From Candidatus Sumerlaea chitinivorans (GTDB lineage: Bacteria; Sumerlaeota; Sumerlaeia; Sumerlaeales; Sumerlaeaceae): a stretch of 64,000 bases of DNA. The stretch lies in NCBI GenBank assembly GCA_003290465.1, contig CP030759.1, forward strand, positions 908,672 to 972,671, given 5' to 3'. Under the pieces are notes generated by a model. It was not told the origin of the DNA. It saw nothing but the letters and a program-made list of their open reading frames with translations, and ran no database searches. Within the stretch, counting starts at the first letter, position 1. Each line of letters opens with the position of its first letter. This document shows positions 1-64,000 of the stretch, piece by piece. Position numbers and translations under genes: made by a program.

Positions 1-1267
1 CAAGTTGCGCATCTTGGACACTCCGCAGAATGTGTTTAAACTGGGGGCTGGGGGTGAACCCCAGAGCGATGAGATCGTGGCCGTTGAGCAAAGGTGGAGG
101 AAGTGCTGCTGGGCCCTCTGTCACCAGCTGACGCAGCTTGGATTCTGCCAAGTCGGCATTTTGAAGATTGCCGTGACTCGCAAGACAATCTACTCGGTGC
201 AGTTCAATTTCCTCTTCGATGGTGGGAGCAGCCAAAAAGCGCCGCAGAGTGCTTTCGCGCATGTTCGGAAGATTTAGAAAGGTCATGTGACGCCGAACCA
301 TTTCGACCACGTTCTTGCGCAATTCGTTGGGAAATGCCAATCGACGACAAATGTGGTCGGCAAGCTCCGCTCCCACTTTATCGTGATTGTTGAAACGGAT
401 ACGGCCATTGCACTTCTCCGCCGTCGGGGGTTTCCCGACATCGTGGAGAAGGACAGCAAAAGCGAGTGCGATACTGGGACTGGAATTTCTTTCGGCAAGG
501 TACTTTAGCATCAGTTTTGTGTGGGTGAAGACGTCGCCTTCCGGATGATATTCTGGAGGCTGTTCGCACCCTTTCATTGCCTCCACTTCAGGGAGAAGAA
601 TCGCAAGCAAGCCGGAAGCGTCCAAGAGTTCAAGAAAACGATCGGGGTGCGGCGATGTAAAGCCGCGGACAAGCTCGTCCCGGACGCGTTCCGCGGAGAT
701 TTCCTGGATAAGCTCGCGCGTTTGGCAAATGGCCTCCCATGTGCTTGGCTCGATTGTGAATTCGAGCGAGGCAGCAAACCGAAGGGCCCTTAGCAGTCGC
801 AAAGCGTCTTCCTGAAAGCGCTCCACTGGGCGTCCGATCGCCCGCACCAAGCGACGCTGGAGGTCGGAACGGCCGCCAACAAGGTCAAGAATGGTGCCTG
901 TAAATGGGTCTTGGTACAACGCATTGATTGTGAAATCTCGGCGCTGAGCATCCTCCTCCACGGACCCGAAAGCAACATGCGAGGGATGCCGATGATCCAC
1001 ATAGCCAGATTCGGAGCGAAAGGTCGCGACTTCCACCTGCGCGCAATCACTGACCACGGTGACAACGCCAAATTTCGCTCCTACAAGGACAGTTTTCGGA
1101 AATAGTCCCTGCACCACATTGGGCGGAGCATTTGTAGCAACGTCGAATTCGTTGGGCTCTCGGCCCAAAAGGCGATCCCGCACGCAGCCACCCACGAAAT
1201 AGGCTTCATAGCCGTGCTCTCGGAGAGCCTGCACCACTGTGCGTGCCAGTTGTTCGTTGTGAGACAT
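1..1267 (-). CDS. CCA tRNA nucleotidyltransferase / poly(A) polymerase family protein (3' part cut by window edge)
   Basis: The minus-strand reading frame stays open from an ATG at 1267 to the left edge, so the C-terminus lies outside the window. About 422 residues are visible. The N-terminus holds the class II nucleotidyltransferase signature GGCVRDRLLG followed by NEFDVATNAPP, then RRDFTINAL and the RFQEDALRLLRALRFA helix typical of the head and neck domains. An HD hydrolase domain follows (HPEGDVFTHT, then LLHDVGKPPT and a later NNHDKVGAELA). Such enzymes add or repair the 3' CCA of tRNAs or polyadenylate RNA; which one cannot be decided here. The first catalytic carboxylate is Glu (E-F-D) where the family usually has Asp. 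An in-frame ATG at 1285 is an alternative start. The gene is divergent from the glycosyltransferase gene to its right. Confidence 0.9.
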   Translation of the reverse strand, partial: MSHNEQLARTVVQALREHGYEAYFVGGCVRDRLLGREPNEFDVATNAPPNVVQGLFPKTVLVGAKFGVVTVVSDCAQVEVATFRSESGYVDHRHPSHVAFGSVEEDAQRRDFTINALYQDPFTGTILDLVGGRSDLQRRLVRAIGRPVERFQEDALRLLRALRFAASLEFTIEPSTWEAICQTRELIQEISAERVRDELVRGFTSPHPDRFLELLDASGLLAILLPEVEAMKGCEQPPEYHPEGDVFTHTKLMLKYLAERNSSPSIALAFAVLLHDVGKPPTAEKCNGRIRFNNHDKVGAELADHICRRLAFPNELRKNVVEMVRRHMTFLNLPNMRESTLRRFLAAPTIEEEIELHRVDCLASHGNLQNADLAESKLRQLVTEGPAALPPPLLNGHDLIALGFTPSPQFKHILRSVQDAQL

Positions 1268-1343
1268 GCTTTCTCGTTGACCCATGTTCTACCGCTGTAA
1301 AGCATCAGAACGCGATCAAAATTCACATTGGGAGGCCCATTGC

Positions 1344-2546
1344 TTGGTTACAAGCAGCGAGCAGCCGCGAATTCGCATTGCCTACTTTATCACAAGTCTC
1401 GAAGTAGGCGGTAGCGAGCGTCAGCTTGTCTCTTGGTTGCGAGGGCTAAGTCCAGAACGCTATGAGCGTCATCTGATCTGTCTTTCTGGCTTTGGGCCCT
1501 TGGAGAACGAGGCTCGTGCGACTGGCGCTGTCCTCCATGACCTTCGGTATCCGAGACTCAAAGCTGCAGGGACGATTCAGTGGCAGAACATTCCCGCGGC
1601 TGCGCTGACACTTGTGAGGCTGGTTCGGTTACTTCGGGAAATTCAACCCCACGTCTTACACACGATGATTCCCGTGTGCAATGTCTTGGGTGCCATAGCT
1701 GGGAAGATCGCGGGCGTACCGCGCATGGCGTGTACGAAACTCGCATTGGGGGCATACCGCGATAAAGCACGCTTGTTGCCAAAGATCGAGGATGTGACAG
1801 ACCGTTGGTTTCATCTCATCCATTGCAAGTCCCGCGGGATCCTTGAGGATATTGCAAGAAGGCAGCCCATCCCAAGAGAACGAATGCGCGTGATTTACAA
1901 CGGCATTAGTGTGAGCCGGTTTGATATTGTGTGCGATCGGGAACGAGTTCGAGAAGAACTCAACATCCCACAGGACGCATTTGTGATCGGCATGGTTGCA
2001 AACCTAATTCCATACAAAGGCCACCGGGAAGCGATTGAAGCCTTTGCTCAACTGCATGCTAAGCATGGGAATATCCGCCTTTTGCTTGTTGGTCGTGACG
2101 ATGGGATCGGCGACGAGCTTCGCGCATTGGCGGAAGAACTTAGGGTGGGAGAGAAAGTGATATTTACTGGACCGCGGAGCGATATCCCACAAGTTATGAT
2201 TGCAATGGACGTGCTTCTCAGTGCGTCACATGAGGAAGGCTTCTCAAATGTCCTGCTTGAGGCTATGGCCAGCCGCCTACCAATCGTTGCTACTCGCGTC
2301 GGCGGCAATCCAGAGGCTGTCGTGGATGGCGAAACGGGATTCCTTGTTGATGTGAAGGCTCCCGAACAAATTGCGAAGGCATTCTCCACCTTAATTGAGA
2401 ATCCTAACCTCGCAAGGCGCATGGGCCAGGCGGGGCGAGAGCGAGTCGAACGAGAATTCTCGTATGAAGCGATGATGCAGGGACTCGAAAGGTTCTATGA
2501 GGAACTGCTTCAAGACATTGACTTGTCGCGTCACGCTCAAGCGTGA
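1344..2546 (+). CDS. GT4-family glycosyltransferase
   Basis: A GT-B fold glycosyltransferase of about 400 residues. The N-terminal acceptor domain begins RIAYFITSLEVGGSERQL, with the glycine-rich loop of GT4 enzymes. The C-terminal donor domain carries VGMVANLIPYKGH, the phosphate-contacting region, and the E-x7-E motif HEEGFSNVLLEAMA followed by PIVATRVGGNPEAV. It probably transfers a sugar from a nucleotide donor to a lipid-linked or surface glycan at the cytoplasmic face; the substrate is unknown. I chose the TTG start at 1344 because a GGGAGG lies 8 bases upstream. The only ATG alternative, at 1284, has no ribosome-binding site and would add 20 residues that do not resemble the family. 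The rmlA-like gene follows 57 bases downstream on the same strand, so the two are probably cotranscribed. Confidence 0.88.
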   Translation: MVTSSEQPRIRIAYFITSLEVGGSERQLVSWLRGLSPERYERHLICLSGFGPLENEARATGAVLHDLRYPRLKAAGTIQWQNIPAAALTLVRLVRLLREIQPHVLHTMIPVCNVLGAIAGKIAGVPRMACTKLALGAYRDKARLLPKIEDVTDRWFHLIHCKSRGILEDIARRQPIPRERMRVIYNGISVSRFDIVCDRERVREELNIPQDAFVIGMVANLIPYKGHREAIEAFAQLHAKHGNIRLLLVGRDDGIGDELRALAEELRVGEKVIFTGPRSDIPQVMIAMDVLLSASHEEGFSNVLLEAMASRLPIVATRVGGNPEAVVDGETGFLVDVKAPEQIAKAFSTLIENPNLARRMGQAGRERVEREFSYEAMMQGLERFYEELLQDIDLSRHAQA

Positions 2547-2603
2547 TATCAAATGTTGCGACAGTGCAGTAGCGCTGCGGCATCTTCTATAGTGAGGAAC
2601 GAG

Positions 2604-3341
2604 ATGAAAGGCATTATTCTTGCGGGAGGATTGGGTACGCGACTCTATCCTCTAACCAAAATTACCAATAAGCACCTGCTTCCAGTTTACGATAAACCGA
2701 TGGTGTATTACCCTCTCGAGCAGCTTGTAGGGGCCGGCATCCGTGATATCATGCTTGTGACGGGCGGAACCTACGCCGGCCACTTTCTCAACCTACTTGA
2801 GAATGGCGGCGAGTTCGGCCTGAGGCGCCTACACTATGCTTTCCAGCGTGGAGAAGGTGGCATCGCTGACGCGCTGAAGCTTGCCGAGGACTTTGTGGAT
2901 AACGATCGCTGTGTGGTCATTTTAGGGGATAACATCTTTGAGAATCCTATAGCTCCGTCTGTTGAGCGGTTTCGTGCTCAAGCCGGCGGCGCAAGAATTC
3001 TGCTGAAAGAAGTACCAGATCCGCAACGATTCGGTGTGGCAGAGTTGCGAGACGGAAAAGTGGTTTCGATCGAGGAAAAGCCGCTTCAACCGAAAAGTCC
3101 GTACGCAGTCACCGGCGTCTATATGTACGACGCGTACGTTTGGGAAGTTCTCAAAACCCTCAAGCCCAGCAAGCGAGGTGAGCTTGAGATCACAGACGTT
3201 AACAATGCCTACATTGCGCGCAATGCGCTTGAGTATGACATTGTGGAAGGTTGGTGGACGGACGCGGGGACTTTTGAGAGCCTGCTTCGCGCAAATCTTC
3301 TTGTAGCTGAGCAGCGAAAAGCCTCTGCCCCATCCGCTTAG
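2604..3341 (+). CDS. rmlA: Glucose-1-phosphate thymidylyltransferase-like nucleotidyltransferase (short RmlA type)
   Basis: It activates a sugar 1-phosphate with a nucleoside triphosphate, most likely glucose-1-phosphate with dTTP, the entry step to dTDP-sugars such as dTDP-rhamnose. The protein starts MKGIILAGGLGTRLYPLT, the nucleotide-binding signature, and continues with YDKPMVYYPLEQL, VILGDNIFE (metal-binding Asp), EEKP, VTGVYMYD and the RGELEITDVN...WWTDAGTFESL motif of RmlA enzymes. At 245 residues it is shorter than the ~290-residue enterobacterial RmlA and lacks its C-terminal tail, as in many other bacterial and archaeal homologues. The ATG at 2604 has a GAGG six bases upstream; an in-frame ATG at 2553 is not supported. 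dTTP specificity is inferred. Confidence 0.87.
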   Translation: MKGIILAGGLGTRLYPLTKITNKHLLPVYDKPMVYYPLEQLVGAGIRDIMLVTGGTYAGHFLNLLENGGEFGLRRLHYAFQRGEGGIADALKLAEDFVDNDRCVVILGDNIFENPIAPSVERFRAQAGGARILLKEVPDPQRFGVAELRDGKVVSIEEKPLQPKSPYAVTGVYMYDAYVWEVLKTLKPSKRGELEITDVNNAYIARNALEYDIVEGWWTDAGTFESLLRANLLVAEQRKASAPSA

Positions 3342-3371
3342 CTGGCCCGCAACGAACTGCCGTCGGCGTAA

Positions 3372-3409
3372 TAAAAGTGGGGGGCAGCTGCTAAGCCGCT
3401 GGCTGCCCC
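3372..3409 (-). terminator. Rho-independent terminator of the pilT-like gene
   Basis: Read on the minus strand, an 8-bp perfect stem (GGGGCAGC at 3409-3402 with GCTGCCCC at 3388-3381) encloses a 13-base loop and is followed by CCACTTTTATT. The left arm lies in the last codons of pilT, so the terminator is immediately at the gene end. It sits in the convergent gap with the rmlA-like gene and may also limit read-through from the right-hand strand. Confidence 0.65.
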
Positions 3410-4491
3410 TCCGAACCTTGTTCGCTCAGCAGTGCCATCATCTTTTCTCGCATTTCGTTTGGATAATGGCAACGCTGGAGCGCAACTTCACCCGTAATGA
3501 TCCCACGCTTGTACAGATTGAGCAGATAGTCATCGAGAGTAATCATGCCCTGCTTCGCGCTCGTTTGGATCGTGGAAATAATACGGTTCACCTTCTTCTC
3601 GCGGATTAGGTTTGCCACTGCGGGAGTGTTGTGAAGGATTTCGTACGCAGCAACACGGCCCTTACCGCTCGCACGCGGAACAAGCGTCTGGGCGATGATT
3701 GTGCGAAGCGCCACAGAGAGCACGGCACGGATCTGCTCCTGTTGGTTCACCGGGAATGCGTCAATGATGCGGTTTACAGTTTCGGATGCACTCACGGTGT
3801 GCAACGTTGCAAACACCAAGTGACCTGTTTCCGCAGCCGTGATTGCGGCTTCCATCGTCTCAAGGTCGCGCATTTCACCGACCAGGATGACGTCTGGGTC
3901 CTGACGCAACGCGCCACGCAGCGCGTATGCAAAGCTTGGGGTATCGACGTGAAGCTCTCGGTGCGTGACAATAGCTTTCTTGTGGGGGTGAATGTACTCT
4001 AAGGGATCCTCGATTGTAATGATGTGCACGTAGCGCTCGGAATTGATGTAATCGATCATGGTCGCCAACGTTGTGGTTTTACCGGATCCAGTGGGACCAG
4101 TCACGAGCACCAAGCCACGGTGGGCGTGGAGCACCTCAATGATAGAATCTCGCGGCAACCCAAGTTGGTCAAATGTTAAAATTTTGGAAGGGATGAGACG
4201 CATCACGATCGAAATGTTGCCGCGCGCGCGAAAGACTGCGCACCGGAAACGCGCTAAATCGCTGTAGGCGTACGCGAAGTCAGCACTCCCGGTTTCTTGG
4301 ATCATTTGCTGATACCGGGGCGGCGTGATTTCGCGCATAAGGCGGTCGGAGTCCTCGGGTGTGATGATGTTGGGGTCTACGATGTCGAGTGTTCCGTGCA
4401 AACGCATGACAGGTGGCTTACCCACCGAAATATGCAGGTCTGATGCGTCACGTTCCACCACAAGCTTGAGCATTTCGTTCATTTCAAGCAT
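3391..4491 (-). CDS. pilT: Type IV pilus retraction ATPase PilT family
   Basis: A hexameric cytoplasmic ATPase of the secretion superfamily that depolymerises type IV pili for twitching motility. The 366-residue length matches PilT (about 345-370). The N-terminal PAS-like part has the DASDLHISVGKPP signature. The core has Walker A GPTGSGKTTT (132-141), the Asp box (TIEDPLEY), Walker B ILVGEMRD and the His box (ETGHLVFATLHT). The C-terminal STIQTS...GMITLDDYLL segment corresponds to the PilT/PilU tail rather than to assembly ATPases, and there is no tetracysteine zinc site. No other pil gene is adjacent. The assignment to PilT rather than PilU is likely but not proven. Confidence 0.92.
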   Translation of the reverse strand: MLEMNEMLKLVVERDASDLHISVGKPPVMRLHGTLDIVDPNIITPEDSDRLMREITPPRYQQMIQETGSADFAYAYSDLARFRCAVFRARGNISIVMRLIPSKILTFDQLGLPRDSIIEVLHAHRGLVLVTGPTGSGKTTTLATMIDYINSERYVHIITIEDPLEYIHPHKKAIVTHRELHVDTPSFAYALRGALRQDPDVILVGEMRDLETMEAAITAAETGHLVFATLHTVSASETVNRIIDAFPVNQQEQIRAVLSVALRTIIAQTLVPRASGKGRVAAYEILHNTPAVANLIREKKVNRIISTIQTSAKQGMITLDDYLLNLYKRGIITGEVALQRCHYPNEMREKMMALLSEQGSEGQPAA

Positions 4492-4618
4492 GGTGCTTTT
4501 CCTCTCCCTTCACTCCGATTCCTTTTATGGTGTGAGTATATAACGGTTCGACCACAACGCTGAGAACTCAATTTACGTTGATGGGACGCAATGGCTCAAC
4601 GCGTCAATTATTTTCACA

Positions 4619-5452
4619 CTACTTTTTCCACTCCGTAGGTGGGAGCAAGCGCGAGATGACGGTGTCTTTTGCACTCATTGCTCCTGGGAAATCCCCGAAG
4701 ACTTCGCTTGCAAACCCAATACCAGTGGCCTCTTGGGTGCTCCAATAATGCATGCCCACTCGTTTCCCTGCTTCGTCAAACGCCCAACTAATAAAGATCA
4801 CACTGTGCCCGGATTTGTTTGTCCGCCAAATCTGGACAAAATCTCCTGGGAGTGCCTCGTCGGGGTTCTCGATCCGCCGTCCAATTCCGAGAGAGGTCAT
4901 GGCTTCGTCAGGCCCCGGCGCATTGATTGCGCGACAGAACCACAAGGAACGCATTGACGTTGGGCCCACCTCTTCCCACAGCGGTGGGGTTTGGGCTTCG
5001 CTTTCAAGCACACGGTAAAGCACCTCAAGGGTGAGTCCGCAACAATACGTTCTGCCCTTGGGTTCCCCTTTCATGACGAGTTGCCCCCGGTAGAGGATGT
5101 CTGTTGTACATCCATCATAGTTTGATTCGCCTTTGCGTGGCCACCAATAGGAATGCTGACCGTTACGGGGATATCCGAGAATGGTTTGAACCACGCGCTT
5201 ATTCATTTGGGGGAGCTCGTCACACACGGCGTTCAGGTATTCAACTGGGCAAAAGGGTTGGATGGTGGTTCGCGCGACCTCTACTTTCTTGTTCTTCGTT
5301 ACGATGCAAGTAGTCAACGATTCGCAGCTTGTGGAGGCTGTTGCTTTTTGAAGGCGAAAAGCTTTATCTTGAGGAAGCTGAGCAAAGGCCCCTGAAGCGC
5401 ACATGAAGGCCCAAACGAATCCGTACCTGGAAAACAAGTTTCTCCACCTCAT
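4619..5452 (-). CDS. Exported papain-fold (NlpC/CHAP-like) protein
   Basis: A 277-residue protein with a basic N-terminus and hydrophobic stretch ending AFAQ, consistent with a signal peptide cleaved near residue 24. The central GRTYCCGLTLEVL (Cys137/Cys138) followed by LPGDFVQIWR and SGHSVIFISW (His216) matches the Cys-His layout of NlpC/P60 or CHAP-like cysteine peptidases and amidases, where the usual motif is D-C-S-G. Other Cys residues (43, 49, 68, 77, 115) could form disulfides outside the cytoplasm. A role in peptidoglycan cleavage is an inference. Its ATG overlaps the stop of the aminotransferase gene by four bases (ATGA), with an AAGGG upstream, so the two are translationally coupled. 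Confidence 0.6.
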   Translation of the reverse strand: MRWRNLFSRYGFVWAFMCASGAFAQLPQDKAFRLQKATASTSCESLTTCIVTKNKKVEVARTTIQPFCPVEYLNAVCDELPQMNKRVVQTILGYPRNGQHSYWWPRKGESNYDGCTTDILYRGQLVMKGEPKGRTYCCGLTLEVLYRVLESEAQTPPLWEEVGPTSMRSLWFCRAINAPGPDEAMTSLGIGRRIENPDEALPGDFVQIWRTNKSGHSVIFISWAFDEAGKRVGMHYWSTQEATGIGFASEVFGDFPGAMSAKDTVISRLLPPTEWKK

Positions 5453-6615
5453 AGGTTAGCCCTTTCAATCCGTTGTAGAGCTTCTGCAATTCTTTCCTCA
5501 GGAGCAGTGACAGCCATGCGTATGAACCCTTCGCCGGCATCCCCGAACGCAGTGCCGGGTGTTACCATAACCGCGCAGCGACGCAGAAGCTCACGAGTCA
5601 TTTCAAAAGAAGACCTCTTGCCGCGTGTTCGCAACCAAACGTAAAACGTCCCTTCCGGGCGTGTAAAATCTTCCCAGCCGATTTTTTCAAGGCCCCGAAC
5701 CAGCACCTCAGCTCGTTTTTGGTAGGTCTCTAACAATGGGGGCACAATCTCGTCGTAATGGCGAAGCGCCACAATTCCAGCATGCTGAATTGCACCAAAA
5801 ACTCCAGAATCCAGGTTCGACTTAATCGCCAGCAAAGCTTGAACAAGTTCCGCATTGCCGCACGCAAACCCTAAGCGCCAGCCGGTCATATTAAAGGTTT
5901 TCGAGAACGAGTGCATTTCAATGCCGACTTCTTTGGCGCCAGGAATTTGCAGGAAGCTCACCGCTCGCTTTCCGTAAAACGCCAAGTCAAGGTACGCGGC
6001 GTCGTGGACCACGATAAAGCCGTAGCGCTTCGCAAGGGCGACAACCCGCTCAAAAAACTCCTCCGTCGCAAATGCTGCGGTTGGATTATTTGGATAGTTC
6101 AAAAACATGATTTTTGTCCGTTCCAAGACATCCCGACCGATGGCTTCCAAGTCGGGAAGGAACTTGTTTTCTGGGCGTAGCGGCATCGCAATCGGGATGC
6201 CTCCGGCGAAAAGGGTCGCTATACGATAGACCGGGTAGCCCGGCTCTGGATAGAGGACGACATCTCCGTCGTCCACAAAGGCCAGAGGAAAATGGCCAAT
6301 ACCCTCTTTCGAGCCAATGAGCGCGATGATTTCGTCTTTTGGGTCCAGTTCTACCCCATAGATACGGGCATAGTAGTGGGCGATCTCTTGGCGCAATTCG
6401 AGTTTTCCAGCACCGAGCGGGTATCGATGGTTTTGGGGAATCGCGGCACCCTCGGCCAGTGCCTGAACAATAATTTGTGGGGTAGGGAGATCAGGGTCGC
6501 CAATGCTGAGGCTTATGACGTCCTGCCCTTCTGCAATTGCCTCCTCTTTCATGCGGTCCAATTCGACAAAGATGTATGGAGGAACCTGCTGCAGCCGTTT
6601 TGCAACCTGTGCCAT
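5449..6615 (-). CDS. LL-diaminopimelate aminotransferase-like PLP enzyme (class I/II fold)
   Basis: A fold-type I aminotransferase of 388 residues. It shows the N-terminal ISLSIGDPDLPTP motif, the cofactor-contacting FLNYPNNPTAAFA, the VHDAAYLDL Asp/Tyr region and the PLP-lysine motif SFSKTFNMTGWRLGF. This combination resembles DapL, which converts tetrahydrodipicolinate directly to LL-diaminopimelate with glutamate for lysine and peptidoglycan synthesis. Alanine or aspartate aminotransferases of the same class cannot be excluded by eye. It is followed, with a 4-bp overlap, by the exported papain-fold gene. If DapL is right, both genes of the pair bear on peptidoglycan. Confidence 0.82.
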   Translation of the reverse strand: MAQVAKRLQQVPPYIFVELDRMKEEAIAEGQDVISLSIGDPDLPTPQIIVQALAEGAAIPQNHRYPLGAGKLELRQEIAHYYARIYGVELDPKDEIIALIGSKEGIGHFPLAFVDDGDVVLYPEPGYPVYRIATLFAGGIPIAMPLRPENKFLPDLEAIGRDVLERTKIMFLNYPNNPTAAFATEEFFERVVALAKRYGFIVVHDAAYLDLAFYGKRAVSFLQIPGAKEVGIEMHSFSKTFNMTGWRLGFACGNAELVQALLAIKSNLDSGVFGAIQHAGIVALRHYDEIVPPLLETYQKRAEVLVRGLEKIGWEDFTRPEGTFYVWLRTRGKRSSFEMTRELLRRCAVMVTPGTAFGDAGEGFIRMAVTAPEERIAEALQRIERANL

Positions 6616-6709
6616 AGATGGTAGGAATCTCCTTTCCTAGTCGGTACGATCACCGAGCGAGATCATTTCAGCCAATGAATGGAGAGAAATGGAACTTATT
6701 CGCCTGCCC

Positions 6710-7852
6710 CTACTCTTCCAAGGGGTCTTCGACCAATCCCAGCAAATCGTCCTTCGACAAGCCCTCCTCTGCCCTGTTCCCACTTCGGGGTCGTACGGGA
6801 TGATCGAGTTCCGACGATTGTGACGATGTTTCAAGCAGCGTTGGTGGTGCCTGGAGCATGTCGGGAGTTCCACCAAAGATATAGCGCTCAAACATCGGGC
6901 TATACTCCCACTTTGCTCCCACTTTCTGCAGATTTCCAGCTATCTCCAGATAGTTGGAAATCTGTGCGTCCAACAAATCGGCGTGATGGAGAATAATTGC
7001 CTCTAATGTCTTGGGTCTTTTGGGGGACCCGAACTCAAGGTGGCCGTGATGGCTTAGGATCATGTGTTGAATGAGGATCTTTTTGTTCGCTGGGAAATTG
7101 GGGATGCGACTGCACTCTACCTCGATGAGCGCGTGCCCAATCGGAATATGCCCGATGAGTCGTCCAACGTCGGTGTACGCAATCTGACGTTCATACTCAA
7201 ACTCGGCAATTTTCCCAATATCATGGAGTAGTGCACCTGCCACAAGTAGATCGCGGTTGACCTGTGGGTAGTTTTCAGCGATCCGGAGCGCATTTCGCGT
7301 TACGAAGACTGTGTGCTCGAGCAATCCCCCAAGGTACCCCTGATGCATAGATACAGCGCTTGGGGCTTTGCAGAAAGCGTCCCATCGCTTTGGATCGTCG
7401 AAGATGCGCTGCACTAGCCGTTTCAAATCTTTGTCACGAATCTGCGCAAGATAGCCTCGAAACTCCTTCTTCAGTTCCTCGACGGGGAACGGCGTTGATG
7501 GAAGAAGATCATTCAGCAGAACATCCGACTCGTTTACCCTGCTGACCCGCGTGACGCGCATTTGAAGCTTGTTCTGAAACTTCTGGACATCGCCCGTAAC
7601 TTGAACGACATCATTCACCTTTATGGTTTGGTTGCGAAGGGATTCGAAATTATCCCACATGATGCCAGTGATTTTGCCCGTGGCATCACGCAAAACAATG
7701 GTGGCAAAGCTGGTTCCGTCTTTTCGATTCCGAATCTGCACGTCTTGCAGCATATAAAAGGACTCGACATGGTCCCCGCTTTTCAGTTCGGCAATCGGAA
7801 TTCTCTGTGTACTCACGTGAGCATGCCCCAATCCGTCATTTACTGAAAGCAC
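6710..7852 (-). CDS. YhaM-like 3'-5' exoribonuclease (OB-fold plus HD domain)
   Basis: A 380-residue protein with an N-terminal OB-fold (about residues 15-100; DVQIRNRKDGTSFATIVLRD, KITGIMWDNF) and a central HD metal-dependent phosphohydrolase domain (GLLEHTVFVTRNAL, then LLHDIGKIAEF, then HMILSHHGHLEFGSP). This is the architecture of Bacillus YhaM and staphylococcal Cbf1, which trim RNA and single-stranded DNA 3' ends. The C-terminal 60 residues are polar and probably disordered. The frame opens with GTG at 7852; a second GTG at 7816, just before STQRIPIAEL where the family usually starts, is an alternative. It is divergent from miaB. Confidence 0.87.
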   Translation of the reverse strand: MLSVNDGLGHAHVSTQRIPIAELKSGDHVESFYMLQDVQIRNRKDGTSFATIVLRDATGKITGIMWDNFESLRNQTIKVNDVVQVTGDVQKFQNKLQMRVTRVSRVNESDVLLNDLLPSTPFPVEELKKEFRGYLAQIRDKDLKRLVQRIFDDPKRWDAFCKAPSAVSMHQGYLGGLLEHTVFVTRNALRIAENYPQVNRDLLVAGALLHDIGKIAEFEYERQIAYTDVGRLIGHIPIGHALIEVECSRIPNFPANKKILIQHMILSHHGHLEFGSPKRPKTLEAIILHHADLLDAQISNYLEIAGNLQKVGAKWEYSPMFERYIFGGTPDMLQAPPTLLETSSQSSELDHPVRPRSGNRAEEGLSKDDLLGLVEDPLEE

Positions 7853-8033
7853 CGCTTTTCAAGGGTTTGGTGGTGCGACTTAAGTAAACTAACGTGACGT
7901 GTTGCCGTGCTGATTGCAAAGAGAAACCGTGTGAGGCCGTGCCGTTAAAGTGCATTTAGGGATTGGGTGGGCCCAGCGGGAGATTTCGGGGCGCAGTTCA
8001 GGAGAGCTTGAATAGCGGGAAAACGAAAAGATA

Positions 8034-9476
8034 GTGTCCCAAGAGATGTGCGATCACAACAAGGCGACAGCTATGATGACCCCCAAGACTTTTCACATCA
8101 TCACCTACGGCTGCCAAATGAATGAGCACGACTCAGAGATTATGGCCGGAATCCTTGAGGCTCGTGGCCTTCAGTGGATCGAGGACGCCTCGCTTGCTGA
8201 TGTAGTTATTGTGAACACGTGTGTGGTGCGTGAGGGGGCGGAAGAGCGAGCAGTTGGCCGACTTTCCACTCTCGGTGCGTTGAAACGCAAGGGCAACCGC
8301 ATTTTGGCTGTCGCCGGTTGCATGGCCCAAAAGGACGGCGTAACTCTACTTGAACGTCTGCCCCAAATTGACCTCGTCGTAGGAACACGGGACCTTTTCA
8401 AAATCGGGAATCTCATTGATGAGGTGGCACTCAAGGGAGATAGGTTGGTTTCTATCGAGGACGTGGATAAGCCCGTCTTTCTTGATGCGCAGCCTGTGCG
8501 TCGCCACAGCCATGTCCGAGCCTTGGTCACGGTCATGTATGGGTGCAACAATTTCTGCACGTTCTGCATTGTTCCTGCCACGCGTGGCCGCGAGACCAGT
8601 CGGCCCTTGCGCGAGGTCGTGGACGAGGTTCGGCGTCTTGCTGAAGCCGGCTATCCGGAGGTAATGCTACTCGGACAAAACGTGAACAGCTATTACGATC
8701 GGCAAGCACGGGCCGACTTTGCAGACCTTTTAGCTGCAGTGAGCGAGGTCGACGGCATTCGCCGTATTCGGTTTATCACTTCGCATCCCAAGGATTTTTC
8801 GCCAAAGTTGATTGATGCCATTGCCAAGATCGAGAAGGTATGCGAGGCGATTCATTTGCCTGTGCAGGCGGGGGCTAATCGAGTTCTCCGCCGTATGAAG
8901 CGGTTCTACACAAAAGAGCAATATCTCGATCTGCTCGCCCAAATCCGCGAACAAATCCCAAGCGCGGCTATCACGACGGACATCATCGTGGGTTTTCCTG
9001 ACGAGACGGAACAAGATTTTGAGGAAACGTATGATTTGCTGGAACGCGCGCGGTGGGATAGCGCGTTTATCTTTATGTATTCGCCGCGACCGGGCACGAA
9101 AGCAGCCACGTGGTATGATTCCGTCCCAATCGAAGAGAAAAAACGACGGCTTCAAAAATGCTTACGCCGCCAAGAAGAGATTAGTGGAGAGATCAACCGT
9201 AAGCTTGTGAACTCCGTTCAAGAGGTCTTGGTCGAGAGCGTCTCAAAGAAATCCACAGATCAGCTCATGGGGCGGACCAAGACAGACAAAGCGGTCGTCT
9301 TCAGTGGGAGTCACGATTTAATCGGGAAACTGGTGCGTGTGCGCATCACCGAGGGGTTCCCCCACACTCTTTTTGGAGAACTCGTGGGTGAGGCTTTGGG
9401 TGCCAATGGGTGGAGTGACCAGCGCGTTGGTGCGCAGGTGCTCTCTGAGTGTCAGTCCGAAAGAGGTGCAGCGTGA
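8034..9476 (+). CDS. miaB: tRNA-2-methylthio-N6-dimethylallyladenosine synthase MiaB
   Basis: A radical SAM methylthiotransferase that adds the 2-methylthio group to i6A37 of tRNAs, acting after MiaA, which is encoded 5 kb downstream on the same strand. The order of domains is typical: N-terminal UPF0004 domain with three cluster Cys (ITYGCQMNEHDSE, VNTCVVREGA, VAGCMAQ), the radical SAM core with YGCNNFCTFCIVPATRGRETSR, and a C-terminal TRAM domain from about residue 385. The frame opens with GTG at 8034; ATG codons at 8046, 8073 and 8076 are alternatives, and the last two have an AAGG upstream and fit the usual MiaB length better. Its stop overlaps the next gene's GTG. Confidence 0.94.
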   Translation: MSQEMCDHNKATAMMTPKTFHIITYGCQMNEHDSEIMAGILEARGLQWIEDASLADVVIVNTCVVREGAEERAVGRLSTLGALKRKGNRILAVAGCMAQKDGVTLLERLPQIDLVVGTRDLFKIGNLIDEVALKGDRLVSIEDVDKPVFLDAQPVRRHSHVRALVTVMYGCNNFCTFCIVPATRGRETSRPLREVVDEVRRLAEAGYPEVMLLGQNVNSYYDRQARADFADLLAAVSEVDGIRRIRFITSHPKDFSPKLIDAIAKIEKVCEAIHLPVQAGANRVLRRMKRFYTKEQYLDLLAQIREQIPSAAITTDIIVGFPDETEQDFEETYDLLERARWDSAFIFMYSPRPGTKAATWYDSVPIEEKKRRLQKCLRRQEEISGEINRKLVNSVQEVLVESVSKKSTDQLMGRTKTDKAVVFSGSHDLIGKLVRVRITEGFPHTLFGELVGEALGANGWSDQRVGAQVLSECQSERGAA

Positions 9477-10021
9477 CTCAGGAACTGAAAAAAACATCGC
9501 CCGTTGCTGAGTATTTTGGCACGGTGTGGAATGCACTGAAAACAACGGTGGTGGGCATGAAGGTAACCGGCAAGTACCTACTGTCGAAGCCGGTAACGCT
9601 CCAGTACCCGGAGGAAAAGCCTAATGTTGCTCCGGGATATCGTGGAATTCATGTCTATGAGGTCGAGCGTTGCATTGCGTGCGACCAGTGCGCCATTGCC
9701 TGCCCGGTGGATTGCATCTACATTGAAAGCATTGGCAAAGGTAAAAACGCCGTTCTCACGCGTTTCGAGATCGATTACAATCGCTGCATGTTTTGTGGCC
9801 TTTGCATCGACCCCTGCCCCACCGATTGCATTCACATGGGAGAAAGCTTCGATTTAACGCGTTTTCGAAGCGAAGATTGTTCGATAGATTTTGTCGCCCT
9901 GGCCAACCAAGGCTTGCAATCGCCGACCGGAGAACGAGTAGTCTGGCTCACTGAGCCGAGCCGAGGATCGAAGGCAGCGGAAAGGCCATCGTCCCCACCT
10001 TCTGGCGCACAAACCACCTAA
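9473..10021 (+). CDS. nuoI: NuoI-like 2[4Fe-4S] ferredoxin protein (NADH-quinone oxidoreductase subunit I family)
   Basis: The protein has about 182 residues with two CxxCxxCxxxCP clusters, CIACDQCAIACPVDC and CMFCGLCIDPCPTDC. The spacing, and the N-terminal amphipathic segment VAEYFGTVWNALKTTVVGMKVTGKYL that lies on the membrane, match NuoI, which carries clusters N6a and N6b to the quinone. The start GTG at 9473 overlaps the miaB stop (GTGA) and has AGAGG upstream, so translation is coupled to miaB. No other complex I subunit is nearby, unlike the usual nuoA-N operon. The last 30 residues are Ser/Pro rich and longer than usual. Whether it serves complex I or another redox enzyme is open. 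Confidence 0.85.
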   Translation: MTQELKKTSPVAEYFGTVWNALKTTVVGMKVTGKYLLSKPVTLQYPEEKPNVAPGYRGIHVYEVERCIACDQCAIACPVDCIYIESIGKGKNAVLTRFEIDYNRCMFCGLCIDPCPTDCIHMGESFDLTRFRSEDCSIDFVALANQGLQSPTGERVVWLTEPSRGSKAAERPSSPPSGAQTT

Positions 10022-10092
10022 TGCCTCTGCGGCGCGGCGGTGGTGACATATTGGTATTGATTTTGTGCCTGTAGAAAGTCACCTAACAAGCT

Positions 10093-11517
10093 ATGTCCAC
10101 AGTCTTAGTCCTTGGGGTTGGGCCCCTGCCGGTGGATTCTGGCAAAAAGATTCATGCGCCGGGAATCCGGGTGTGGCACCTTGCGCAGTATCTTGTGAAA
10201 CACCACCACAATGTAGTCTTGGGAATCATCGAGTTTGGAGATTTTCGCGACAATGAGACCGCGGAAATTCGTTCTCGCCAAGAGTCGTTGGGAGATCGTC
10301 TAAGCGTTTGTCGTCTCAAGTACCATTCGGTTCGCACTCCAGAAGCGCTGGCAACTCTGCACGCACATTGTCGTTTCGATTGTGTGGTTTCCACAACTGA
10401 TATCATGAATAGCGTTGCGGCCTCAATCCCCGTTCATATTCCCCTTTGGCTTGACTATCTTGGTGACCCACTCAGTGAACGTCAGCTTCAGGCCGCGACA
10501 TACAATAACGATAGCTCGCTTCTCGAGCTGTGGCAAGTTATGGCGCATGCTTTATTGCAGGGCGACCGCTTCAGCGTGGCAAGCACACCTCAAAAATATG
10601 CCCTCATTGGCCAACTCGGATTAGTGGGACGACTGAACCAGTTCACAGCAGGACATGATCTTATCACTGTGCTGCCAAATTGCTCACGAATCATGCGTGA
10701 GCAGAATCTTAGAATTCAGCGCCCTCTGAAGGGCACGATTGTCCCGGCATCGTCGTTCATTTTGCTCTGGGCGGGTGGCTATAACACATGGACAGATCCG
10801 GAAACTCTGTTTCGCGGATTGGAACTGGTATTCCAACAGAACCCTTCCGTATATTTTGTCTCTGTGGGCGGAGAGATTCCCGGACATGACAACGTGACTT
10901 TCCATCGTTTTCGTGGACTCTGCGAAAACAGTCTGTACGCAAACCATTTTCAATTTATCGGTTGGGTGCCACCGCATGAAGTCCCGAGTTTTTATGCTCA
11001 AGCAGACGCGGCGATCAATGTGGATGCAGCGTGTTACGAGGCTGAGATTGGGACTCGCACACGTATCATCGATTGGATCTCGTATGAGATTCCCGTGGTG
11101 ACGACAGCTCTGTGTGAACCGACACTCCTTTTGCAAAAAGAACAATTGATCTTTCCGTTCGAACCCGGAGACCCAAAATCCTTGGCCGAGGCTGTCTTGT
11201 GGGTCGCCTCTCATCGGGAGGAAGCGCGGCAGCGCGCCGTTCGAGCGCGGGCTTTCTTGGATCAGCTATATGACGAAGAGGTTGTCTTTGCGCCCTTGGA
11301 CGAGTGGGTTCGCGCGCCTGCTTTTGCTCCTGATCGGACGGCGCCACACTGGTTGATTAAAGGCCCGCAGGCCCCGCGTACCCCGGATTGTAGCGTAGCA
11401 AATTTCCAAAGAAAGTTTTTACAGAGTTGTGTCTCCCCGCCAATGGACGCATCAGGCAATTCTCGGAATGCTGGCCGGTTCCTCCGCAAACTCCTCAAGC
11501 GATTTCGGCGCGGTTAG
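10093..11517 (+). CDS. Glycosyltransferase, GT-B fold (GT4-like)
   Basis: A 474-residue protein that starts STVLVLGVGPLPVDSGKKIHAPGIRVWHLAQYL, the N-terminal Rossmann half of a GT-B enzyme with a Gly-rich loop and a helix. The second half begins near residue 215 with FILLWAGGYNTWTDPETL and continues NPSVYFVSVGGEIPGHDN and HFQFIGWVPPHEVPSFYAQADAAINVD, the donor domain pattern. The canonical E-x7-E motif is weak: EAEIGTRTRIIDWISYEIPVVTT stands in its place. A basic tail (RFLRKLLKRFRRG) may bind the membrane. It probably acts on a surface glycan; the substrate is unknown. The neighbours are housekeeping genes, so context does not help. Confidence 0.72.
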   Translation: MSTVLVLGVGPLPVDSGKKIHAPGIRVWHLAQYLVKHHHNVVLGIIEFGDFRDNETAEIRSRQESLGDRLSVCRLKYHSVRTPEALATLHAHCRFDCVVSTTDIMNSVAASIPVHIPLWLDYLGDPLSERQLQAATYNNDSSLLELWQVMAHALLQGDRFSVASTPQKYALIGQLGLVGRLNQFTAGHDLITVLPNCSRIMREQNLRIQRPLKGTIVPASSFILLWAGGYNTWTDPETLFRGLELVFQQNPSVYFVSVGGEIPGHDNVTFHRFRGLCENSLYANHFQFIGWVPPHEVPSFYAQADAAINVDAACYEAEIGTRTRIIDWISYEIPVVTTALCEPTLLLQKEQLIFPFEPGDPKSLAEAVLWVASHREEARQRAVRARAFLDQLYDEEVVFAPLDEWVRAPAFAPDRTAPHWLIKGPQAPRTPDCSVANFQRKFLQSCVSPPMDASGNSRNAGRFLRKLLKRFRRG

Positions 11518-11666
11518 GCTTCTCAGCTCTCCTAACTGGCTCTGAGGTAAGACTGGATTTTGGCAAAAAAGTAGACCATGAAAATCCCAGTTTGAAATAT
11601 GTAGTGTGGTGTAAATGCGTACTGCTTTCGATAAGCAGCCTGCGTTTACCGCGAATTCTTGGAAGG

Positions 11667-12812
11667 ATGGCGTACAACCTCATGGCACTCTCTGAACAGG
11701 CAATTTGGGACGCTTTGCGTACCGTGCAAGAGCCAGATCTCGGCCGAGATCTGGTTTCATTGAACATGATTAAAGACTTACGAATCTCTCCTGAAGGGCG
11801 CGTTTCCCTCACTGTTGTTTTGACTACACCGGCATGTCCTTTGAAAGCGAGAATCGAGTCTGAGGTGCAGGCTGCGGTCATGCGAGTGCCCGGGGTATCA
11901 GGAGTGGAAGTTCAGATGACCTCGAACGTCACGAGTATGCCGCAGCGAGCGGAACTGCTTCCGGGGGTGCGGAATATTATTGGGGTGGCGTCAGGCAAGG
12001 GCGGGGTTGGCAAATCGACAGTTTCTGCAAATCTCGCCATAGCGTTGGCGCAGGCTGGGGCGCGAGTCGGACTTCTCGACGCGGATATTTATGGGCCGAA
12101 CCAGCCATTGATGCTCGGACTACGTGATGCACAACCAGAACTCCGACTCGTTGAGGCCGAGAACGGTGAGCAAGTGGAGATGCTGCTACCCGTTGAGAAG
12201 CACGGCATCAAGATCATGTCGATGGGCTTTCTCATTGGGGAAGATCAACCCGTGATTTGGCGCGGGCCGATGCTGAATAGTGCGCTCCGCCAATTTTTGG
12301 GACAAGTGTTGTGGGGGGATCTCGATTATCTTGTCGTGGATCTGCCTCCGGGAACTGGAGACGTGCAAATCTCGCTGATCCAACTAACGCGTATTACTGG
12401 AATCGTGCACGTGACGACCCCGCAAGAAGTGGCATTGCAGGACGTGCGCAAGGGTTTAATGATGTTCCAAACACAGGGGATTCCGCTTCTCGGAATTGTC
12501 GAGAATATGAGCTATTTTGTCTGTCCCCATTGCAGCCAACCAACCGAGATTTTCTCGCGTGGCGGGGGGCGCAAACTCGCGGAAATGTATGGCGTACCTT
12601 TTTTGGGTGAGCTCCCCTTGGCACCCGAGATTCGCTCAGCCAGCGATGAGGGGGTTCCTTTGGTGATTGCAGCGCCAGACTCCGAAGCGGCAGCCCGCTA
12701 TCGTCAGATCGCTGAGACGCTTGCAGCTCAGATTAGCATTCAGAACTACAGCGCCACCGCTGGGTCAGGCCACTTGTTATCAAAACGGGAGTCGGAAGTC
12801 GCGAAGCCATGA
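11667..12812 (+). CDS. mrp: Mrp/NBP35-family iron-sulfur cluster carrier ATPase (ApbC) with N-terminal MIP18 domain
   Basis: The first ~95 residues form a MIP18 (DUF59) domain (IWDALRTVQEPDLGRDLVSL, and TTPACPLKARIE with its conserved Cys). A deviant Walker A P-loop ATPase follows (IGVASGKGGVGKSTVSANLA), with LDADIYGPNQP, YLVVDLPPGTGDV and the C-terminal CxxC pair CPHC that holds the transferred Fe-S cluster between subunits. Mrp/ApbC scaffolds or delivers Fe-S clusters in the cytosol, which fits its neighbours: MiaB, NuoI and RlmN are all Fe-S proteins. I took the ATG at 11667; an ATG at 11682 is equally possible. The gene ends in a 4-bp overlap (ATGA) with rlmN. Confidence 0.92.
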   Translation: MAYNLMALSEQAIWDALRTVQEPDLGRDLVSLNMIKDLRISPEGRVSLTVVLTTPACPLKARIESEVQAAVMRVPGVSGVEVQMTSNVTSMPQRAELLPGVRNIIGVASGKGGVGKSTVSANLAIALAQAGARVGLLDADIYGPNQPLMLGLRDAQPELRLVEAENGEQVEMLLPVEKHGIKIMSMGFLIGEDQPVIWRGPMLNSALRQFLGQVLWGDLDYLVVDLPPGTGDVQISLIQLTRITGIVHVTTPQEVALQDVRKGLMMFQTQGIPLLGIVENMSYFVCPHCSQPTEIFSRGGGRKLAEMYGVPFLGELPLAPEIRSASDEGVPLVIAAPDSEAAARYRQIAETLAAQISIQNYSATAGSGHLLSKRESEVAKP

Positions 12813-13921
12813 CAGAGCATTCTTCAAAGATGGAACGGACAAGAATCATCGCTGACGACGAACCAATTCCCCATGTCGAAGGGCGCTATGTTTTGCTGGG
12901 CGCCACTTTCCGGCAGCTTCAAGAGCTCATAAAAGCCCAAGGGTTTCCGGCGTTTCGCGCACGCCAGCTTTATCATTGGATGTATCATCGATGCGCTCGC
13001 GACTTTTCCGAGATGCACAACATCAGCAAAGAATTTCGGCGCTGGCTTGAGGAAAACGCTACCCTCGGACACATCGCGATCTTAGATGAGCGCCTATCAA
13101 AGGATGGTTCCAGAAAGTTTGTGTTTCAACTCTATGATGGACGATTGGTGGAGAGCGTTCTGATCAAAGAGGAAGGGTGGAACACCCTCTGCGTTTCAAG
13201 CCAGGTTGGCTGCGCGGTTGGGTGCACGTTTTGTCTTACCGGTTTCGGTGGCTATCAACGTCAGATGACGCGGGCAGAGATCGTCTCGCAAGTGCTGATG
13301 GTCAAGCGCCTTCTTGGCGAGGAGGAGCTGCTGCGCAATCTGGTATTCATGGGAATGGGAGAACCCTTGCTCAATCTGGATGAAGTCATCCCCGCCCTAC
13401 GCGTTCTGACTGACCCAGAAGGAGTTGCTATAGCGGCGCGACGTGTGACAGTTTCGACAAGTGGCATCATACCCGGGATTCGGCGCCTTGGTGAAGCGGA
13501 TTTGGGGGTGAGTTTAGCTGTTTCACTAAATGCGACAAAGAATTCGGTGCGGGACGTTATCATGCCGATCAACAAGGTTTATCCAATTGAAGATCTTTTG
13601 GAAGCGTGCCGCCAGTTCCCGTTGCGTCCTCGTCGGCGCATCACGTTTGAGTACGTATTGCTACGGGACATCAATGACTCAGTGGAAGATGCGCGTCAGC
13701 TTGCTCGCCTCCTGAAGGGGATCCCGTGCAAAGTAAACCTCATCCCGTTTAATCCTGATTCAAGACTGCCGTTTGATCGTCCCTCCCCTCAGAGGGTTGA
13801 AGCGTTTCAGCAAGTGTTACTTGATAAGCATTACACCGCAAGTATCCGATATTCCAAGGGTTTAGATATTGGCGGGGCTTGCGGACAGCTTGCAGCTCAT
13901 TGGCGGGACGGCCGAAGGTAG
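12809..13921 (+). CDS. rlmN: Dual-specificity 23S rRNA/tRNA adenine-C2 methyltransferase RlmN
   Basis: A radical SAM enzyme that methylates C2 of A2503 in 23S rRNA and of A37 in some tRNAs. The 370-residue length fits the family. It has the N-terminal helical region (FPAFRARQLYHWMYHRCARDF), the CxxxCxxC cluster motif in GCAVGCTFCLTG, GMGEPLLNLDEV for SAM binding, SLNATKNSVRDVIMPINKVYP, and the C-terminal resolving Cys in DIGGACGQL, which forms the thioether-type intermediate with the other catalytic Cys. Its ATG overlaps the mrp stop by four bases. The product depends on an Fe-S cluster, consistent with pairing to mrp. Confidence 0.96.
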   Translation: MTEHSSKMERTRIIADDEPIPHVEGRYVLLGATFRQLQELIKAQGFPAFRARQLYHWMYHRCARDFSEMHNISKEFRRWLEENATLGHIAILDERLSKDGSRKFVFQLYDGRLVESVLIKEEGWNTLCVSSQVGCAVGCTFCLTGFGGYQRQMTRAEIVSQVLMVKRLLGEEELLRNLVFMGMGEPLLNLDEVIPALRVLTDPEGVAIAARRVTVSTSGIIPGIRRLGEADLGVSLAVSLNATKNSVRDVIMPINKVYPIEDLLEACRQFPLRPRRRITFEYVLLRDINDSVEDARQLARLLKGIPCKVNLIPFNPDSRLPFDRPSPQRVEAFQQVLLDKHYTASIRYSKGLDIGGACGQLAAHWRDGRR

Positions 13922-13929
13922 ACGTCGAA

Positions 13930-14754
13930 ATGGGAGAAATGTTGCGTGAGAACAAGTGTGTAAACCCTACACCACCCGACGGGATTCAGAGCAATCCTAA
14001 GGATTGGATGGTTCAGTGTAGCTCTTGGGTTGGGAAATGGGACTGGCTTTTGCACTGCACCACAACACGCTTCTTCCCTGATGGGAGCAAACGAGTCTCG
14101 GATGAATTGCGAAAGTTACAAGGCGCGGCAGGCATTTCGAGCGCCATGCCCGTGGCTTATTGTCGTCAGCGCCATACAAACCGCGTTGCGATCGTAACCC
14201 GACAAGCGGCCGAGAAAGCTTCGTTGCAAGGCGAGATAGTCTTCGAAGCAACAGATGCATTGGTCACTGCCCAACCGGGAATCGCCTTGGCTGTCTACAC
14301 CGCGGATTGCGTACCTATCTTCTTGGTTGAAGAGACTATTCCTGTCGTAGCTCTTGTGCACGCCGGCTGGCGTGGCACGCTTGCTTCGATCGCCCGGGAA
14401 ACCGTTTTCGCGATGAGTTCTCTTGGTGCAAATCCAGCGCGGATCCACGCGTGGATTGGACCAGCAATTTGTGGCGTTTGCTATGAGGTAAGCGAGGAAC
14501 TGCTCCACACTTTCATAGAACGTTTCTCTCACCTGGCGCCTGCCGCCGAGTTTTGCCGTGGCCGAATGTTGGACTTGCCAAGGCTTAATGCCCTGCAACT
14601 TCAAGCAGCGGGTGTGCCGGACGCACACATCTCAAATTCTAGGCTTTGCACCTTTCACGAAAAGCAGCGATTCTACTCCTATCGGGCTGAAGGACAGCGA
14701 GCCGGTAGACTCATTTCCCTGATTGGGATCACTTCGCCTGCAAAGCCTATGTAG
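13930..14754 (+). CDS. pgeF: Peptidoglycan editing factor PgeF family (YfiH, purine nucleoside phosphorylase/laccase-like)
   Basis: The copper/zinc-type catalytic set of the YfiH family is visible: the first His in CRQRHTNRVAIV, the Cys in YTADCVPIFLVE and the second His in LVHAGWRGTLASIA. Members were described as polyphenol oxidases, purine nucleoside phosphorylases, and an editing factor that removes mis-incorporated L-Ser from peptidoglycan precursors. Which activity applies here is not known. The protein is about 275 residues from the ATG at 13930. A second ATG at 13939 is possible, and the start is uncertain because the ribosome-binding sites are ambiguous. It begins 8 bases after the rlmN stop and is followed 21 bases later by miaA. 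Confidence 0.88.
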   Translation: MGEMLRENKCVNPTPPDGIQSNPKDWMVQCSSWVGKWDWLLHCTTTRFFPDGSKRVSDELRKLQGAAGISSAMPVAYCRQRHTNRVAIVTRQAAEKASLQGEIVFEATDALVTAQPGIALAVYTADCVPIFLVEETIPVVALVHAGWRGTLASIARETVFAMSSLGANPARIHAWIGPAICGVCYEVSEELLHTFIERFSHLAPAAEFCRGRMLDLPRLNALQLQAAGVPDAHISNSRLCTFHEKQRFYSYRAEGQRAGRLISLIGITSPAKPM

Positions 14755-14775
14755 GAATGAGATGGAGTAAGCGCT

Positions 14776-15717
14776 GTGACGCAGCTACCCGAGCTACTCG
14801 TGATCTCCGGACCAACTGCGACGGGGAAGACTGCATTAGCGGTTGAGTTAGCGCGCCGACTGAAGACGGAGGTTATCTCAGCCGATTCTATGCAGGTTTA
14901 CCGCCACCTTACGATCGGGACCGCAAAACCCAAGCCAGAAGAGCTCCAAGGCGTCGCGTATCATCTTATCGACTGTATAGCTCCTGACTACCAGTACAAT
15001 TTGGGGGATTTCGTGCGAGACGCTGATCAGCTCATTGCGCGGATACGAGCAGAAGGAAAACTCCCGATCGTCTGCGGGGGGACCTGTATGTATCTCAAGG
15101 GGCTGCTTTACGGCGTTTTTGGTGAGGCTTCGCGCGATGAGACCGTTCGGGCGTGGTTGAAGGAACGCCTCCAGAAAGAGGGCTTATCAACTCTCTACGA
15201 GGAGCTCAGGCGTGTTGACCCAGCTGCGACGCACATTACGCCGAATGACAAGCAACGTATTCTGCGGGCCCTTGAGGTTTTCTATATTACCGGCAAACCA
15301 ATCACTGCCCTTCAACAACAGCACCGTGGTGAACCACGATATTCCTACAGGATGTTCGTACTGTCATACCCCCGCGCAGAACTCTATCAACGAATCGAGC
15401 AACGTGTGGATCAAATGATCGAGCAAGGACTCATTCAGGAGGTTCAGTCCTACTTGCGAGCCGGTTTTGCGCGCGAGAACCCCGCGATCCGTGCGCTCGG
15501 ATACGCCGAAATCATCGCCTATCTTGAGGGGAAAATGCCACTGGAGCAGGCGATCGCCGAAATGAAGAAAAAAACCCGTCACTTTGCTAAGCGTCAGCTC
15601 ACGTGGTTGCGTGCTTTCCCTGCAGCCGAGTGGGTGGACGCGAGTGGTCGTTCTACGTCCGAGCTGGCAGATGATATTATGGGGAGACTGACGCAGTTTT
15701 TCTGCACCAAGAAATGA
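14776..15717 (+). CDS. miaA: tRNA dimethylallyltransferase MiaA
   Basis: MiaA transfers a dimethylallyl group from DMAPP to N6 of A37 in tRNAs reading codons that start with U, giving the substrate for MiaB. The 313-residue length is normal. It has the P-loop ISGPTATGKTALAVELA, the ISADSMQVYRHLTIGTAKP motif with the catalytic Asp, GGTCMYLKGLLYG, the NDKQRILRALEVF motif and the tRNA-binding C-terminus TRHFAKRQLTWLRAF. GTG at 14776 is the start, with GGAG eight bases upstream. In many bacteria miaA sits directly before hfq, as here. Confidence 0.96.
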   Translation: MTQLPELLVISGPTATGKTALAVELARRLKTEVISADSMQVYRHLTIGTAKPKPEELQGVAYHLIDCIAPDYQYNLGDFVRDADQLIARIRAEGKLPIVCGGTCMYLKGLLYGVFGEASRDETVRAWLKERLQKEGLSTLYEELRRVDPAATHITPNDKQRILRALEVFYITGKPITALQQQHRGEPRYSYRMFVLSYPRAELYQRIEQRVDQMIEQGLIQEVQSYLRAGFARENPAIRALGYAEIIAYLEGKMPLEQAIAEMKKKTRHFAKRQLTWLRAFPAAEWVDASGRSTSELADDIMGRLTQFFCTKK

Positions 15718-15787
15718 GTGCAGGAGAGGAAATTGACCCAATGTCGTTTTTTCTTGCGGTCGAAATTCAGCAATCTTTACAAGTGCG

Positions 15788-15814
15788 ACTCACGCGTTTC
15801 AAAAGCGCGTGAGT
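15788..15814 (+). promoter_or_regulatory. Perfect hairpin in the miaA-hfq gap (hfq leader)
   Basis: ACTCACGCG (15788-15796) pairs perfectly with CGCGTGAGT (15806-15814); the inner TTT...AAG can add a few pairs. The stem ends 30 bases before the hfq ATG and just before its AGGAG. No T-run follows, so it is not an obvious terminator. It could be an RNA-processing site, an mRNA stabiliser between miaA and hfq, or part of hfq autoregulation. The function is not known. Confidence 0.45.
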
Positions 15815-15844
15815 GAAGTAACGAGCAGTAGGAGTGAATTATAC

Positions 15845-16210
15845 ATGTCGAAACCGGGAGCAAACCTGCAGGACAGCTTTTTAAACCAAGTCCGAAAGGA
15901 AGATCAGGAAGTCGCTGTTGTCATGACGAATGGCATGACGTTGAACGGTCACGTGAAAGGCTTTGATAATTTCACGGTGATCTTGGGGACTTCTGATGGC
16001 AAACAGCATCTGATCTATAAGCACGCGATTGCTCAAGTGATCGGCTCTGCGGCGATTGCTCCCCGTTCAGCCGATTCGCGGCGGGGTCGCTCGGATAAAG
16101 ACGGAGCAAAACGTCGGCCCACTGAATCAAACCAGTCCGAGACGACCGAAGCGAAAAACAAGGAGCCGTTCAATAAAATCGACTTGTCGGGGCTTAAGCT
16201 GGAGCAGTAA
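15845..16210 (+). CDS. hfq: RNA chaperone Hfq, with long acidic/basic C-terminal tail
   Basis: A ring-forming Sm-like protein that pairs small RNAs with mRNAs. The Sm core covers residues 1-72: [13 protein letters not shown] (proximal-face Gln), [23 protein letters not shown] (Sm1) and IYKHAIAQV (Sm2, with the Lys-His pair of the proximal site). About 50 further residues follow, rich in Ser, Arg, Lys, Asp and Glu ([19 protein letters not shown]) and ending [11 protein letters not shown]. The tail is therefore long for an Hfq. The ATG at 15845 has AGGAG ten bases upstream; an in-frame GTG at 15809 would start inside the hairpin. The miaA-hfq order is classical. Confidence 0.94.
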
Positions 16211-16267
16211 ATCTCATTCTCTCAGCCAACCAATACCTTCTAAGAACAGAATGTGGATGTGTGGGTT

Positions 16268-18340
16268 TCAGCTTTTCTTGAAAAGCTTGCGTAGCCGGTA
16301 AACAAGCGAGCCCGAGAGCGCTGTTTGGAGGCGCTCAATTTCTTTTGTTTGCTCGTCTGCTAGTTTCTCTAAGGCCAAAAGCCGTGTATGGAGCTCCCCA
16401 ATGCGAGAGATTTTCTCGTCTCGTTCCGCGGTGACTTCAGCCAGTTTCTGACGCGCAAGCCGCAGGTCTTCCTCGAGTGCAGCAACTTTCGCCTCCCACT
16501 CCTGCTGCTTTTTTGCCAATTCACGCTCAAGCGCTTGCTCCGCATCCCGCCCGCTCAATAGGATTTCTTCTTGGGCTACGAGTGGTTGAGCCAGAAGCAG
16601 AGAGAAATTTCCGAGGGCCGACGAGTTTGAAACCACCCTTAAAACCAGATTTGCCTCTACGGCGTCTCTTGGGAAGGGCACCAAGATTTCGCTCCAATTC
16701 CGGAGGAATTCCGTGTCCACCGCGGTGAAGCGCCGTTCGAGAAGCGTTTGGTCTCCGTGCGAAGTGCGCCAAATCACGCTAAACCCGATAGCGGAGGAGG
16801 TTCCTGTTAGCAAATCGAGGGAGCGATATGTGGCCCCAACGTAAAAAGAAAGAACTTGGCGACCTGTTGGGATCCAGGGGAAATGGATCTCGCTATTTGC
16901 TTGGAGGGCTAAATACCCGAGCTGCTCGTTACCCAGCCTAAAGGTTCCGACATCCACTGCAAGAGGATTGGCCAACTGAAAACGCGCTCTTGTGAGCTCG
17001 TGGAGCAAATTCACAGTGGAAGGGGGCGGGTTTGGGATGTTCCGGACCGCTCGGGCGATCGCATGCATCCTGAGGCGAGACATCGCGTTGTTCAGCAAGG
17101 CATGGGATGCCACGGGAACGTGTGCCGCTGGTTTAAGAAAATCCACAATTGGAGTATCTGAGGCTGCTATCGGATGCTCCTGCTGTTTTCCCCTGAGGTA
17201 TTCCGCAAGGGAAGTTCCTGTAATGGGGCAAAAGAAGCGAGGTCGAACATCGTCAAACTCGATCTCATTGAACAGTGCGACTGTCTCGCGTACGCTTTCT
17301 TCACTTTCGAGCGGGACCCCAAACATTACCGTTGCACCAACTTGGATCCCCAGCTCATGAGCGCGATTTACTATTTCTCGAAGTTTTGAATTCGAGTGGT
17401 TGCGGGTGGCAATACGTTTGCGGAAAGCCTCGTTTCCATTTTCTACCCCGATCCATAGCTTCGCACAACCAGCTTCCTTGAGCAGACGCAGGGCTTCGTC
17501 GTCGCACATCTCAGCGGCGGCAGTCACTTCAAAGGGGGGAGGTGTGGCGCGCTGGAGATGTTGCACCAGCCCTCGTAGCCATGGCTTTTCCATCGGAAAC
17601 AGCTCGTCGCAAAAGATAATACGATCATAGGGAAGTCGTCGGAGTTCCGCAAGGATTTCACCTGCGACGCTGGCAGCGGAGCGACAGCGAAAATACGTGC
17701 CTTTTCCACCATAGGCGCGCTTCAACACGGGACTGTAGCAGAAGACACACTCATGGGGGCAGCCCCGAGACGCGGCCACATAAAGCACCTTCTCCCCAAC
17801 AGGAGTCTCAAATGGGAACTGATCAACTGCAGTCCGATCCGGGATGGGCAAGGTATCGATGTTCTCCACGAGCGGCCTTAGTGGATTTCTTCGCCACTCC
17901 CCTGTTGGTTCCCGCCACCAGAGGTTTTTCACACGCGAGAACTCTCGCTGGTATTCTAATTCGTGAAGAAGCTCGTAAAGAGCAATCTCCCCTTCGCCTA
18001 TTACTAAGAAGTCAAAAGCCTCGCTACGAATCAATTCATCGGGACAAAGAACGGTCCCGATACCAGCAGCAATTATTGCGTATGGGAAGTTGCTTCGCCT
18101 CAGTTCCTTCGCAAACTCAATGCTTGCGACGAAATTGAATTCATCAAGCAAGACAACGACGTACTTGCCTTCACGCGAGAACTCTTGTGCCACTCTGGCG
18201 TTGCTGCGCTCGGGGAAAATAACTCGGTGACGTACTTCAAAGTGCCCATCCGCAAGAACTTGTGCGTAAACGCCTAATCCCAAAAGATGGAGCGCACGGG
18301 CAGGCGAACCGACATCGCAGTAGACGAGGTTTACATGCAT
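16268..18340 (-). CDS. B12-binding domain radical SAM protein with C-terminal coiled coil
   Basis: A 690-residue protein. Residues 1-165 form a Rossmann-like B12-binding domain (VYCDVGSPARALHLLGLGVYA at the start, VIGEGEIALYELL). The radical SAM core follows, with RGCPHECVFCYSP near residue 200 holding the CxxxCxxC cluster and GVENGNEAFRKRI and VGATVMFGVP further on. The middle (about 440-590) looks like a beta-sandwich of unknown role. A charged coiled coil of roughly 60 residues follows, ending in a basic SLVYRLRKLFKKS tail like that on many polysaccharide glycosyltransferases. The relatives include methyltransferases and cyclases acting on unactivated carbons. I infer a role in modifying a glycan, lipid or secondary metabolite. 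Conserved start ATG at 18340. Confidence 0.8.
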   Translation of the reverse strand: MHVNLVYCDVGSPARALHLLGLGVYAQVLADGHFEVRHRVIFPERSNARVAQEFSREGKYVVVLLDEFNFVASIEFAKELRRSNFPYAIIAAGIGTVLCPDELIRSEAFDFLVIGEGEIALYELLHELEYQREFSRVKNLWWREPTGEWRRNPLRPLVENIDTLPIPDRTAVDQFPFETPVGEKVLYVAASRGCPHECVFCYSPVLKRAYGGKGTYFRCRSAASVAGEILAELRRLPYDRIIFCDELFPMEKPWLRGLVQHLQRATPPPFEVTAAAEMCDDEALRLLKEAGCAKLWIGVENGNEAFRKRIATRNHSNSKLREIVNRAHELGIQVGATVMFGVPLESEESVRETVALFNEIEFDDVRPRFFCPITGTSLAEYLRGKQQEHPIAASDTPIVDFLKPAAHVPVASHALLNNAMSRLRMHAIARAVRNIPNPPPSTVNLLHELTRARFQLANPLAVDVGTFRLGNEQLGYLALQANSEIHFPWIPTGRQVLSFYVGATYRSLDLLTGTSSAIGFSVIWRTSHGDQTLLERRFTAVDTEFLRNWSEILVPFPRDAVEANLVLRVVSNSSALGNFSLLLAQPLVAQEEILLSGRDAEQALERELAKKQQEWEAKVAALEEDLRLARQKLAEVTAERDEKISRIGELHTRLLALEKLADEQTKEIERLQTALSGSLVYRLRKLFKKS

Positions 18341-18419
18341 GACAGTTGAGTATTACACTGGGGCACGCGCTCCGACAAGTTTAAACACTCGCAGTGTGAG
18401 AAACCATCAGCGTGAACAC

Positions 18420-20357
18420 TTACAGTTGGGAAGCTCCGTCGCTTTGATACATTGCTTCGATGACGTTTGCATAGCGGGACATGATTACGTTTCGTTTCGG
18501 TTTTAACGTCTGAGTAAGTAAACCGTTGGCGTCCGTAAATGGCTCCACCAGCAAAGTCACTTTGTTGATCATCTCAAACGCCCGGAAGCCGCCGTCTTCG
18601 CTAAGCATCTTGTTGATTTCATCTCGCACCAGTCGAGAGGCGTTGGGGTGGGAGACCAAATCCTCTGGTGGGACATCTTGGGGTAATCCAAGGCGAACTG
18701 CCAGTTGCGCGAAATCCGGGACAACCAAGGCGCCAAGCGTCTTACGGTCTTGTCCAACAACCACGATTTGAGAGACAAGCGGACTCTTGCGCGCAACAGT
18801 TTCGATCTTTTCCGGTTCGACATTCTCTCCCGACGAAAGAACAATTGTATCCTTAGCTCGTCCGGATACCACTAAGTGACCGTTCCATGTGAACCACCCC
18901 AGATCACCGGTGTTCAGCCAGCCATCTTCGCTCAGAACTTTGCGCGTTTCTTCTTCGTTGCGGAAGTATCCGTCCATCACCTGCGGGCCCCGAGCGTAGA
19001 TCACCCCTACTTGGCCTTGCGGGAGTGGATTACCGTCCTCATCACGAATCTCGATCTCCGTATCGGGGAGTGGTTTTCCTACGGTGCCCCGTACATTTTC
19101 TTTTAGGGTGCGCACTGCAAGAACCGGCGATGTTTCGGTTAGTCCATATCCATTTAGGATAGGGATTCCGACAGCTTCAAAGAAGTCGTCGAGGTAGGCT
19201 GCCAAAGAGCCCCCACCACTGACAGCTGCTTTGAGTTTCGTTCCGGTGAGTCTCCGAACTTTTCTGTACAGGAGAATGTCGGCAAAGATGTGAGGCAGGC
19301 ATAGCACGACTAACTTGCCCAGGGCCGCCAGCCGAGATGCGACGGGTGGTGGGGTTGAAGAGCAGACCTTTCCCGTAACCAGACGTTTGGCTCGAACATA
19401 CTCCCGGCTTTTTGCCAGCAGCTGCTCAATAAGTCTGCGTTTGATGGGGGACTCGGCACGAATCTTACCCATAACTGCATCGTAAACCGATTCCCAGATT
19501 CGTGGGACGCACGGTAGAAAAGCTGGATTGGCTGCTGCCATATCTTCTCGCAGCCAGCGCTTATCTGTGTAGTAAATGGTCACGCCATGACGCATCCCAA
19601 AGTATTCGGCAACGCGCTCGTACACATGCCACGCAGGCAGTATCGAAAGGAGTACATCTCCCGGGTGGATCTGAAAGCCTAAATCGATAATGTCGCATTG
19701 GTAGCTCAGATTCCGATGTCGGAGGGGGACCCCTTTGGGGATTCCCGTGGTTCCCGACGTGTAGACTATTGCAGCAATCTGATCAGGCGTCACTTGCTGC
19801 CTTGCGGTATGGAATTTGTCCCGTTGCTCGCGTCCTCGCTCCACAACATCTGAGAAATTGTACACGGTGATTCCGCCAGCTCGCTCAAGCGCGTGGGCCG
19901 AATCATCCATCATCACCAAAAATTGGAGCGAGGGGGCGAGGGAAATGTCGTGAGCAATTCGCTCATAGAGGCGACGGTCCTGAAGAATGGCTGCTTTTGC
20001 TTCGCTGTGATTTACAATGTACCAAATCTCGGGGACTGTGGTGTCGGAGCTCCGAGGTACGCTAATCGCGCCGGTACACACTAAAGCGAGATCGCTAATG
20101 AGCCATCGCGGGCGATTGTCCGCCAGTAGGGCGACCCGGTCACCGGGCGCGATCCCCAAGGACAACAGTCCAGCCCCAAAGCACTCAACCTGTTCCGCAA
20201 GCTCTTGATAAGTGTATTTTTCTGGAGGCTGTCGGTGCGGGGCATGGATTGCTAATACGCTTCCCCAGCGGGAGACGGTCGAAAAAAATATATCCGGTAA
20301 AGTCCTTGGCTCGGATGTGATCCCTATGGTTTCGACTGGGTTTGTCATCTCTCGCAC
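18420..20357 (-). CDS. Long-chain fatty acid-CoA ligase (AMP-forming)
   Basis: An ANL-superfamily enzyme of 645 residues (the longer FadD15/plant LACS type) that activates fatty acids via an acyl-adenylate. It has the P-loop-like AMP motif IVYTSGTTGIPKGVPLRHRN, ILPAWHVYERVAEY, the GYGLTETSPVLAVR motif that contacts adenine, and the hinge NTGDLGWFTWNGHLVVSGRAKDTIVLSSGENVEPEKIE. It acts at the membrane's cytosolic face. The frame begins with GTG at 20357; ATG at 20348 is also good. No beta-oxidation genes are adjacent, so it could serve phospholipid acyl recycling or degradation. The gene stands alone on the minus strand. Confidence 0.93.
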   Translation of the reverse strand: MREMTNPVETIGITSEPRTLPDIFFSTVSRWGSVLAIHAPHRQPPEKYTYQELAEQVECFGAGLLSLGIAPGDRVALLADNRPRWLISDLALVCTGAISVPRSSDTTVPEIWYIVNHSEAKAAILQDRRLYERIAHDISLAPSLQFLVMMDDSAHALERAGGITVYNFSDVVERGREQRDKFHTARQQVTPDQIAAIVYTSGTTGIPKGVPLRHRNLSYQCDIIDLGFQIHPGDVLLSILPAWHVYERVAEYFGMRHGVTIYYTDKRWLREDMAAANPAFLPCVPRIWESVYDAVMGKIRAESPIKRRLIEQLLAKSREYVRAKRLVTGKVCSSTPPPVASRLAALGKLVVLCLPHIFADILLYRKVRRLTGTKLKAAVSGGGSLAAYLDDFFEAVGIPILNGYGLTETSPVLAVRTLKENVRGTVGKPLPDTEIEIRDEDGNPLPQGQVGVIYARGPQVMDGYFRNEEETRKVLSEDGWLNTGDLGWFTWNGHLVVSGRAKDTIVLSSGENVEPEKIETVARKSPLVSQIVVVGQDRKTLGALVVPDFAQLAVRLGLPQDVPPEDLVSHPNASRLVRDEINKMLSEDGGFRAFEMINKVTLLVEPFTDANGLLTQTLKPKRNVIMSRYANVIEAMYQSDGASQL

Positions 20358-20689
20358 CAGTTACGGCTCTTCTGGATAATATTAGTACTAAACTGTCAGC
20401 TCATCTGTCGCGCAGAGATAAGTCTTCTGAGCAATGGTGCCCCTTAACGAACCACTCGTTCGGCTATTCGTCAATTAACTACCTCGCATATCTCACGAGA
20501 GACATCGACAGCTTGAGCTAACGTTGAATGCGGGAATGGCCGCCCGGAGGCAAGTGAGATTTCCATTTGCGCACTGACAATCTGCGTGGGAACCCACGGG
20601 ACGAAGTTCAACACCTGTTCGACAAGACTCCTACTCCCCCACCCTGACGGAGTGTGTTCACGTTCTATTCTCCTTGTGTCCGAAAGGGA
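20358..20689. other. Intergenic stretch without a recognisable gene
   Basis: A gap of about 330 bases lies between the acyl-CoA ligase start and the sugar transferase stop, both leftward genes. It holds no open frame of note. It contains a short palindrome (CGTGG-GAAC-CCACG around 20587-20600) and is expected to contain the promoter of the acyl-CoA ligase gene, though no clear -35/-10 pair stands out. I see no terminator for the sugar transferase with a T-run. Confidence 0.4.
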
Positions 20690-22171
20690 TCACATCGCCC
20701 CGTAGCCTGTTGCAACAACGTATACGGTTTTCAGTAAGATCTTGAAGTCCAACCAGAGTGACCAGTTGTCGATATACTCGAGGTCGAGTTTCATCCAAAC
20801 GTCAAAAGGCAACTGATTGCGTCCACTGACTTGCCACAAGCACGTGATCCCCGGCTTCATCGAGAGACGTCGGCGCTGCCACCGATCGTATTTTGCAACC
20901 TCGGAGGGAATAGGAGGGCGCGGCCCGACGAGACTCATATCTCCTCGCAAGACATTCCACAGCTGAGGCAGCTCATCAATGGATGTCTTCCGGATGAACT
21001 TTCCGATCTTGGTCACGCGAGGATCGTCGCGCATTTTGAACACAGGACCGCCCATCACATTCTTGTCTCTCAAGCGGTCAAGTTCCTTATCAGCTCCAAC
21101 TTTCATGGAGCGGAATTTCCAACAGGTGAATGGTTTGCCGTTGAGCCCACAACGCGTTTGGCCGTAGAAGATCGGGTCTTTCCATGACTCCGAGGTGATC
21201 TTGATCAAGATTGCGGTGATGACGAAAATGGGCGAGAATAGGATGAGCAGAATCGCAGCTGCAATCCGATCGAATGTGTACTTGAATAATAAAGCAGCGT
21301 TCATTTCTCGCGTTGGCGTATAAGTGACGACTGGGAACCCCTCGAAGAAATCCAGCACCGGCTTTGCAATGGTCGGCTCAAAGAAATTGAGGGACAAGCG
21401 GGTTCGAACCCCCATTACCTCGCATTGCTCCAACAAGGGGGTGAGCTCGTTCAGAGAAAGTTGTTCAGGGAGAAAAACGACTTCGTCCACGCAATGGGAT
21501 TCAAGGAAAGGAATGAGATTTGAAAGCCCACCCACCACTGGAACTCCGTCCACGAATTTGGCTTCCCGTCCGACGTCATCGATAATTCCCTCAACGCGAA
21601 ATCCCCAAACTGGATGATTTTTGATTAAAGTAAGAAAACGCCGTAAAGGCAGCCCACTACCCACAATGAGCAAGGTGCGGCAGAAGTGACCTCGCGCTCG
21701 TAGATACTGGAGAACTCTCGCCACAAGAACGGATTTGGCTAAAAGAAGCGCAGTGAGAATAGGAGCCGTGAGCAACAGGACTCCCCTGCTTACATTCTCA
21801 CTTCCCAATAGTGCTCTCTGATTGAGGCCGTCTCTATCCTTACCTTGGAGAAAGAAACTGAGCAATGCAAGAACCGCTACTGTTTCGACCGCGCTGACGA
21901 TCGCCGTTCTCCGCAACTCCCGGGGATTGCGCAAGCGATCCGATGCATAATATCGGTTCGCATACAGCACCGTGATCAGCACGACGGGCGTTACCCATGT
22001 CAGCCATACATAATCAGAAAAGCGCGAGGCAGATCGGAAGAAGTCTGGCAATAGGTAGGGAGCTATGATCTCGTTGCGCAGCACGTGGGCAAGCGCAACG
22101 GCCGCTGCTCCCAGTAGCCCGTCCAAGGCCATATTGACGCGTGTAAAAATGTATTCCTGCTCTTTAATCAT
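20690..22171 (-). CDS. Undecaprenyl-phosphate sugar phosphotransferase (WcaJ/WbaP-type polyisoprenyl-phosphate hexose-1-phosphate transferase)
   Basis: It starts surface-polysaccharide repeat units by moving a hexose-1-phosphate from a nucleotide sugar to undecaprenyl phosphate. The N-terminal 150 residues hold four hydrophobic helices, followed by a Rossmann-like CoA_binding_3 domain (LIVGSGLPLRRFLTL, GFRVEGIIDD). The C-terminal catalytic domain starts with the re-entrant helix (FDRIAAAILLILFSPIFV), then KFRSMKVGADKE, SIDELPQLWNVLRGDMSLVGPRPP with the catalytic Asp-Glu, and KPGITCLWQVSGRN. The 493 residues match this family. Together with rmlA and the glycosyltransferases elsewhere in the window it implies an exopolysaccharide or O-antigen pathway. 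The sugar is unknown. Confidence 0.92.
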   Translation of the reverse strand: MIKEQEYIFTRVNMALDGLLGAAAVALAHVLRNEIIAPYLLPDFFRSASRFSDYVWLTWVTPVVLITVLYANRYYASDRLRNPRELRRTAIVSAVETVAVLALLSFFLQGKDRDGLNQRALLGSENVSRGVLLLTAPILTALLLAKSVLVARVLQYLRARGHFCRTLLIVGSGLPLRRFLTLIKNHPVWGFRVEGIIDDVGREAKFVDGVPVVGGLSNLIPFLESHCVDEVVFLPEQLSLNELTPLLEQCEVMGVRTRLSLNFFEPTIAKPVLDFFEGFPVVTYTPTREMNAALLFKYTFDRIAAAILLILFSPIFVITAILIKITSESWKDPIFYGQTRCGLNGKPFTCWKFRSMKVGADKELDRLRDKNVMGGPVFKMRDDPRVTKIGKFIRKTSIDELPQLWNVLRGDMSLVGPRPPIPSEVAKYDRWQRRRLSMKPGITCLWQVSGRNQLPFDVWMKLDLEYIDNWSLWLDFKILLKTVYVVATGYGAM

Positions 22172-22275
22172 CTGCCCTATATATCTTTACCCTCATGGGA
22201 GGAGTTACTGTCAACCCAGACGCCGTATCTTGGAATCCCCTACCGAAATAACGACCTCGCAGCCCATTTCCGTCT

Positions 22276-23124
22276 TCAGAGTCGGACGTTATCAATTAAA
22301 CGCGTCGTTCCCAAGAACACAGCTGCAGCAATCATAGTGTTACCCAACTCAATCTCTTCCATGGGGCTCAAATCACTCATTCTCACGACTTCGACGTAAT
22401 CCACTCGTGCCCCCATCTCGTTTTCGACTCGAGCGATCACATGGCTTCGTAGCTTGGCTGCAGTCTTTTGGCCCGAAAGCGCTTGCAGTTTTGCTTCTGT
22501 TAGAGCTTGTGCCAGAATCGGGGCGCGCTGGCGTTCGTCGGGGCTGAGATAAACGTTACGCGAGCTCATTGCCAAGCCGTCTGGCTCGCGCACGGTTTCA
22601 ACGCCAATGATTTCGACTGGGAAGTTGAGATCCTGCACCATTTTGCGAATGATAAGCAGCTGCTGCGCATCCTTCCATCCAAAGATCGCAAAGTCGGGTT
22701 GAACGATATTGAAAAGTTTCGCTACGATGGTACACACCCCGCGAAAGTGCCCGGGACGCGACCGGCCGCAGAGGACCTCCGCCATGGGGCCCGGTTCGAC
22801 CATCACTTGCAGATCCTTTGGCGTGAGCAACTCTACACTCGGATAGAAAACATGTGTCGCGCCGGCGCGCGATGCCACTTCAAGATCATGATCAAGGTCC
22901 CGCGGATAACGCTCGAAATCCTCGTTTGGTCCAAACTGCAACGGGTTGACAAAGATGGACACAACTACAATGGGCGCCATCTCTTCGGCTTTACGAATTA
23001 AGGTGGCATGCCCTTCATGCAGGTATCCCATTGTCGGAACAAAGCCAATGAGCTGTCCACTACTACGAGCCTTTGCGATAGCTTCCCGCACCTCTTCGGG
23101 TGACCTGAGAATTTGCAACGACAT
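22276..23124 (-). CDS. panC: Pantothenate synthetase (pantoate-beta-alanine ligase)
   Basis: It condenses pantoate and beta-alanine with ATP to give pantothenate, the precursor of coenzyme A. The 282-residue length is normal. Motifs: VPTMGYLHEGHATLIRKA with the HIGH-like HEGH, SIFVNPLQFGPNEDFERYPRDLDHDL, GRSRPGHFRGVCTIVAKLFNIV and FGWKDAQQLLIIRKMVQDLN, then MSSRNVYLSPDERQRA. The ATG at 23124 has GGAGGGAAGG upstream. No panB or panD is adjacent. Confidence 0.96.
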   Translation of the reverse strand: MSLQILRSPEEVREAIAKARSSGQLIGFVPTMGYLHEGHATLIRKAEEMAPIVVVSIFVNPLQFGPNEDFERYPRDLDHDLEVASRAGATHVFYPSVELLTPKDLQVMVEPGPMAEVLCGRSRPGHFRGVCTIVAKLFNIVQPDFAIFGWKDAQQLLIIRKMVQDLNFPVEIIGVETVREPDGLAMSSRNVYLSPDERQRAPILAQALTEAKLQALSGQKTAAKLRSHVIARVENEMGARVDYVEVVRMSDLSPMEEIELGNTMIAAAVFLGTTRLIDNVRL

Positions 23125-23235
23125 GGCCTTCCCTCCAGTCTCCGTTAGCCAATCCTACTCGCAAACATGGATTGTCCATGGAAACATACATGCAGTCGTT
23201 GACATTTGTCTGAAACGGATTGAGCCTTCGCATCC

Positions 23236-25797
23236 ATGGAAATCCTGAGAGAACCCATTGGAGCAGTGAGGAGAAACGCAGTTTGTTTCCTTGTGGTCGC
23301 CCTCTTGCTAATCTGTTGTGGGCCTGTTTCGGCGGATGAAATCGTCTACAAAGGGACGAATCAGGTCGAGCGAGGAATTGTCGTCGAGGAATCCCCGACG
23401 AAAATACGATTCCGCGACGAGCAAGGTCGCGAAAAGCAAATTGATCGCATACTGATCCAAGAGATTCGCCGGGATACGACGGGCGGTGTTACTCTTTCGG
23501 AATTGTTGAGTCAGATTTCCTTCGCTCGCCAAGCCGGCGATTATCGGCGAGCCTTCGAGGCTGCACTGACTGCGGTCAGAACCAACCCGCAAAGCGCCAC
23601 GACTCTCTCAGAGGCATTTCAAGTGACCTTGCTTACAGCGGAGAACTCCGCACGTGAACTCTATGCAAAAGGCGATGTAGCTGGAGCCCACAAAGTTTTT
23701 GCAGAGGTTTTCCGCGCGATCACGGCACCGGAGGCGGAAAAACTCATTGCTTCAACAAGTGATTTAAAGCGCTGGCGGGAAACTGTGGGGAGATCATACT
23801 CCACGGTTGCGTACCTCCTTGCCATCCAAACGCTACAAGATTCAGCCAGTACGACAGCTGCGCTTCAGTTGCTACGCCAATCTGTTGAAGCAGATAATTC
23901 GAATACGACAGCGGCTATTTCCTTGGCCCGTTTGGCAAGGCGACTTGGAGATACTGAGCTTGCCCGAAAAACCTACGAATGGGTGATTCGGACGGGAGGA
24001 AACGCCTCAGAACTTGTTGGTTTAGCCCGAGCCGAACTCGAACAGATGAAAGCCCAGCTTTTGGCCGCTCAGCCGCAACTGCCTACTGCAACTGTGGCTC
24101 AGCCTCAGCCGCAGAATCCGCAGACTGTCTCCTCTCCCCTGCCCCAAGCCGCGCCTCCTACCACAGCCGCGGAGCCTCAGTGGCTGCGTGCTTTGCGGGA
24201 GCGCCTTGCTTCTGTGCCGGGCATGCAATATCTTAAGCCGGTTTACGACGAAGTCGCGAGTGGCCAATACAACACCTATATTGTAGGCGGGGGCTCCTTT
24301 ATCCTTATCTTCTGGATTATCCCTTATGCCCTTGTACGGAGTCGAAGTCGGAAAGGCGATGTTTTAGCCGCGGAAGCGCGGCAGAGTGTCAAACGGTGGG
24401 GTATAATTGCATTCATCCCGTATCTGTTCAAAAGCCTGGCAGCAGCAAAACCCAAAAATCGCTGCCCATTTTGCAATAAAACGCTCGACAGAATTGACGA
24501 TTACACTGATCTGAACTTCTATTCCTGTCCCCACTGCCGCGAGACGATTACTCCCATTTACGACTTGAAGGACTACATTAACCACTTAATTCGCCAGGTG
24601 GACCTTTCTTCTCGTCACGCAAAGCGAGGCTTGGAGACCGTTGTCGAGCGCGATGCAATGGTAAAGCTGGTTCGAGCCGTGATAACGTTGGCGTTTCGTC
24701 GTCGTGCCAGTGATTTACATTTGGAGAGTGATTTAGAAGGCGCAAAGTTGCGCATCCGAGTTGATGGAATGATGTACGATTTTCTCAGTCTCCCCAAAAG
24801 TGTCTCTTCAGCCTTTATCTCCGCACTCAAGATTATGGCGAACCTCGACATCACGGAGCGTCGGGTCCCACAAGATGGCAAGTTTTCCCTCTGGGTGGAT
24901 AAGAACGATCTCGATTTGCGCATCAACACAAGCCCTTCTGCCATGGGGGAAAAAGTTACCATACGAATTCTCAGCCAAAAGTCCATTTTGGTGGATCCCG
25001 TGAAACTGGGTCTTGAGGGGGAAAATCTTGAGCACTTTGAAAGTGCAATTCACCGGCCTCATGGAATGATCATTGTCACAGGCCCTGCTGGATCAGGAAA
25101 ATCTACGACCCTCTACGTGGCATTGAACGAGATCAATACGGGCGAGAAGAATATCGTCACCCTTGAAGATCCCATCGAGTATCAGCTCAAGGGTATCTCG
25201 CAAATGCAGGTGAATCCAGCTGCGAACTTCACCTTCGCGTCCGGAATGCGTTCAATTCTGCGTCAGGATCCTGACGTCATTATGGTGGGTGAGATTCGCG
25301 ATCCAGAAACTGCCGGGATTGCGGTGGATGCGGCTCTCACCGGCCACCTGGTCCTCACAACCCTACACACAATTGATTCGGTCACGATTTTTGCTCGGTT
25401 GGAAGAGCTTGGAGTGGAGCCTCGTCGAGTGGCGAATGCCTTGGTCTGTGCAATTGCCCAAAGGCTTGTGCGCGTGATTTGCAGCGAGTGTAAGCAACCC
25501 TACAAGCCGAAAAAACCAGATCTCGAGGCGCTGGGGCTCTTAGCGCGCGATCTCGAATTCTTTCACGGGGCTGGTTGCGAAGAGTGCATGAATACGGGAT
25601 ACTGTGGCCGTGTCGGCATCTTTGAATTCTTTATCCCTGATGCCGAAATCCGTGAGCTCCTTGAGGCAAATGCCACCTTATCTGTCATTCGTGAGCTGGC
25701 GCGCAAGAAAGGGCTTCGGACTCTACGAGAAGAAGGAATTCAAAAAGTGCTGCAGGGCCTCACAACGGTAGAAGAGGTCATCCGCGTCACATCTTAG
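23236..25797 (+). CDS. Membrane-anchored GspE/PilB-family ATPase fused to an exported N-terminal domain
   Basis: An 853-residue fusion. Residues 10-34 look like a signal peptide or anchor (a hydrophobic run ending CCGPVSADE). Residues 35-275 form an exported-looking region with a short beta part (DEIVYKGTNQVERGIVVEE) and helical TPR-like repeats (FARQAGDYRRAFEAAL, LARRLGDTELARKTYEWV). A Pro/Gln/Ala-rich linker spans about 276-310 and a transmembrane helix about 348-367. The cytoplasmic part has a zinc ribbon (Cys410, 413, 431, 434) and then the secretion ATPase: LHLESD, Walker A GPAGSGKSTT from 616, Walker B VIMVGEIRD from 681, His box TGHLVLTTLHT and the tetracysteine knuckle (Cys749, 752, 781, 784). 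The usual N-terminal GspE/PilB docking domain is absent. Start ATG 23236, or GTG at 23266. I infer an extension-type motor coupled directly to an extracytoplasmic domain. Confidence 0.82.
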   Translation: MEILREPIGAVRRNAVCFLVVALLLICCGPVSADEIVYKGTNQVERGIVVEESPTKIRFRDEQGREKQIDRILIQEIRRDTTGGVTLSELLSQISFARQAGDYRRAFEAALTAVRTNPQSATTLSEAFQVTLLTAENSARELYAKGDVAGAHKVFAEVFRAITAPEAEKLIASTSDLKRWRETVGRSYSTVAYLLAIQTLQDSASTTAALQLLRQSVEADNSNTTAAISLARLARRLGDTELARKTYEWVIRTGGNASELVGLARAELEQMKAQLLAAQPQLPTATVAQPQPQNPQTVSSPLPQAAPPTTAAEPQWLRALRERLASVPGMQYLKPVYDEVASGQYNTYIVGGGSFILIFWIIPYALVRSRSRKGDVLAAEARQSVKRWGIIAFIPYLFKSLAAAKPKNRCPFCNKTLDRIDDYTDLNFYSCPHCRETITPIYDLKDYINHLIRQVDLSSRHAKRGLETVVERDAMVKLVRAVITLAFRRRASDLHLESDLEGAKLRIRVDGMMYDFLSLPKSVSSAFISALKIMANLDITERRVPQDGKFSLWVDKNDLDLRINTSPSAMGEKVTIRILSQKSILVDPVKLGLEGENLEHFESAIHRPHGMIIVTGPAGSGKSTTLYVALNEINTGEKNIVTLEDPIEYQLKGISQMQVNPAANFTFASGMRSILRQDPDVIMVGEIRDPETAGIAVDAALTGHLVLTTLHTIDSVTIFARLEELGVEPRRVANALVCAIAQRLVRVICSECKQPYKPKKPDLEALGLLARDLEFFHGAGCEECMNTGYCGRVGIFEFFIPDAEIRELLEANATLSVIRELARKKGLRTLREEGIQKVLQGLTTVEEVIRVTS

Positions 25798-25841
25798 TTT
25801 CAATCTTAGAGATGGTCAGTGGCGCGCTCCCGCACTCGTCG

Positions 25842-27020
25842 TCAGCCGGTACAATCTTGCGGGTCGGACGGGAGCTCTTGGCCTGCGAGAAGCGCATGAT
25901 AAATTCGTTCGTATTGGGAGATGATTTTGTTGAGATTGAAACAGGTGGCAGCTCTCCTGCGCGCTGCATTTCCCATTTGACGTGCAAGTTGTGGGTTGCT
26001 CAGCACCTCGATCGCGCGTGCGGCTAACATTTCAGCATTGCCGACTTCGCAAAGGAAGCCGGTGATGCCGTCGACTACTACTTCTGCAAGTCCGCTTCCA
26101 CCAGTGCAGATCACTGGAACCCCAGCTGCAGATGCCTCCAATGCAGCCATGCCAAAGGATTCGTATTCGCTTGGCATCATCAGGAGGTCAGCGATGGAGT
26201 AAAACTTCTCAATCGGATGCTGTTTTCCTAAGAAAAGAGTATACCTTGAAATTCCGAGTTCGTGAACGAGTTGGGCACAGGCATCGCGCTCTGGTCCGTC
26301 ACCTAAAAGCAACAGGCGTGCGGGTAACTTCTTGAGAACAAGAGCAAAAGCACGAATCGCGTCAGGAATGCGCTTCACCGGCCGAAAATTCGAGACATGT
26401 AAAATGATTTTTTCGTCCTCGTCGGCGAAATAACTTCGGAAGAGGCGATCACTCCGGGTTTTCTTGAAGCGCGCCATGTCCACGAAGTTGTACACCACCA
26501 AGGGTGGGCGGGTGATCTTAAACTCCTGAAGAGTCCGATCGCGAAGCCACTTCGAGACACAAGTCACGGCGTCGCTGTGCTCGATGGCCCAACGAGTCAA
26601 CTCATAGTACGATGGCGACACACCTACCAACGTAATGTCGGTGCCATGTAAAGTTGTTACGACGTGCAATTCGCGAGGCAGCAAGATGAGCTTGGCGAGA
26701 AGCGCACTAATCGCATGCGGAACCGCATAGTGCGCGTGAAGAACATTCAAAGAATGCTCCTCAGCGACTCGCAAGATACGGGATGCCAACTCCAAACCGT
26801 ACGAACGATGAGGCAGGGCATCATAGTAAACAGTTTCGACCTCATGGTAATAGATGTTTTCAGGGGCTTCCGTTGAAAGAAGGCGGAAAGGAAGCTGGTT
26901 GCTCAAGAAATGAACTTCATATCCGCGTTTGGCAAGCGCCCGCCCAAGCTCGGTCGCAACTACTCCACTCCCCCCATACGATCCAAAACACGCAATCCCT
27001 ATTTTCGGCAAGGGTGCCAT
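25842..27020 (-). CDS. bshA: N-acetyl-alpha-D-glucosaminyl L-malate synthase BshA (bacillithiol)
   Basis: A GT4 glycosyltransferase that joins GlcNAc from UDP-GlcNAc to L-malate, the first step of bacillithiol synthesis. The BshA signature is clear: KIGIACFGSYGGSGVVATELG, VHFLSNQLPFRL, YDVLHAHYAVPH-like NVLHAHYAVPHAISA and TTLHGTDITLVG. The donor half has VSNFRPVKRIPDAIRAF and MPSEYESFGMAALEASAAGVPVI. ATG at 27020 is preferred because AGGG lies five bases upstream; a TTG at 27059 is also in frame. It follows mnmG by 35 bases on the same strand. BshB and BshC are not in the window, so bacillithiol production is inferred from this one gene. Confidence 0.88.
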   Translation of the reverse strand: MAPLPKIGIACFGSYGGSGVVATELGRALAKRGYEVHFLSNQLPFRLLSTEAPENIYYHEVETVYYDALPHRSYGLELASRILRVAEEHSLNVLHAHYAVPHAISALLAKLILLPRELHVVTTLHGTDITLVGVSPSYYELTRWAIEHSDAVTCVSKWLRDRTLQEFKITRPPLVVYNFVDMARFKKTRSDRLFRSYFADEDEKIILHVSNFRPVKRIPDAIRAFALVLKKLPARLLLLGDGPERDACAQLVHELGISRYTLFLGKQHPIEKFYSIADLLMMPSEYESFGMAALEASAAGVPVICTGGSGLAEVVVDGITGFLCEVGNAEMLAARAIEVLSNPQLARQMGNAARRRAATCFNLNKIISQYERIYHALLAGQELPSDPQDCTG

Positions 27021-27055
27021 GTCCCTTACTCCGTCCCAGTCTGAGAGAAGATCTG

Positions 27056-29008
27056 TCAAATTGTTTCTGTCGGTGGGGTGTGTACAGACTCACTTGAGGA
27101 GGGCACCGAGTGCTCCCGCAGGTAAAGGAGGAGGACCCCGATATCTGCTGGGTTCACTCCCGCAATTCTAAGAGCCTGGCCAATTGTCGCAGGCTTCTTT
27201 GCTGCAAGTTTCAAAGCGGCTTCCTTGCGCAGCCCGCGAAGATTCGCATAGTCCAACGTCGGGGGAAGCGCTAAACTTTCGAGACGTGACATGCGTTCGA
27301 CCTGCGCCTGCTGGCGTTCCAAATAGCCGTCGTATTTGACGAGCAGCTCGATTTGCTCACGGGCACGGTTAAGCCATGATTCAGGCAACTCGGACGGCCC
27401 GGTTTGAAGCGAACTTGCGTACCCGAGATTCAGAAGATCCGTGAAGTGGATTTCAGGCCGGCTGAGAAATTGCCAAAGCGAAATGCCTTTCTTTAGGTTG
27501 TTGAGCTCGTACTGGGATGCCAATTCGGCGTCGAGCTCTGACGGGCGAATGTGGGTTGCTTTCAACCGTTCAAGCTCCTGGTGGATGATACTCCGATACT
27601 TGCAGAAAAGCTCATAACGCTCGGCGGAAACCAAGCCAAGCTGATACGCCTTTTCAGTGAGCCTGAGATCCGCATTGTCTTGACGCAATAGCAGTCGGAA
27701 TTCTGCGCGCGAAGTGAACATGCGGTATGGCTCGGAGTGTTCTTTCGTGATCAAATCGTCAATGAGAACGCCAATGTAGGCTTCGTTACGCTTCAAGATA
27801 AACGGGGGCTCATCACGAAGCGACAGAACTGCATTTACACCTGCGACAAGCCCTTGGGCTGCAGCTTCCTCGTAACCTGTTGTGCCATTAATTTGGCCAG
27901 CTAAGAACAGTCCTCGTACACCCCGAACTTCGAGTGAAGCCGTAAGCTGGGAGGGCGGAACGTAGGTGTACTCGATGGCATATCCCACCCGTGTGATCCG
28001 TGCATGCTCCAATCCCCGGATGGTGTGGATAAACTCTCGCTGGACTTCTTCTGGAAGCGACGTGCTAACGCCATTGACATAAATCTCGTTGGTATCGAGT
28101 CCCTCGGGCTCCAAGAACACTTGGTGACGTTCTTTATCGGCGAAGCGAACGCATTTATCCTCAATGCTCGGGCAATAGCGAGGGCCTACACTCTTTATGT
28201 ATCCCCCGTACATTGCGCTTCGGCTGAGGTTGTCGAGTATAATTTTGTGCGTTTCTGCGTTCGTATATGTGAGGTAGCAAGGCACTTGAGGTAAGACCGT
28301 CTTTTCCGTTAGATAAGAAAAGAACGGCGGCGGGTCATCCCCATACTGAGGTTCGAGAATCTCCCATTGTATCGAGCGCTTGTCGAGCCGCGGCGGGGTG
28401 CCCGTTTTCAAACGCGCCGTCGTGAGTCCAAGTTCGCGAAGGGAATCCGAGAGACCAATCGCCGCATTTTCTCCCGCGCGGCCAGCTGGGACACTGCGAT
28501 CACCAATATGGATGAGACCATCAAGAAAAGTCCCCGTCGTTACGATGACGGCCCTGCACGCAAGCTGCTCTCCTGTCTCGAGTTCAACCCCACAGATGCA
28601 TGGTGATTGGCCGTCGCTTTTCCACAAGAGGCGTTTTACAGTGCCTTGGCGAAGCGCGAGATTCTCAACGTTTTCGAGGAATTGCTTGACCCATCGAGAG
28701 TAGCGTGCCTTGTCGCACTGAGCACGGGGGGCCCGGACCGCGGGACCTTTTGAGGTGTTGAGCATGCGGAACTGGATTCCTGTGTTGTCCGCGGCCAAAC
28801 CCATCAAGCCCCCGAGGGCGTCAATCTCGCGGACCAGGTGTCCTTTGGCAAGCCCGCCAATGCTCGGATTGCAGCTCATCAGGGCAATGTGATCCAAGTT
28901 CATGGAAAGGAGGAGCGTTGAAACCCCCATACGCGCAGCGGCGAATGCCGCCTCACATCCCGCGTGGCCCCCACCTATCACGATGATGTCATAGCGTTCG
29001 ATGGACAT
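27056..29008 (-). CDS. mnmG: tRNA uridine-5-carboxymethylaminomethyl modification enzyme MnmG (GidA)
   Basis: With MnmE it installs the carboxymethylaminomethyl or aminomethyl group at wobble U34 of tRNAs, using FAD. Motifs: DIIVIGGGHAGCEAAFAAARMG (FAD-binding dinucleotide fold), MSCNPSIGGLAKGHLVREIDALGG, TTGTFLDGLIHIGD, LKTGTPPRLDKRSI, PQVPCYLTYTN and GLFLAGQINGTTGYEEAAAQGLVAGVNA. The C-terminal helical domain (LRKEAALKLAAKKPATIGQALRIAGVNPADIGVL) ends normally. The ATG at 29008 gives 650 residues, the family's usual size. The frame stays open further upstream, but that stretch lies antisense to fabI and is not coding. bshA follows 35 bases downstream. Confidence 0.96.
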   Translation of the reverse strand: MSIERYDIIVIGGGHAGCEAAFAAARMGVSTLLLSMNLDHIALMSCNPSIGGLAKGHLVREIDALGGLMGLAADNTGIQFRMLNTSKGPAVRAPRAQCDKARYSRWVKQFLENVENLALRQGTVKRLLWKSDGQSPCICGVELETGEQLACRAVIVTTGTFLDGLIHIGDRSVPAGRAGENAAIGLSDSLRELGLTTARLKTGTPPRLDKRSIQWEILEPQYGDDPPPFFSYLTEKTVLPQVPCYLTYTNAETHKIILDNLSRSAMYGGYIKSVGPRYCPSIEDKCVRFADKERHQVFLEPEGLDTNEIYVNGVSTSLPEEVQREFIHTIRGLEHARITRVGYAIEYTYVPPSQLTASLEVRGVRGLFLAGQINGTTGYEEAAAQGLVAGVNAVLSLRDEPPFILKRNEAYIGVLIDDLITKEHSEPYRMFTSRAEFRLLLRQDNADLRLTEKAYQLGLVSAERYELFCKYRSIIHQELERLKATHIRPSELDAELASQYELNNLKKGISLWQFLSRPEIHFTDLLNLGYASSLQTGPSELPESWLNRAREQIELLVKYDGYLERQQAQVERMSRLESLALPPTLDYANLRGLRKEAALKLAAKKPATIGQALRIAGVNPADIGVLLLYLREHSVPSSSESVHTPPTETI

Positions 29009-29146
29009 TCCGCGCTTTGATACCGTTCGAGTGCCCGTGGCATTTATTATGCTGCCGAACGTTTGTCGGGGTGGTAAGCCTTTTGAGTTAGATCTGAAAT
29101 TTATGCGTGACAAGCGGAGTCGGAGTTTTACATCTCGAGAGTCACT

Positions 29147-29926
29147 ATGACAGCAAGACTTCTCGATGGTAAAATTGGAATAGTTTTTGGGGTTGCAAAT
29201 CGGCGCAGCATCGCCTGGGCGATAGCCGAAGCCTGGGCTGCTGCCGGTGCGCGCCTGATTTTTAGCTATCAGGGTGAACGGCTGAAAGATAGCGTAGAGG
29301 AACTCGCAGCTTCCCTGGGCCCAGAGCCGTGGGTCGCCCCTTGCGATGTGTCGTCGGACGAGGAAATCGCTCGCTTCTTCGATTATGTGCGCTCGAAAAC
29401 GAATAAGGTGGACCTTTTGCTCCATAGCATTGCGTTTGCACCGCGGGAGGCGTTGAGTGGTGCATTTGTAGACACTTCCCGCAGTGCTTTTCTGACCGCA
29501 CACGAAATCAGCGTGTATTCACTTGTGGCTCTCGCCAAGGGAGCGCTACCACTTTTCACGGAAGGCGGAAGCATCGTAACGCTTTCGTTTTACGGGGCCC
29601 AAAAAGTCTTCCCACGGTACAACGTTATGGGGGTTGCTAAGGCGGCGCTTGAGTCCGCAGTTCGATATTTGGCGTATGACCTTGGACCCAAGCGCATACG
29701 GGTCAACGCAATTAGTGCCGGCCCAGTCAATACGCTTGCCGCTCGGGGAATCAGCGGTTTCACAGAAATGCTTAAGCGCTACGCGGAACTGGCCCCTCTT
29801 GGTCGCAGCTGCGAACCCGACGAGATTGCGAGCACAGCCCTCTTTTTGGCAAGTGAGTGGTCGAAGGCGATCACCGGCCAAACCATTTATGTGGATGGCG
29901 GCTACGAAATCATGGGGATGAGATAA
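29147..29926 (+). CDS. fabI: Enoyl-[acyl-carrier-protein] reductase (NADH) FabI
   Basis: A short-chain dehydrogenase that carries out the last reduction of type II fatty acid elongation. It has 259 residues. The N-terminus GKIGIVFGVANRRSIAWAIAEAWAAAGA is the FabI-type nucleotide loop. LLHSIAFAPR precedes the active site. SFYGAQKVFPRYNVMGVAKAALESA contains the Tyr and Lys of the Y-x6-K FabI motif, and ISAGPVNTLAARGI and ITGQTIYVDGGYEIMGM are typical of FabI. It is divergent from mnmG across about 140 bases. FabI is the target of triclosan and related inhibitors in other bacteria. Confidence 0.95.
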   Translation: MTARLLDGKIGIVFGVANRRSIAWAIAEAWAAAGARLIFSYQGERLKDSVEELAASLGPEPWVAPCDVSSDEEIARFFDYVRSKTNKVDLLLHSIAFAPREALSGAFVDTSRSAFLTAHEISVYSLVALAKGALPLFTEGGSIVTLSFYGAQKVFPRYNVMGVAKAALESAVRYLAYDLGPKRIRVNAISAGPVNTLAARGISGFTEMLKRYAELAPLGRSCEPDEIASTALFLASEWSKAITGQTIYVDGGYEIMGMR

Positions 29927-30159
29927 AATCTCTCACGGCTCATGGGTTCTCGGTATGAGGCGGTTACCACGGCGGAGTCCCCCTGCTAAAGCCCTGTGGA
30001 GCCAACTCATAGTAAATGGAGTTAAAGAGTTTTAACCGGGAGCGCTGCCTATGAGCCACTATCCAGTGAAATGGGTGGGCGAATCCACGGAGGACAACTG
30101 CAAGAAAAAGTTCCCACATACAGTTCTCTTGTGAGATCCGGGGAACAAGATCGGGAAAA

Positions 30160-32520
30160 ATGGCTACTAAGCCCAACCCTTTGGGAGCAAAGGAAGAGCG
30201 GCTCCTATTCCTAATAGGAGTTGTCATTGGTGCATGCTTGCCGTTAGGTCTAATTTGGAGTCATGGAATACTTGTAATTCCAGGGCTTCCACGATCAGAT
30301 TTCGAGTATTACTTTTATCCGCTCCGCATTTTTGTTTCGCGCTGGCTTCTCAGAGGGATTCTACCCTACTGGAATCCACACTTGTTCTGCGGCTACCCAG
30401 TCGTTGAGTCGGTCCAAAGCGCGCTTTTTTACCCGTTCAATAAGTTTACAATCCTATTTCAAAGCCACATGGGTCTTGTTAGTGACCTTTCTCTTCACAT
30501 TTTGATACTGTTTTTTGCGCAACTGTTTGCTCTGCGGTATGCTTTCGGGGTTCGGTGGGCGCCTGCAGCAGTCGCAAGTGCTCTCCTCCCTTGGACGGCT
30601 ATCATCGCCCATCGGCTCATGGCCGGCCATGCAACGATTCTTAATGTAGTCGCTTGGCTACCCTTAGCCCTTGCAGCTTCAGTTCGTGTCGCTCGCTGGT
30701 CGAGGTCCGGACCACGTTGGCTCGTGGTGGGCGGACTCGCAACCGCTTTCATGCTAACCGGTGGTGCTCCGCAGTTTGCTGTCTATGGAATTTTTACCCA
30801 AAGTTTGCTGATGTTTGCTTTTCTGAATCGCCCGCGTTGGGCTACTGTCTTGCGCTTCATGGGGATGTGGGCACTTGCTGCGGCAATTTCTGCACCCCAA
30901 TGGCTGCCGACGCTTTATTATCTACCGTGGTCGGCCCGTGCCGGCAACTGGACGTTTTATGCAGACACGGGGTTAGCTTTGCTGGTGAACGTTCTGGAAA
31001 CCTTGCTGCATGCTCCTCTTGGGGACGGTCTCGTAGACCCCCACATGAACTCGCGTGGTGTGTGGGACACGGCTGGATATTTCGGGACGGCTGCGCTTCT
31101 GTCAGTTTGTGCCTTACTTGTTTACGTTGTGTGTTATCGACAATCAGCCTTGCGCAGTCCCCTCCTCCGGACTGCGTTTGTTTTGGTTATAGTTGGTTTT
31201 TACGTTGCGCTGGGTGGAGAAGTTCCGGGCTCCACCGGATTTCGAACACCACATCGTGGCTTAGTATTATGTCACTTAGCGGTACCGCTGCTCCTTGCAT
31301 GGCTACTTGACGCACGCCGACAAACTCACCGTAGTGTGAGGTCATTTGTCAGAATCCTCGTCGTGGTTTGTGGGATCTATGGGGCGGGCTTGGTTATCGG
31401 CTGGTATTATCTCGCTCAAAAGCCTGAGGTGGTCGCTGTATGGCTCGAGCAGTTGGCTCGATCGGGCCCGGGAGGCCCCCCACCAGGCATTGCCACTTTT
31501 GATGAAAAAGGCAGCTTGAACATCCTCGGACCTTTTCGATCATCTTTGGCGCAGGCAACTGTATTTTGCGGACTTACAGTCCTTTGTGGATTGTTTTGTA
31601 TTCGCTTCCGCGCTCCTTGGTCTCGTCTCTGGCCCATAAGTTGCGCCGTAGTTTTCCTAATTGATCCTGTGCTTTCTCACTGGAGGCTTTACAGATGCGT
31701 CACGCCGCTAACGGAAACCGGCTGGCCACCTGAGTTGGCGGTACAACTCGAGAAAGCGGTCGAAGTATGTCGGACGGACCGCGGCACTCCCTGTCGGGTG
31801 CGTGTACCCACTTGCGTCACGAACGCGGTGCAGTTACTTGAAGACGTTGGTGAACCGAGTGGGTATGACCCCCTCATGCCCCTACTCGTGAATGCACGCG
31901 CTCCGTGGTTTTCCCAGCCGGCATCTCCAGAGGAACGTCGTGAATGGAAAGATCGCGTTCTCGGTGTTGCATGGGAGGTCATTGAGGATCCACCGACGTC
32001 TGAGGCGGTCCCCATGCCTCAGCATTCCCTCGTTCTTAAGCCGTCCAGTGGAGCGGGCGAACTCGCTTCGTTGGAATCGTCTTTCGATTTACAACCCGAA
32101 ACATTCCATTTCGGTCCAATTGACGGCACCACGAACACTCTTACGAATCCCGAAAGTCTGGCGGTCGTACGGCGATGGCTCGGGGATATCGCAGTGAAAA
32201 ACCATGGACAGGTCCTCTGGGAACGCGTGAGGTCGCCGAGTCGAATGAGATTTGTGACGCACTCTTCGACCTCTTCTGTTTTAGTGGTTCGGGTAACGTG
32301 GTTGCCGGGTTGGAAAGGCGTGTGGCCAGATGGCCACTTTGCCACTCCCCTTCGCGTCAATGGATGGATGATGGGGGTACCCGTGAGAGAAGGTGTCAGC
32401 TCGGTTGAGTTCGTTTATACCCCGGTCGGCTTACGTTACGCCCTCTTCACGGCATTGCTCGGAATTGCTCTTTCAGTCTCCCTGCTCTTGGGGAGATTCA
32501 GATCTTTCGTAAGAAATTAG
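30160..32520 (+). CDS. Large polytopic membrane protein, YfhO/GT-C-like
   Basis: A 786-residue protein with about a dozen hydrophobic helices in the first 480 residues and a C-terminal region of about 300 residues that is mostly soluble, ending in a final helix (ALFTALLGIALSVSLLL). The N-terminal pattern, an acidic loop DFEYYFYPLRIF followed by GILPYWNPHLFCGYPVVE and LFYPFN, resembles YfhO-like and other GT-C transferases whose first periplasmic loop holds the catalytic acidic residues. YfhO in Gram-positive bacteria is linked to glycosylation of teichoic acids. A lipid-linked sugar transferase role is inferred. A similar protein is encoded at 35880-38150. Confidence 0.62.
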   Translation: MATKPNPLGAKEERLLFLIGVVIGACLPLGLIWSHGILVIPGLPRSDFEYYFYPLRIFVSRWLLRGILPYWNPHLFCGYPVVESVQSALFYPFNKFTILFQSHMGLVSDLSLHILILFFAQLFALRYAFGVRWAPAAVASALLPWTAIIAHRLMAGHATILNVVAWLPLALAASVRVARWSRSGPRWLVVGGLATAFMLTGGAPQFAVYGIFTQSLLMFAFLNRPRWATVLRFMGMWALAAAISAPQWLPTLYYLPWSARAGNWTFYADTGLALLVNVLETLLHAPLGDGLVDPHMNSRGVWDTAGYFGTAALLSVCALLVYVVCYRQSALRSPLLRTAFVLVIVGFYVALGGEVPGSTGFRTPHRGLVLCHLAVPLLLAWLLDARRQTHRSVRSFVRILVVVCGIYGAGLVIGWYYLAQKPEVVAVWLEQLARSGPGGPPPGIATFDEKGSLNILGPFRSSLAQATVFCGLTVLCGLFCIRFRAPWSRLWPISCAVVFLIDPVLSHWRLYRCVTPLTETGWPPELAVQLEKAVEVCRTDRGTPCRVRVPTCVTNAVQLLEDVGEPSGYDPLMPLLVNARAPWFSQPASPEERREWKDRVLGVAWEVIEDPPTSEAVPMPQHSLVLKPSSGAGELASLESSFDLQPETFHFGPIDGTTNTLTNPESLAVVRRWLGDIAVKNHGQVLWERVRSPSRMRFVTHSSTSSVLVVRVTWLPGWKGVWPDGHFATPLRVNGWMMGVPVREGVSSVEFVYTPVGLRYALFTALLGIALSVSLLLGRFRSFVRN

Positions 32521-32621
32521 GCAACATCCGTAGAAAACCAACCGACGTAAGGAAAGGTAACACTGACCTTTGTAATACCAATTGTATACATATTGTGAAC
32601 GCAAGAAACACGGCGCAACAT

Positions 32622-33464
32622 TCACTGCTCCCAAGGCTTGAAGAACTCTCGCAGTGTGCGACGAGGCTGACGGTATTCCCACTCCCATCCCAATTCCACT
32701 GCACGTCTCTTGTACGCGCTCACTGGATGAGTATCTCCGAGTTCCTTTTTGGCTTGGAGAATGAACTCTATGTGCTGTTTCGCAAGCCACACCGCAGTTG
32801 CCAGAGCACACGAAAGTAGAGGAAGCCCAACAATCAACACAATAAAGAGGAGTGGCAGGAAGATCATTCCCAAAATCAGCGTGAGGCCAAAGCCCAGAAA
32901 AAGAAATATCCACACTGACGGGACAATCGCAAGGTAGAGAAGGGTTCTTCGAAACAGCGTGCGAATGGGCGTAGGGGCATCCTCGAACCCAATCGCTGCC
33001 CATGCCACGGCAACGAAGATACACCAGAGAGCTGCAAGGTAGATCAGGACTACCGTGAGAATTCCAGATGTTGTCCCAGCAAATTTCCATGGATGATTTG
33101 TGAACCCTCGGTAAAATAGAAGATTTATCGCGAGGACGATCAGTCCGATCCCCCATATTCCAGTGAGTGCCGTTGTCGCCTTGAGATTTTTTCGAATGCT
33201 ATCCCAAATGTGTCGCCAGCGGGCGGGCTCGCCGTTGGCAACACGCGCTGAAAAGCCGGAAAACGCCGCCAAAATCAGTGCTAACAACGAAAGGCAACAT
33301 GCTGCAAAGACAAGGCCCAGAAGCGCGAAACCACCGGAGAGGAGAGAGAGAGAGAGCCACAAACCACCACCCAGCAGTGCAAATGCAAGAACACCCAACA
33401 ACAGATACGTGCCTAAGTAGTCGTAAAAGTTCCAAAAAAAATGGTAGAGGAAACGGCGGATCAT
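32622..33464 (-). CDS. Polytopic membrane protein of unknown function (DUF624-like character)
   Basis: A 280-residue protein with five or six hydrophobic segments, starting MIRRFLYHFFWNFYDYLGTY. The layout, a short N-terminal amphipathic segment, a long helix pair, then RHIWDSIRKNLKATTA, resembles small membrane proteins of the DUF624 type, but I am not certain. The C-terminus is soluble and basic (RRAVELGWEWEYRQP). Its ATG overlaps the murA stop by four bases (33461-33464), so it is coupled to murA. It contains an unusual run of alternating CT bases encoding Leu-Ser repeats near residues 36-42. Confidence 0.6.
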   Translation of the reverse strand: MIRRFLYHFFWNFYDYLGTYLLLGVLAFALLGGGLWLSLSLLSGGFALLGLVFAACCLSLLALILAAFSGFSARVANGEPARWRHIWDSIRKNLKATTALTGIWGIGLIVLAINLLFYRGFTNHPWKFAGTTSGILTVVLIYLAALWCIFVAVAWAAIGFEDAPTPIRTLFRRTLLYLAIVPSVWIFLFLGFGLTLILGMIFLPLLFIVLIVGLPLLSCALATAVWLAKQHIEFILQAKKELGDTHPVSAYKRRAVELGWEWEYRQPRRTLREFFKPWEQ

Positions 33465-34759
33465 TGGCTCGGAGACGCAATATCTTCTGGTTCGTTATCT
33501 GTGATTCGCACGACGTCACCGCCCAACAGCTGCAATTTCTTTTCGATCGCCTCGTAACCGCGATCAATATGGTAAACTCGGTTTACAATCGTGGTGCCTT
33601 CTGCGGCCAGGCCAGCTAAAACGAGAGCGGCCGATGCGCGCAGATCGCTTGCCATGACTGGGGCACCACTCAGTTTCGGTACGCCCTGAATGGTTGCAAT
33701 GCCGTTGAGAACTTTGATGTTTGCGCCCATGCGGTTTAGCTCGGCCGCATGCAAGAACCGATCTACATAGATGGTTTCGCGAATGATGCTTGTTCCTGGG
33801 ACAAGAGAGAGCAACGCCATAAACTGAGCCTGCATGTCGGTTGGAAAACCTGGGTACGTCCATGTTTGAATGTTGGTTGGACTATAACGCTCAAAGTTCC
33901 CGACCACGTGGGCGCTACTACCACTGGTTTCGATCTTCACGCCGATTTCGTAGAGCTTGCTAATCACAGCATCCATATGGTCGAGAGGGGCATTGACGAT
34001 GGTCAGTTCTCCGTTGGTAATTGCTGCAGCCACCATGAATGTTCCCGCCTCAATCCGGTCCGCAACCACGGTGTGCTCAACTCCGCGCAACGTTTTTACG
34101 CCCCGGATGCGCAAGTCGCGGGTACCTGCACCTTCGATTTCTGCCCCCATTTTCCGGAGTAAGGCCACCAGCTCACAAACTTCTGGTTCGCGCGCTGCCC
34201 CATGAATCACAGTTTCCCCCTCAGCCAGGACAGCCGCCATCAGCACGTTGCAAGTTGCCCCCACGCTCGAACCTGCAGCTCCGGACAAACTGAATTCATT
34301 GCCACGGAGTTTCGGCACCTCCGCAACGACATTGCCATGCTCGATTCGCAAATTTGCCCCAAGCGCTTCAAATCCCTTGAGATGAAGATCGATTGGGCGG
34401 GGGCCGATCGCGCATCCCCCCGGCATGGAGACATTCGCCTTTCCCAACCGCGCGAGCATTGGGCCCATGACATAAACCGACGCTCGCATTTTTCGAACCA
34501 TGTCGTAAGGAGCCTCGTGGTTGGAGAATCCCGAGGGGTCGATGCGCATGACGTGATCGTCAAAGTCAACTTTTGCACCAAGGTGGCGGAGGACATCGGC
34601 CATCGTTCGGGTGTCGCGGAGGTCGGGTACATTGTACAGAGTAGTCGGCGACTCCCCTAAAAGAGCCGCAGCCATGAGTGCAAGAGTCGCGTTTTTGGAT
34701 CCGCTAATGCTCACACTCCCACACAGCGGATTTCCGCCACGGATGAGAAATCGGTCCAC
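33461..34759 (-). CDS. murA: UDP-N-acetylglucosamine 1-carboxyvinyltransferase MurA
   Basis: It transfers enolpyruvate from PEP to UDP-GlcNAc, the first committed step of peptidoglycan synthesis. The 432-residue length fits. The key residues are present: Lys22 in SGSKNA, the catalytic Cys116 in PGGCAIGPRPIDLH (so it has the fosfomycin-binding Cys rather than the resistant Asp), and the later EAGTFMVAAAIT and YPGFPTDMQAQFMALL motifs. GTG at 34759 has GAGGG five bases upstream. A membrane-protein gene overlaps its stop. No other mur gene is adjacent. Confidence 0.96.
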   Translation of the reverse strand: MDRFLIRGGNPLCGSVSISGSKNATLALMAAALLGESPTTLYNVPDLRDTRTMADVLRHLGAKVDFDDHVMRIDPSGFSNHEAPYDMVRKMRASVYVMGPMLARLGKANVSMPGGCAIGPRPIDLHLKGFEALGANLRIEHGNVVAEVPKLRGNEFSLSGAAGSSVGATCNVLMAAVLAEGETVIHGAAREPEVCELVALLRKMGAEIEGAGTRDLRIRGVKTLRGVEHTVVADRIEAGTFMVAAAITNGELTIVNAPLDHMDAVISKLYEIGVKIETSGSSAHVVGNFERYSPTNIQTWTYPGFPTDMQAQFMALLSLVPGTSIIRETIYVDRFLHAAELNRMGANIKVLNGIATIQGVPKLSGAPVMASDLRASAALVLAGLAAEGTTIVNRVYHIDRGYEAIEKKLQLLGGDVVRITDNEPEDIASPSQ

Positions 34760-34877
34760 GAGAACCCTCTTTCGCTTAGCAACTTTTCAAATAGTTTGCA
34801 AATGGAACAACAGACCGCTCACACAACGCGGATTTGTAGGGCCTGCCGACCAAGCGCTGTCCCCCGCCTCGCCGGGC

Positions 34878-35300
34878 TTAGAACGGCTTCGCTTGGGGGG
34901 ATTCAATCTTCGGCATGTGCGCGATGCATTCAATCTCCACCAAAACATCCTTTGGTAGACGCGAGACTTCCACTGTTGCGCGCGCGGGTGGGTCCACAGG
35001 GAAATACTTCGCGTAAACTTCGTTCATTGCTGGGAAGTCTTCCATGTTTTTGAGGTAAACGGTCGTTTTCACGATTTGGAAAAGACCGCTTCCCGCTGCT
35101 TCAAGGATCCCTCGCAGATTCTCGAGAACGCGTTCTGTTTGGGTGGCAACGTCGCTACCCACCACTTGGCCAGTCTTGGGATCCAGCGGAATTTGGCCAC
35201 TACAAAAGATGAATTCTCCACACTTGATTGCTTGGGAGTAGGGCCCGATTGCAGCTGGTGCCAAGGGACTAACGATAGGGACCTTATTGTGAGAAATCAT
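34878..35300 (-). CDS. ridA: RidA family reactive enamine/imine deaminase
   Basis: RidA hydrolyses the reactive 2-aminoacrylate-type imines that leak from PLP enzymes. The family pattern is complete: [50 protein letters not shown] and [23 protein letters not shown] with the catalytic Arg. I took the ATG at 35300, preceded by GAGGAGG ten bases upstream. An in-frame TTG at 35321 overlaps the ilvN stop (TTGA) and could also be used. It follows ilvN on the same strand. This fits a biological link: RidA protects branched-chain amino acid synthesis from reactive intermediates. Confidence 0.92.
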
Positions 35301-35317
35301 TTGTGTGTGTCCTCCTC

Positions 35318-35794
35318 TCAACCACGTGGTAAACCAATGCGTCCTGTTCGGGCGATCGCTTTGATGCCATAGGGCTTTAGCATCTCGATGAGAGCTGCAA
35401 CTTTCTCCCCGCTTCCAGAAGCCTCAATAGTAAGCGAGTCGTGCTGAACATCCACAACTTTACTGCGGAAAATGTCGGCAATTTCAATGACCTCACGACG
35501 GTTTTTTGCGGAACTTGCCACTTTTAGTAGGACCAGTTCGCGTTCCACAAAGTTTCCGGTGCCACTAAGGTCCTCGGCTGAGATGACGTCCACCTGTCGC
35601 TTCAATTGCTTTAGAATCTGCTCTACCACCGCATCGTCCCCATGGACGACGATGGTCATGCGCGAGACCGTTGGATCCTCCGTCTCCCCCACCGCCAGAC
35701 TGTCGATATTAAAACCGCGTCCGGAAAACAACCCCGCAATGTGGGCAAGCACACCAAACTTGTTTTCTACCAGCACTGAGATTACGTGTTCCAT
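35318..35794 (-). CDS. ilvN: Acetolactate synthase small (regulatory) subunit
   Basis: The N-terminal ACT domain [39 protein letters not shown] binds valine or leucine for feedback control; the C-terminal part ([40 protein letters not shown]) completes the 158-residue family length. The subunit normally sits beside the large catalytic subunit IlvB, but ilvB is not adjacent here. The start region has an AGGTGATC upstream, a long match to the 16S anti-Shine-Dalgarno. It is followed by ridA. Confidence 0.95.
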
Positions 35795-35879
35795 CGCTTG
35801 ATCACCTTTTTCCGTTGCTCTGTGTTGAGCATTACCAACTTTTGGAAAGTAGAGAAGCTCGTCAACAGAAAGAGTAGTC

Positions 35880-38150
35880 GTGGACGCACAGAAGGCGCTC
35901 AGTCAACCAAACAGAATCCCATGCGTTCTGCCACGGGTTCCTTTTTCGCTCTGGAAGTTGATACCGATCGTTCTCGGCTGTGCGGTCATTTATCAGCCAT
36001 TGTTGGAGTACGGCCAATGCTTTAGCGGAATGGACTTCCTCAATTTACTTCTACCGCACGCTTTTCTTGTGGGGAAATCGTTTGCGCACGGTGTCCTTCC
36101 CCTGTGGAATTGGTATACTTGGGGAGGCTCTCCGCTTTTAGCTGAGATGCAATGTGCCTCCCTGTATCCTCCCATGTGGTTGGTGTGTGCTGCACCTCTA
36201 CCCTACGCACTTCAGCTCTATGTTTGGTTCCATATTGTTTGGGGAGCGTGGGGAGCCGCCGTTCTTTCCAACCACGTCTTAAAAACCTCTGGGGCAGCTG
36301 CCGTTATGGCAGGTTTGGCGTATGCTGGAAGCGGCTTTTTTCTCGGTCACGTGGAACAACCCAATACGATCGCTGTTCTCGCATGGACCCCATGGCTTGC
36401 GTGGGCCACCGTTCTGTTCCTCCTGCAAGGCCGTTTCCTTTTTCTCACCCCATGGATCGTTGGTCTTTCGCTGTTGGCCGGCCATCCCCAGTACGTACTC
36501 ATCAACCTTATCTTTGCCGAACTGGGGATTGTTGTTATGGTCGCAGTGCAAGGAGTCTCGGTTGGTTCTCGGCATAGATGGCAGCTGGCAAGACGGATTC
36601 TTAAGTGGCACTTAGCTGTGGGAGTAGGCTTTGCAATTGCCGCGATCCAGCTTCTCCCTGCTGCAGAGTTGAAATCGCTCTCAGAGCGCGTATGGCCTTA
36701 CGACGATCCGTATGCACCGCGCTTTTATGTCACACACTTGCTCGCCTATGTCATCCCTCGGTTCTATAACCGCTTGGCTGGCACCTCCGGGCAGCCAGTG
36801 GGCTACACGGAAGAGGGTGTGTACGCAGGCATCCTCACAGTCGTTTTGGCCGTGATTGGTAGCGCTCTTGCGGTACGCCGGCGACATAAGGCCGCTTCGG
36901 TTCTACTCTTAGGTTGGGTTCTCGCAGTTGCCTACGCTCTCGGGCCGGACGGGGGAATTGTCCCTTTTCTTCGCCAATTATTTCCTGAGCTCGGTGTCTT
37001 TCGCGGAACTGCTCGGGCACTGAACCTTGCGGCTTTGTGTGTCGCACTTCTTGCGGCCTTGGGGGTGGAGGTTGTTTCGCTCGCAGTGAAACAACACTTC
37101 TGGCGGAGAGTTTTTAGGCCCTTCTTAGGGCTGATAGTCGTGCTCGACCTTGCAATTGTCCATCGTCCAGAATTGTCTTCATTGTTTGTGAGCGTTGAAC
37201 TCCTTCAAGAGCGCACTAACTCCGCCACCCTCATCCAGCCTACACTTGAACGCCCAAACCGTGTGTTTCGCTTTATGAGAAACGACAGCGATTACTATTT
37301 GGACCACCAGCCGAAAGCTGTTGTTCAGCGCATTTATCGTATCCAGCCGAATCTAAACGCCCTCCACGGCATTGCACTGATTGATGGGTACGAAGAGGGG
37401 TTGTTACCAAGCTGGCGTTTAGGGAATTTCCTGCGCGCCTATAATAGAAATTTGCGCAACGCCACACTCGATGGAGCGCTTCTCTCGCTTCTGGGGGTGG
37501 TTAAAGTTCTAACGGAATATCCCCTCGCAATGGAAAGCCCTTACTGGCGGAACGCAGGCCCGCCGCATGTTTCTCAGCTCGATGGTGTGACGTATACCGT
37601 CTGGAAAAACTCAGCTCCGACGGCTTGGTTCTACGACGAAGCCGCGCTTTACTCGAGTTGTGGCGAGAGCACGGGTGTTCTATCGTCGAGTTGGCCTGAG
37701 GCTTCAAGGCGGGGTGAGCAGGGGGGTGTCTTAAGAGCTGCGCTTGGTCAGCAGGCTCTGTCATACCCACTCATTTCAGCTTCACCTGACGTTTTCGAAC
37801 AAGCGGCAGCCAAATCGACTTTTCGGGTCGCAGAAATTCTTCCAAACGGCATGATCCTCGAAGTGACAGACTCGGGAGGCCGTGCGGCTGTTTTCTCGCA
37901 GGTCTACTGTCCGGGATGGAAGCTGCGCGATGCAGTCTCGAAGCAAGAAATTGGGAGGGTGGGTTTCGCACCTCCCATTCTCTCTAAAATTGATTTCCAT
38001 GAAGGCGGTCGAGTCCCAAAGAGCAGCAAGGTTTTGCTGCGTTACGAACCTTACTCACTGCGCCTTGGGAGTTTTATCACACTGATGGTTGTCGCTCTTG
38101 CGTGTTTGTATCTCGCGAAGAAGCTCGGAGCGGCAAAGCGCGTTACATAA
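35880..38150 (+). CDS. Large polytopic membrane protein, YfhO/GT-C-like (second copy type)
   Basis: A 756-residue relative of the 30160-32520 protein by architecture. The first 480 residues carry about twelve helices and the N-terminal loop DFLNLLLPHAFLVGKSFAHGVLPLWNWYTWGGSPL, matching the PYWNPHLFCGYP region of the other protein. VEQPNTIAVLAWTPWLAW and AGHPQYVLINL are also shared in pattern with its GHATILNVVAWLPLA and GGAPQFAVYGI. A soluble C-terminal part of about 270 residues follows, with a final helix. The GTG at 35880 is the start used. The function is inferred to be lipid-linked glycan transfer. Confidence 0.62.
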   Translation: MDAQKALSQPNRIPCVLPRVPFSLWKLIPIVLGCAVIYQPLLEYGQCFSGMDFLNLLLPHAFLVGKSFAHGVLPLWNWYTWGGSPLLAEMQCASLYPPMWLVCAAPLPYALQLYVWFHIVWGAWGAAVLSNHVLKTSGAAAVMAGLAYAGSGFFLGHVEQPNTIAVLAWTPWLAWATVLFLLQGRFLFLTPWIVGLSLLAGHPQYVLINLIFAELGIVVMVAVQGVSVGSRHRWQLARRILKWHLAVGVGFAIAAIQLLPAAELKSLSERVWPYDDPYAPRFYVTHLLAYVIPRFYNRLAGTSGQPVGYTEEGVYAGILTVVLAVIGSALAVRRRHKAASVLLLGWVLAVAYALGPDGGIVPFLRQLFPELGVFRGTARALNLAALCVALLAALGVEVVSLAVKQHFWRRVFRPFLGLIVVLDLAIVHRPELSSLFVSVELLQERTNSATLIQPTLERPNRVFRFMRNDSDYYLDHQPKAVVQRIYRIQPNLNALHGIALIDGYEEGLLPSWRLGNFLRAYNRNLRNATLDGALLSLLGVVKVLTEYPLAMESPYWRNAGPPHVSQLDGVTYTVWKNSAPTAWFYDEAALYSSCGESTGVLSSSWPEASRRGEQGGVLRAALGQQALSYPLISASPDVFEQAAAKSTFRVAEILPNGMILEVTDSGGRAAVFSQVYCPGWKLRDAVSKQEIGRVGFAPPILSKIDFHEGGRVPKSSKVLLRYEPYSLRLGSFITLMVVALACLYLAKKLGAAKRVT

Positions 38151-38213
38151 GGTAAATGTCTGTGTGAAATACTGAGCTTGACGCTTGGCAGGCAGGGGTG
38201 TTTCATCGGCGAT

Positions 38214-38621
38214 ATGACAAGCGAGAAAAATCGGCGGTATCCACGTGTTCCGGTCGAGATTGATGCCACCCTTTGTATTCTTTTGCCTGAGCAGACCTTT
38301 CAACCCATTGTGAAAAGTGCAAAGATCGTGGATCTCAGTGAACGTGGGGCAATGGTGGAGTTTCACGGAGACGACTCAATTGTTAGGGAACTTTTGCGAG
38401 CGACGCGTTACTGTCGCCTCGGCATCAACCCGGGACAAGGGCTTCCCGAAAAGCTTATTGGGAAAGCCGTGTGGGTGCAACCGATCTCTGAGGAAAGCGG
38501 GGGTGTCCGATGTCGGGTTGGACTATACTTTGAAGAGGTAGATGACGCGATAGTCGAGCAGCTGCGAGCCTATGTAACGAAACGACTGCGGGAGCTGGCT
38601 GCCGAAGAAAGTCAATCCTAA
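38214..38621 (+). CDS. PilZ domain protein
   Basis: A 135-residue single-domain protein. The PilZ c-di-GMP signature is visible: RRYPRVPVEI at the N-terminus (the RxxxR element) and IVDLSERGAMVEF (the D/NxSxxG element), with VGLYFEEV near the end as the last strand of the barrel. It would sense c-di-GMP and pass the signal to a partner. I took the ATG at 38214; the frame also opens with TTG at 38178. It is followed by a GAF-domain protein and an FG-GAP protein, so it may control that group. Confidence 0.75.
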   Translation: MTSEKNRRYPRVPVEIDATLCILLPEQTFQPIVKSAKIVDLSERGAMVEFHGDDSIVRELLRATRYCRLGINPGQGLPEKLIGKAVWVQPISEESGGVRCRVGLYFEEVDDAIVEQLRAYVTKRLRELAAEESQS

Positions 38622-38701
38622 GAGGGTGACGGGGAGTGTCCGCTTTGCCCAAGAGAAGCGCCCAAGGGAGTCCAATTTCACGAGAGGGAAAATAACACAA
38701 A

Positions 38702-40144
38702 ATGGTGCTCGGGTGGTTTGATAAGAAAAGTTGGCGCCTCCGACGGAAAATTAAAGATCTGCAAGCCGACCTCCGTGAGGCGGAACGGGAGGGACGGTTT
38801 ATCCTCGAGGACGGAATCTTCTTCGCCGAACTTGAGGATATGGGCGAAATGACCATGCTTGTTTTTGGGGCTACAGACGTTCTTAGTGCCCAAGAAGAGT
38901 CCGTGATTCGTTCCTTTTTTGACAGGAATGGTTTCACTGTCCATCGATTGAAAATAGATCACACTCAGAGTCACCTCTCGGAAGTTGAGATCATCCCCCC
39001 CGAGGAAATGGTGCGTTATATTGCCCGCTTGCTTAAGGGCTTGGGATTCAAGGTTGTGGACGATAGCCAGCGAGAGATCCCAAGCAATCTCGCGGCGAAA
39101 ATCGTTTCTCTCAGCGGGCTGGTGCGTGGTATCACGATTATGTTTTGTGACCATGTGAAGAACGTGATTGCAACCACCCGCGTGAAAATGAACAAGGAAG
39201 GGAACCGACTTCTCCACTGGCTTCCCCGAATCGTTGAGAATTTGAGCGCTAAGGTCTCGCCTGAATTACTGGAACTACTTCGTCAGCCGTTCGATCTGGC
39301 GTATTCACGTTTTTACTCGAATGTTGGGCAGGGTTCCGCCCAGAGTAAAGCAGGATCCCCTTCCACAGCTGTTCCCTCCGCACAATCTCGCCCACCCTCG
39401 TCGCCTATCGAGCGAATTCCCAGTATATCGTTTCCGGCGAAAGAAGCGTCATCGCGAGGCGAGCTAAGGGCTCCCAAACCTTCACAGTCCCCGCCGCCGT
39501 CCTCGCTTCCATCAGAGATTGGGCCCCCCACGGCCAGCCTCCCATTAGTAGGTGTTACGGGAACTCCTCCTCCGGATGTTGCTCGTGCCAAACCGCCTCA
39601 GGCTGTCACTGCGGATGATCAGAGAGAAGTGTTACGCCTGATGAAAGACTTAGACGCGGCGGAAACGGTCGCGAAAATGTACCGCAAGTTGATTAAGGCG
39701 CATCCTTCTCGGTGCGTTCGGAACGCTGAAGGTTTGCTTGAGGAGGTTCAGCGATTGTTTCGGGCGACGGCGACATGCGTCCTTGTAAAGGTCCCCCACG
39801 GTCACGGCGTGACAATTCATGCGCAAGCGGGAAAAAAATTAGTTTGGGGTGCAGAGGGACGAGAGGGGTTTCCTGTGTGCACTTCTGTCGTAGCTGACTG
39901 CCTCCGTCGCCAAAAACCTGTAGCCACTGGTAGTGAGAAAACGGCTCCAAGCGAGAGCATGGTTTTGCACCAAATCGAATGCGCGGCCGCTGCTCCTGTG
40001 GTGCTAAATGGCAATGTTATTGGAATTCTGTATGTCGATCGGCGCGAAGGATTGAGTGAGTTCGACGCGCACGACTTACGTGCACTGGAGAAAGTGGTCA
40101 AGGTATTCGAAGAGTTTCCTGACCTAACCCTGGGATTGTTATAG
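38702..40144 (+). CDS. GAF-domain protein with novel N-terminal domain and Pro-rich linker
   Basis: A 480-residue cytosolic-looking protein with no signal peptide. Residues 1-200 form an alpha/beta region I do not recognise; it starts with a helical WRLRRKIKDLQADLREAE segment and includes a histidine- and acid-rich stretch (IDHTQSHLSEVEI). Residues 205-310 are a Ser/Pro-rich low-complexity linker. Residues 320-480 resemble a GAF domain: a helix with REVLRLMKDLDAAETVAKMYRKLIK, TCVLVKVPHGHGVTIHA, GFPVCTSVVADCLRRQKPV, and NGNVIGILYVDRREG, the typical final strands. A signalling role is inferred. The next gene starts directly after its stop. Confidence 0.6.
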   Translation: MVLGWFDKKSWRLRRKIKDLQADLREAEREGRFILEDGIFFAELEDMGEMTMLVFGATDVLSAQEESVIRSFFDRNGFTVHRLKIDHTQSHLSEVEIIPPEEMVRYIARLLKGLGFKVVDDSQREIPSNLAAKIVSLSGLVRGITIMFCDHVKNVIATTRVKMNKEGNRLLHWLPRIVENLSAKVSPELLELLRQPFDLAYSRFYSNVGQGSAQSKAGSPSTAVPSAQSRPPSSPIERIPSISFPAKEASSRGELRAPKPSQSPPPSSLPSEIGPPTASLPLVGVTGTPPPDVARAKPPQAVTADDQREVLRLMKDLDAAETVAKMYRKLIKAHPSRCVRNAEGLLEEVQRLFRATATCVLVKVPHGHGVTIHAQAGKKLVWGAEGREGFPVCTSVVADCLRRQKPVATGSEKTAPSESMVLHQIECAAAAPVVLNGNVIGILYVDRREGLSEFDAHDLRALEKVVKVFEEFPDLTLGLL

Positions 40145-40162
40145 GTGGCACCCCAACGTGAT

Positions 40163-41728
40163 ATGAAGTCGCGAAACGTGTGGCGCATGATTTATGAATA
40201 CCCTTTTCCCTGCCTTACGAAACGCAGTTTATGGGGTTTCCTTGTCGCTGGTCTTTTCAATCTTGCGCTGGCGAAAGGAGAGTTCAGCCTTAAGCCAATT
40301 GAGCTGCCTTCGAGCGATTTGTTGCCCAAGCAAAGCCTTCACCCCGTGAATGTGCTCGGGGGGCCAGAAAAGGAATTCGTACGCATTTCGGAGGGAGGCG
40401 AGCTTGTTATCTACGCCATGGAGGGTGAGCGGTATGTAGTTGCGCAGAACTTGGTCCTGCCAACGCCACGCGAGGCCAACGGGAAGACCTACGTTGGCTT
40501 TGGGCGGTTGAGGCCAAATGCGCCTTACTCAATTTTGCTTCTTATGCCGGAAGGTTTGTATGCCTATGGCTTGGCCGAGAACCGGATTGAAGACTCGCCC
40601 AAGCTGCTTATCAAGAAGCCGATGATTCAGGGGCAGGGAGGTGAATCGTCAGTTCAGTACTTTGAATTTGCGCTGGATTTGGATGCGGATGGAATGGACG
40701 AGCTGCTGTTGCCCGAGTCGGAAGGTTTTTCTATCTATCGGCAAACAGCTCCGCTGAAATTTGAGCCGGTCGCCCTCCCCAAATCTCCCTTTGCTCACGA
40801 AAAGATTTTCAATCTGCGCCGACAGACTCCTGATGATCCCGTTCGAGTTTCTGCTCTATCGGGTTGGTTCTCCCAACGAAAAGGAGTCGACAACTTGGTT
40901 CTTTTCGATGCGAACCAGGACAAGAAGATAGACTTAGTTTACACCAGTATTCTACCCGGTGGAAGGGGGAAGCAAGTCGAGCGTTACGAAATTTACTACC
41001 AGCAGAGAGGGTTGCGGTTTCCAGACTCGCCATCGCAAGTGCTTGAACTGGACTATGACGAGCGTGCTTACGTTACGTTCCGAGACTTCAATCGCGATGG
41101 AAGAACAGATGCGGTAGTGCTGACGAGTAACTACGACATTGTCAATCCACGCACTGTCATTCGTTTTTATTTGGCTGGGTCAAAGCCATATCAGTTTCTC
41201 TCTGAGCCCTCGGACCAGCTTGTGACAAAGGATCCGATCGGACTGATGGCGTTAGGGGACTTTAACGGCGATGGGTTTTGTGACTTTGCCACGACATTTT
41301 TCAGTTATCAGTTCGGCTCCGCAGAGGACATTGCAAGTTTGGTCGTTGCAAACAAAGTTCGTTTCCGTCTCCAGTTCTTTTTGGGCAAAGGGGGCAAGGT
41401 TTTTAGTCATCAGCCGGACTATGCCCCCCAATATACGCTAAATCTTAAGTTAGATGCTTACGGCGGATATCAGCCATTCGCTCTTGTTGAGGACATGAAT
41501 GGCGATGGTTTTATGGATCTTGCAATCCGTAGCGATGAAAACAAGTTAACTATCTACACTTCTGAAGGCAAACTGAGCTATCCACGCCAGCCGAGTGCAA
41601 CCATAGCTGTCCCAAGCGACGCAAATATGGACTTCGTGGATTTGAACGAAGACGGACTGACCGATCTCGTTGTGTCGAGTCTCCAAAAACACAGTGTTTC
41701 TGTTTACTTCTCGGTCAAAAAGCCGTGA
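40163..41728 (+). CDS. Secreted FG-GAP/VCBS repeat protein
   Basis: A beta-propeller-like protein with at least six calcium-binding D-x-[ND]-x-D-G repeats: DLDADGMDE, DANQDKKIDL, DFNRDGRTDA, DFNGDGFCDF, DMNGDGFMDL and DLNEDGLTDL. An N-terminal hydrophobic segment (LWGFLVAGLFNLALAKG) preceded by basic residues looks like a signal peptide, so the protein is probably extracytoplasmic. I took the ATG at 40163; the frame is open from a GTG at 40145, which directly follows the previous stop. FG-GAP repeats occur in adhesins and polysaccharide-binding proteins. The ligand is unknown. Confidence 0.75.
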   Translation: MKSRNVWRMIYEYPFPCLTKRSLWGFLVAGLFNLALAKGEFSLKPIELPSSDLLPKQSLHPVNVLGGPEKEFVRISEGGELVIYAMEGERYVVAQNLVLPTPREANGKTYVGFGRLRPNAPYSILLLMPEGLYAYGLAENRIEDSPKLLIKKPMIQGQGGESSVQYFEFALDLDADGMDELLLPESEGFSIYRQTAPLKFEPVALPKSPFAHEKIFNLRRQTPDDPVRVSALSGWFSQRKGVDNLVLFDANQDKKIDLVYTSILPGGRGKQVERYEIYYQQRGLRFPDSPSQVLELDYDERAYVTFRDFNRDGRTDAVVLTSNYDIVNPRTVIRFYLAGSKPYQFLSEPSDQLVTKDPIGLMALGDFNGDGFCDFATTFFSYQFGSAEDIASLVVANKVRFRLQFFLGKGGKVFSHQPDYAPQYTLNLKLDAYGGYQPFALVEDMNGDGFMDLAIRSDENKLTIYTSEGKLSYPRQPSATIAVPSDANMDFVDLNEDGLTDLVVSSLQKHSVSVYFSVKKP

Positions 41729-41770
41729 GATATTTGCATCCGAATATTTGTGGGAGGGCTTTAGCAGCTA

Positions 41771-43372
41771 ATGGCGTTAGCCGTGCGTAATCTTGTGGAC
41801 AGCATGTCACTCGAAGAAAAAGTCGGGCAGGTTTTCATTTTTACACTCAAGAATCTGCGCCAGGCTCTGAATGATCTGCAGCTCCATCCGGGAGGTTTTG
41901 TTCGTATCTACTCGGACGCCCTCACGGTTGCGAAACAGAATTTGGCTCTTCAAAGTGCAACGCGTATTCCATTGTGGCTCGCTGCTGATTTTGAGCAAGG
42001 GGTGGCCCCAACAGTCAGCGGGGGAATCCATGCGGTTCCTGCAATGGGTTTAGGTGCAACGGGTGATACCGCCCACACCTTTGCTGTGGCTAAAGCTATA
42101 GCAGAGGAAGCCAGTGCTTTGGGCGTGAACCTTAATTTCATGCCGGTAGTGGACGTCAACACGGACCCACGCAATCCGGTGATCAATATCCGATCCTTTG
42201 GAGAAGATCCACATGCTGTGGCACAACATGGTATTGCGTTCATGCGTGGACTCAATGCAGGCGGGCTTGTCGCATGCGCGAAGCACTTCCCCGGTCACGG
42301 CGCTACTCACGTCGATTCGCACTCGGGTTTACCTGTCATCGACGGTACTGTTGAACGTCTTTGGAATGTAGAGTTGTTGCCATTCCGAGAAGCCATTGCT
42401 GCTGGGATCCCAATGATCATGACGGGGCACCTATCTGTCCCCGCACTGGACGAGAGTGGGAAAGCAGCCACCCTCTCCCCTATCATTTTACAGAAGGTTT
42501 TACGCGGCGAATTAGGATTCAAAGGGGTGATTATCAGCGACGCCTTGGATATGGGGGCCATCGCCAACGCCATGAGCGAAGAAGATGCAGTCGTAAGCGC
42601 CTTCAATGCGGGGTGCGACATTTTGCTTATGCCTCGAGAGCCCCGTCGAGCCACGCAAGCGCTGCTGGAAGCGGTAAGGTCAGGGCGGGTCAGCGAATCC
42701 AGACTCGACGAAGCCGTGAAACGCATTCTCTCGCTCAAGGCCGCCGTAGGTCTGTTCGAGAAACCCTTCGCACACCTTGATCTCACCTCAATCGCTGCTC
42801 GGCTTGATAATGATGAGCATCGGGGCGTCGTCCGAGCAGCAGCGATGGCGGCAATTTCCCTTGTATCACACTCTGGGCATCTGTTCCCAATTTCTCCCGA
42901 CGCCTCTCTCGGGATTATGATCGTTGGGAATGACGATCCTCACCCCCGCCAGATCTTTGCAGAACCACGCACATTTGCGGACCACTGCGCGGCACTCGCC
43001 TCACACGTTCGTGTGGTGGATTGCACGGAATTTGGTAAAAACACCGAGGCCAGCGACCGAATCCAACGTCAAGTTGATCAACTCGTATGCGAGAGCGATG
43101 TTTTGATTCTTAGCGCGTACGTCCGTGTCCGTATCGGTTCGGGAAGTGTGGAGTTGCCACATATTTACGAGCCTTTGCTCAACCGTTTTCTGTCGTCTAA
43201 CAGCCGCAAGTGCGTGGTCTCATTTGGTCATCCCTATCTTTTTCGAACATTCCGCGGTGTCGATGCTTGCGTTTGCGCTTATGGAAACTCCGACCTAATC
43301 CAAGAGTGCACGGCCAGACTCATGTTCGGACATGGGCAGTTCATGGGACGGCTACCCGTTAGCTTAGACTGA
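41771..43372 (+). CDS. Glycoside hydrolase family 3 protein (NagZ-like beta-N-acetylhexosaminidase)
   Basis: A 533-residue GH3 protein. The TIM-barrel half has AADFEQGVAPTV, NFMPVVDVNTDPRNPVINIRSFGEDP, the characteristic CAKHFPGHGATHVDSHSGLP (NagZ loop with Asp-His dyad) and MTGHLSVPALDE. The nucleophile Asp lies in ISDALDMGAIAN. A second domain of about 180 residues follows (from residue 355), longer than in E. coli NagZ (341 residues). NagZ-type enzymes remove GlcNAc from peptidoglycan fragments in cell-wall recycling. No signal peptide is visible, so it is probably cytoplasmic. Confidence 0.88.
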   Translation: MALAVRNLVDSMSLEEKVGQVFIFTLKNLRQALNDLQLHPGGFVRIYSDALTVAKQNLALQSATRIPLWLAADFEQGVAPTVSGGIHAVPAMGLGATGDTAHTFAVAKAIAEEASALGVNLNFMPVVDVNTDPRNPVINIRSFGEDPHAVAQHGIAFMRGLNAGGLVACAKHFPGHGATHVDSHSGLPVIDGTVERLWNVELLPFREAIAAGIPMIMTGHLSVPALDESGKAATLSPIILQKVLRGELGFKGVIISDALDMGAIANAMSEEDAVVSAFNAGCDILLMPREPRRATQALLEAVRSGRVSESRLDEAVKRILSLKAAVGLFEKPFAHLDLTSIAARLDNDEHRGVVRAAAMAAISLVSHSGHLFPISPDASLGIMIVGNDDPHPRQIFAEPRTFADHCAALASHVRVVDCTEFGKNTEASDRIQRQVDQLVCESDVLILSAYVRVRIGSGSVELPHIYEPLLNRFLSSNSRKCVVSFGHPYLFRTFRGVDACVCAYGNSDLIQECTARLMFGHGQFMGRLPVSLD

Positions 43373-43419
43373 GCTGGCAAGGAGCTTCCGTGTATCAGCG
43401 AAGCTGAGAGGTGAGACAC

Positions 43420-43824
43420 ATGAAGATCTCCGATTCAATAGAACCGAAGACGGGAAAAACTACCCTTGCGCAAGAGGTGGACGCCTTGATCCGACTCTAT
43501 GACGTTACGGAGCTGGAAAAGTTGCGAGAGGCAACAGAGCCAAAATGGTGGGAACACGGGATTGTGGTACTGCTTTTTGTCTCAGCCCTCGGAATGCTGG
43601 CAAGTGGCTACAAACTGATTCCAAACAATGTGGCTGCAATCCACTGGTTCGTGATGTTCTGGGTTGTTCTGTTTGTTGCTACTTTGGTTGCGGTAATTGA
43701 ATTTGTTTTGCGCAAATTACGCGCGCTACGCCGCCTTTACGAACTTCAGTCTCGGCTACTCAGACATCTCATGAGTCAGCAGGCAGCACCGTTCCGAGAT
43801 CCGTCGTCTGGGGACGACAGATGA
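43420..43824 (+). CDS. Small two-helix membrane protein of unknown function
   Basis: A 134-residue protein with an acidic N-terminus of about 45 residues (TLAQEVDALIRLYDVTELEKL), two transmembrane helices (HGIVVLLFVSALGMLASGY and HWFVMFWVVLFVATLVAVIEFVL) and a basic amphipathic C-terminus (RKLRALRRLYELQSRLL). I do not recognise a family. The ATG at 43420 has an AGAGG eight bases upstream; GTG at 43411 is in frame too. It lies 47 bases after the GH3 gene. Confidence 0.6.
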   Translation: MKISDSIEPKTGKTTLAQEVDALIRLYDVTELEKLREATEPKWWEHGIVVLLFVSALGMLASGYKLIPNNVAAIHWFVMFWVVLFVATLVAVIEFVLRKLRALRRLYELQSRLLRHLMSQQAAPFRDPSSGDDR

Positions 43825-43931
43825 AAAGGCATTGAAAGCTCTGTTTTTCAAAGAAAACGTTTCTGATAACCGAATGGTGAAATTTTCATTATTCGGGGTG
43901 CCAAATTCACGGGGTGATAAGGAGCCGCAAC

Positions 43932-45050
43932 ATGATCATTGGGATTCCAAAGGAAATAAAAAACAACGAGTACCGAGTTGGCATAGTCCCTGCGGGAGTT
44001 CGCGAACTCACACGAGCAGGCCACACTGTCCTCATTGAAACGCGTGCGGGTGAAGGAAGTGGTATCTCCGACGAGGAATACAAAGCCGCTGGAGCCAAAA
44101 TTGTCCCGGACGCGGCGAGTGTGTACGGCGAAGCGGACTTGATTATGAAAGTTAAAGAGCCGCTCGAACAGGAATATCCCCTCATTCGCGAGAATCAGAT
44201 TGTCTTCACGTATTTTCACTTCGCCTCGTCTCGCACACTGACGGAGGCCATGGTCCGCACGAAAGCCGTTTGTGTCGCATACGAAACGATCAAGACGCCC
44301 GATGGGAAGCTTCCCCTTCTGACTCCGATGAGTGAAGTTGCAGGCAGGATGAGTATTCAGGAAGGGGCGAAGTATCTCGAAAAACCGATGAAAGGGCGAG
44401 GTATCTTGCTCAGCGGCGTCCCAGGGGTCGAACCGGCACGTGTTCTCATCTTAGGTGGTGGGGTCGTTGGTGCCAATGCGGCGAAGATTGCGGCTGGGCT
44501 TGGTGCCCAAGTTGCAATCCTTGACGTTTCGCTCGATCGGTTGCGCTACCTCGCCGATATCATGCCGCCGAACGTAGTGACCCTAATGAGCAATGAGGAC
44601 AATATCCGTTCGAGACTGGCTCTTGCGGACCTTGTGATTGGGGCGGTTCTTGTGGTGGGAGCCCGTGCCCCCCGTTTGATTACTCGCGATATGCTTAAGC
44701 TAATGAAGCCCGGCGCGGTGATCGTAGACGTCGCGATTGATCAAGGCGGATGCGTGGAAACCTCACGCCCAACAACTCATGAGGATCCGATTTTCATTGT
44801 CGATAACGTCGTGCATTATTGTGTCGCAAACATGCCGGGTGCGGTGGGGCGAACTTCTACGTACGCCCTCACCAATGTCACCTTGCCGTATGCACTGAAG
44901 ATCGCAGATCATGGGTGGCCTGAGTTTGCTCGGCGCGATTCTGCACTGGCCCAAGGGGTGAACATGGTGGGCGGGGTCATTACGTGCAAACCCGTGGCTG
45001 AGGCGTTCAATCTTTCAAATTATGTACCAATTGATGACGTCTTGAAATGA
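43932..45050 (+). CDS. ald: Alanine dehydrogenase
   Basis: It interconverts L-alanine and pyruvate plus ammonia with NAD. It has 372 residues, the family's usual size. Motifs: [20 protein letters not shown] at the start, [15 protein letters not shown] with the substrate-binding Lys, FTYFHFASS with the catalytic His, and the Rossmann loop [43 protein letters not shown] is typical of alanine dehydrogenases. The ATG at 43932 has AAGGAG eight bases upstream. A strong terminator-like hairpin follows the stop. Confidence 0.95.
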
Positions 45051-45080
45051 GCAACCAAGCGATTTGGTAGTACTCCAAGT

Positions 45081-45142
45081 GTGGCGGTAGCAGTTTGAGA
45101 AGCTGCCGCCACAGATTTTTTGCTGTATGCGGCAGCTTCTCA
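45081..45142 (+). promoter_or_regulatory. Terminator with overlapping alternative stem (attenuator-like) between ald and lptG
   Basis: Arm 1 (45081-45091, GTGGCGGTAGC) pairs with arm 2 (45102-45112, GCTGCCGCCAC) through one T-G wobble, with a 10-base loop, followed by AGATTTTTT (45113-45121): a classical intrinsic terminator. A second stem overlaps it: 45096-45109 (TGAGAAGCTGCCGC) pairs perfectly over 14 bp with 45129-45142 (GCGGCAGCTTCTCA). The two cannot form together. In the second fold the T-run falls in the loop, so it would act as an antiterminator. lptG starts 43 bases downstream. Confidence 0.55.
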
Positions 45143-45184
45143 GAATTAGGCAGTACAACCTGTTCTGAACGCGATAGTACCACG

Positions 45185-46312
45185 ATGCTACGCTTGCGAA
45201 TACTTGATAGACACCTACTGCGGGAATTTTGGCTCGCCTTTACTGCCGTATTGGCTTTCTGTGCCCTCCTGCTTCTCGTCGCCTCGATTTTCGACAAGTT
45301 TCAGGAGATGGTTGAAAATAATACCCCATGGAACATGGCAGCCCTGTATTTCTTGTGTAGTCTGCCGTTTAAACTTATCCAAGTCATTCCGATTGTTGTG
45401 ACCCTCGCTGTTTTGTTTTCTGTGGGTACGTTGGCGCGCAACAATGAAATCCTCGCTTTTTTGACAAATGGTGTGCACAGTCTGCGGATTGCAGCCCCAA
45501 TTGTTGCTGCAGGACTTGCCGTTGCAGCGGGCGTGTTTGTGCTCAACGAGTTTTTTGTTTATCGCTTGGAAGAGCGTGCTCGTTATCTTGAGCGGCGGTA
45601 TATCGAGGCTAAGTCGGAAGCGAAGCTGTTGACCCGTAAAGATATTTTTACGCGGGGGTTGGCGAACCGCTTTTACCTAATGAAACTATATGAAACTCGA
45701 GAGCAGCGCATGTATCGACCCCAGATCGTGGATATGACCGACGATTACTCGACACTGCGCCAACGAATCGAGGCGCGATATGCCACACTTGTTGCAAATC
45801 GCCCGGAGGAGAATCGCTCGGAATGGATCTTAACCGATCCCCGCATTTGGAGTTTTGACGAGCAGGGAAATCTTCGATCGTTCTACGAAAAAGTCGGAGA
45901 TCATACTGTCTACTTAGAACCTGATCTCCCCATCATCCTTGGGCAAAGGAAGAAGCCCGAGGAAATGAATTTCTTTGAACTGGCGCGCCACATTGGAATC
46001 CTTGCGGCTCGCCAGCAACCGGTGAACGAGTTGGTTACTGATTGGCAACGCAAGTTGGCCATGCCGGTAGGAATTGTCCTCGTGATGTTGGTGGGTTTTT
46101 CGTATGCGATGCGTACACGAGCGGGTAATGCGATGAGCATGTTCGGTCGCGGCATTGTCTGGGCGATTCTTTATTACGCGGTCTCGGCATTTTTTGCCGC
46201 GCTGGGTCATTCAGAGGCTCTGAATCCATACATAGCAGCGTGGTTGCCAAACATCATCTTTGCGGCACTTGCTGCTCGCTACGTCCAAAAGAGTTACGGG
46301 TGGTTTGAGTAA
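45185..46312 (+). CDS. lptG: LptF/LptG family LPS export permease
   Basis: A YjgP/YjgQ-family protein of 375 residues and the membrane subunit of the ABC transporter that extracts lipopolysaccharide from the inner membrane. It starts MLRLRILDRHLLREFWLAFTAVLAF, the usual LptF/G opening, and has six helices: three before residue 125 and three after 280, with a long periplasmic jellyroll domain between (TRKDIFTRGLANRFYLMKLYE). ATG at 45185 was chosen; a longer frame from 45095 would run through the alternative stem. It is a sign of an outer membrane. The paired LptF, LptA, LptB and LptC are not in the window, and F versus G is not settled. Confidence 0.86.
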   Translation: MLRLRILDRHLLREFWLAFTAVLAFCALLLLVASIFDKFQEMVENNTPWNMAALYFLCSLPFKLIQVIPIVVTLAVLFSVGTLARNNEILAFLTNGVHSLRIAAPIVAAGLAVAAGVFVLNEFFVYRLEERARYLERRYIEAKSEAKLLTRKDIFTRGLANRFYLMKLYETREQRMYRPQIVDMTDDYSTLRQRIEARYATLVANRPEENRSEWILTDPRIWSFDEQGNLRSFYEKVGDHTVYLEPDLPIILGQRKKPEEMNFFELARHIGILAARQQPVNELVTDWQRKLAMPVGIVLVMLVGFSYAMRTRAGNAMSMFGRGIVWAILYYAVSAFFAALGHSEALNPYIAAWLPNIIFAALAARYVQKSYGWFE

Positions 46313-46378
46313 GTAGGGCCGGGAGCATTGCTCTGACTTGGCTCAGCAGAACTGAGGACGACTGGCTGGCGGCATCGC

Positions 46379-47146
46379 TCAGGATTTTGAATCGCTACGC
46401 CACGCTTCACGAAGCACCGTGAGCCAATTTCTTAGCACACGTGCAAACTCTGCACCCTCGATCTGAGATACCCCCATGACCGTGAGTGCAGTACCGGGAC
46501 GATGACACTTGCGCCACTTCGATAAAATTGAGGCGAGGCCCTCTTGCACGACGGGATCTTCGTGATTCGGGATAGGAATCCGAAGATACCGCAAGTTTGG
46601 AGCCACCGCGGCAATTTGGCAAGTTACTTGAGCAATCAAATCGGGGTGAAACGTTTCGAGCGTCATCGCAAACGGCGCTCGTGGAATGTGCGCTTTAATT
46701 CGAGTGATCCAGTCAGAGAGCGCCCCTTCCCCCAAATGTTGGCTCAATGGAAGTTCCCAAACAACCGAACTTGGTAAGTTTTTTGTGAGATGCTGAAGAA
46801 ATACAGTTGCCCACTTCGCAAGCTCAGCGTCGTTGAAAGTTTCCCTGACTTTGGGTGGTGGCGCAAACTCTACCACTGGTGTTGCGGCTATTTCCCGGAC
46901 CAGTGCAATCACGTTCTGCTTCGTCTCATCGTTTTGAATATCCGTTTGCGTCACACGGACGTAGTGCGCGAGGCCGCGGAACATTTCTGTGCTCTGAGCA
47001 CGTGGATTACTCGCGTAGCTGGACCACACGGGATATTCGATGGCTAGTATGCCCGCTTGCTTCAAATTTGTGAGAAGCGCGGTAAGATCGTCCGTATCTT
47101 TCGCGTGCTGAAAAGATAGTCCCGGGATGAGTTGAAATGTCGGCAC
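46379..47146 (-). CDS. Hypothetical protein coupled to sppA
   Basis: A 255-residue protein with no signal peptide or membrane segment. Its strand-helix alternation (ILAIEYPVWS, PNLRYLRIPIPNHEDP, FAMTLETFHPDLIAQ, LTVMGVSQIEGAEFARVL) suggests an alpha/beta barrel of about eight strands, such as a TIM-barrel sugar isomerase-like fold, but no catalytic motif is recognisable to me. GTG at 47146 lies six bases after the sppA stop, with the GAGG overlapping that stop, so expression is coupled to sppA. A function cannot be given. Confidence 0.6.
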   Translation of the reverse strand: MPTFQLIPGLSFQHAKDTDDLTALLTNLKQAGILAIEYPVWSSYASNPRAQSTEMFRGLAHYVRVTQTDIQNDETKQNVIALVREIAATPVVEFAPPPKVRETFNDAELAKWATVFLQHLTKNLPSSVVWELPLSQHLGEGALSDWITRIKAHIPRAPFAMTLETFHPDLIAQVTCQIAAVAPNLRYLRIPIPNHEDPVVQEGLASILSKWRKCHRPGTALTVMGVSQIEGAEFARVLRNWLTVLREAWRSDSKS

Positions 47147-47152
47147 GTAAGA

Positions 47153-48217
47153 CTACCTCATTGGAGCACGGAACTCAATCTTTTGCACAGGGTCGACCCA
47201 CTCTGTCACGGCGCTGCCGAAAGCCTTGCGAAGCCACTCGGCAAATCCCGTGTGCGGAGTGAAGTCGACTGTCGGTGCATCGGGAGGCAGCTTTGCGAGT
47301 TTTGCAGCAAGATGCATTGCGTCCTCGAAGGTGCCAAGCTCATCCACAAGTCCCAATACCCAAGCCTGTTCCCCTGTGAAGACGCGACCATCCGCAAGCA
47401 TTCGCACGAGGGTCTCGACTTCTGTAGTTGTTCCAATTTCGGCTGCGAGCGTACCCGGCTGAAACGCGCGCCACTCAAGCGCGTTTTCCATGCGTTTTGT
47501 TGTGGACGTGGAAAGAACGTCAGTGATTGCAACAGAACGCTCGGTCAGCGCTCTCTGGATTTGCTCGTGGCGCCACCGAAGGACCTCTCGTACAAACTGA
47601 CGATAAAAATCAAAAACTAATCCCTGAAGCAGGTTAAGTTCTTCCTTTGTCATCGAACGAAGTGGCGAGCCAGCATCTTTGTGTTCGCCACTTTTGATGA
47701 TCTCTGTGCCAACACCTAATTTTCGGAGGAGAGATTCGATGTTCAGCTCTGCCGCGAGCACGCCAATACTCCCCGTGATCGTCCCGTGATTGGCGACAAT
47801 TTTGTCAGCCGCAAGCGATACGTAATATCCGCCTGACGCTGCCACGTTTGCCATCGAGACGACGACTGGTTTCTTCGTTTCCGTGCGCACACGCATCACT
47901 TCGCGGTAAATTTCCTCGCTGGCGCCCACACTGCCGCCCGGACTATCCACACGCACAACCACAGCCTTAACATAAGGAGTTTTTCGCACTTTGCGCAGGG
48001 CGTCCAGCGCTGCCCCACTCTCGTAAATCGGGCCTTGGAGTTTGAGGATCGCAATGGCTCCCTTGTCCAAACGCGCGCGTCCCAGCTTTGTTGCAACAAG
48101 TGTAAGACTTATCAGTAGAACGAGGGTGACCAGGCCGAACACCATGCAACCGACAAACCAGCGAAAACATCCGCCGCCTCGAGTTGCTCTTCGTAACGAC
48201 GAATAAGACTCAGTCAT
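47153..48217 (-). CDS. sppA: Signal peptide peptidase SppA (S49 family)
   Basis: A membrane-anchored serine protease that degrades leftover signal peptides. The N-terminal helix (MVFGLVTLVLLISLTLVATKLG) anchors it. IAILKLQGPIYESGAALDALRK and VVVRVDSPGGSVGASEEIYREV begin the S49 fold. The catalytic Ser lies in MANVAASGGYYVSLAADKIVAN and the general-base Lys in IIKSGEHKDAGSPLRSM. The 354-residue form is the single-domain type, about half the E. coli protein. A gene of unknown function follows directly. Confidence 0.93.
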   Translation of the reverse strand: MTESYSSLRRATRGGGCFRWFVGCMVFGLVTLVLLISLTLVATKLGRARLDKGAIAILKLQGPIYESGAALDALRKVRKTPYVKAVVVRVDSPGGSVGASEEIYREVMRVRTETKKPVVVSMANVAASGGYYVSLAADKIVANHGTITGSIGVLAAELNIESLLRKLGVGTEIIKSGEHKDAGSPLRSMTKEELNLLQGLVFDFYRQFVREVLRWRHEQIQRALTERSVAITDVLSTSTTKRMENALEWRAFQPGTLAAEIGTTTEVETLVRMLADGRVFTGEQAWVLGLVDELGTFEDAMHLAAKLAKLPPDAPTVDFTPHTGFAEWLRKAFGSAVTEWVDPVQKIEFRAPMR

Positions 48218-48350
48218 GGTTCTACGAGTCCTTTCTCTATTTAGGGCTGTTCTGAACGCACGCCTCGCATCAACTTAACATCCCTCCGTTCAGACTTGGC
48301 TATTGCCGGTGGCTGTTTGCGGCTCACCCAGGAACATCTGCCGATTTGTG

Positions 48351-50072
48351 TCACATCTGATCAGGGTGTTCAATCCCCAACACATCTAACCCTGTCGCAA
48401 TCACTCGCGCCGTCAACTCACACAACGCAAGGCGGCTTTCACGAATGGCGGTATCGCTGTTCAATACCGGGCATTTCTCGTAAAACGCAGTGAAACGATT
48501 CGCCGTATCAAACAGATAGGAACAAAGCAAATGAGGCTTCAGTTCACGATTCACGCTTTCGACAGCCTCGGGGAACCGCAAGAGCTGCTTAGCAAGCTTA
48601 ATCTCTTCAGCAGTTACCAAAGTGAACATTGCCTGAGGCGGTGCAGCCACGTTCCCGCGTCGGAAGATCGACCGAATCCTCGCATATGCATATTGCATGT
48701 AGGGGGCAGTGTTGCCATCGAGCGCGAGCATCTTGTCCCAAGAGAAAACGTAGTCGCTAAGGCGGTCTTTTGACAGGTCGGAGTATTTGACACCACCAAT
48801 TCCCACGGCCCGAGCGATCGAGCGCCGATGACTTTCCTCAAGGTGGGGGCTTTTTTCTGTGACGAGGCGATACGCCCGTTCCTCTGCCTCATCCAGCAAA
48901 TCCTTCAGCTTGATGGTATCCCCGCTTCTTGTCTTAAACGGTTTGCCGTCCTCTCCTAACATCGTCCCGAAGGGCGCGAATTCGAGCTTGACCCCCTCCG
49001 CCCAACCTGCCTTTCGCGCCACCTGAAAGACTTGGTCAAAGTGCTGCGACTGGCGCGAGTCATGGGTATAGATGATTCTGGATGCACGGAGGGTTTGAAC
49101 CCGATAGCGAATCGCGGCCAAATCGGTCGTGGCGTATAAATATCCGCCATCCGACTTTTGAATGATGAGAGGAGTTTCATGACCTTCCGTAAAGACAACA
49201 GTCGCGCCTTCACTGAGAACGGCGAGCCCCTTCTCACGGAGTTCGTTTACCACATCGGGCAACATGTCGTTGTAGAACGACTCACCGCGTTCATCGGCAA
49301 CCGTCAGTTTCACTCCGAGCCTCTCGTAGATTGGCAGATAGTGTCGGCGAGTTTCCTCCACAATTCGGGCCCACAACTGTCGTTCTTCGGGCGCGCCTTG
49401 TTGGAGCCGAACGACCGTAAGGCGAGCTTGTTCCTGAAACTGTGGGTCTTCATCAAATCGGCGCTTAGCGGCGCGATAAAACTCTTCGAGATCCTCAATA
49501 TGAGCTTCGGCGGGGAGGTTGCTTTCTTTAAGATATGCGATAAGCATTCCAAATTGAGTGCCCCAATCGCCAACGTGGTTCTGGCGAATCACGTGGTGTC
49601 CAAGCAGCTCAAGCAAGCGGCTGATCGCGTCGCCAATGATGGTACTGCGCAAGTGTCCGACATGCATTTGTTTGGCAATGTTCGGACCTGAATAATCTAC
49701 GACGACTGTCTCTGGCTGCTCGGCGCGAACAACCCCTGAGAAGGGGTCTTGATAAACTTGGGCAAGTCGCTGTGCCACCCACTCATTTGCGAGTGTCACA
49801 TTGATAAAACCGGGGCCAGCAATCTCAACTTTTTCAGCTAAGTCGTCGAGCTCAAGGCGATTGACGATGGTTTGTGCAACCTCACGAGGATTCGCCTTGC
49901 CCTTGCCTTGCGAAGCAAGTGTTCGTGCCAATCCCATCGCAACATTGGCTTGATAGTCGCCAAAGCGCTCATTTGTCGCTGGGGTAATTTGCGGATCGGC
50001 TTCAATCCCAAGCGCGTGTCGAATTGCGTCCTTAAAGCGTTCCTCAAGGATCTGCGCGATTGTCTGTTTCAC
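48351..50072 (-). CDS. argS: Arginyl-tRNA synthetase
   Basis: A class I aminoacyl-tRNA synthetase of 573 residues. VVVDYSGPNIAKQMHVGHLRSTIIGDAISRLLE contains the HIGH-type motif (HVGH). NHVGDWGTQFGMLIAYL and YDSRQSQHF-like YTHDSRQSQHFDQVF are typical of ArgS. In place of KMSKS it has GKPFKTRSGDTIKLKDLLDEA, as is normal for this family. The C-terminal anticodon-binding domain (YAYARIRSIFRR onward) is complete. The GTG at 50072 is used. It lies 134 bases upstream of sppA and 50 downstream of purL. Confidence 0.96.
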   Translation of the reverse strand: MKQTIAQILEERFKDAIRHALGIEADPQITPATNERFGDYQANVAMGLARTLASQGKGKANPREVAQTIVNRLELDDLAEKVEIAGPGFINVTLANEWVAQRLAQVYQDPFSGVVRAEQPETVVVDYSGPNIAKQMHVGHLRSTIIGDAISRLLELLGHHVIRQNHVGDWGTQFGMLIAYLKESNLPAEAHIEDLEEFYRAAKRRFDEDPQFQEQARLTVVRLQQGAPEERQLWARIVEETRRHYLPIYERLGVKLTVADERGESFYNDMLPDVVNELREKGLAVLSEGATVVFTEGHETPLIIQKSDGGYLYATTDLAAIRYRVQTLRASRIIYTHDSRQSQHFDQVFQVARKAGWAEGVKLEFAPFGTMLGEDGKPFKTRSGDTIKLKDLLDEAEERAYRLVTEKSPHLEESHRRSIARAVGIGGVKYSDLSKDRLSDYVFSWDKMLALDGNTAPYMQYAYARIRSIFRRGNVAAPPQAMFTLVTAEEIKLAKQLLRFPEAVESVNRELKPHLLCSYLFDTANRFTAFYEKCPVLNSDTAIRESRLALCELTARVIATGLDVLGIEHPDQM

Positions 50073-50122
50073 CGGACTGCTTTACTCCTTATATGCCATT
50101 TTGTGGATAGGCACTCATCTCT

Positions 50123-52381
50123 TTAGTGAGCGAGTGTTTCCGCTGCTTCGGACAGGACCGCCGTACCGCGCTCATAGGCTTGGCGTAGCTCGGCCGTTTT
50201 AAATTCTATCGGCTCACTCATCAACGTGATTTGGAGTGTGCCCGTTGAGGTCGTTTTCCCAAGCCGACGAACGGGAACGCCAAATTTGCAGCAAATCTCC
50301 TCCACCCTTGCCAAGTTACTCGGTTCCACGCTGACAACGACCCGGCCCGGAAACTCGGCAAAAAACTCGATCGGAATCCGAGACGGGGGGAGTTCCGAGA
50401 ATGCCGAGATCTCGGCCCCCAGTGAGTCGTCCTCAGCCCAGAGGAGGCTCTCGCAGAGGGTGATTGCCAGTCCCCCGATCGCGCAATCATGCGCAGACAG
50501 AAGTAAGTTTTCCTTCGCACAAGAAAGCAATGCTTCTTGCAGTCGTTTTTCGAAGTCCAAGTCGCACTCTGGGCATGGCCCAAAAGCCTGTCCTGTTTTC
50601 CACAGGAGGTATTCGCTGGCTCCAAGATGAGTTGGTTCATTTCCTATTAGGAGAATCTCGATGTTTGGAAAAACTGGAAACCGTCCTTTGATAGGAGTGG
50701 TCGGCGGTTCAATTTTTCCAATCATGCCTATGACGGGAGTGGGCCATATTGCACCCTCCGAGCTCTCGTTGTAGAGGGACACATTACCTCCCGTGACAGG
50801 GGTTTCCAGCATCCGGCATGCGTCACCGATGCCACGGATGGCTTCAGCAAGCTGGTAGAATATCTCGGGTTTTGTTGGATTGCCAAAGTTCAAACAGTTG
50901 GTGATTGCTAAAGGGCGCGCTCCCGCACAAACAACGTTGCGGGCTGCTTCCGCGACAACACTCTTGCCCCCTTCATAGGGATCCACATAACATGCCAACC
51001 CATTTCCGTCTGTAGAAACAGCAAGGTAATTGGGGGACCCATGAATTTTGAGAACCGCAGCATTTTCCCCCGGCGGCGTGACGGTTTGCGTCTGGACCAT
51101 ATAATCATATTGCTCGTAGATCCATCGCTTTGAATTTACGTTGGGATTGGCAAGGAACTGAAGCAATTCCTGCCGCAGGTTCCAATCCGCCGGAACACTG
51201 TACGTTCGCGCATCTGGTAGAGTATCGAGATACGCGGGACGGCGAGATTGTCGGTAATACACTGGTGAATCCTCAGAAATCTTCGCCGCGGGGATCCTAG
51301 CCACAACCGTTCCGCGATGGATCACGGTCATGATGCCCGAATCATCGAGTTGCCCAAGTACGTGGGCTTTCAAATCCCACTTTGCGAGTATTCGCTCCAC
51401 CAATGGCAAGGCTTCAGGCGTGCAAATCCCCAACATTCTCTCTTGGGATTCGCTCAGCATAATCTCATAGGCGGTCATGCCTTTGGCGCGTTGCGGAACC
51501 TTGTCCAAATCAATGGTAATTCCCATTCCGCCACGTCCGGCCATCTCTGCGGTTGAGCAGGTCAAGCCCGCAGCTCCCATATCCTGCAAGGCCACGACTG
51601 CACCCGAGGCGATGAGCTCAAGGGTTGCCTCGAGAATTTTCTTCTCCATGAAGGGATCCCCCACTTGCACTGCTCCCCGCTTCTGTTCGCTTTCCTCACT
51701 CAAATCGGTGCTTGCAAAGGTTGCGCCGTGAATTCCGTCGCGCCCAGTGGAGTTGCCGTAATAGAAAACAAGATTGCCGACTCCGCTCGCCACCGCGCGT
51801 GTGATTTTCGTCTTCTCCAACACGCCTACGCACATGACGTTGACCAAAGGGTTCCCATTATAAGCGCTGCCAAAGTAACATTCGCCACCTACCGTTGGTA
51901 CGCCAACCGAATTTCCATAGTCGGCAATCCCGGCGACGACGCCCGACGTAAGACGCCGAGTCTGAGGGTGGTTCAGGTCACCAAAGCGGAGTGGGTCGAA
52001 GAGAGCGATCGGGCGGGCACCCATTGTGAAAATATCTCTTAGGATTCCTCCCACCCCTGTGGCGGCACCTTGGTAAGGCTCGATCGCTGATGGGTGGTTG
52101 TGTGACTCTATCTTGAACGCGATCGCAAGTTTGTCGTCGAAGTCTACAATCCCAGCATTTTCCCCCGGCCCCTGAAGAATATGGGGCCCTTGAGTGGGGA
52201 ACGTGCGCAACAAGGGTTTGGAGTTCTTATAGGAACAGTGTTCACTCCACATCACCGAGAAGATGCCAAGCTCGGTGATCGTTGGCTCGCGCCCAAGGAT
52301 CTCGAGAATCTTTGCATACTCCTCGTCGCTGAGTCCGTGCTCAGCAATAATCTCCGGCGTGATCTTTACCTTCTCAGCCAC
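50123..52381 (-). CDS. purL: Phosphoribosylformylglycinamidine synthase subunit PurL (small type)
   Basis: The ATP-dependent synthetase subunit that makes FGAM from FGAR, with PurS and PurQ (encoded at 59.5-60.5 kb). The 752-residue form fits the Gram-positive and archaeal-type small PurL rather than the 1,300-residue fusion. Motifs: [72 protein letters not shown] and the second half with [10 protein letters not shown] and [13 protein letters not shown]. The GTG start at 52381 lies two bases after the glnB stop, so the two genes are coupled. Confidence 0.95.
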
Positions 52382-52383
52382 CG

Positions 52384-52803
<420 letters not shown>

Positions 52804-52930
52804 TCAAATGCAAAACTTGAATTCCAAGCGGACGGACTGGTTGCGAGGAGCGTGCGACGGCGAGTACGACAGCTGCAAGGCGTCTCCGAGGAGTGTTAGA
52901 GCTTCCGATTCTGATTCTGCTGCCATCATC

Positions 52931-53881
52931 ATGAGCACACCTCGAGCCCTGTGGCCATTTTTCATAGGTCTGTTCCTCTGTTTGGCACTTCTTGTGGGTA
53001 GACCCACGGCGATGTCAGCTCAAGTGCTTACCCCAGAGATTATTTCACAGACTTCTTTGAGAGCCCTGCTCAACGCAGAAGAGGAACTCCAAAAACGCCG
53101 GATCAGCGTGATTTGGCGAAAGGGACGGCTCTATTTTTATCCAGCGAAGTCTCATGTGTTGCTTTACGCAAGCGAGGATACCCCTTGGAGCATTCTCGGG
53201 CAGATTCCTTTACCCGAGCCTCTTTGGCGAATGCAGGCCATCGGGTTTGCGAGCGAAGCGGATCGTGTGTTTTTCGTCGGAGAGGGACCTGATTCTGGTA
53301 ATGGCGTCATCTACATCACCCGGGTTCGCCCCGCCGACGCCTACGGCACTGCCTACCGTATCCGAAGCGACGATTTGGAGACCGTGACTATTTCCGCGCC
53401 GGGCAAGGAGGTTCCACGACATTTTGTCCCAACTATGATTGCTCCGGGCCCAAGCGGGGAAACATTTTGGCTGGGTGCCGAGACCCCGGAGGGCAACGTT
53501 CTTTTACGTGCTGTGCTCCAAGACAGCTCGCTCAAGTTTAGAGTCACGCATCGTCGCGCTGAAATCGTCGAGGTTGTACGAGTAAGAGACAGACTACCCC
53601 AGGAACCTGATATAGCGATGAAAAGCATCTTGTGGGATGCCAGTGGCCTCTTTGTGGCAACAGCACCAGTCCGCGGCCAACGTGGAGGAGGGACCAGCAG
53701 ACTGTGGCTTTTCCCGTGGGGGGGCGGGGAGCCCACACTGATTATTCCGGCGGTGTTTAAGAGGTTCGACCTTGAAGCTCTCGCACATTCTCCCGCATCA
53801 CTTTTTGTGGGCGCGCGAGACCGGACCGCCGAGCGGTTTTGCGTTGGTATTATCCCAAAGCTTCATGCCTCTCACCGGTAA
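52931..53881 (+). CDS. Exported hypothetical protein, beta-propeller-like
   Basis: A 316-residue protein with a signal peptide (LWPFFIGLFLCLALLVG, cleavage around AMSAQ). The rest alternates short strands with repeated phrases such as RISVIWRKGRLYFYPAKS, RMQAIGFASEADRVFFVGEG, PSGETFWLGAETPEG and LWDASGLFVATAPVRG, which suggest a propeller of six or so blades. No catalytic motif is visible. I took the ATG at 52931; upstream codons in this frame lie in the glnB leader. It is followed 125 bases later by the lipoprotein gene. Confidence 0.62.
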   Translation: MSTPRALWPFFIGLFLCLALLVGRPTAMSAQVLTPEIISQTSLRALLNAEEELQKRRISVIWRKGRLYFYPAKSHVLLYASEDTPWSILGQIPLPEPLWRMQAIGFASEADRVFFVGEGPDSGNGVIYITRVRPADAYGTAYRIRSDDLETVTISAPGKEVPRHFVPTMIAPGPSGETFWLGAETPEGNVLLRAVLQDSSLKFRVTHRRAEIVEVVRVRDRLPQEPDIAMKSILWDASGLFVATAPVRGQRGGGTSRLWLFPWGGGEPTLIIPAVFKRFDLEALAHSPASLFVGARDRTAERFCVGIIPKLHASHR

Positions 53882-54006
53882 GGCACGTCCCTTGCTTGAC
53901 AACAGTGGGATATCGCCCATCGTTGTGAGAACGCATGTGTGCGTATGTATCAGTCAGTCGAAGTAGTGGCGAGAACACTTCGAAAAATGACAGTTGAGGA
54001 GAAGTG

Positions 54007-57000
54007 ATGAAATTTTCACATTGGGTCGCCGGAGTCACACTGGGATTTTGCTTTATTTTGGCTAGTTGTGGGACTGAAGAGGTTAGTCAGCCAAGCGCTT
54101 CGACCCCAGCGCCAACTGTTGGTAAGCAGGCCGCAACACCACCCTCTCCGCCTTCGGATGCCGCGACGACCTCGCCGGCAGTGGTTGTGCGCTTGGATGA
54201 TCGCGAATTATGGGCACCTCTACTTGGCACCATTAAGGCCTACGTGATTCGTGAGGCTTCCCAGTTAGCGCCCGGGCTTCTGGCGGACGGCTTCCTTGGG
54301 GATCTCGTCCTCGAAAACGACTTGGTGCGTTTTGTGGTCAGACGACCGGATAAAAATCTCCCATCTATGCCCCCCATCGGTGCAATTATCGATGTGAGTA
54401 ATTCGAGATCTAAAGCTGATTATTTGAACTATTATGAGGCGATTCCAGACGTTGAAAGCACAACGTCCAAAATCCGTTATGAGTCCGTTGCGTCCTTTAT
54501 CGTGGATCGGCAAACAACTGCTCGACTTGTGCTTAGGGGACATGTGGTCGAGACAGTCGCTGACGCTGAATCCACCACCAGCAGTGAACGTCAGCTTGCA
54601 GTTTCCGCGGTAACGACTTACGAACTTCCCAAAAACGAGCCGTATCTTCGCATTTCCACAAAGTTTACCAATGAGAGCTCAGCACCAGTTACACTCGCAC
54701 CGGGAGACTATATTGACTGGGGAGAAGCCACCACTTTTGTGGAAGGTGCGGGAGTGCTGCCTACAATTTACGAACCCGCTAATTGGGTGGCAGCGGCAAT
54801 TGACGACTTCTCGGCGGGTGTTTGCGTTCCGGGAATGCAGCCTCTCCTTGCGGTAACATCTGGGCGCTTTACGGTGGTTCAAGCCTTTGGGAACGCTGCA
54901 GCCCTGAAGGCCAGCACATCTATTTCGGTACCGAAGCCAAGCAAGCTGTCGCCAACCCCGCTGGGAGAATCCCTAAAGACAACACCCTCAGGCGTCTCAT
55001 CGCCTGCAGTGCAAGCTCCCTCTGGCCCTGGCCAGAGTCTCACTCCTACCCTTCCTGTTCCACAACCTACGGTGGCGCCACCAGCTTCTAAAGAGACGCG
55101 GTATAATCAATCACCTGTTTTGCCGCTTCGGTCTCCAAGTAGAAGCGAAACTCACTATGGTCCTTCTTTAGCCCCGCCCGCCAAGGAGACAAAGTATACG
55201 GGCGTGGGCGAGACCTTGAGAGACAATGCCCCGAATGAAGAGGATTTGCCGGGTAAACTCAGTCTCGGTGGAGGTGCTGAGAGCCGCTCGGACAGCACAA
55301 AGTCTGAGAAGAAATCGGATGGCGTGCTAATCGACGATAAGGGGCGAGTTACACTTCAGCCCGGACAATCCGTGGAGTTTGTCCGCTATCTGGTCGTCTC
55401 TACGCGTGATCTGGGCCGACTGGGGCGAACCGTTTACGAACTCAAAGGCATACCCACCTCCGTCATTGCGGGTGCAGTGCTTGAGGATGGATCGAATGCC
55501 CCCATTGAGGACGCGGAAATTCGGATTTCAGGCGGTCCCAAATGGGATGGTAAATCGAATCCACGTGCATTTACACGTGCGGTGACAAGGCGCGATGGCA
55601 CCTTTTCTGTTCGTCTACCGTACGGGAATTATCACGTCACGGCATTCAAGGTGGGTCGTACCGTTAAAGGGGGGTCACAAATTGTCAAATTATTCCGCAA
55701 CTCTCCGAATCAGATCGTTGCTCTGCTGATGTCGAGGCCCGCCACCGTCCGGGTGGCCGTTAGCGACCCCGATGCCCCAACTTCTGTAGGTTTGCCGTGT
55801 CGCGTGACCCTCCTTGCCAAACCGGGTACGCCACCCGTTGATTGGGGCTTCAGCCCAAACATTGCCGGTGGGGTTCGCAATCTCTTCTATTTGCCATTTG
55901 GGGCTGCCGTGATGCCCGTAACGCCTGGTCAGTATCGTATGATCATCAGCCGGGGGATTGAGTACGACGCGGTCGAGCAAGACATCGTTGTTACGGAAGG
56001 CTCTGATCAGAAGATCGTGGTGACTCTACCCCACGCTTGGAAAATGCCGGGAACCATCAGCACCGATATTGGCGTCATGACGACGGCAAGCGCGGTTGGA
56101 CTGATCACCCCAGAAGATCTTGTTATCATGGCTGCTTGTGAGGGGGTGTCCGTCTTGGTCTCGGGAGATTATGACCAAGCGACGGATCTTGCGCCGGTGA
56201 TCCAACGATTGAAGTTGGACTCTTACGTTCGTGCATTCCCCGGAATGCGAATGTTGGTCCACGGCCGAGGTTTGACGGCCAACGTGCTTGTGTACCCGGT
56301 GACGCAGGCGACGGCAGAGAAACTCCGCCAATTTCAAGCAAAGCATCGCGGTGCTGCACCAGACATCTTTCTGGCAGACTTAAGGCGGGCATTCCCTGAC
56401 CTTGTGATCCAAGTAGATCAACCCCTGCACCCGCTTGGTGGCTACTTGGCACAATTCCCATTCGATCAGCAATTTAAGCGTTTCCAAGACGACAATGTGC
56501 CTCCACCAGACTTCCACGCGTTGCAGGTACTCAATGGCAAGGTGGTTGGGGAATTTCAAGATCTGCAGGATCGCTACTTTGATCTCGCCATAAAGCGTAC
56601 TCGGTGGCCGGAGCCCGCCCCTGCTCTCACTGCGATCGGCGGCTCCATGTGTCGATTGCCATACGGGACCGAGGTGGGGTATCCTCGCGTTTATGTTTAC
56701 ACAACCCGTGATACGTTAGACCGCTTTACGCCCGAGGATCTTGTGCAGGCGATCAAGGGGCAACATGTGGTGGTTACCAACAGTCTCTTCCCGAAGTTGA
56801 ACGGGTATAATCCGGCGACTCGTACGTTTGGAGCGCAACCGGGTGACGTCATCGAAACCGGTACTACCGGAAGTCTGCCTCTTAAGATCAATATCTATGC
56901 GGCCTCGTGGGTCTCGCTCAGCAATTTTGACCTGACGTGGAATGGTAAGGCTGTGCGGCGAATTCAGGTGATGCCTGTGCAACGGGTGTTGCGCTACCCA

Positions 57001-57240
57001 GTTCGAGCTCAAAAAGATGCGGACCAACAGATTGTTTACGTCACAAGCGATGGCTTCACAAACCTTGTTGCATACAGTGCGCGGAAGACTCTTTCGCCGA
57101 TTGTACCACCGGCACCGCAGGATTGGGGCGGGGAGGTGTGGCCTCTATCATGGACCGGCCCGATTTTCATAGATCAGGACAGGAACGGCAAAGTCGTCAT
57201 CCCCGCCGAGAATTCGGGCGAGAAGACGACAAGTCCATAG
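54007..57240 (+). CDS. Large lipoprotein with carboxypeptidase-regulatory-like domain and degenerate PHP (CehA/McbA-like) domain
   Basis: A 1,078-residue protein, 1,077 or 1,078 depending on ATG 54007 or GTG 54004; the ATG has GAGGAG five bases upstream. Lipobox LASC (18-21) predicts a lipoprotein. Residues 60-310 are a beta-rich domain (DRELWAPLLGTIKAYVIREA, FLGDLVLENDLVRFVV). Residues 310-400 are Pro/Ser-rich with three short repeats. Residues 485-575 are carboxypeptidase-regulatory-like (RRDGTFSVRLPYGNYHVTAFK). From about 680 the order of elements follows CehA/McbA PHP hydrolases: GTISTDIGV (682-690), LVSGDYDQ (718 on), TAIGGSMCR (about 875-883), GYPRVYVYT and TPEDLVQAIKGQHVVVTN. The usual ligands HxH, TDH and SDSH are absent, so catalysis is unlikely. 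A binding or structural role at the outer membrane is inferred. Confidence 0.75.
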   Translation: MKFSHWVAGVTLGFCFILASCGTEEVSQPSASTPAPTVGKQAATPPSPPSDAATTSPAVVVRLDDRELWAPLLGTIKAYVIREASQLAPGLLADGFLGDLVLENDLVRFVVRRPDKNLPSMPPIGAIIDVSNSRSKADYLNYYEAIPDVESTTSKIRYESVASFIVDRQTTARLVLRGHVVETVADAESTTSSERQLAVSAVTTYELPKNEPYLRISTKFTNESSAPVTLAPGDYIDWGEATTFVEGAGVLPTIYEPANWVAAAIDDFSAGVCVPGMQPLLAVTSGRFTVVQAFGNAAALKASTSISVPKPSKLSPTPLGESLKTTPSGVSSPAVQAPSGPGQSLTPTLPVPQPTVAPPASKETRYNQSPVLPLRSPSRSETHYGPSLAPPAKETKYTGVGETLRDNAPNEEDLPGKLSLGGGAESRSDSTKSEKKSDGVLIDDKGRVTLQPGQSVEFVRYLVVSTRDLGRLGRTVYELKGIPTSVIAGAVLEDGSNAPIEDAEIRISGGPKWDGKSNPRAFTRAVTRRDGTFSVRLPYGNYHVTAFKVGRTVKGGSQIVKLFRNSPNQIVALLMSRPATVRVAVSDPDAPTSVGLPCRVTLLAKPGTPPVDWGFSPNIAGGVRNLFYLPFGAAVMPVTPGQYRMIISRGIEYDAVEQDIVVTEGSDQKIVVTLPHAWKMPGTISTDIGVMTTASAVGLITPEDLVIMAACEGVSVLVSGDYDQATDLAPVIQRLKLDSYVRAFPGMRMLVHGRGLTANVLVYPVTQATAEKLRQFQAKHRGAAPDIFLADLRRAFPDLVIQVDQPLHPLGGYLAQFPFDQQFKRFQDDNVPPPDFHALQVLNGKVVGEFQDLQDRYFDLAIKRTRWPEPAPALTAIGGSMCRLPYGTEVGYPRVYVYTTRDTLDRFTPEDLVQAIKGQHVVVTNSLFPKLNGYNPATRTFGAQPGDVIETGTTGSLPLKINIYAASWVSLSNFDLTWNGKAVRRIQVMPVQRVLRYPVRAQKDADQQIVYVTSDGFTNLVAYSARKTLSPIVPPAPQDWGGEVWPLSWTGPIFIDQDRNGKVVIPAENSGEKTTSP

Positions 57241-57375
57241 TTGCATGTAGCCCCATAGATTGGCGTCTTCACCTGCGGCCGTCAGGTGTGCGGGCTTTCG
57301 TGGCGGTGAAGTGCCCACAGCCGTAGCCTTTTTTAGCCTTTTCTACTCAGCGTGGGCACACGGAATCGTGGCGCT

Positions 57376-58434
57376 TCAGGACGGCGTCGCCGCCTCACCG
57401 AAAAGCGCGGGGATCGTTTCGCGATACGGAGGGCGAACAATTCCACGTTCCGTAATAATAGCCGTCACGAGGTGATTCGGCGTTACGTCAAACGCAGGAT
57501 TGAATACACGAACTCCTAACGGGGCGACACGGTGAGAACCGATCGTCGTAATTTCCTCAGCTGGGCGCTCCTCAATCGGAATTTGCGTGCCGTCCTCAAG
57601 AGAGATGTCGATTGAAGAAGTAGGTGCGGAAACGTAAAACGGAATGCCGTGGGCTCGGGCAAGGAGCGCAAGGCCATACGTTCCTATCTTGTTCGCAACA
57701 TCTCCATTCCGAACTGTGCGGTCTGTTCCGACGATCACTGCATCTACCCAGCCACGCTGCATGACCGTTGCGGCCATGTTGTCACAGATCAGCGTTACTG
57801 GAATACCATTTTCCATGAGTTCCCACGCGGTTAACCGCGCCCCCTGAAGGAGTGGCCGGGTTTCGTCGGCAAAGACTTCAATGTGCTTCCCTTCGTGGTG
57901 TACCGCGTAGTACACTGCGGCGAGAGCCGTTCCGTAACGGGCTGTCGCGAGCCCACCCGCGTTGCAGTGCGTCAGCACCCGATCACCCGATTTCAAAAGC
58001 GAGGCCCCATGGCGCCCCAACGCCAGGCATACTTCATTGTCTTCTTCGATCATTCGTTGGGCTTCTTCATAAACGCGTTCCCTCAAAGCATCGCCCGTTG
58101 GGATTTCTGAATCCGACATTAAGGCCTTAATGCGATTCAGAGCATGGAAAAGATTCACTGCTGTCGGACGGGCTGTTGCCAGATAGTCGCATGCACGCAA
58201 AATCTCATTCGCAGTTTCTTCTTTGCTCGCCCCCCGGAGTTCGCGCACGGCAAGCCATACTCCAAATGCCGCGGCAATGCCAATGGCTGGGGCTCCACGG
58301 ACTCGGAGACGACGGATAGCATCCCACATTTCTTCGACAGTCACGAGTTCTTGTTCTACTTTCTCGAGCGGGAGACGAGTCTGATCCAAGATGAAGACTC
58401 TTCCGTCCTTGGCCCAGATTGTAGGTTGATTCAT
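57376..58434 (-). CDS. mtnA: S-methyl-5-thioribose-1-phosphate isomerase MtnA
   Basis: It isomerises methylthioribose-1-phosphate to the ribulose form in the methionine salvage pathway. The protein has 352 residues. Motifs: the eIF2B-like RVRGAPAIGIAAAFGVWLA, LTHCNAGGLATARYGTALAAVYYAV with the catalytic Cys, IPVTLICDNMAATVM, DAVIVGTDRTVRNGDVANKIGTYG with the catalytic Asp, and FDVTPNHLVTAIITERGIV. The ATG at 58434 has AAGGAG seven bases upstream. A longer frame up to 58578 is not supported. No other salvage gene (mtnK, mtnB) is nearby. The related enzyme for ribose-1,5-bisphosphate is less likely. Confidence 0.93.
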   Translation of the reverse strand: MNQPTIWAKDGRVFILDQTRLPLEKVEQELVTVEEMWDAIRRLRVRGAPAIGIAAAFGVWLAVRELRGASKEETANEILRACDYLATARPTAVNLFHALNRIKALMSDSEIPTGDALRERVYEEAQRMIEEDNEVCLALGRHGASLLKSGDRVLTHCNAGGLATARYGTALAAVYYAVHHEGKHIEVFADETRPLLQGARLTAWELMENGIPVTLICDNMAATVMQRGWVDAVIVGTDRTVRNGDVANKIGTYGLALLARAHGIPFYVSAPTSSIDISLEDGTQIPIEERPAEEITTIGSHRVAPLGVRVFNPAFDVTPNHLVTAIITERGIVRPPYRETIPALFGEAATPS

Positions 58435-58801
58435 ATCCAGCTCCTTGACGTGGTCGTGCGCGTAACGCCAAATCGAAATCCTTGTTTGGATTGGGGGGCG
58501 CAAGAGAATTTCCGCGATAGCAGAAAACATTATTTGAACTGACCTCGACCGCTCTGATGCCAGAGAAAGTGAGGGCACCTATTGGTGCGTCTCTCTTCTA
58601 CAGCATGTCATCTCATCAAAGATTGGGACGATCGAGCTGGGGGACCTCCCCACGCGCTCATGAGGCGGCTTGATTCTCTAAATTTTTTGCAACTAACTTT
58701 CCGGCCGCGAGCTATTTTCAGAGCTTGTGGCGGTTGGAAGAGGTGGTTTGTTTTTTTGAATTCACAAGCATTGATTCGTGTAAGATTGAACCGGCAATTC
58801 C
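58435..58801. other. mtnA leader / tRNA-Thr upstream region with short hairpins
   Basis: About 367 bases without a convincing gene separate mtnA (leftward) from tRNA-Thr (rightward). Two short perfect hairpins lie 20 bases apart: CTCTG-ATGC-CAGAG (58552-58565) and GCACC-TATT-GGTGC (58575-58588). AGAGA (58562-58566) can also pair with TCTCT (58591-58595) around the second. They would be in the mtnA mRNA leader. They do not match a SAM riboswitch I know. A promoter for the tRNA is expected near its right end. Confidence 0.4.
58756..58786 (+). promoter_or_regulatory. Possible promoter of tRNA-Thr
   Basis: TTGAAT (58756-58761) and TAAGAT (58781-58786) resemble -35 and -10 boxes, with a 19-base spacer that is slightly long. 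The tRNA starts 16 bases after the -10-like box. This is weak evidence. Confidence 0.25.
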
Positions 58802-58877
58802 GCCCACGTAGCTCAGTCGGCAGAGCACGCCCTTGGTAAGGGCGAGGTCACCAGTTCGATCCTGGTCGTGGGCTCCA
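58802..58877 (+). tRNA. tRNA-Thr(GGT)
   Basis: A complete cloverleaf: acceptor stem GCCCACG/CGTGGGC, D arm GCTC...GAGC, anticodon stem CGCCC/GGGCG with loop TTGGTAA giving anticodon GGT (reads ACC/ACU threonine codons), variable loop AGGTC, T arm ACCAG-TTCGATC-CTGGT, discriminator T and an encoded CCA. It is followed 29 bases later by efp, so it may be cotranscribed with it. Confidence 0.96.
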
Positions 58878-58906
58878 CTTTTTTTCGCAAAATACGAGGT
58901 TTTCAC

Positions 58907-59464
58907 ATGAACGCAAACGACATTCGCCGCGGTCACATTATCCTTTATAATGGAGAGCCCCACCTCGTCCTCGATTTCCAGCACAGGACACCGGGCAATT
59001 TACGGGCCTTCGTGCAGTGCCGGCTGCGCAACCTAAAAAGTGGGAACTCGTATGAAGTCCGCTTTAGCTCAACCGAACCTGTCGAACGCGCAAACCTCGA
59101 GCACCACGATATGGAGTTTCTCTATAAGGACGACAACCTGTATCATTTCATGAACACGGAAACGTTCGAGCAGGTTGCGCTGAATGAAGAGGCTCTTGGG
59201 GACCATGCCAAATACATGACAGACGGCCTTCGCGTCCAGATCAGCTTTTTTGAAGGGCAGCCGATTGCAGTGGAGCTCCCACCGACCATTGAACTGGAGG
59301 TTGTCGAAACCGAACCAGAGGTGAAGGGGGCCACTGCGAGCAATTCCCCCAAACCAGCGAAGCTTTCGAATGGTGTAACGGTGATGGTTCCGCCGTTCAT
59401 TCGCGTGGGAGACCGAATCCGGATCAATCCAAACGAAGACAAGTATCTTGAGCGGGTGAAATAG
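58907..59464 (+). CDS. efp: Translation elongation factor P
   Basis: EF-P rescues ribosomes stalled at consecutive prolines. The 185-residue protein has three beta-barrel domains: the KOW-like first (NANDIRRGHIILYNGEPHLV), the middle (MNTETFEQVALNEEAL) and the last (TVMVPPFIRVGDRIRINPNEDKYLERVK). The loop that in E. coli carries the modified Lys34 in PGKG reads TPGNLRAF here (Asn31), so a known Lys or Arg modification at the tip does not apply directly. ATG at 58907 has a GAGG eight bases upstream. A frame opening at 58868 would start inside the tRNA and is rejected. Confidence 0.95.
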   Translation: MNANDIRRGHIILYNGEPHLVLDFQHRTPGNLRAFVQCRLRNLKSGNSYEVRFSSTEPVERANLEHHDMEFLYKDDNLYHFMNTETFEQVALNEEALGDHAKYMTDGLRVQISFFEGQPIAVELPPTIELEVVETEPEVKGATASNSPKPAKLSNGVTVMVPPFIRVGDRIRINPNEDKYLERVK

Positions 59465-59499
59465 TCCGAGCTTGTAGTCTGGTTCTGAGGCGAAGTTGC

Positions 59500-59531
59500 A
59501 AGCCACGCAACCCGTGTCGGGGGCGTGGCTT
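59500..59531 (+). terminator. Probable terminator of efp
   Basis: AAGCCACGC (59500-59508) pairs perfectly with GCGTGGCTT (59523-59531); inside, CCCG and CGGG can pair too. It is followed by ACTTTATC, a weak T-run. It lies in the 70-base convergent gap between efp and purQ, and could stop transcription from either side. Confidence 0.55.
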
Positions 59532-59534
59532 ACT

Positions 59535-60227
59535 TTATCGCCGTGCAGCCAGCGACTCTACGAGTGACCTCCAAATGAAAACGCCATCCGCTCCGCCCAG
59601 CTCCGCGGAGATCGCTCGCTCAGGATGGGGCATCATCCCAAGGACATTTCCCTGTTCAGAAACGATCCCAGCAATGTTGTTCACAGACCCATTTGGGTTG
59701 AAGGTGGGGGCCACCTCGCCCCGGCACGAGCTATAACGAAAAACCACCAACTTCTTGGCTTCGATTTCAGCGAGGTCCGAACTCGAGGCGTAGTAGTTCC
59801 CGGTGGCGTGCGCGATTGGAATCCGTATTACGTCGGGACATTGCGAGGTAAACGGAGTGTCCTTGCGTTCCACCCGCAGATGCACCCATTTGCAAATAAA
59901 TCGGAGCTTCCGGTTTCGAATGAGAGCTCCCGGCAAAAGTCCAGCTTCTACAAGAATCTGGAAACCATTACAAATCCCCAAGATGAGCCCGCCGGCCCGT
60001 GCAAATTCAATCACGCTTTGCATGACGGGAGAGATTCGAGCAATAGCTCCAACTCGAAGGTAATCTCCGTAAGAGAATCCCCCCGGCAATACAACGAGGT
60101 CGCAGTCTTTCGGAATTCGGTCTTTGTGCCAAACCAAAACAGGATCACACTCACACACGGCACGAATAGCGCGCACTGTGTCCATCTCGCAATTCGATCC
60201 GGGGAAGCATACCACGGCCGCCTTCAC
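59535..60227 (-). CDS. purQ: Phosphoribosylformylglycinamidine synthase subunit PurQ (glutamine amidotransferase)
   Basis: The class I glutaminase subunit that supplies ammonia to PurL. The 230-residue length fits. The nucleophile Cys lies in LGICNGFQILVEAGLLPGAL and the His-Glu pair in MMPHPERAIS; the N-terminus reads AAVVCFPGSNCEMDTVRAI. GTG at 60227 directly follows the purS stop with no gap, so the two are coupled. Confidence 0.96.
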   Translation of the reverse strand: MKAAVVCFPGSNCEMDTVRAIRAVCECDPVLVWHKDRIPKDCDLVVLPGGFSYGDYLRVGAIARISPVMQSVIEFARAGGLILGICNGFQILVEAGLLPGALIRNRKLRFICKWVHLRVERKDTPFTSQCPDVIRIPIAHATGNYYASSSDLAEIEAKKLVVFRYSSCRGEVAPTFNPNGSVNNIAGIVSEQGNVLGMMPHPERAISAELGGADGVFIWRSLVESLAARR

Positions 60228-60491
60228 TTACGGAGCAACCTCCTCACGAGTTTCGAGGCGAATCTCGTAATCTTCAACGACCGGATTCGCGAGAAGTTTC
60301 TGGCACATTTGCTCAACCGTTGCGTGTGCCAACGGGACATCATTGGTCAATAAATCCACGCTCAGGAACCGACCCACGCGGACCTCTCCGACGTTCTCAA
60401 ATCCCAAATTCTCAAGTGCTTCGCGTACTGCCTGTCCCTGCGGATCCATCACTTCCGCCTTCGGCTTGACGATGATATGAGCCCGGATCAT
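60228..60491 (-). CDS. purS: Phosphoribosylformylglycinamidine synthase subunit PurS
   Basis: An 87-residue subunit that bridges PurL and PurQ in the small-PurL type FGAM synthase. The pattern AHIIVKPKAEVMDPQGQAVREALENLGFENVGEVRVGRFLSVDL and the second half VEQMCQKLLANPVVEDYEIRLE fit PurS. Its ATG overlaps the purC stop by four bases, and it abuts purQ. Confidence 0.94.
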   Translation of the reverse strand: MIRAHIIVKPKAEVMDPQGQAVREALENLGFENVGEVRVGRFLSVDLLTNDVPLAHATVEQMCQKLLANPVVEDYEIRLETREEVAP

Positions 60492-61387
60492 CCCCGCTCC
60501 CCTAACGTCTCTTCGAGAGATTTTCCTGTAATTTTCTGAAAAATCTGGAGGTAGCGCTTCGATGTTTCCTGCACCACATGCTCTGGTAGAGTCGGTGCAG
60601 GTGGTTGCTTATTCCACCCAATGGACTCGACATAGTCGCGAACAAACTGCTTGTCTAAACTTGGCGAATCCTTCCCGCTGAGGTAGCTTTCAGCGTCCCA
60701 GAAACGTGAGGAGTCGGGTGTGAACACTTCATCGATCAACAGAATCGTATCCTCAACCCTGCCGAATTCAAACTTGGTGTCACTGATCAGGATGCCTTTG
60801 CCGAGCAATTCATCGTGAACGAACTGGTAGAGCTCGAGACTTTTTAGACGAATGAATTCAGCGGTTTCGTGGCCAACCAATTCGACCACCTGCTCAAAAG
60901 AGATGGGGAGGTCGTGGCCAGTCTCGGCTTTCGTTGTGGGTGTGAAGATTGGTACAGGAAGTTTTTCGCGCCGACGTAGTCCCTCGGGGAGCCGAATTCC
61001 AGAGACTGTCCGAGTCTGCTCGTAATCGCGCCATGCGCTTCCTTCAAGATAGCCGCGGACAATGCATTCCACTGGCAAGGGAGTGGCTTTCCTGCAGAGC
61101 ATACAGCGGCCCCAAAGTTGATCGTCCGTGAGTTCGACGTTACCCACACGCTCGGGCAGGGCACTGAGCATGTGGTTTCCCACAATGTGGCGGGTGCGCT
61201 CAAACCAGTAAGCGCTAAGTTGCGTCAATACCTTGCCTTTCTGAGGGATCGGTTGATCAAATACGACGTCAAAGGCACTCAGGCGATCGGTCGCAACAAT
61301 CAGTAAAGACCCATCCGCTTCGTAAACGTCACGCACTTTCCCCCGACGGAGAAGGGGTAGACTCAAATCACTGGAATACAGAATCAT
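60488..61387 (-). CDS. purC: Phosphoribosylaminoimidazole-succinocarboxamide synthase (SAICAR synthetase)
   Basis: It joins aspartate to CAIR with ATP in purine synthesis. The 299-residue protein has LLRRGKVRDVYEADGSLLIVATDRLSAFDVVF, the ATP-contacting start, then PVECIVRGYLEGSAWRDYEQT and DTKFEFGRVEDTILLIDEVFTPDSSRFW, the family signature. The extended length (not the 240-residue E. coli form) matches the yeast-like longer type. ATG at 61387 was chosen; a longer frame up to 61465 is not supported. It heads the purC-purS-purQ operon; purL is about 9 kb away in the same direction. Confidence 0.95.
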   Translation of the reverse strand: MILYSSDLSLPLLRRGKVRDVYEADGSLLIVATDRLSAFDVVFDQPIPQKGKVLTQLSAYWFERTRHIVGNHMLSALPERVGNVELTDDQLWGRCMLCRKATPLPVECIVRGYLEGSAWRDYEQTRTVSGIRLPEGLRRREKLPVPIFTPTTKAETGHDLPISFEQVVELVGHETAEFIRLKSLELYQFVHDELLGKGILISDTKFEFGRVEDTILLIDEVFTPDSSRFWDAESYLSGKDSPSLDKQFVRDYVESIGWNKQPPAPTLPEHVVQETSKRYLQIFQKITGKSLEETLGERG

Positions 61388-61525
61388 GGAATCTCTCTCA
61401 CCGAAAACAAGTTTTATGCACCGCTCTGGTCGAAATGGGATGAGAGGTGGGACGGATACCTGCAATGGAATTCAAAGGCCCTCCCGACGATTGCGGAACG
61501 ATTTCAACGTCCTGTCACAAATGAG

Positions 61526-62485
61526 CTAACGCGCGTGTTCAAGGACGTCGTTAACAAATGCTTCCAAGGCCATGAGTTTTGCCCGAGCTTCGAGTTTCTC
61601 TGGGTAGCCATCGGCTTTTTCGACAATGTGATACTCACTTCGGGCAACATTGGCCAACGCCTCAAATTCTTTCACACTGAAATCCGGTCCGTCGGGATCA
61701 GCCTTTAGGACATACTCTTTCGCGAGCATGTAATATAAGTCCGCGAGCATGAGATGGTGTGCGTAGCGCCTCTTGCTTTCGCGGTTTTCGTCAATGTTCC
61801 GTTTGATCTGGAGCACAGCGTCCTGAGTGGTATAAGGCTGGACGAACCGCATGGTTATGTAAAACTGGGCCAGTAACATCTGGGCGCGTTCGCGTTCGAG
61901 AAGTGCGAGACATTGATACGGGGTTCCTTTGAGTTCGCGGGCAAGTGCGTCCAGATCGCGAATCTTCTTCTGCAGGTCTCGTTCAAAAGTTCGAAGACCC
62001 GAGTAATCAAGCTCTTGGTGTGCAATGCGCGCAAACCTTCGCGTGCGTTCTAACCCCTCCCCTGCTACCCGAGCTACCGCAGCATCCGCTGACTTTGACG
62101 CTACTTCGTAATAACGTGCAGCCTCTTCATATGCGGTCAGCTTCTCGTAGGCTTGGGCTTTCGACAAAGCGACGATGTCACTCATTTTCCCGGGGTAAAG
62201 CGTCTCGTAATTGGCCAAGCGCACAATCGCCGAGCGAAACACATTTTGGCCAGTCACGTCCGTAGGATAGGGGAAGCGATAAACGTCTTCGTTAAGGTGT
62301 CGTTGGATGTCTGCAACAATGATCAACAGATTCTCAGCGGGTTTGGCGTAGGTGGCAGCATTTTGTTTCGGCTTCTTGATTGGGGCTGCGGTCAGGGCGA
62401 AGCATGCAAGGAAGACGAACATCCATGCGAGCGCAACTTGGCTTATGCAGAAACCAGCGACTCTCGTGTGTTGCCGTGATCGCAC
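61526..62485 (-). CDS. Exported helical-repeat (TPR-like) protein
   Basis: A 319-residue protein with a signal peptide (ALAWMFVFLACFALTAAP), then mostly long helices with TPR-like phrases (AYEKLTAYEEAARYYEVASKSADA, LERERAQMLLAQFYITMRF, HLMLADLYYMLAKEYVLKADPD). No enzyme motif. The GTG at 62485 has GGGAGG five bases upstream and is the likely start; a TTG at 62500 is in frame. It may assist periplasmic assembly, but the function is not known. It lies 22 bases upstream of a terminator on the same strand that ends suhB. Confidence 0.65.
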   Translation of the reverse strand: MRSRQHTRVAGFCISQVALAWMFVFLACFALTAAPIKKPKQNAATYAKPAENLLIIVADIQRHLNEDVYRFPYPTDVTGQNVFRSAIVRLANYETLYPGKMSDIVALSKAQAYEKLTAYEEAARYYEVASKSADAAVARVAGEGLERTRRFARIAHQELDYSGLRTFERDLQKKIRDLDALARELKGTPYQCLALLERERAQMLLAQFYITMRFVQPYTTQDAVLQIKRNIDENRESKRRYAHHLMLADLYYMLAKEYVLKADPDGPDFSVKEFEALANVARSEYHIVEKADGYPEKLEARAKLMALEAFVNDVLEHAR

Positions 62486-62496
62486 CTCAGCCTCCC

Positions 62497-62518
62497 TCAA
62501 AAATCACCCCGAAAAGGG
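62497..62518 (-). terminator. Rho-independent terminator of suhB
   Basis: On the minus strand ACCCC (62518-62514) pairs with GGGGT (62508-62504) around a five-base loop and is followed by GATTTTTG. The short 5-bp GC-rich stem with a T-run lies 27 bases downstream of the suhB stop and just before the next gene's start codon. Confidence 0.65.
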
Positions 62519-62544
62519 GTCGAGCCCGTTGGTAGTAAACACTC

Positions 62545-63333
62545 CTAACGTAAAGCGTTTCCAAAGCTCTGAATAAATTCTTCGTGAACGAGTCCATTCG
62601 TGGCAAGCACCTCGTTGCCAAATGGTGAGAATTGGCCTCCGGTAAAATCCGTGACTTTCCCACCCGCCTCTTCTACAATCAGCCAGCCAGCTGCAGTGTC
62701 CCACGGATAAAGGTTTCGCTGCCAGAAGACGTCCAACCGACCGCACGCCACGTAGCATAGATCTAACGCCGCCGCTCCCAGTCGCAGTACCCCGTGAACA
62801 TGGCTCAATACTTTCCCGATTTCCGATAAACATCGCTGAAGCACTTCGGGCGTGTCATAAGGAAATCCTGTTACTACAAGACACTGCGACAGAGTCGCAT
62901 TCCGGGAGGGGCGAATTGGAGTTCCATTGAGAGCGGCCCCACTGCCCCGCTCTGCGAGAAACAGTTCCTTGTAGTAGGGGTTGAAGACGCCACCGGCTAC
63001 AACTTCGCCCTTAAATTCAACGCCAATGGAAACGGCAAAAAGCGGCATGGTATGCGCGTAATTTGTCGTACCGTCCAGAGGGTCAATGATCCACCGGAAG
63101 TCGGAACTCCCCCGCAATGCCTGCGCGCCTGTTTCCTCACCAAGAATGCTGTGACTGGGAAAGTGTGACCAGATAACGTCTTTGATTGCTTCTTCGCTCT
63201 GTTTGTCGGCAATGGTCACAAGATTCTTGGCAGACCCTTTTGTTTCAATCGAATCGAGGGCAGCATAATGGCGCATCAAAACCTCGCCCCCTGCCTCCAA
63301 CGCTTTGATCAGGACGTCAGTGATTTCACTCAT
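62545..63333 (-). CDS. suhB: Inositol-1-monophosphatase family protein SuhB
   Basis: A Mg-dependent, lithium-sensitive-type phosphatase of 262 residues. It has the metal site motifs: SILGEETGAQ, DFRWIIDPLDGTTNYAHTMP and the C-terminal NLYPWDTAAGWLIVEEAGGKVTDF. Members hydrolyse inositol phosphates or related sugar phosphates, and SuhB can also act in rRNA transcription antitermination. The ATG at 63333 or GTG at 63339 is the start. The substrate is not defined here. An intrinsic terminator follows the stop. Confidence 0.92.
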   Translation of the reverse strand: MSEITDVLIKALEAGGEVLMRHYAALDSIETKGSAKNLVTIADKQSEEAIKDVIWSHFPSHSILGEETGAQALRGSSDFRWIIDPLDGTTNYAHTMPLFAVSIGVEFKGEVVAGGVFNPYYKELFLAERGSGAALNGTPIRPSRNATLSQCLVVTGFPYDTPEVLQRCLSEIGKVLSHVHGVLRLGAAALDLCYVACGRLDVFWQRNLYPWDTAAGWLIVEEAGGKVTDFTGGQFSPFGNEVLATNGLVHEEFIQSFGNALR

Positions 63334-63484
63334 GGACACTATGCCGGTTTGCGGCAGGGCTGGCTTGCAAGACTAAGTTTCACGATTCGGATACGAAGAA
63401 TCTCGTTGTCATTCTGCACGCTGCTGAGCTTGAATAGGAACGACTCAGTTCGCTATTGTTTTATGAAAGGACGGCCACGAGGAT

Positions 63485-63748
63485 ATGCCTTCCATCGGAC
63501 TTGGAGAATGGATTTTCATCTTTCTGATTGTGCTGGTCATTTTTGGCCCGTCGAGTTTGCCGAAAATCGGCCGCGGTCTTGGAAAAGGTATCCGTGAATT
63601 CAAGGATGCGCTAAGCGGCATCGGATCGGCCATTGAACGGGAAGAAGCGGATAAGGAGAAAGCGAAACCGTCCCAATCGGCGGCTGCTGACATCCCAAGT
63701 GTGCCCCAAGAGGACACGTCAGAACCTTCGAAAAAAGCCGATGCCTGA
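63485..63748 (+). CDS. tatA: Sec-independent protein translocase TatA
   Basis: A 87-residue protein with a single N-terminal helix (GLGEWIFIFLIVLVIF), the FGPSSLPKIGRGLGKGIREFK hinge-amphipathic helix of TatA/E, and an acidic low-complexity tail. TatA forms the pore-like ring that moves folded, twin-arginine-signal proteins across the inner membrane. The typical FGPKKLPELG reads FGPSSLPKIG here. GAGGA lies directly upstream of the ATG at 63485. tatC follows on the same strand, an operon as usual. TatB is not present between them. Confidence 0.93.
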   Translation: MPSIGLGEWIFIFLIVLVIFGPSSLPKIGRGLGKGIREFKDALSGIGSAIEREEADKEKAKPSQSAAADIPSVPQEDTSEPSKKADA

Positions 63749-63808
63749 GTTCCCGTCCGAGCCGGGCTCGGCCGTCCGCCGGCCTTCCCATTTTTGCTGG
63801 TTGGAGCA

Positions 63809-64000
63809 ATGATCAAACCCGGACGCGCCCAGACTTTTACGGAGCACCTTGAGGAGCTCCGCGTTCGGATTATCATTTGTGTCGTTTTCTTCATATTTGC
63901 CTTTGTTTTGTCCTTTGCTGTCGCCCCCAAGGTTTTGGGGTGGCTTATCAAACCTCTAACACGCGTTACGCCCTCAGGTCCGACGCCTGTTCTGACTCTT
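63809..64000 (+). CDS. tatC: Sec-independent protein translocase TatC (5' part, cut by window edge)
   Basis: The visible 64 residues begin MIKPGRAQTFTEHLEELRVRI, with the HLEELRxR motif that defines the TatC N-terminus, followed by the first transmembrane helix (CVVFFIFAFVLSFAVAP) and the periplasmic start. It binds the twin-arginine signal. The ATG at 63809 has GGAG upstream. The rest lies outside the window. It follows tatA by 60 bases. Confidence 0.9.
   Translation, partial: MIKPGRAQTFTEHLEELRVRIIICVVFFIFAFVLSFAVAPKVLGWLIKPLTRVTPSGPTPVLTL

Follow-up and report, generated by a model that had tools for sequence, protein, structure and literature searches.

A GspE/PilB-like ATPase with its own membrane anchor and a predicted exported domain in Sumerlaeota

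Results

One reading frame joins a predicted exported domain to an ATPase through a membrane helix

The window analyzed here is a 64,000-nucleotide stretch of the Candidatus Sumerlaea chitinivorans genome, which is assembled as a single contig of 3.29 Mb; a complete genome in the phylum Sumerlaeota, that of Ca. Sumerlaea chitinivorans BY40, has been described (PMC8092238). Positions 23236–25797 of the window's forward strand form one uninterrupted open reading frame that, by ORF and Pfam analysis, encodes an intact, membrane-anchored GspE/PilB-like ATPase of 853 amino acids. From N to C terminus, this protein, hereafter the fusion, comprises a signal peptide, an SH3-like barrel, TPR-type helices, a disordered Pro-rich linker, a transmembrane (TM) helix, a Cys4 zinc ribbon, and a complete GspE/PilB-type ATPase. 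Because both flanking genes, one panC-like and one glycosyltransferase-like, lie on the opposite strand, the fusion gene is probably transcribed alone.

Hydropathy analysis of the 853-residue protein yielded only two strong hydrophobic segments, at residues 15–33 and 349–367, which look like a cleavable signal peptide and a stop-transfer helix, respectively. The putative signal peptide (residues 1–33; 23236–23334, forward strand as for all features of the gene) has an n-region with RR, an h-region at 15–28, and a cleavage site predicted by inspection between VSA and DE. It precedes two domains predicted to be exported: a five-strand SH3-like barrel (residues 34–78; 23335–23469), seen in AlphaFold2 models, and a TPR-type helical domain (residues 87–277; 23494–24066), identified by AlphaFold2, fold searches, and weak Pfam TPR matches at residues about 200–266. 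A Pro/Gln-rich linker (residues 280–335; 24073–24240), taken as disordered from its sequence and low pLDDT, leads to the single TM helix (residues 345–372; 24268–24351), which is supported by hydropathy, alignment, and AlphaFold2 and in which W360 and P363 are nearly invariant. On the predicted cytoplasmic side, alignment and AlphaFold2 place two short helices (residues 376–388 and 390–402; 24361–24441) broken at the invariant G389, the second of which is hydrophobic and probably lies at the membrane surface. The zinc ribbon, recognized by alignment, follows (C410/C413/C431/C434, with CxxC pairs at 410 and 431; 24463–24537) and precedes the ATPase core (residues 471–852; 24646–25791), which was delimited by Pfam, by sequence match to solved structures, and by fold search.

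AlphaFold2, supplied with 37 aligned relatives, returned a whole-protein model with a mean pLDDT of 88 and a pTM of 0.59, which does not fix the relative placement of the domains. It contains a helix at residues 10–27 and, at the residues given above, the barrel, the TPR-like helices, the 345–372 helix, the short helices, the ribbon, and the ATPase, with low confidence across 280–335; modeled separately, the exported domain reached a pLDDT of 95. The first-pass annotation of this DNA had read the same succession, from signal through TPR region, Pro-rich linker, one TM helix, and Cys4 ribbon to a complete motor core, and ORF, Pfam, hydropathy, and AlphaFold2 analyses all bear it out; the SH3-like barrel had been missed.

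Residue composition is consistent with export of the N-terminal part, which has no cysteine in its approximately 317 residues compared with 10 in the ribbon and ATPase, and the TM helix is flanked by one Lys/Arg on its outer side and by five within 18 residues on its inner side. A different topology, with a hydrophobic N terminus that does not act as a signal peptide, a TPR domain kept in the cytoplasm, and a chain that enters the membrane as a re-entrant loop or hairpin, would draw on a second hydrophobic stretch after the TM helix (about 390–402), whose hydrophobicity is high in some relatives (seg2 above 1.6). We regard this as very unlikely: in the window protein the stretch is weak (1.03) and is modeled within the two short helices, full-length TPR-bearing relatives start with a signal-type N terminus, and the scarcity of Cys outside and enrichment of Lys/Arg inside also argue against it.

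The ATPase core is intact, but the protein departs from the named families

Pfam PF00437 (T2SSE) matches residues 473–850 with an E value of 5.6e-122 and 407 bits, against a curated cut-off of 24.9. The core holds a Walker A motif (GPAGSGKS, 616–623; 25081–25104), a Walker B motif with the catalytic Glu, identified by translation and alignment (DPDVIMVGEIRD, 678–689; 25267–25302), a His box, and a tetracysteine zinc knuckle located by motif and alignment (C749/C752/C781/C784, with CxxC pairs at 749 and 781; 25480–25587). No substitution was seen among the 37 aligned relatives at the four ribbon cysteines, the Walker A Lys, the catalytic Glu, the knuckle cysteines, or the Gly between the short helices, and candidate arginine-finger residues are likewise invariant or nearly so; this retention of catalytic and cysteine motifs argues that the fusion is under selection as an ATPase.

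Among solved structures, PilB, PilF, and GspE are nearest to the core by sequence, and Foldseek likewise places PilB, T. thermophilus PilF, and GspE as its closest folds (TM-score by target up to 0.92–0.95), with a structure-aligned identity of 45–46% to PilB and T. thermophilus PilF. Searches with the exported part recovered generic TPR folds only. These matches included the P. aeruginosa PilF pilotin, but also many unrelated TPR proteins.

Although it shares the GspE/PilB core, the fusion lacks features by which the named families are recognized. Its scores fall below the NCBIfam equivalog cut-offs for both GspE (492 bits, cut-off 630) and PilB (455 bits, cut-off 676); the PilT model scores 157 bits against the 492 of GspE, placing the fusion nearer to GspE than to the PilT/PilU retraction ATPases. 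No N1/MshEN docking domain was matched in the protein, or at the gene in a genome-wide search in which other ATPase genes did match, in keeping with the first-pass view that the docking domain is missing. GspE/PilB ATPases are soluble, whereas the fusion has a predicted TM helix (345–372) and signal peptide. Finally, neither the window locus nor the loci of relatives have conserved platform, pilin, or secretin genes beside the fusion.

The anchored layout is a phylum-wide feature with a variable exported part

Searches with a profile of the TM-ribbon region (A1) found matches in 32 of 40 Sumerlaeota genomes, including the only one outside the class, at essentially one copy each. The eight genomes with no match are mostly incomplete, and in one of them (G003) a contig edge interrupts an N-terminal part of the gene. 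At 20 of the 30 Sumerlaeota loci examined, a single frame runs from the signal peptide and a long exported part through the TM helix and ribbon to the ATPase, with about 34–55% overall identity to the window protein; at the remaining 10, the N terminus is truncated (3), shortened (4), or polytopic (3). Across a sample of about 350 genomes, strong A1 matches outside Sumerlaeota occurred in only one lineage, also of phylum level; a search of that lineage then gave matches in 9 of 14 genomes (E 1e-18 to 4e-26), and several of its proteins have the full layout of signal, SH3, TPR, TM, ribbon, and ATPase. The anchored layout is genuine, is old within the phylum Sumerlaeota, and occurs there once per genome. 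A frameshift or assembly join, which the first-pass annotation had named as grounds for refuting its reading, does not account for such recurrence, nor does a mis-called fusion of two genes: we found nothing in favor of an artifact, and the same one-frame layout in tens of independent assemblies from two phylum-level lineages leaves it a negligible likelihood.

What stays the same across relatives is the TM anchor, the zinc ribbon, and the motor, whereas the exported part varies. In most proteins it comprises signal, SH3, and TPR. It is shorter in L051 and L052 and almost gone in L141 and L142, and in three Sumerlaeota proteins (L060 10256–12319, L143 6610–8958, and L145 9189–11264) a polytopic N terminus of about 5–8 hydrophobic segments replaces the exported TPR domain. 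Because five relatives have hardly any exported TPR part or none, the conserved task seems to be holding an active motor at the membrane, with the exported domain added in the majority of members; a constant anchor and ribbon beside a variable exported part is what we would expect if tethering were the essential task. Nothing in our data supports the extracytoplasmic sensor that had been proposed at first.

A maximum-likelihood tree was built from ATPase cores after removal of one very divergent sequence (family f264) and two paralogues on long branches. It groups the fusion proteins in a single clade (99/98), distinct from the conventional MshEN-type motors, even those encoded in the same genomes. 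The f264 family belongs to the second lineage (L156 8600–11173; also L154 and L155), and its very divergent ATPase has lost the His box (SSTNRQTIVCLESAD). Its Walker A (GPPKSGKT) and Walker B Glu remain, so the degenerate Walker A that we had considered is ruled out; the protein is possibly a partly inactive motor.

Conventional motors and their docking partners coexist with the fusion

The window genome encodes eight GspE/PilB-like and about nine PilT-like ATPases, and seven of its eight MshEN matches fall in frames that also bear an ATPase core. PilM (PF11104) matches occur at several places. A PilMNOPQ-like row lies at 1968–1974 kb and a T2SS-like operon with GspE, GspF, pseudopilins, and a GspL-like protein at 1871–1883 kb (gene names beyond the Pfam matches were read by eye), each with a conventional motor of its own. 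The first-pass annotation had suggested that the fusion could replace docking partners and had proposed checking whether pilM/gspL is absent from the genome. The presence of these genes and of several MshEN-type motors rules out a genome-wide loss or replacement of docking proteins; at most, only this one motor does without PilM/GspL-type partners.

This coexistence of several conventional motors would also suit a regulatory or localizing paralogue that joins or marks a conventional machine, for example at the pole or at peptidoglycan via its exported domain, rather than a main motor. The resemblance of the exported domains to scaffolds and the divergence and lost His box of the f264 ATPase point the same way. 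We nonetheless consider such a role unlikely, since catalytic motifs are retained throughout Sumerlaeota, and a single copy per genome with a phylum-wide history better suits an independent machine.

Gene neighbors in Sumerlaeota gave no lead to function: they are conserved solely inside the window protein's own family, and the flanks differ between families. At four loci of the second lineage, the fusion gene is the third of a three-gene row (L138 8274–13584, L139 8464–13656, L151 8699–13722, and L153 585–5759), after a free signal-SH3-TPR protein and a second exported protein. The latter, which in L139 has a TolB_N-like start and a formylglycine-generating-enzyme (FGE-sulfatase) domain, was assigned in L138 and L151 by sequence similarity and in L153 by position. 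A profile built from the exported domain of the fusion matches the free SH3-TPR protein (E 4e-17 in L138, a score that TPR repeats may inflate), so a homologue of this domain probably works on its own at the same site.

A lone PilT-like ATPase gene (366 aa) lies at window positions 3391–4491 on the reverse strand, distant from other pilus genes. At 1034.7–1035.9 kb (L126 9668–10903) is a standalone PilC/GspF platform gene with no adjoining ATPase, a candidate partner of either the fusion or the PilB encoded at 613.7 kb. Approximately 6.5 kb before it, L126 1519–3111 encodes an exported 530-aa protein whose SH3-like start resembles the fusion's exported domain (profile E 5e-7).

A probable sister branch of membrane-anchored ATPases is often encoded beside CvpA

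A loosened profile retrieved GspE-like ATPases of 470–531 aa that start with a TM helix and carry a conserved W..V.WVN.D motif, together with a planctomycete-like pair (L211/L212; 610–618 aa) with a signal-like start and TM segments. Many weak anchor-profile matches fell within short open frames, and translation scans detected no ATPase at those loci. The TM-anchored ATPases lack the exported SH3/TPR domain, with only a short segment in L211/L212, and a zinc ribbon is found in some of them (L147 and L213). They form their own clade (98/89) in the ATPase-core tree, and the node that separates them jointly with the fusions from conventional MshEN-type motors (89/88, in an unrooted tree) is suggestive, not firm. 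The fusion layout is thus less isolated than the first-pass annotation supposed, with a probable sister branch of TM-anchored GspE-like ATPases in other lineages.

In several unrelated lineages, the TM-anchored ATPase gene directly adjoins a CvpA-like (PF02674) gene, often overlapping it or lying a few bases away (L213 7922–10020, L214 2614–4694, L215 10920–13041, L217 7871–9876, L218 5391–7396, L147 7059–9245, and L212 7014–9608). This makes 7 of the 9 TM-anchored loci, a count in which one gene falls below the Pfam cut-off and L218 is judged by the near-identical L217. None of the 40 Sumerlaeota genomes, the window genome included, has a CvpA match. PilT-like genes also occur near this branch, one directly before the signal-plus-TM GspE-like ATPase of a planctomycete-like genome (L211 6746–10080) and one just after the cvpA gene of L215 (13152–14249).

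These observations raise the possibility of a separate membrane-anchored ATPase system with no type IV filament, an envelope device powered by ATP in which the anchored ATPase would cooperate with the integral membrane protein CvpA elsewhere and with its own exported domain in Sumerlaeota. The joint split from conventional motors, the CvpA neighbors, their lack of a match in Sumerlaeota, and the fusion's want of pilus neighbors all fit. Yet the core keeps filament-motor motifs and is structurally PilB/GspE, PilT-like genes lie near two TM-anchored loci, and the CvpA absence, being a lack of detectable matches, could be coincidence, so we hold this system to be possible but on the doubtful side. 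Comparably doubtful, if anything slightly more so, is the broader proposal that membrane-anchored GspE-like ATPases are a distinct superfamily branch serving an undescribed envelope machine, CvpA-paired elsewhere and with its own SH3-TPR domain in Sumerlaeota and the second lineage. Any replacement of CvpA by the exported domain is speculative.

Discussion

The layout, its conservation, the intact ATPase motifs, and the single clade are established. As to function, we see even chances that the fusion is a hexameric GspE/PilB-type assembly motor whose own membrane anchor and exported domain make PilM/GspL-type recruitment unnecessary for this motor; its export, hexameric state, platform partner, stator role, and substrate are ones that we infer. 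The signal peptide would carry residues 34–340 across the inner membrane until the TM helix (345–372) halts transfer, and the zinc ribbon and short helices would keep the ATPase ring at the membrane's inner face, where it could act on a platform protein of the PilC/GspF kind. The exported SH3-like and TPR domains, flexibly linked, might attach to some component of the envelope, such as peptidoglycan, a secretin-associated protein, or a filament subunit, and so provide the stator link that PilM/PilN or GspL supply for ordinary motors.

In favor of an assembly motor, the core is nearest to PilB/PilF/GspE, the MshEN domain present in conventional motors is missing here, and PilT-like genes one or two genes away in two TM-anchored relatives connect that branch with type IV pilus motors. 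Against it, the fusion has no conserved pilus or secretion neighbor, the PilMNOPQ and T2SS loci are already served by conventional motors, and the standalone PilC/GspF is a candidate platform only. The TM-only branch, which in most loci adjoins cvpA rather than pilC, may do a different job.

An ordinary pilus or secretion motor is free inside the cell, whereas the fusion is predicted to be joined permanently through the inner membrane to an outside domain. Motor attachment may thus have solutions other than recruitment by PilM or GspL, a matter in which the N-terminal docking domain has been called poorly understood (PMC11656802). A review proposes rotation of a platform spindle by the ATPase (PMC10191384). 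Free rotation would be barred to a motor fixed by its own TM helices to an outside domain, so the fusion would lend itself to testing models that hold the ATPase ring stationary. The fusion is also a pointer to a broader and apparently undescribed group of membrane-anchored motors, many of them encoded beside cvpA. In the papers searched, with queries on the fusion layout, TM-anchored GspE/PilB, CvpA together with GspE, and planctomycete PilB, we found no description of either the fusion, as the first-pass annotation had anticipated, or the pairing of a TM-anchored ATPase with a CvpA-like gene.

Of the known systems, GspE/EpsE/XpsE have the ATPase core, tetracysteine knuckle, and Walker motifs in common with the fusion, whose fold matches GspE structures. 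GspE is soluble and docks on GspL through its N-terminal domain (structure 4pht; PMC11656802), whereas in the fusion the TM helix, ribbon, and exported domain occupy the place of the docking domain, and no GspL-like gene adjoins. PilB/PilF, including MshEN forms, have the same ATPase core, but the fusion is without their MshEN/N1 domain and lies outside any pil locus. The TM-anchored GspE-like ATPases (e.g., L147 and L211–L218) occupy the neighboring tree branch and likewise set an N-terminal membrane anchor before the core; these are usually encoded beside cvpA and have no exported SH3/TPR domain, whereas the Sumerlaeota genomes have no cvpA match. The link itself would work like GspL, PilM-PilN, and TcpR, bridging the inner membrane between a motor and a domain in the periplasm. 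The folds differ, GspL combining actin-like and ferredoxin-like folds, and in the fusion the link belongs to the motor polypeptide itself.
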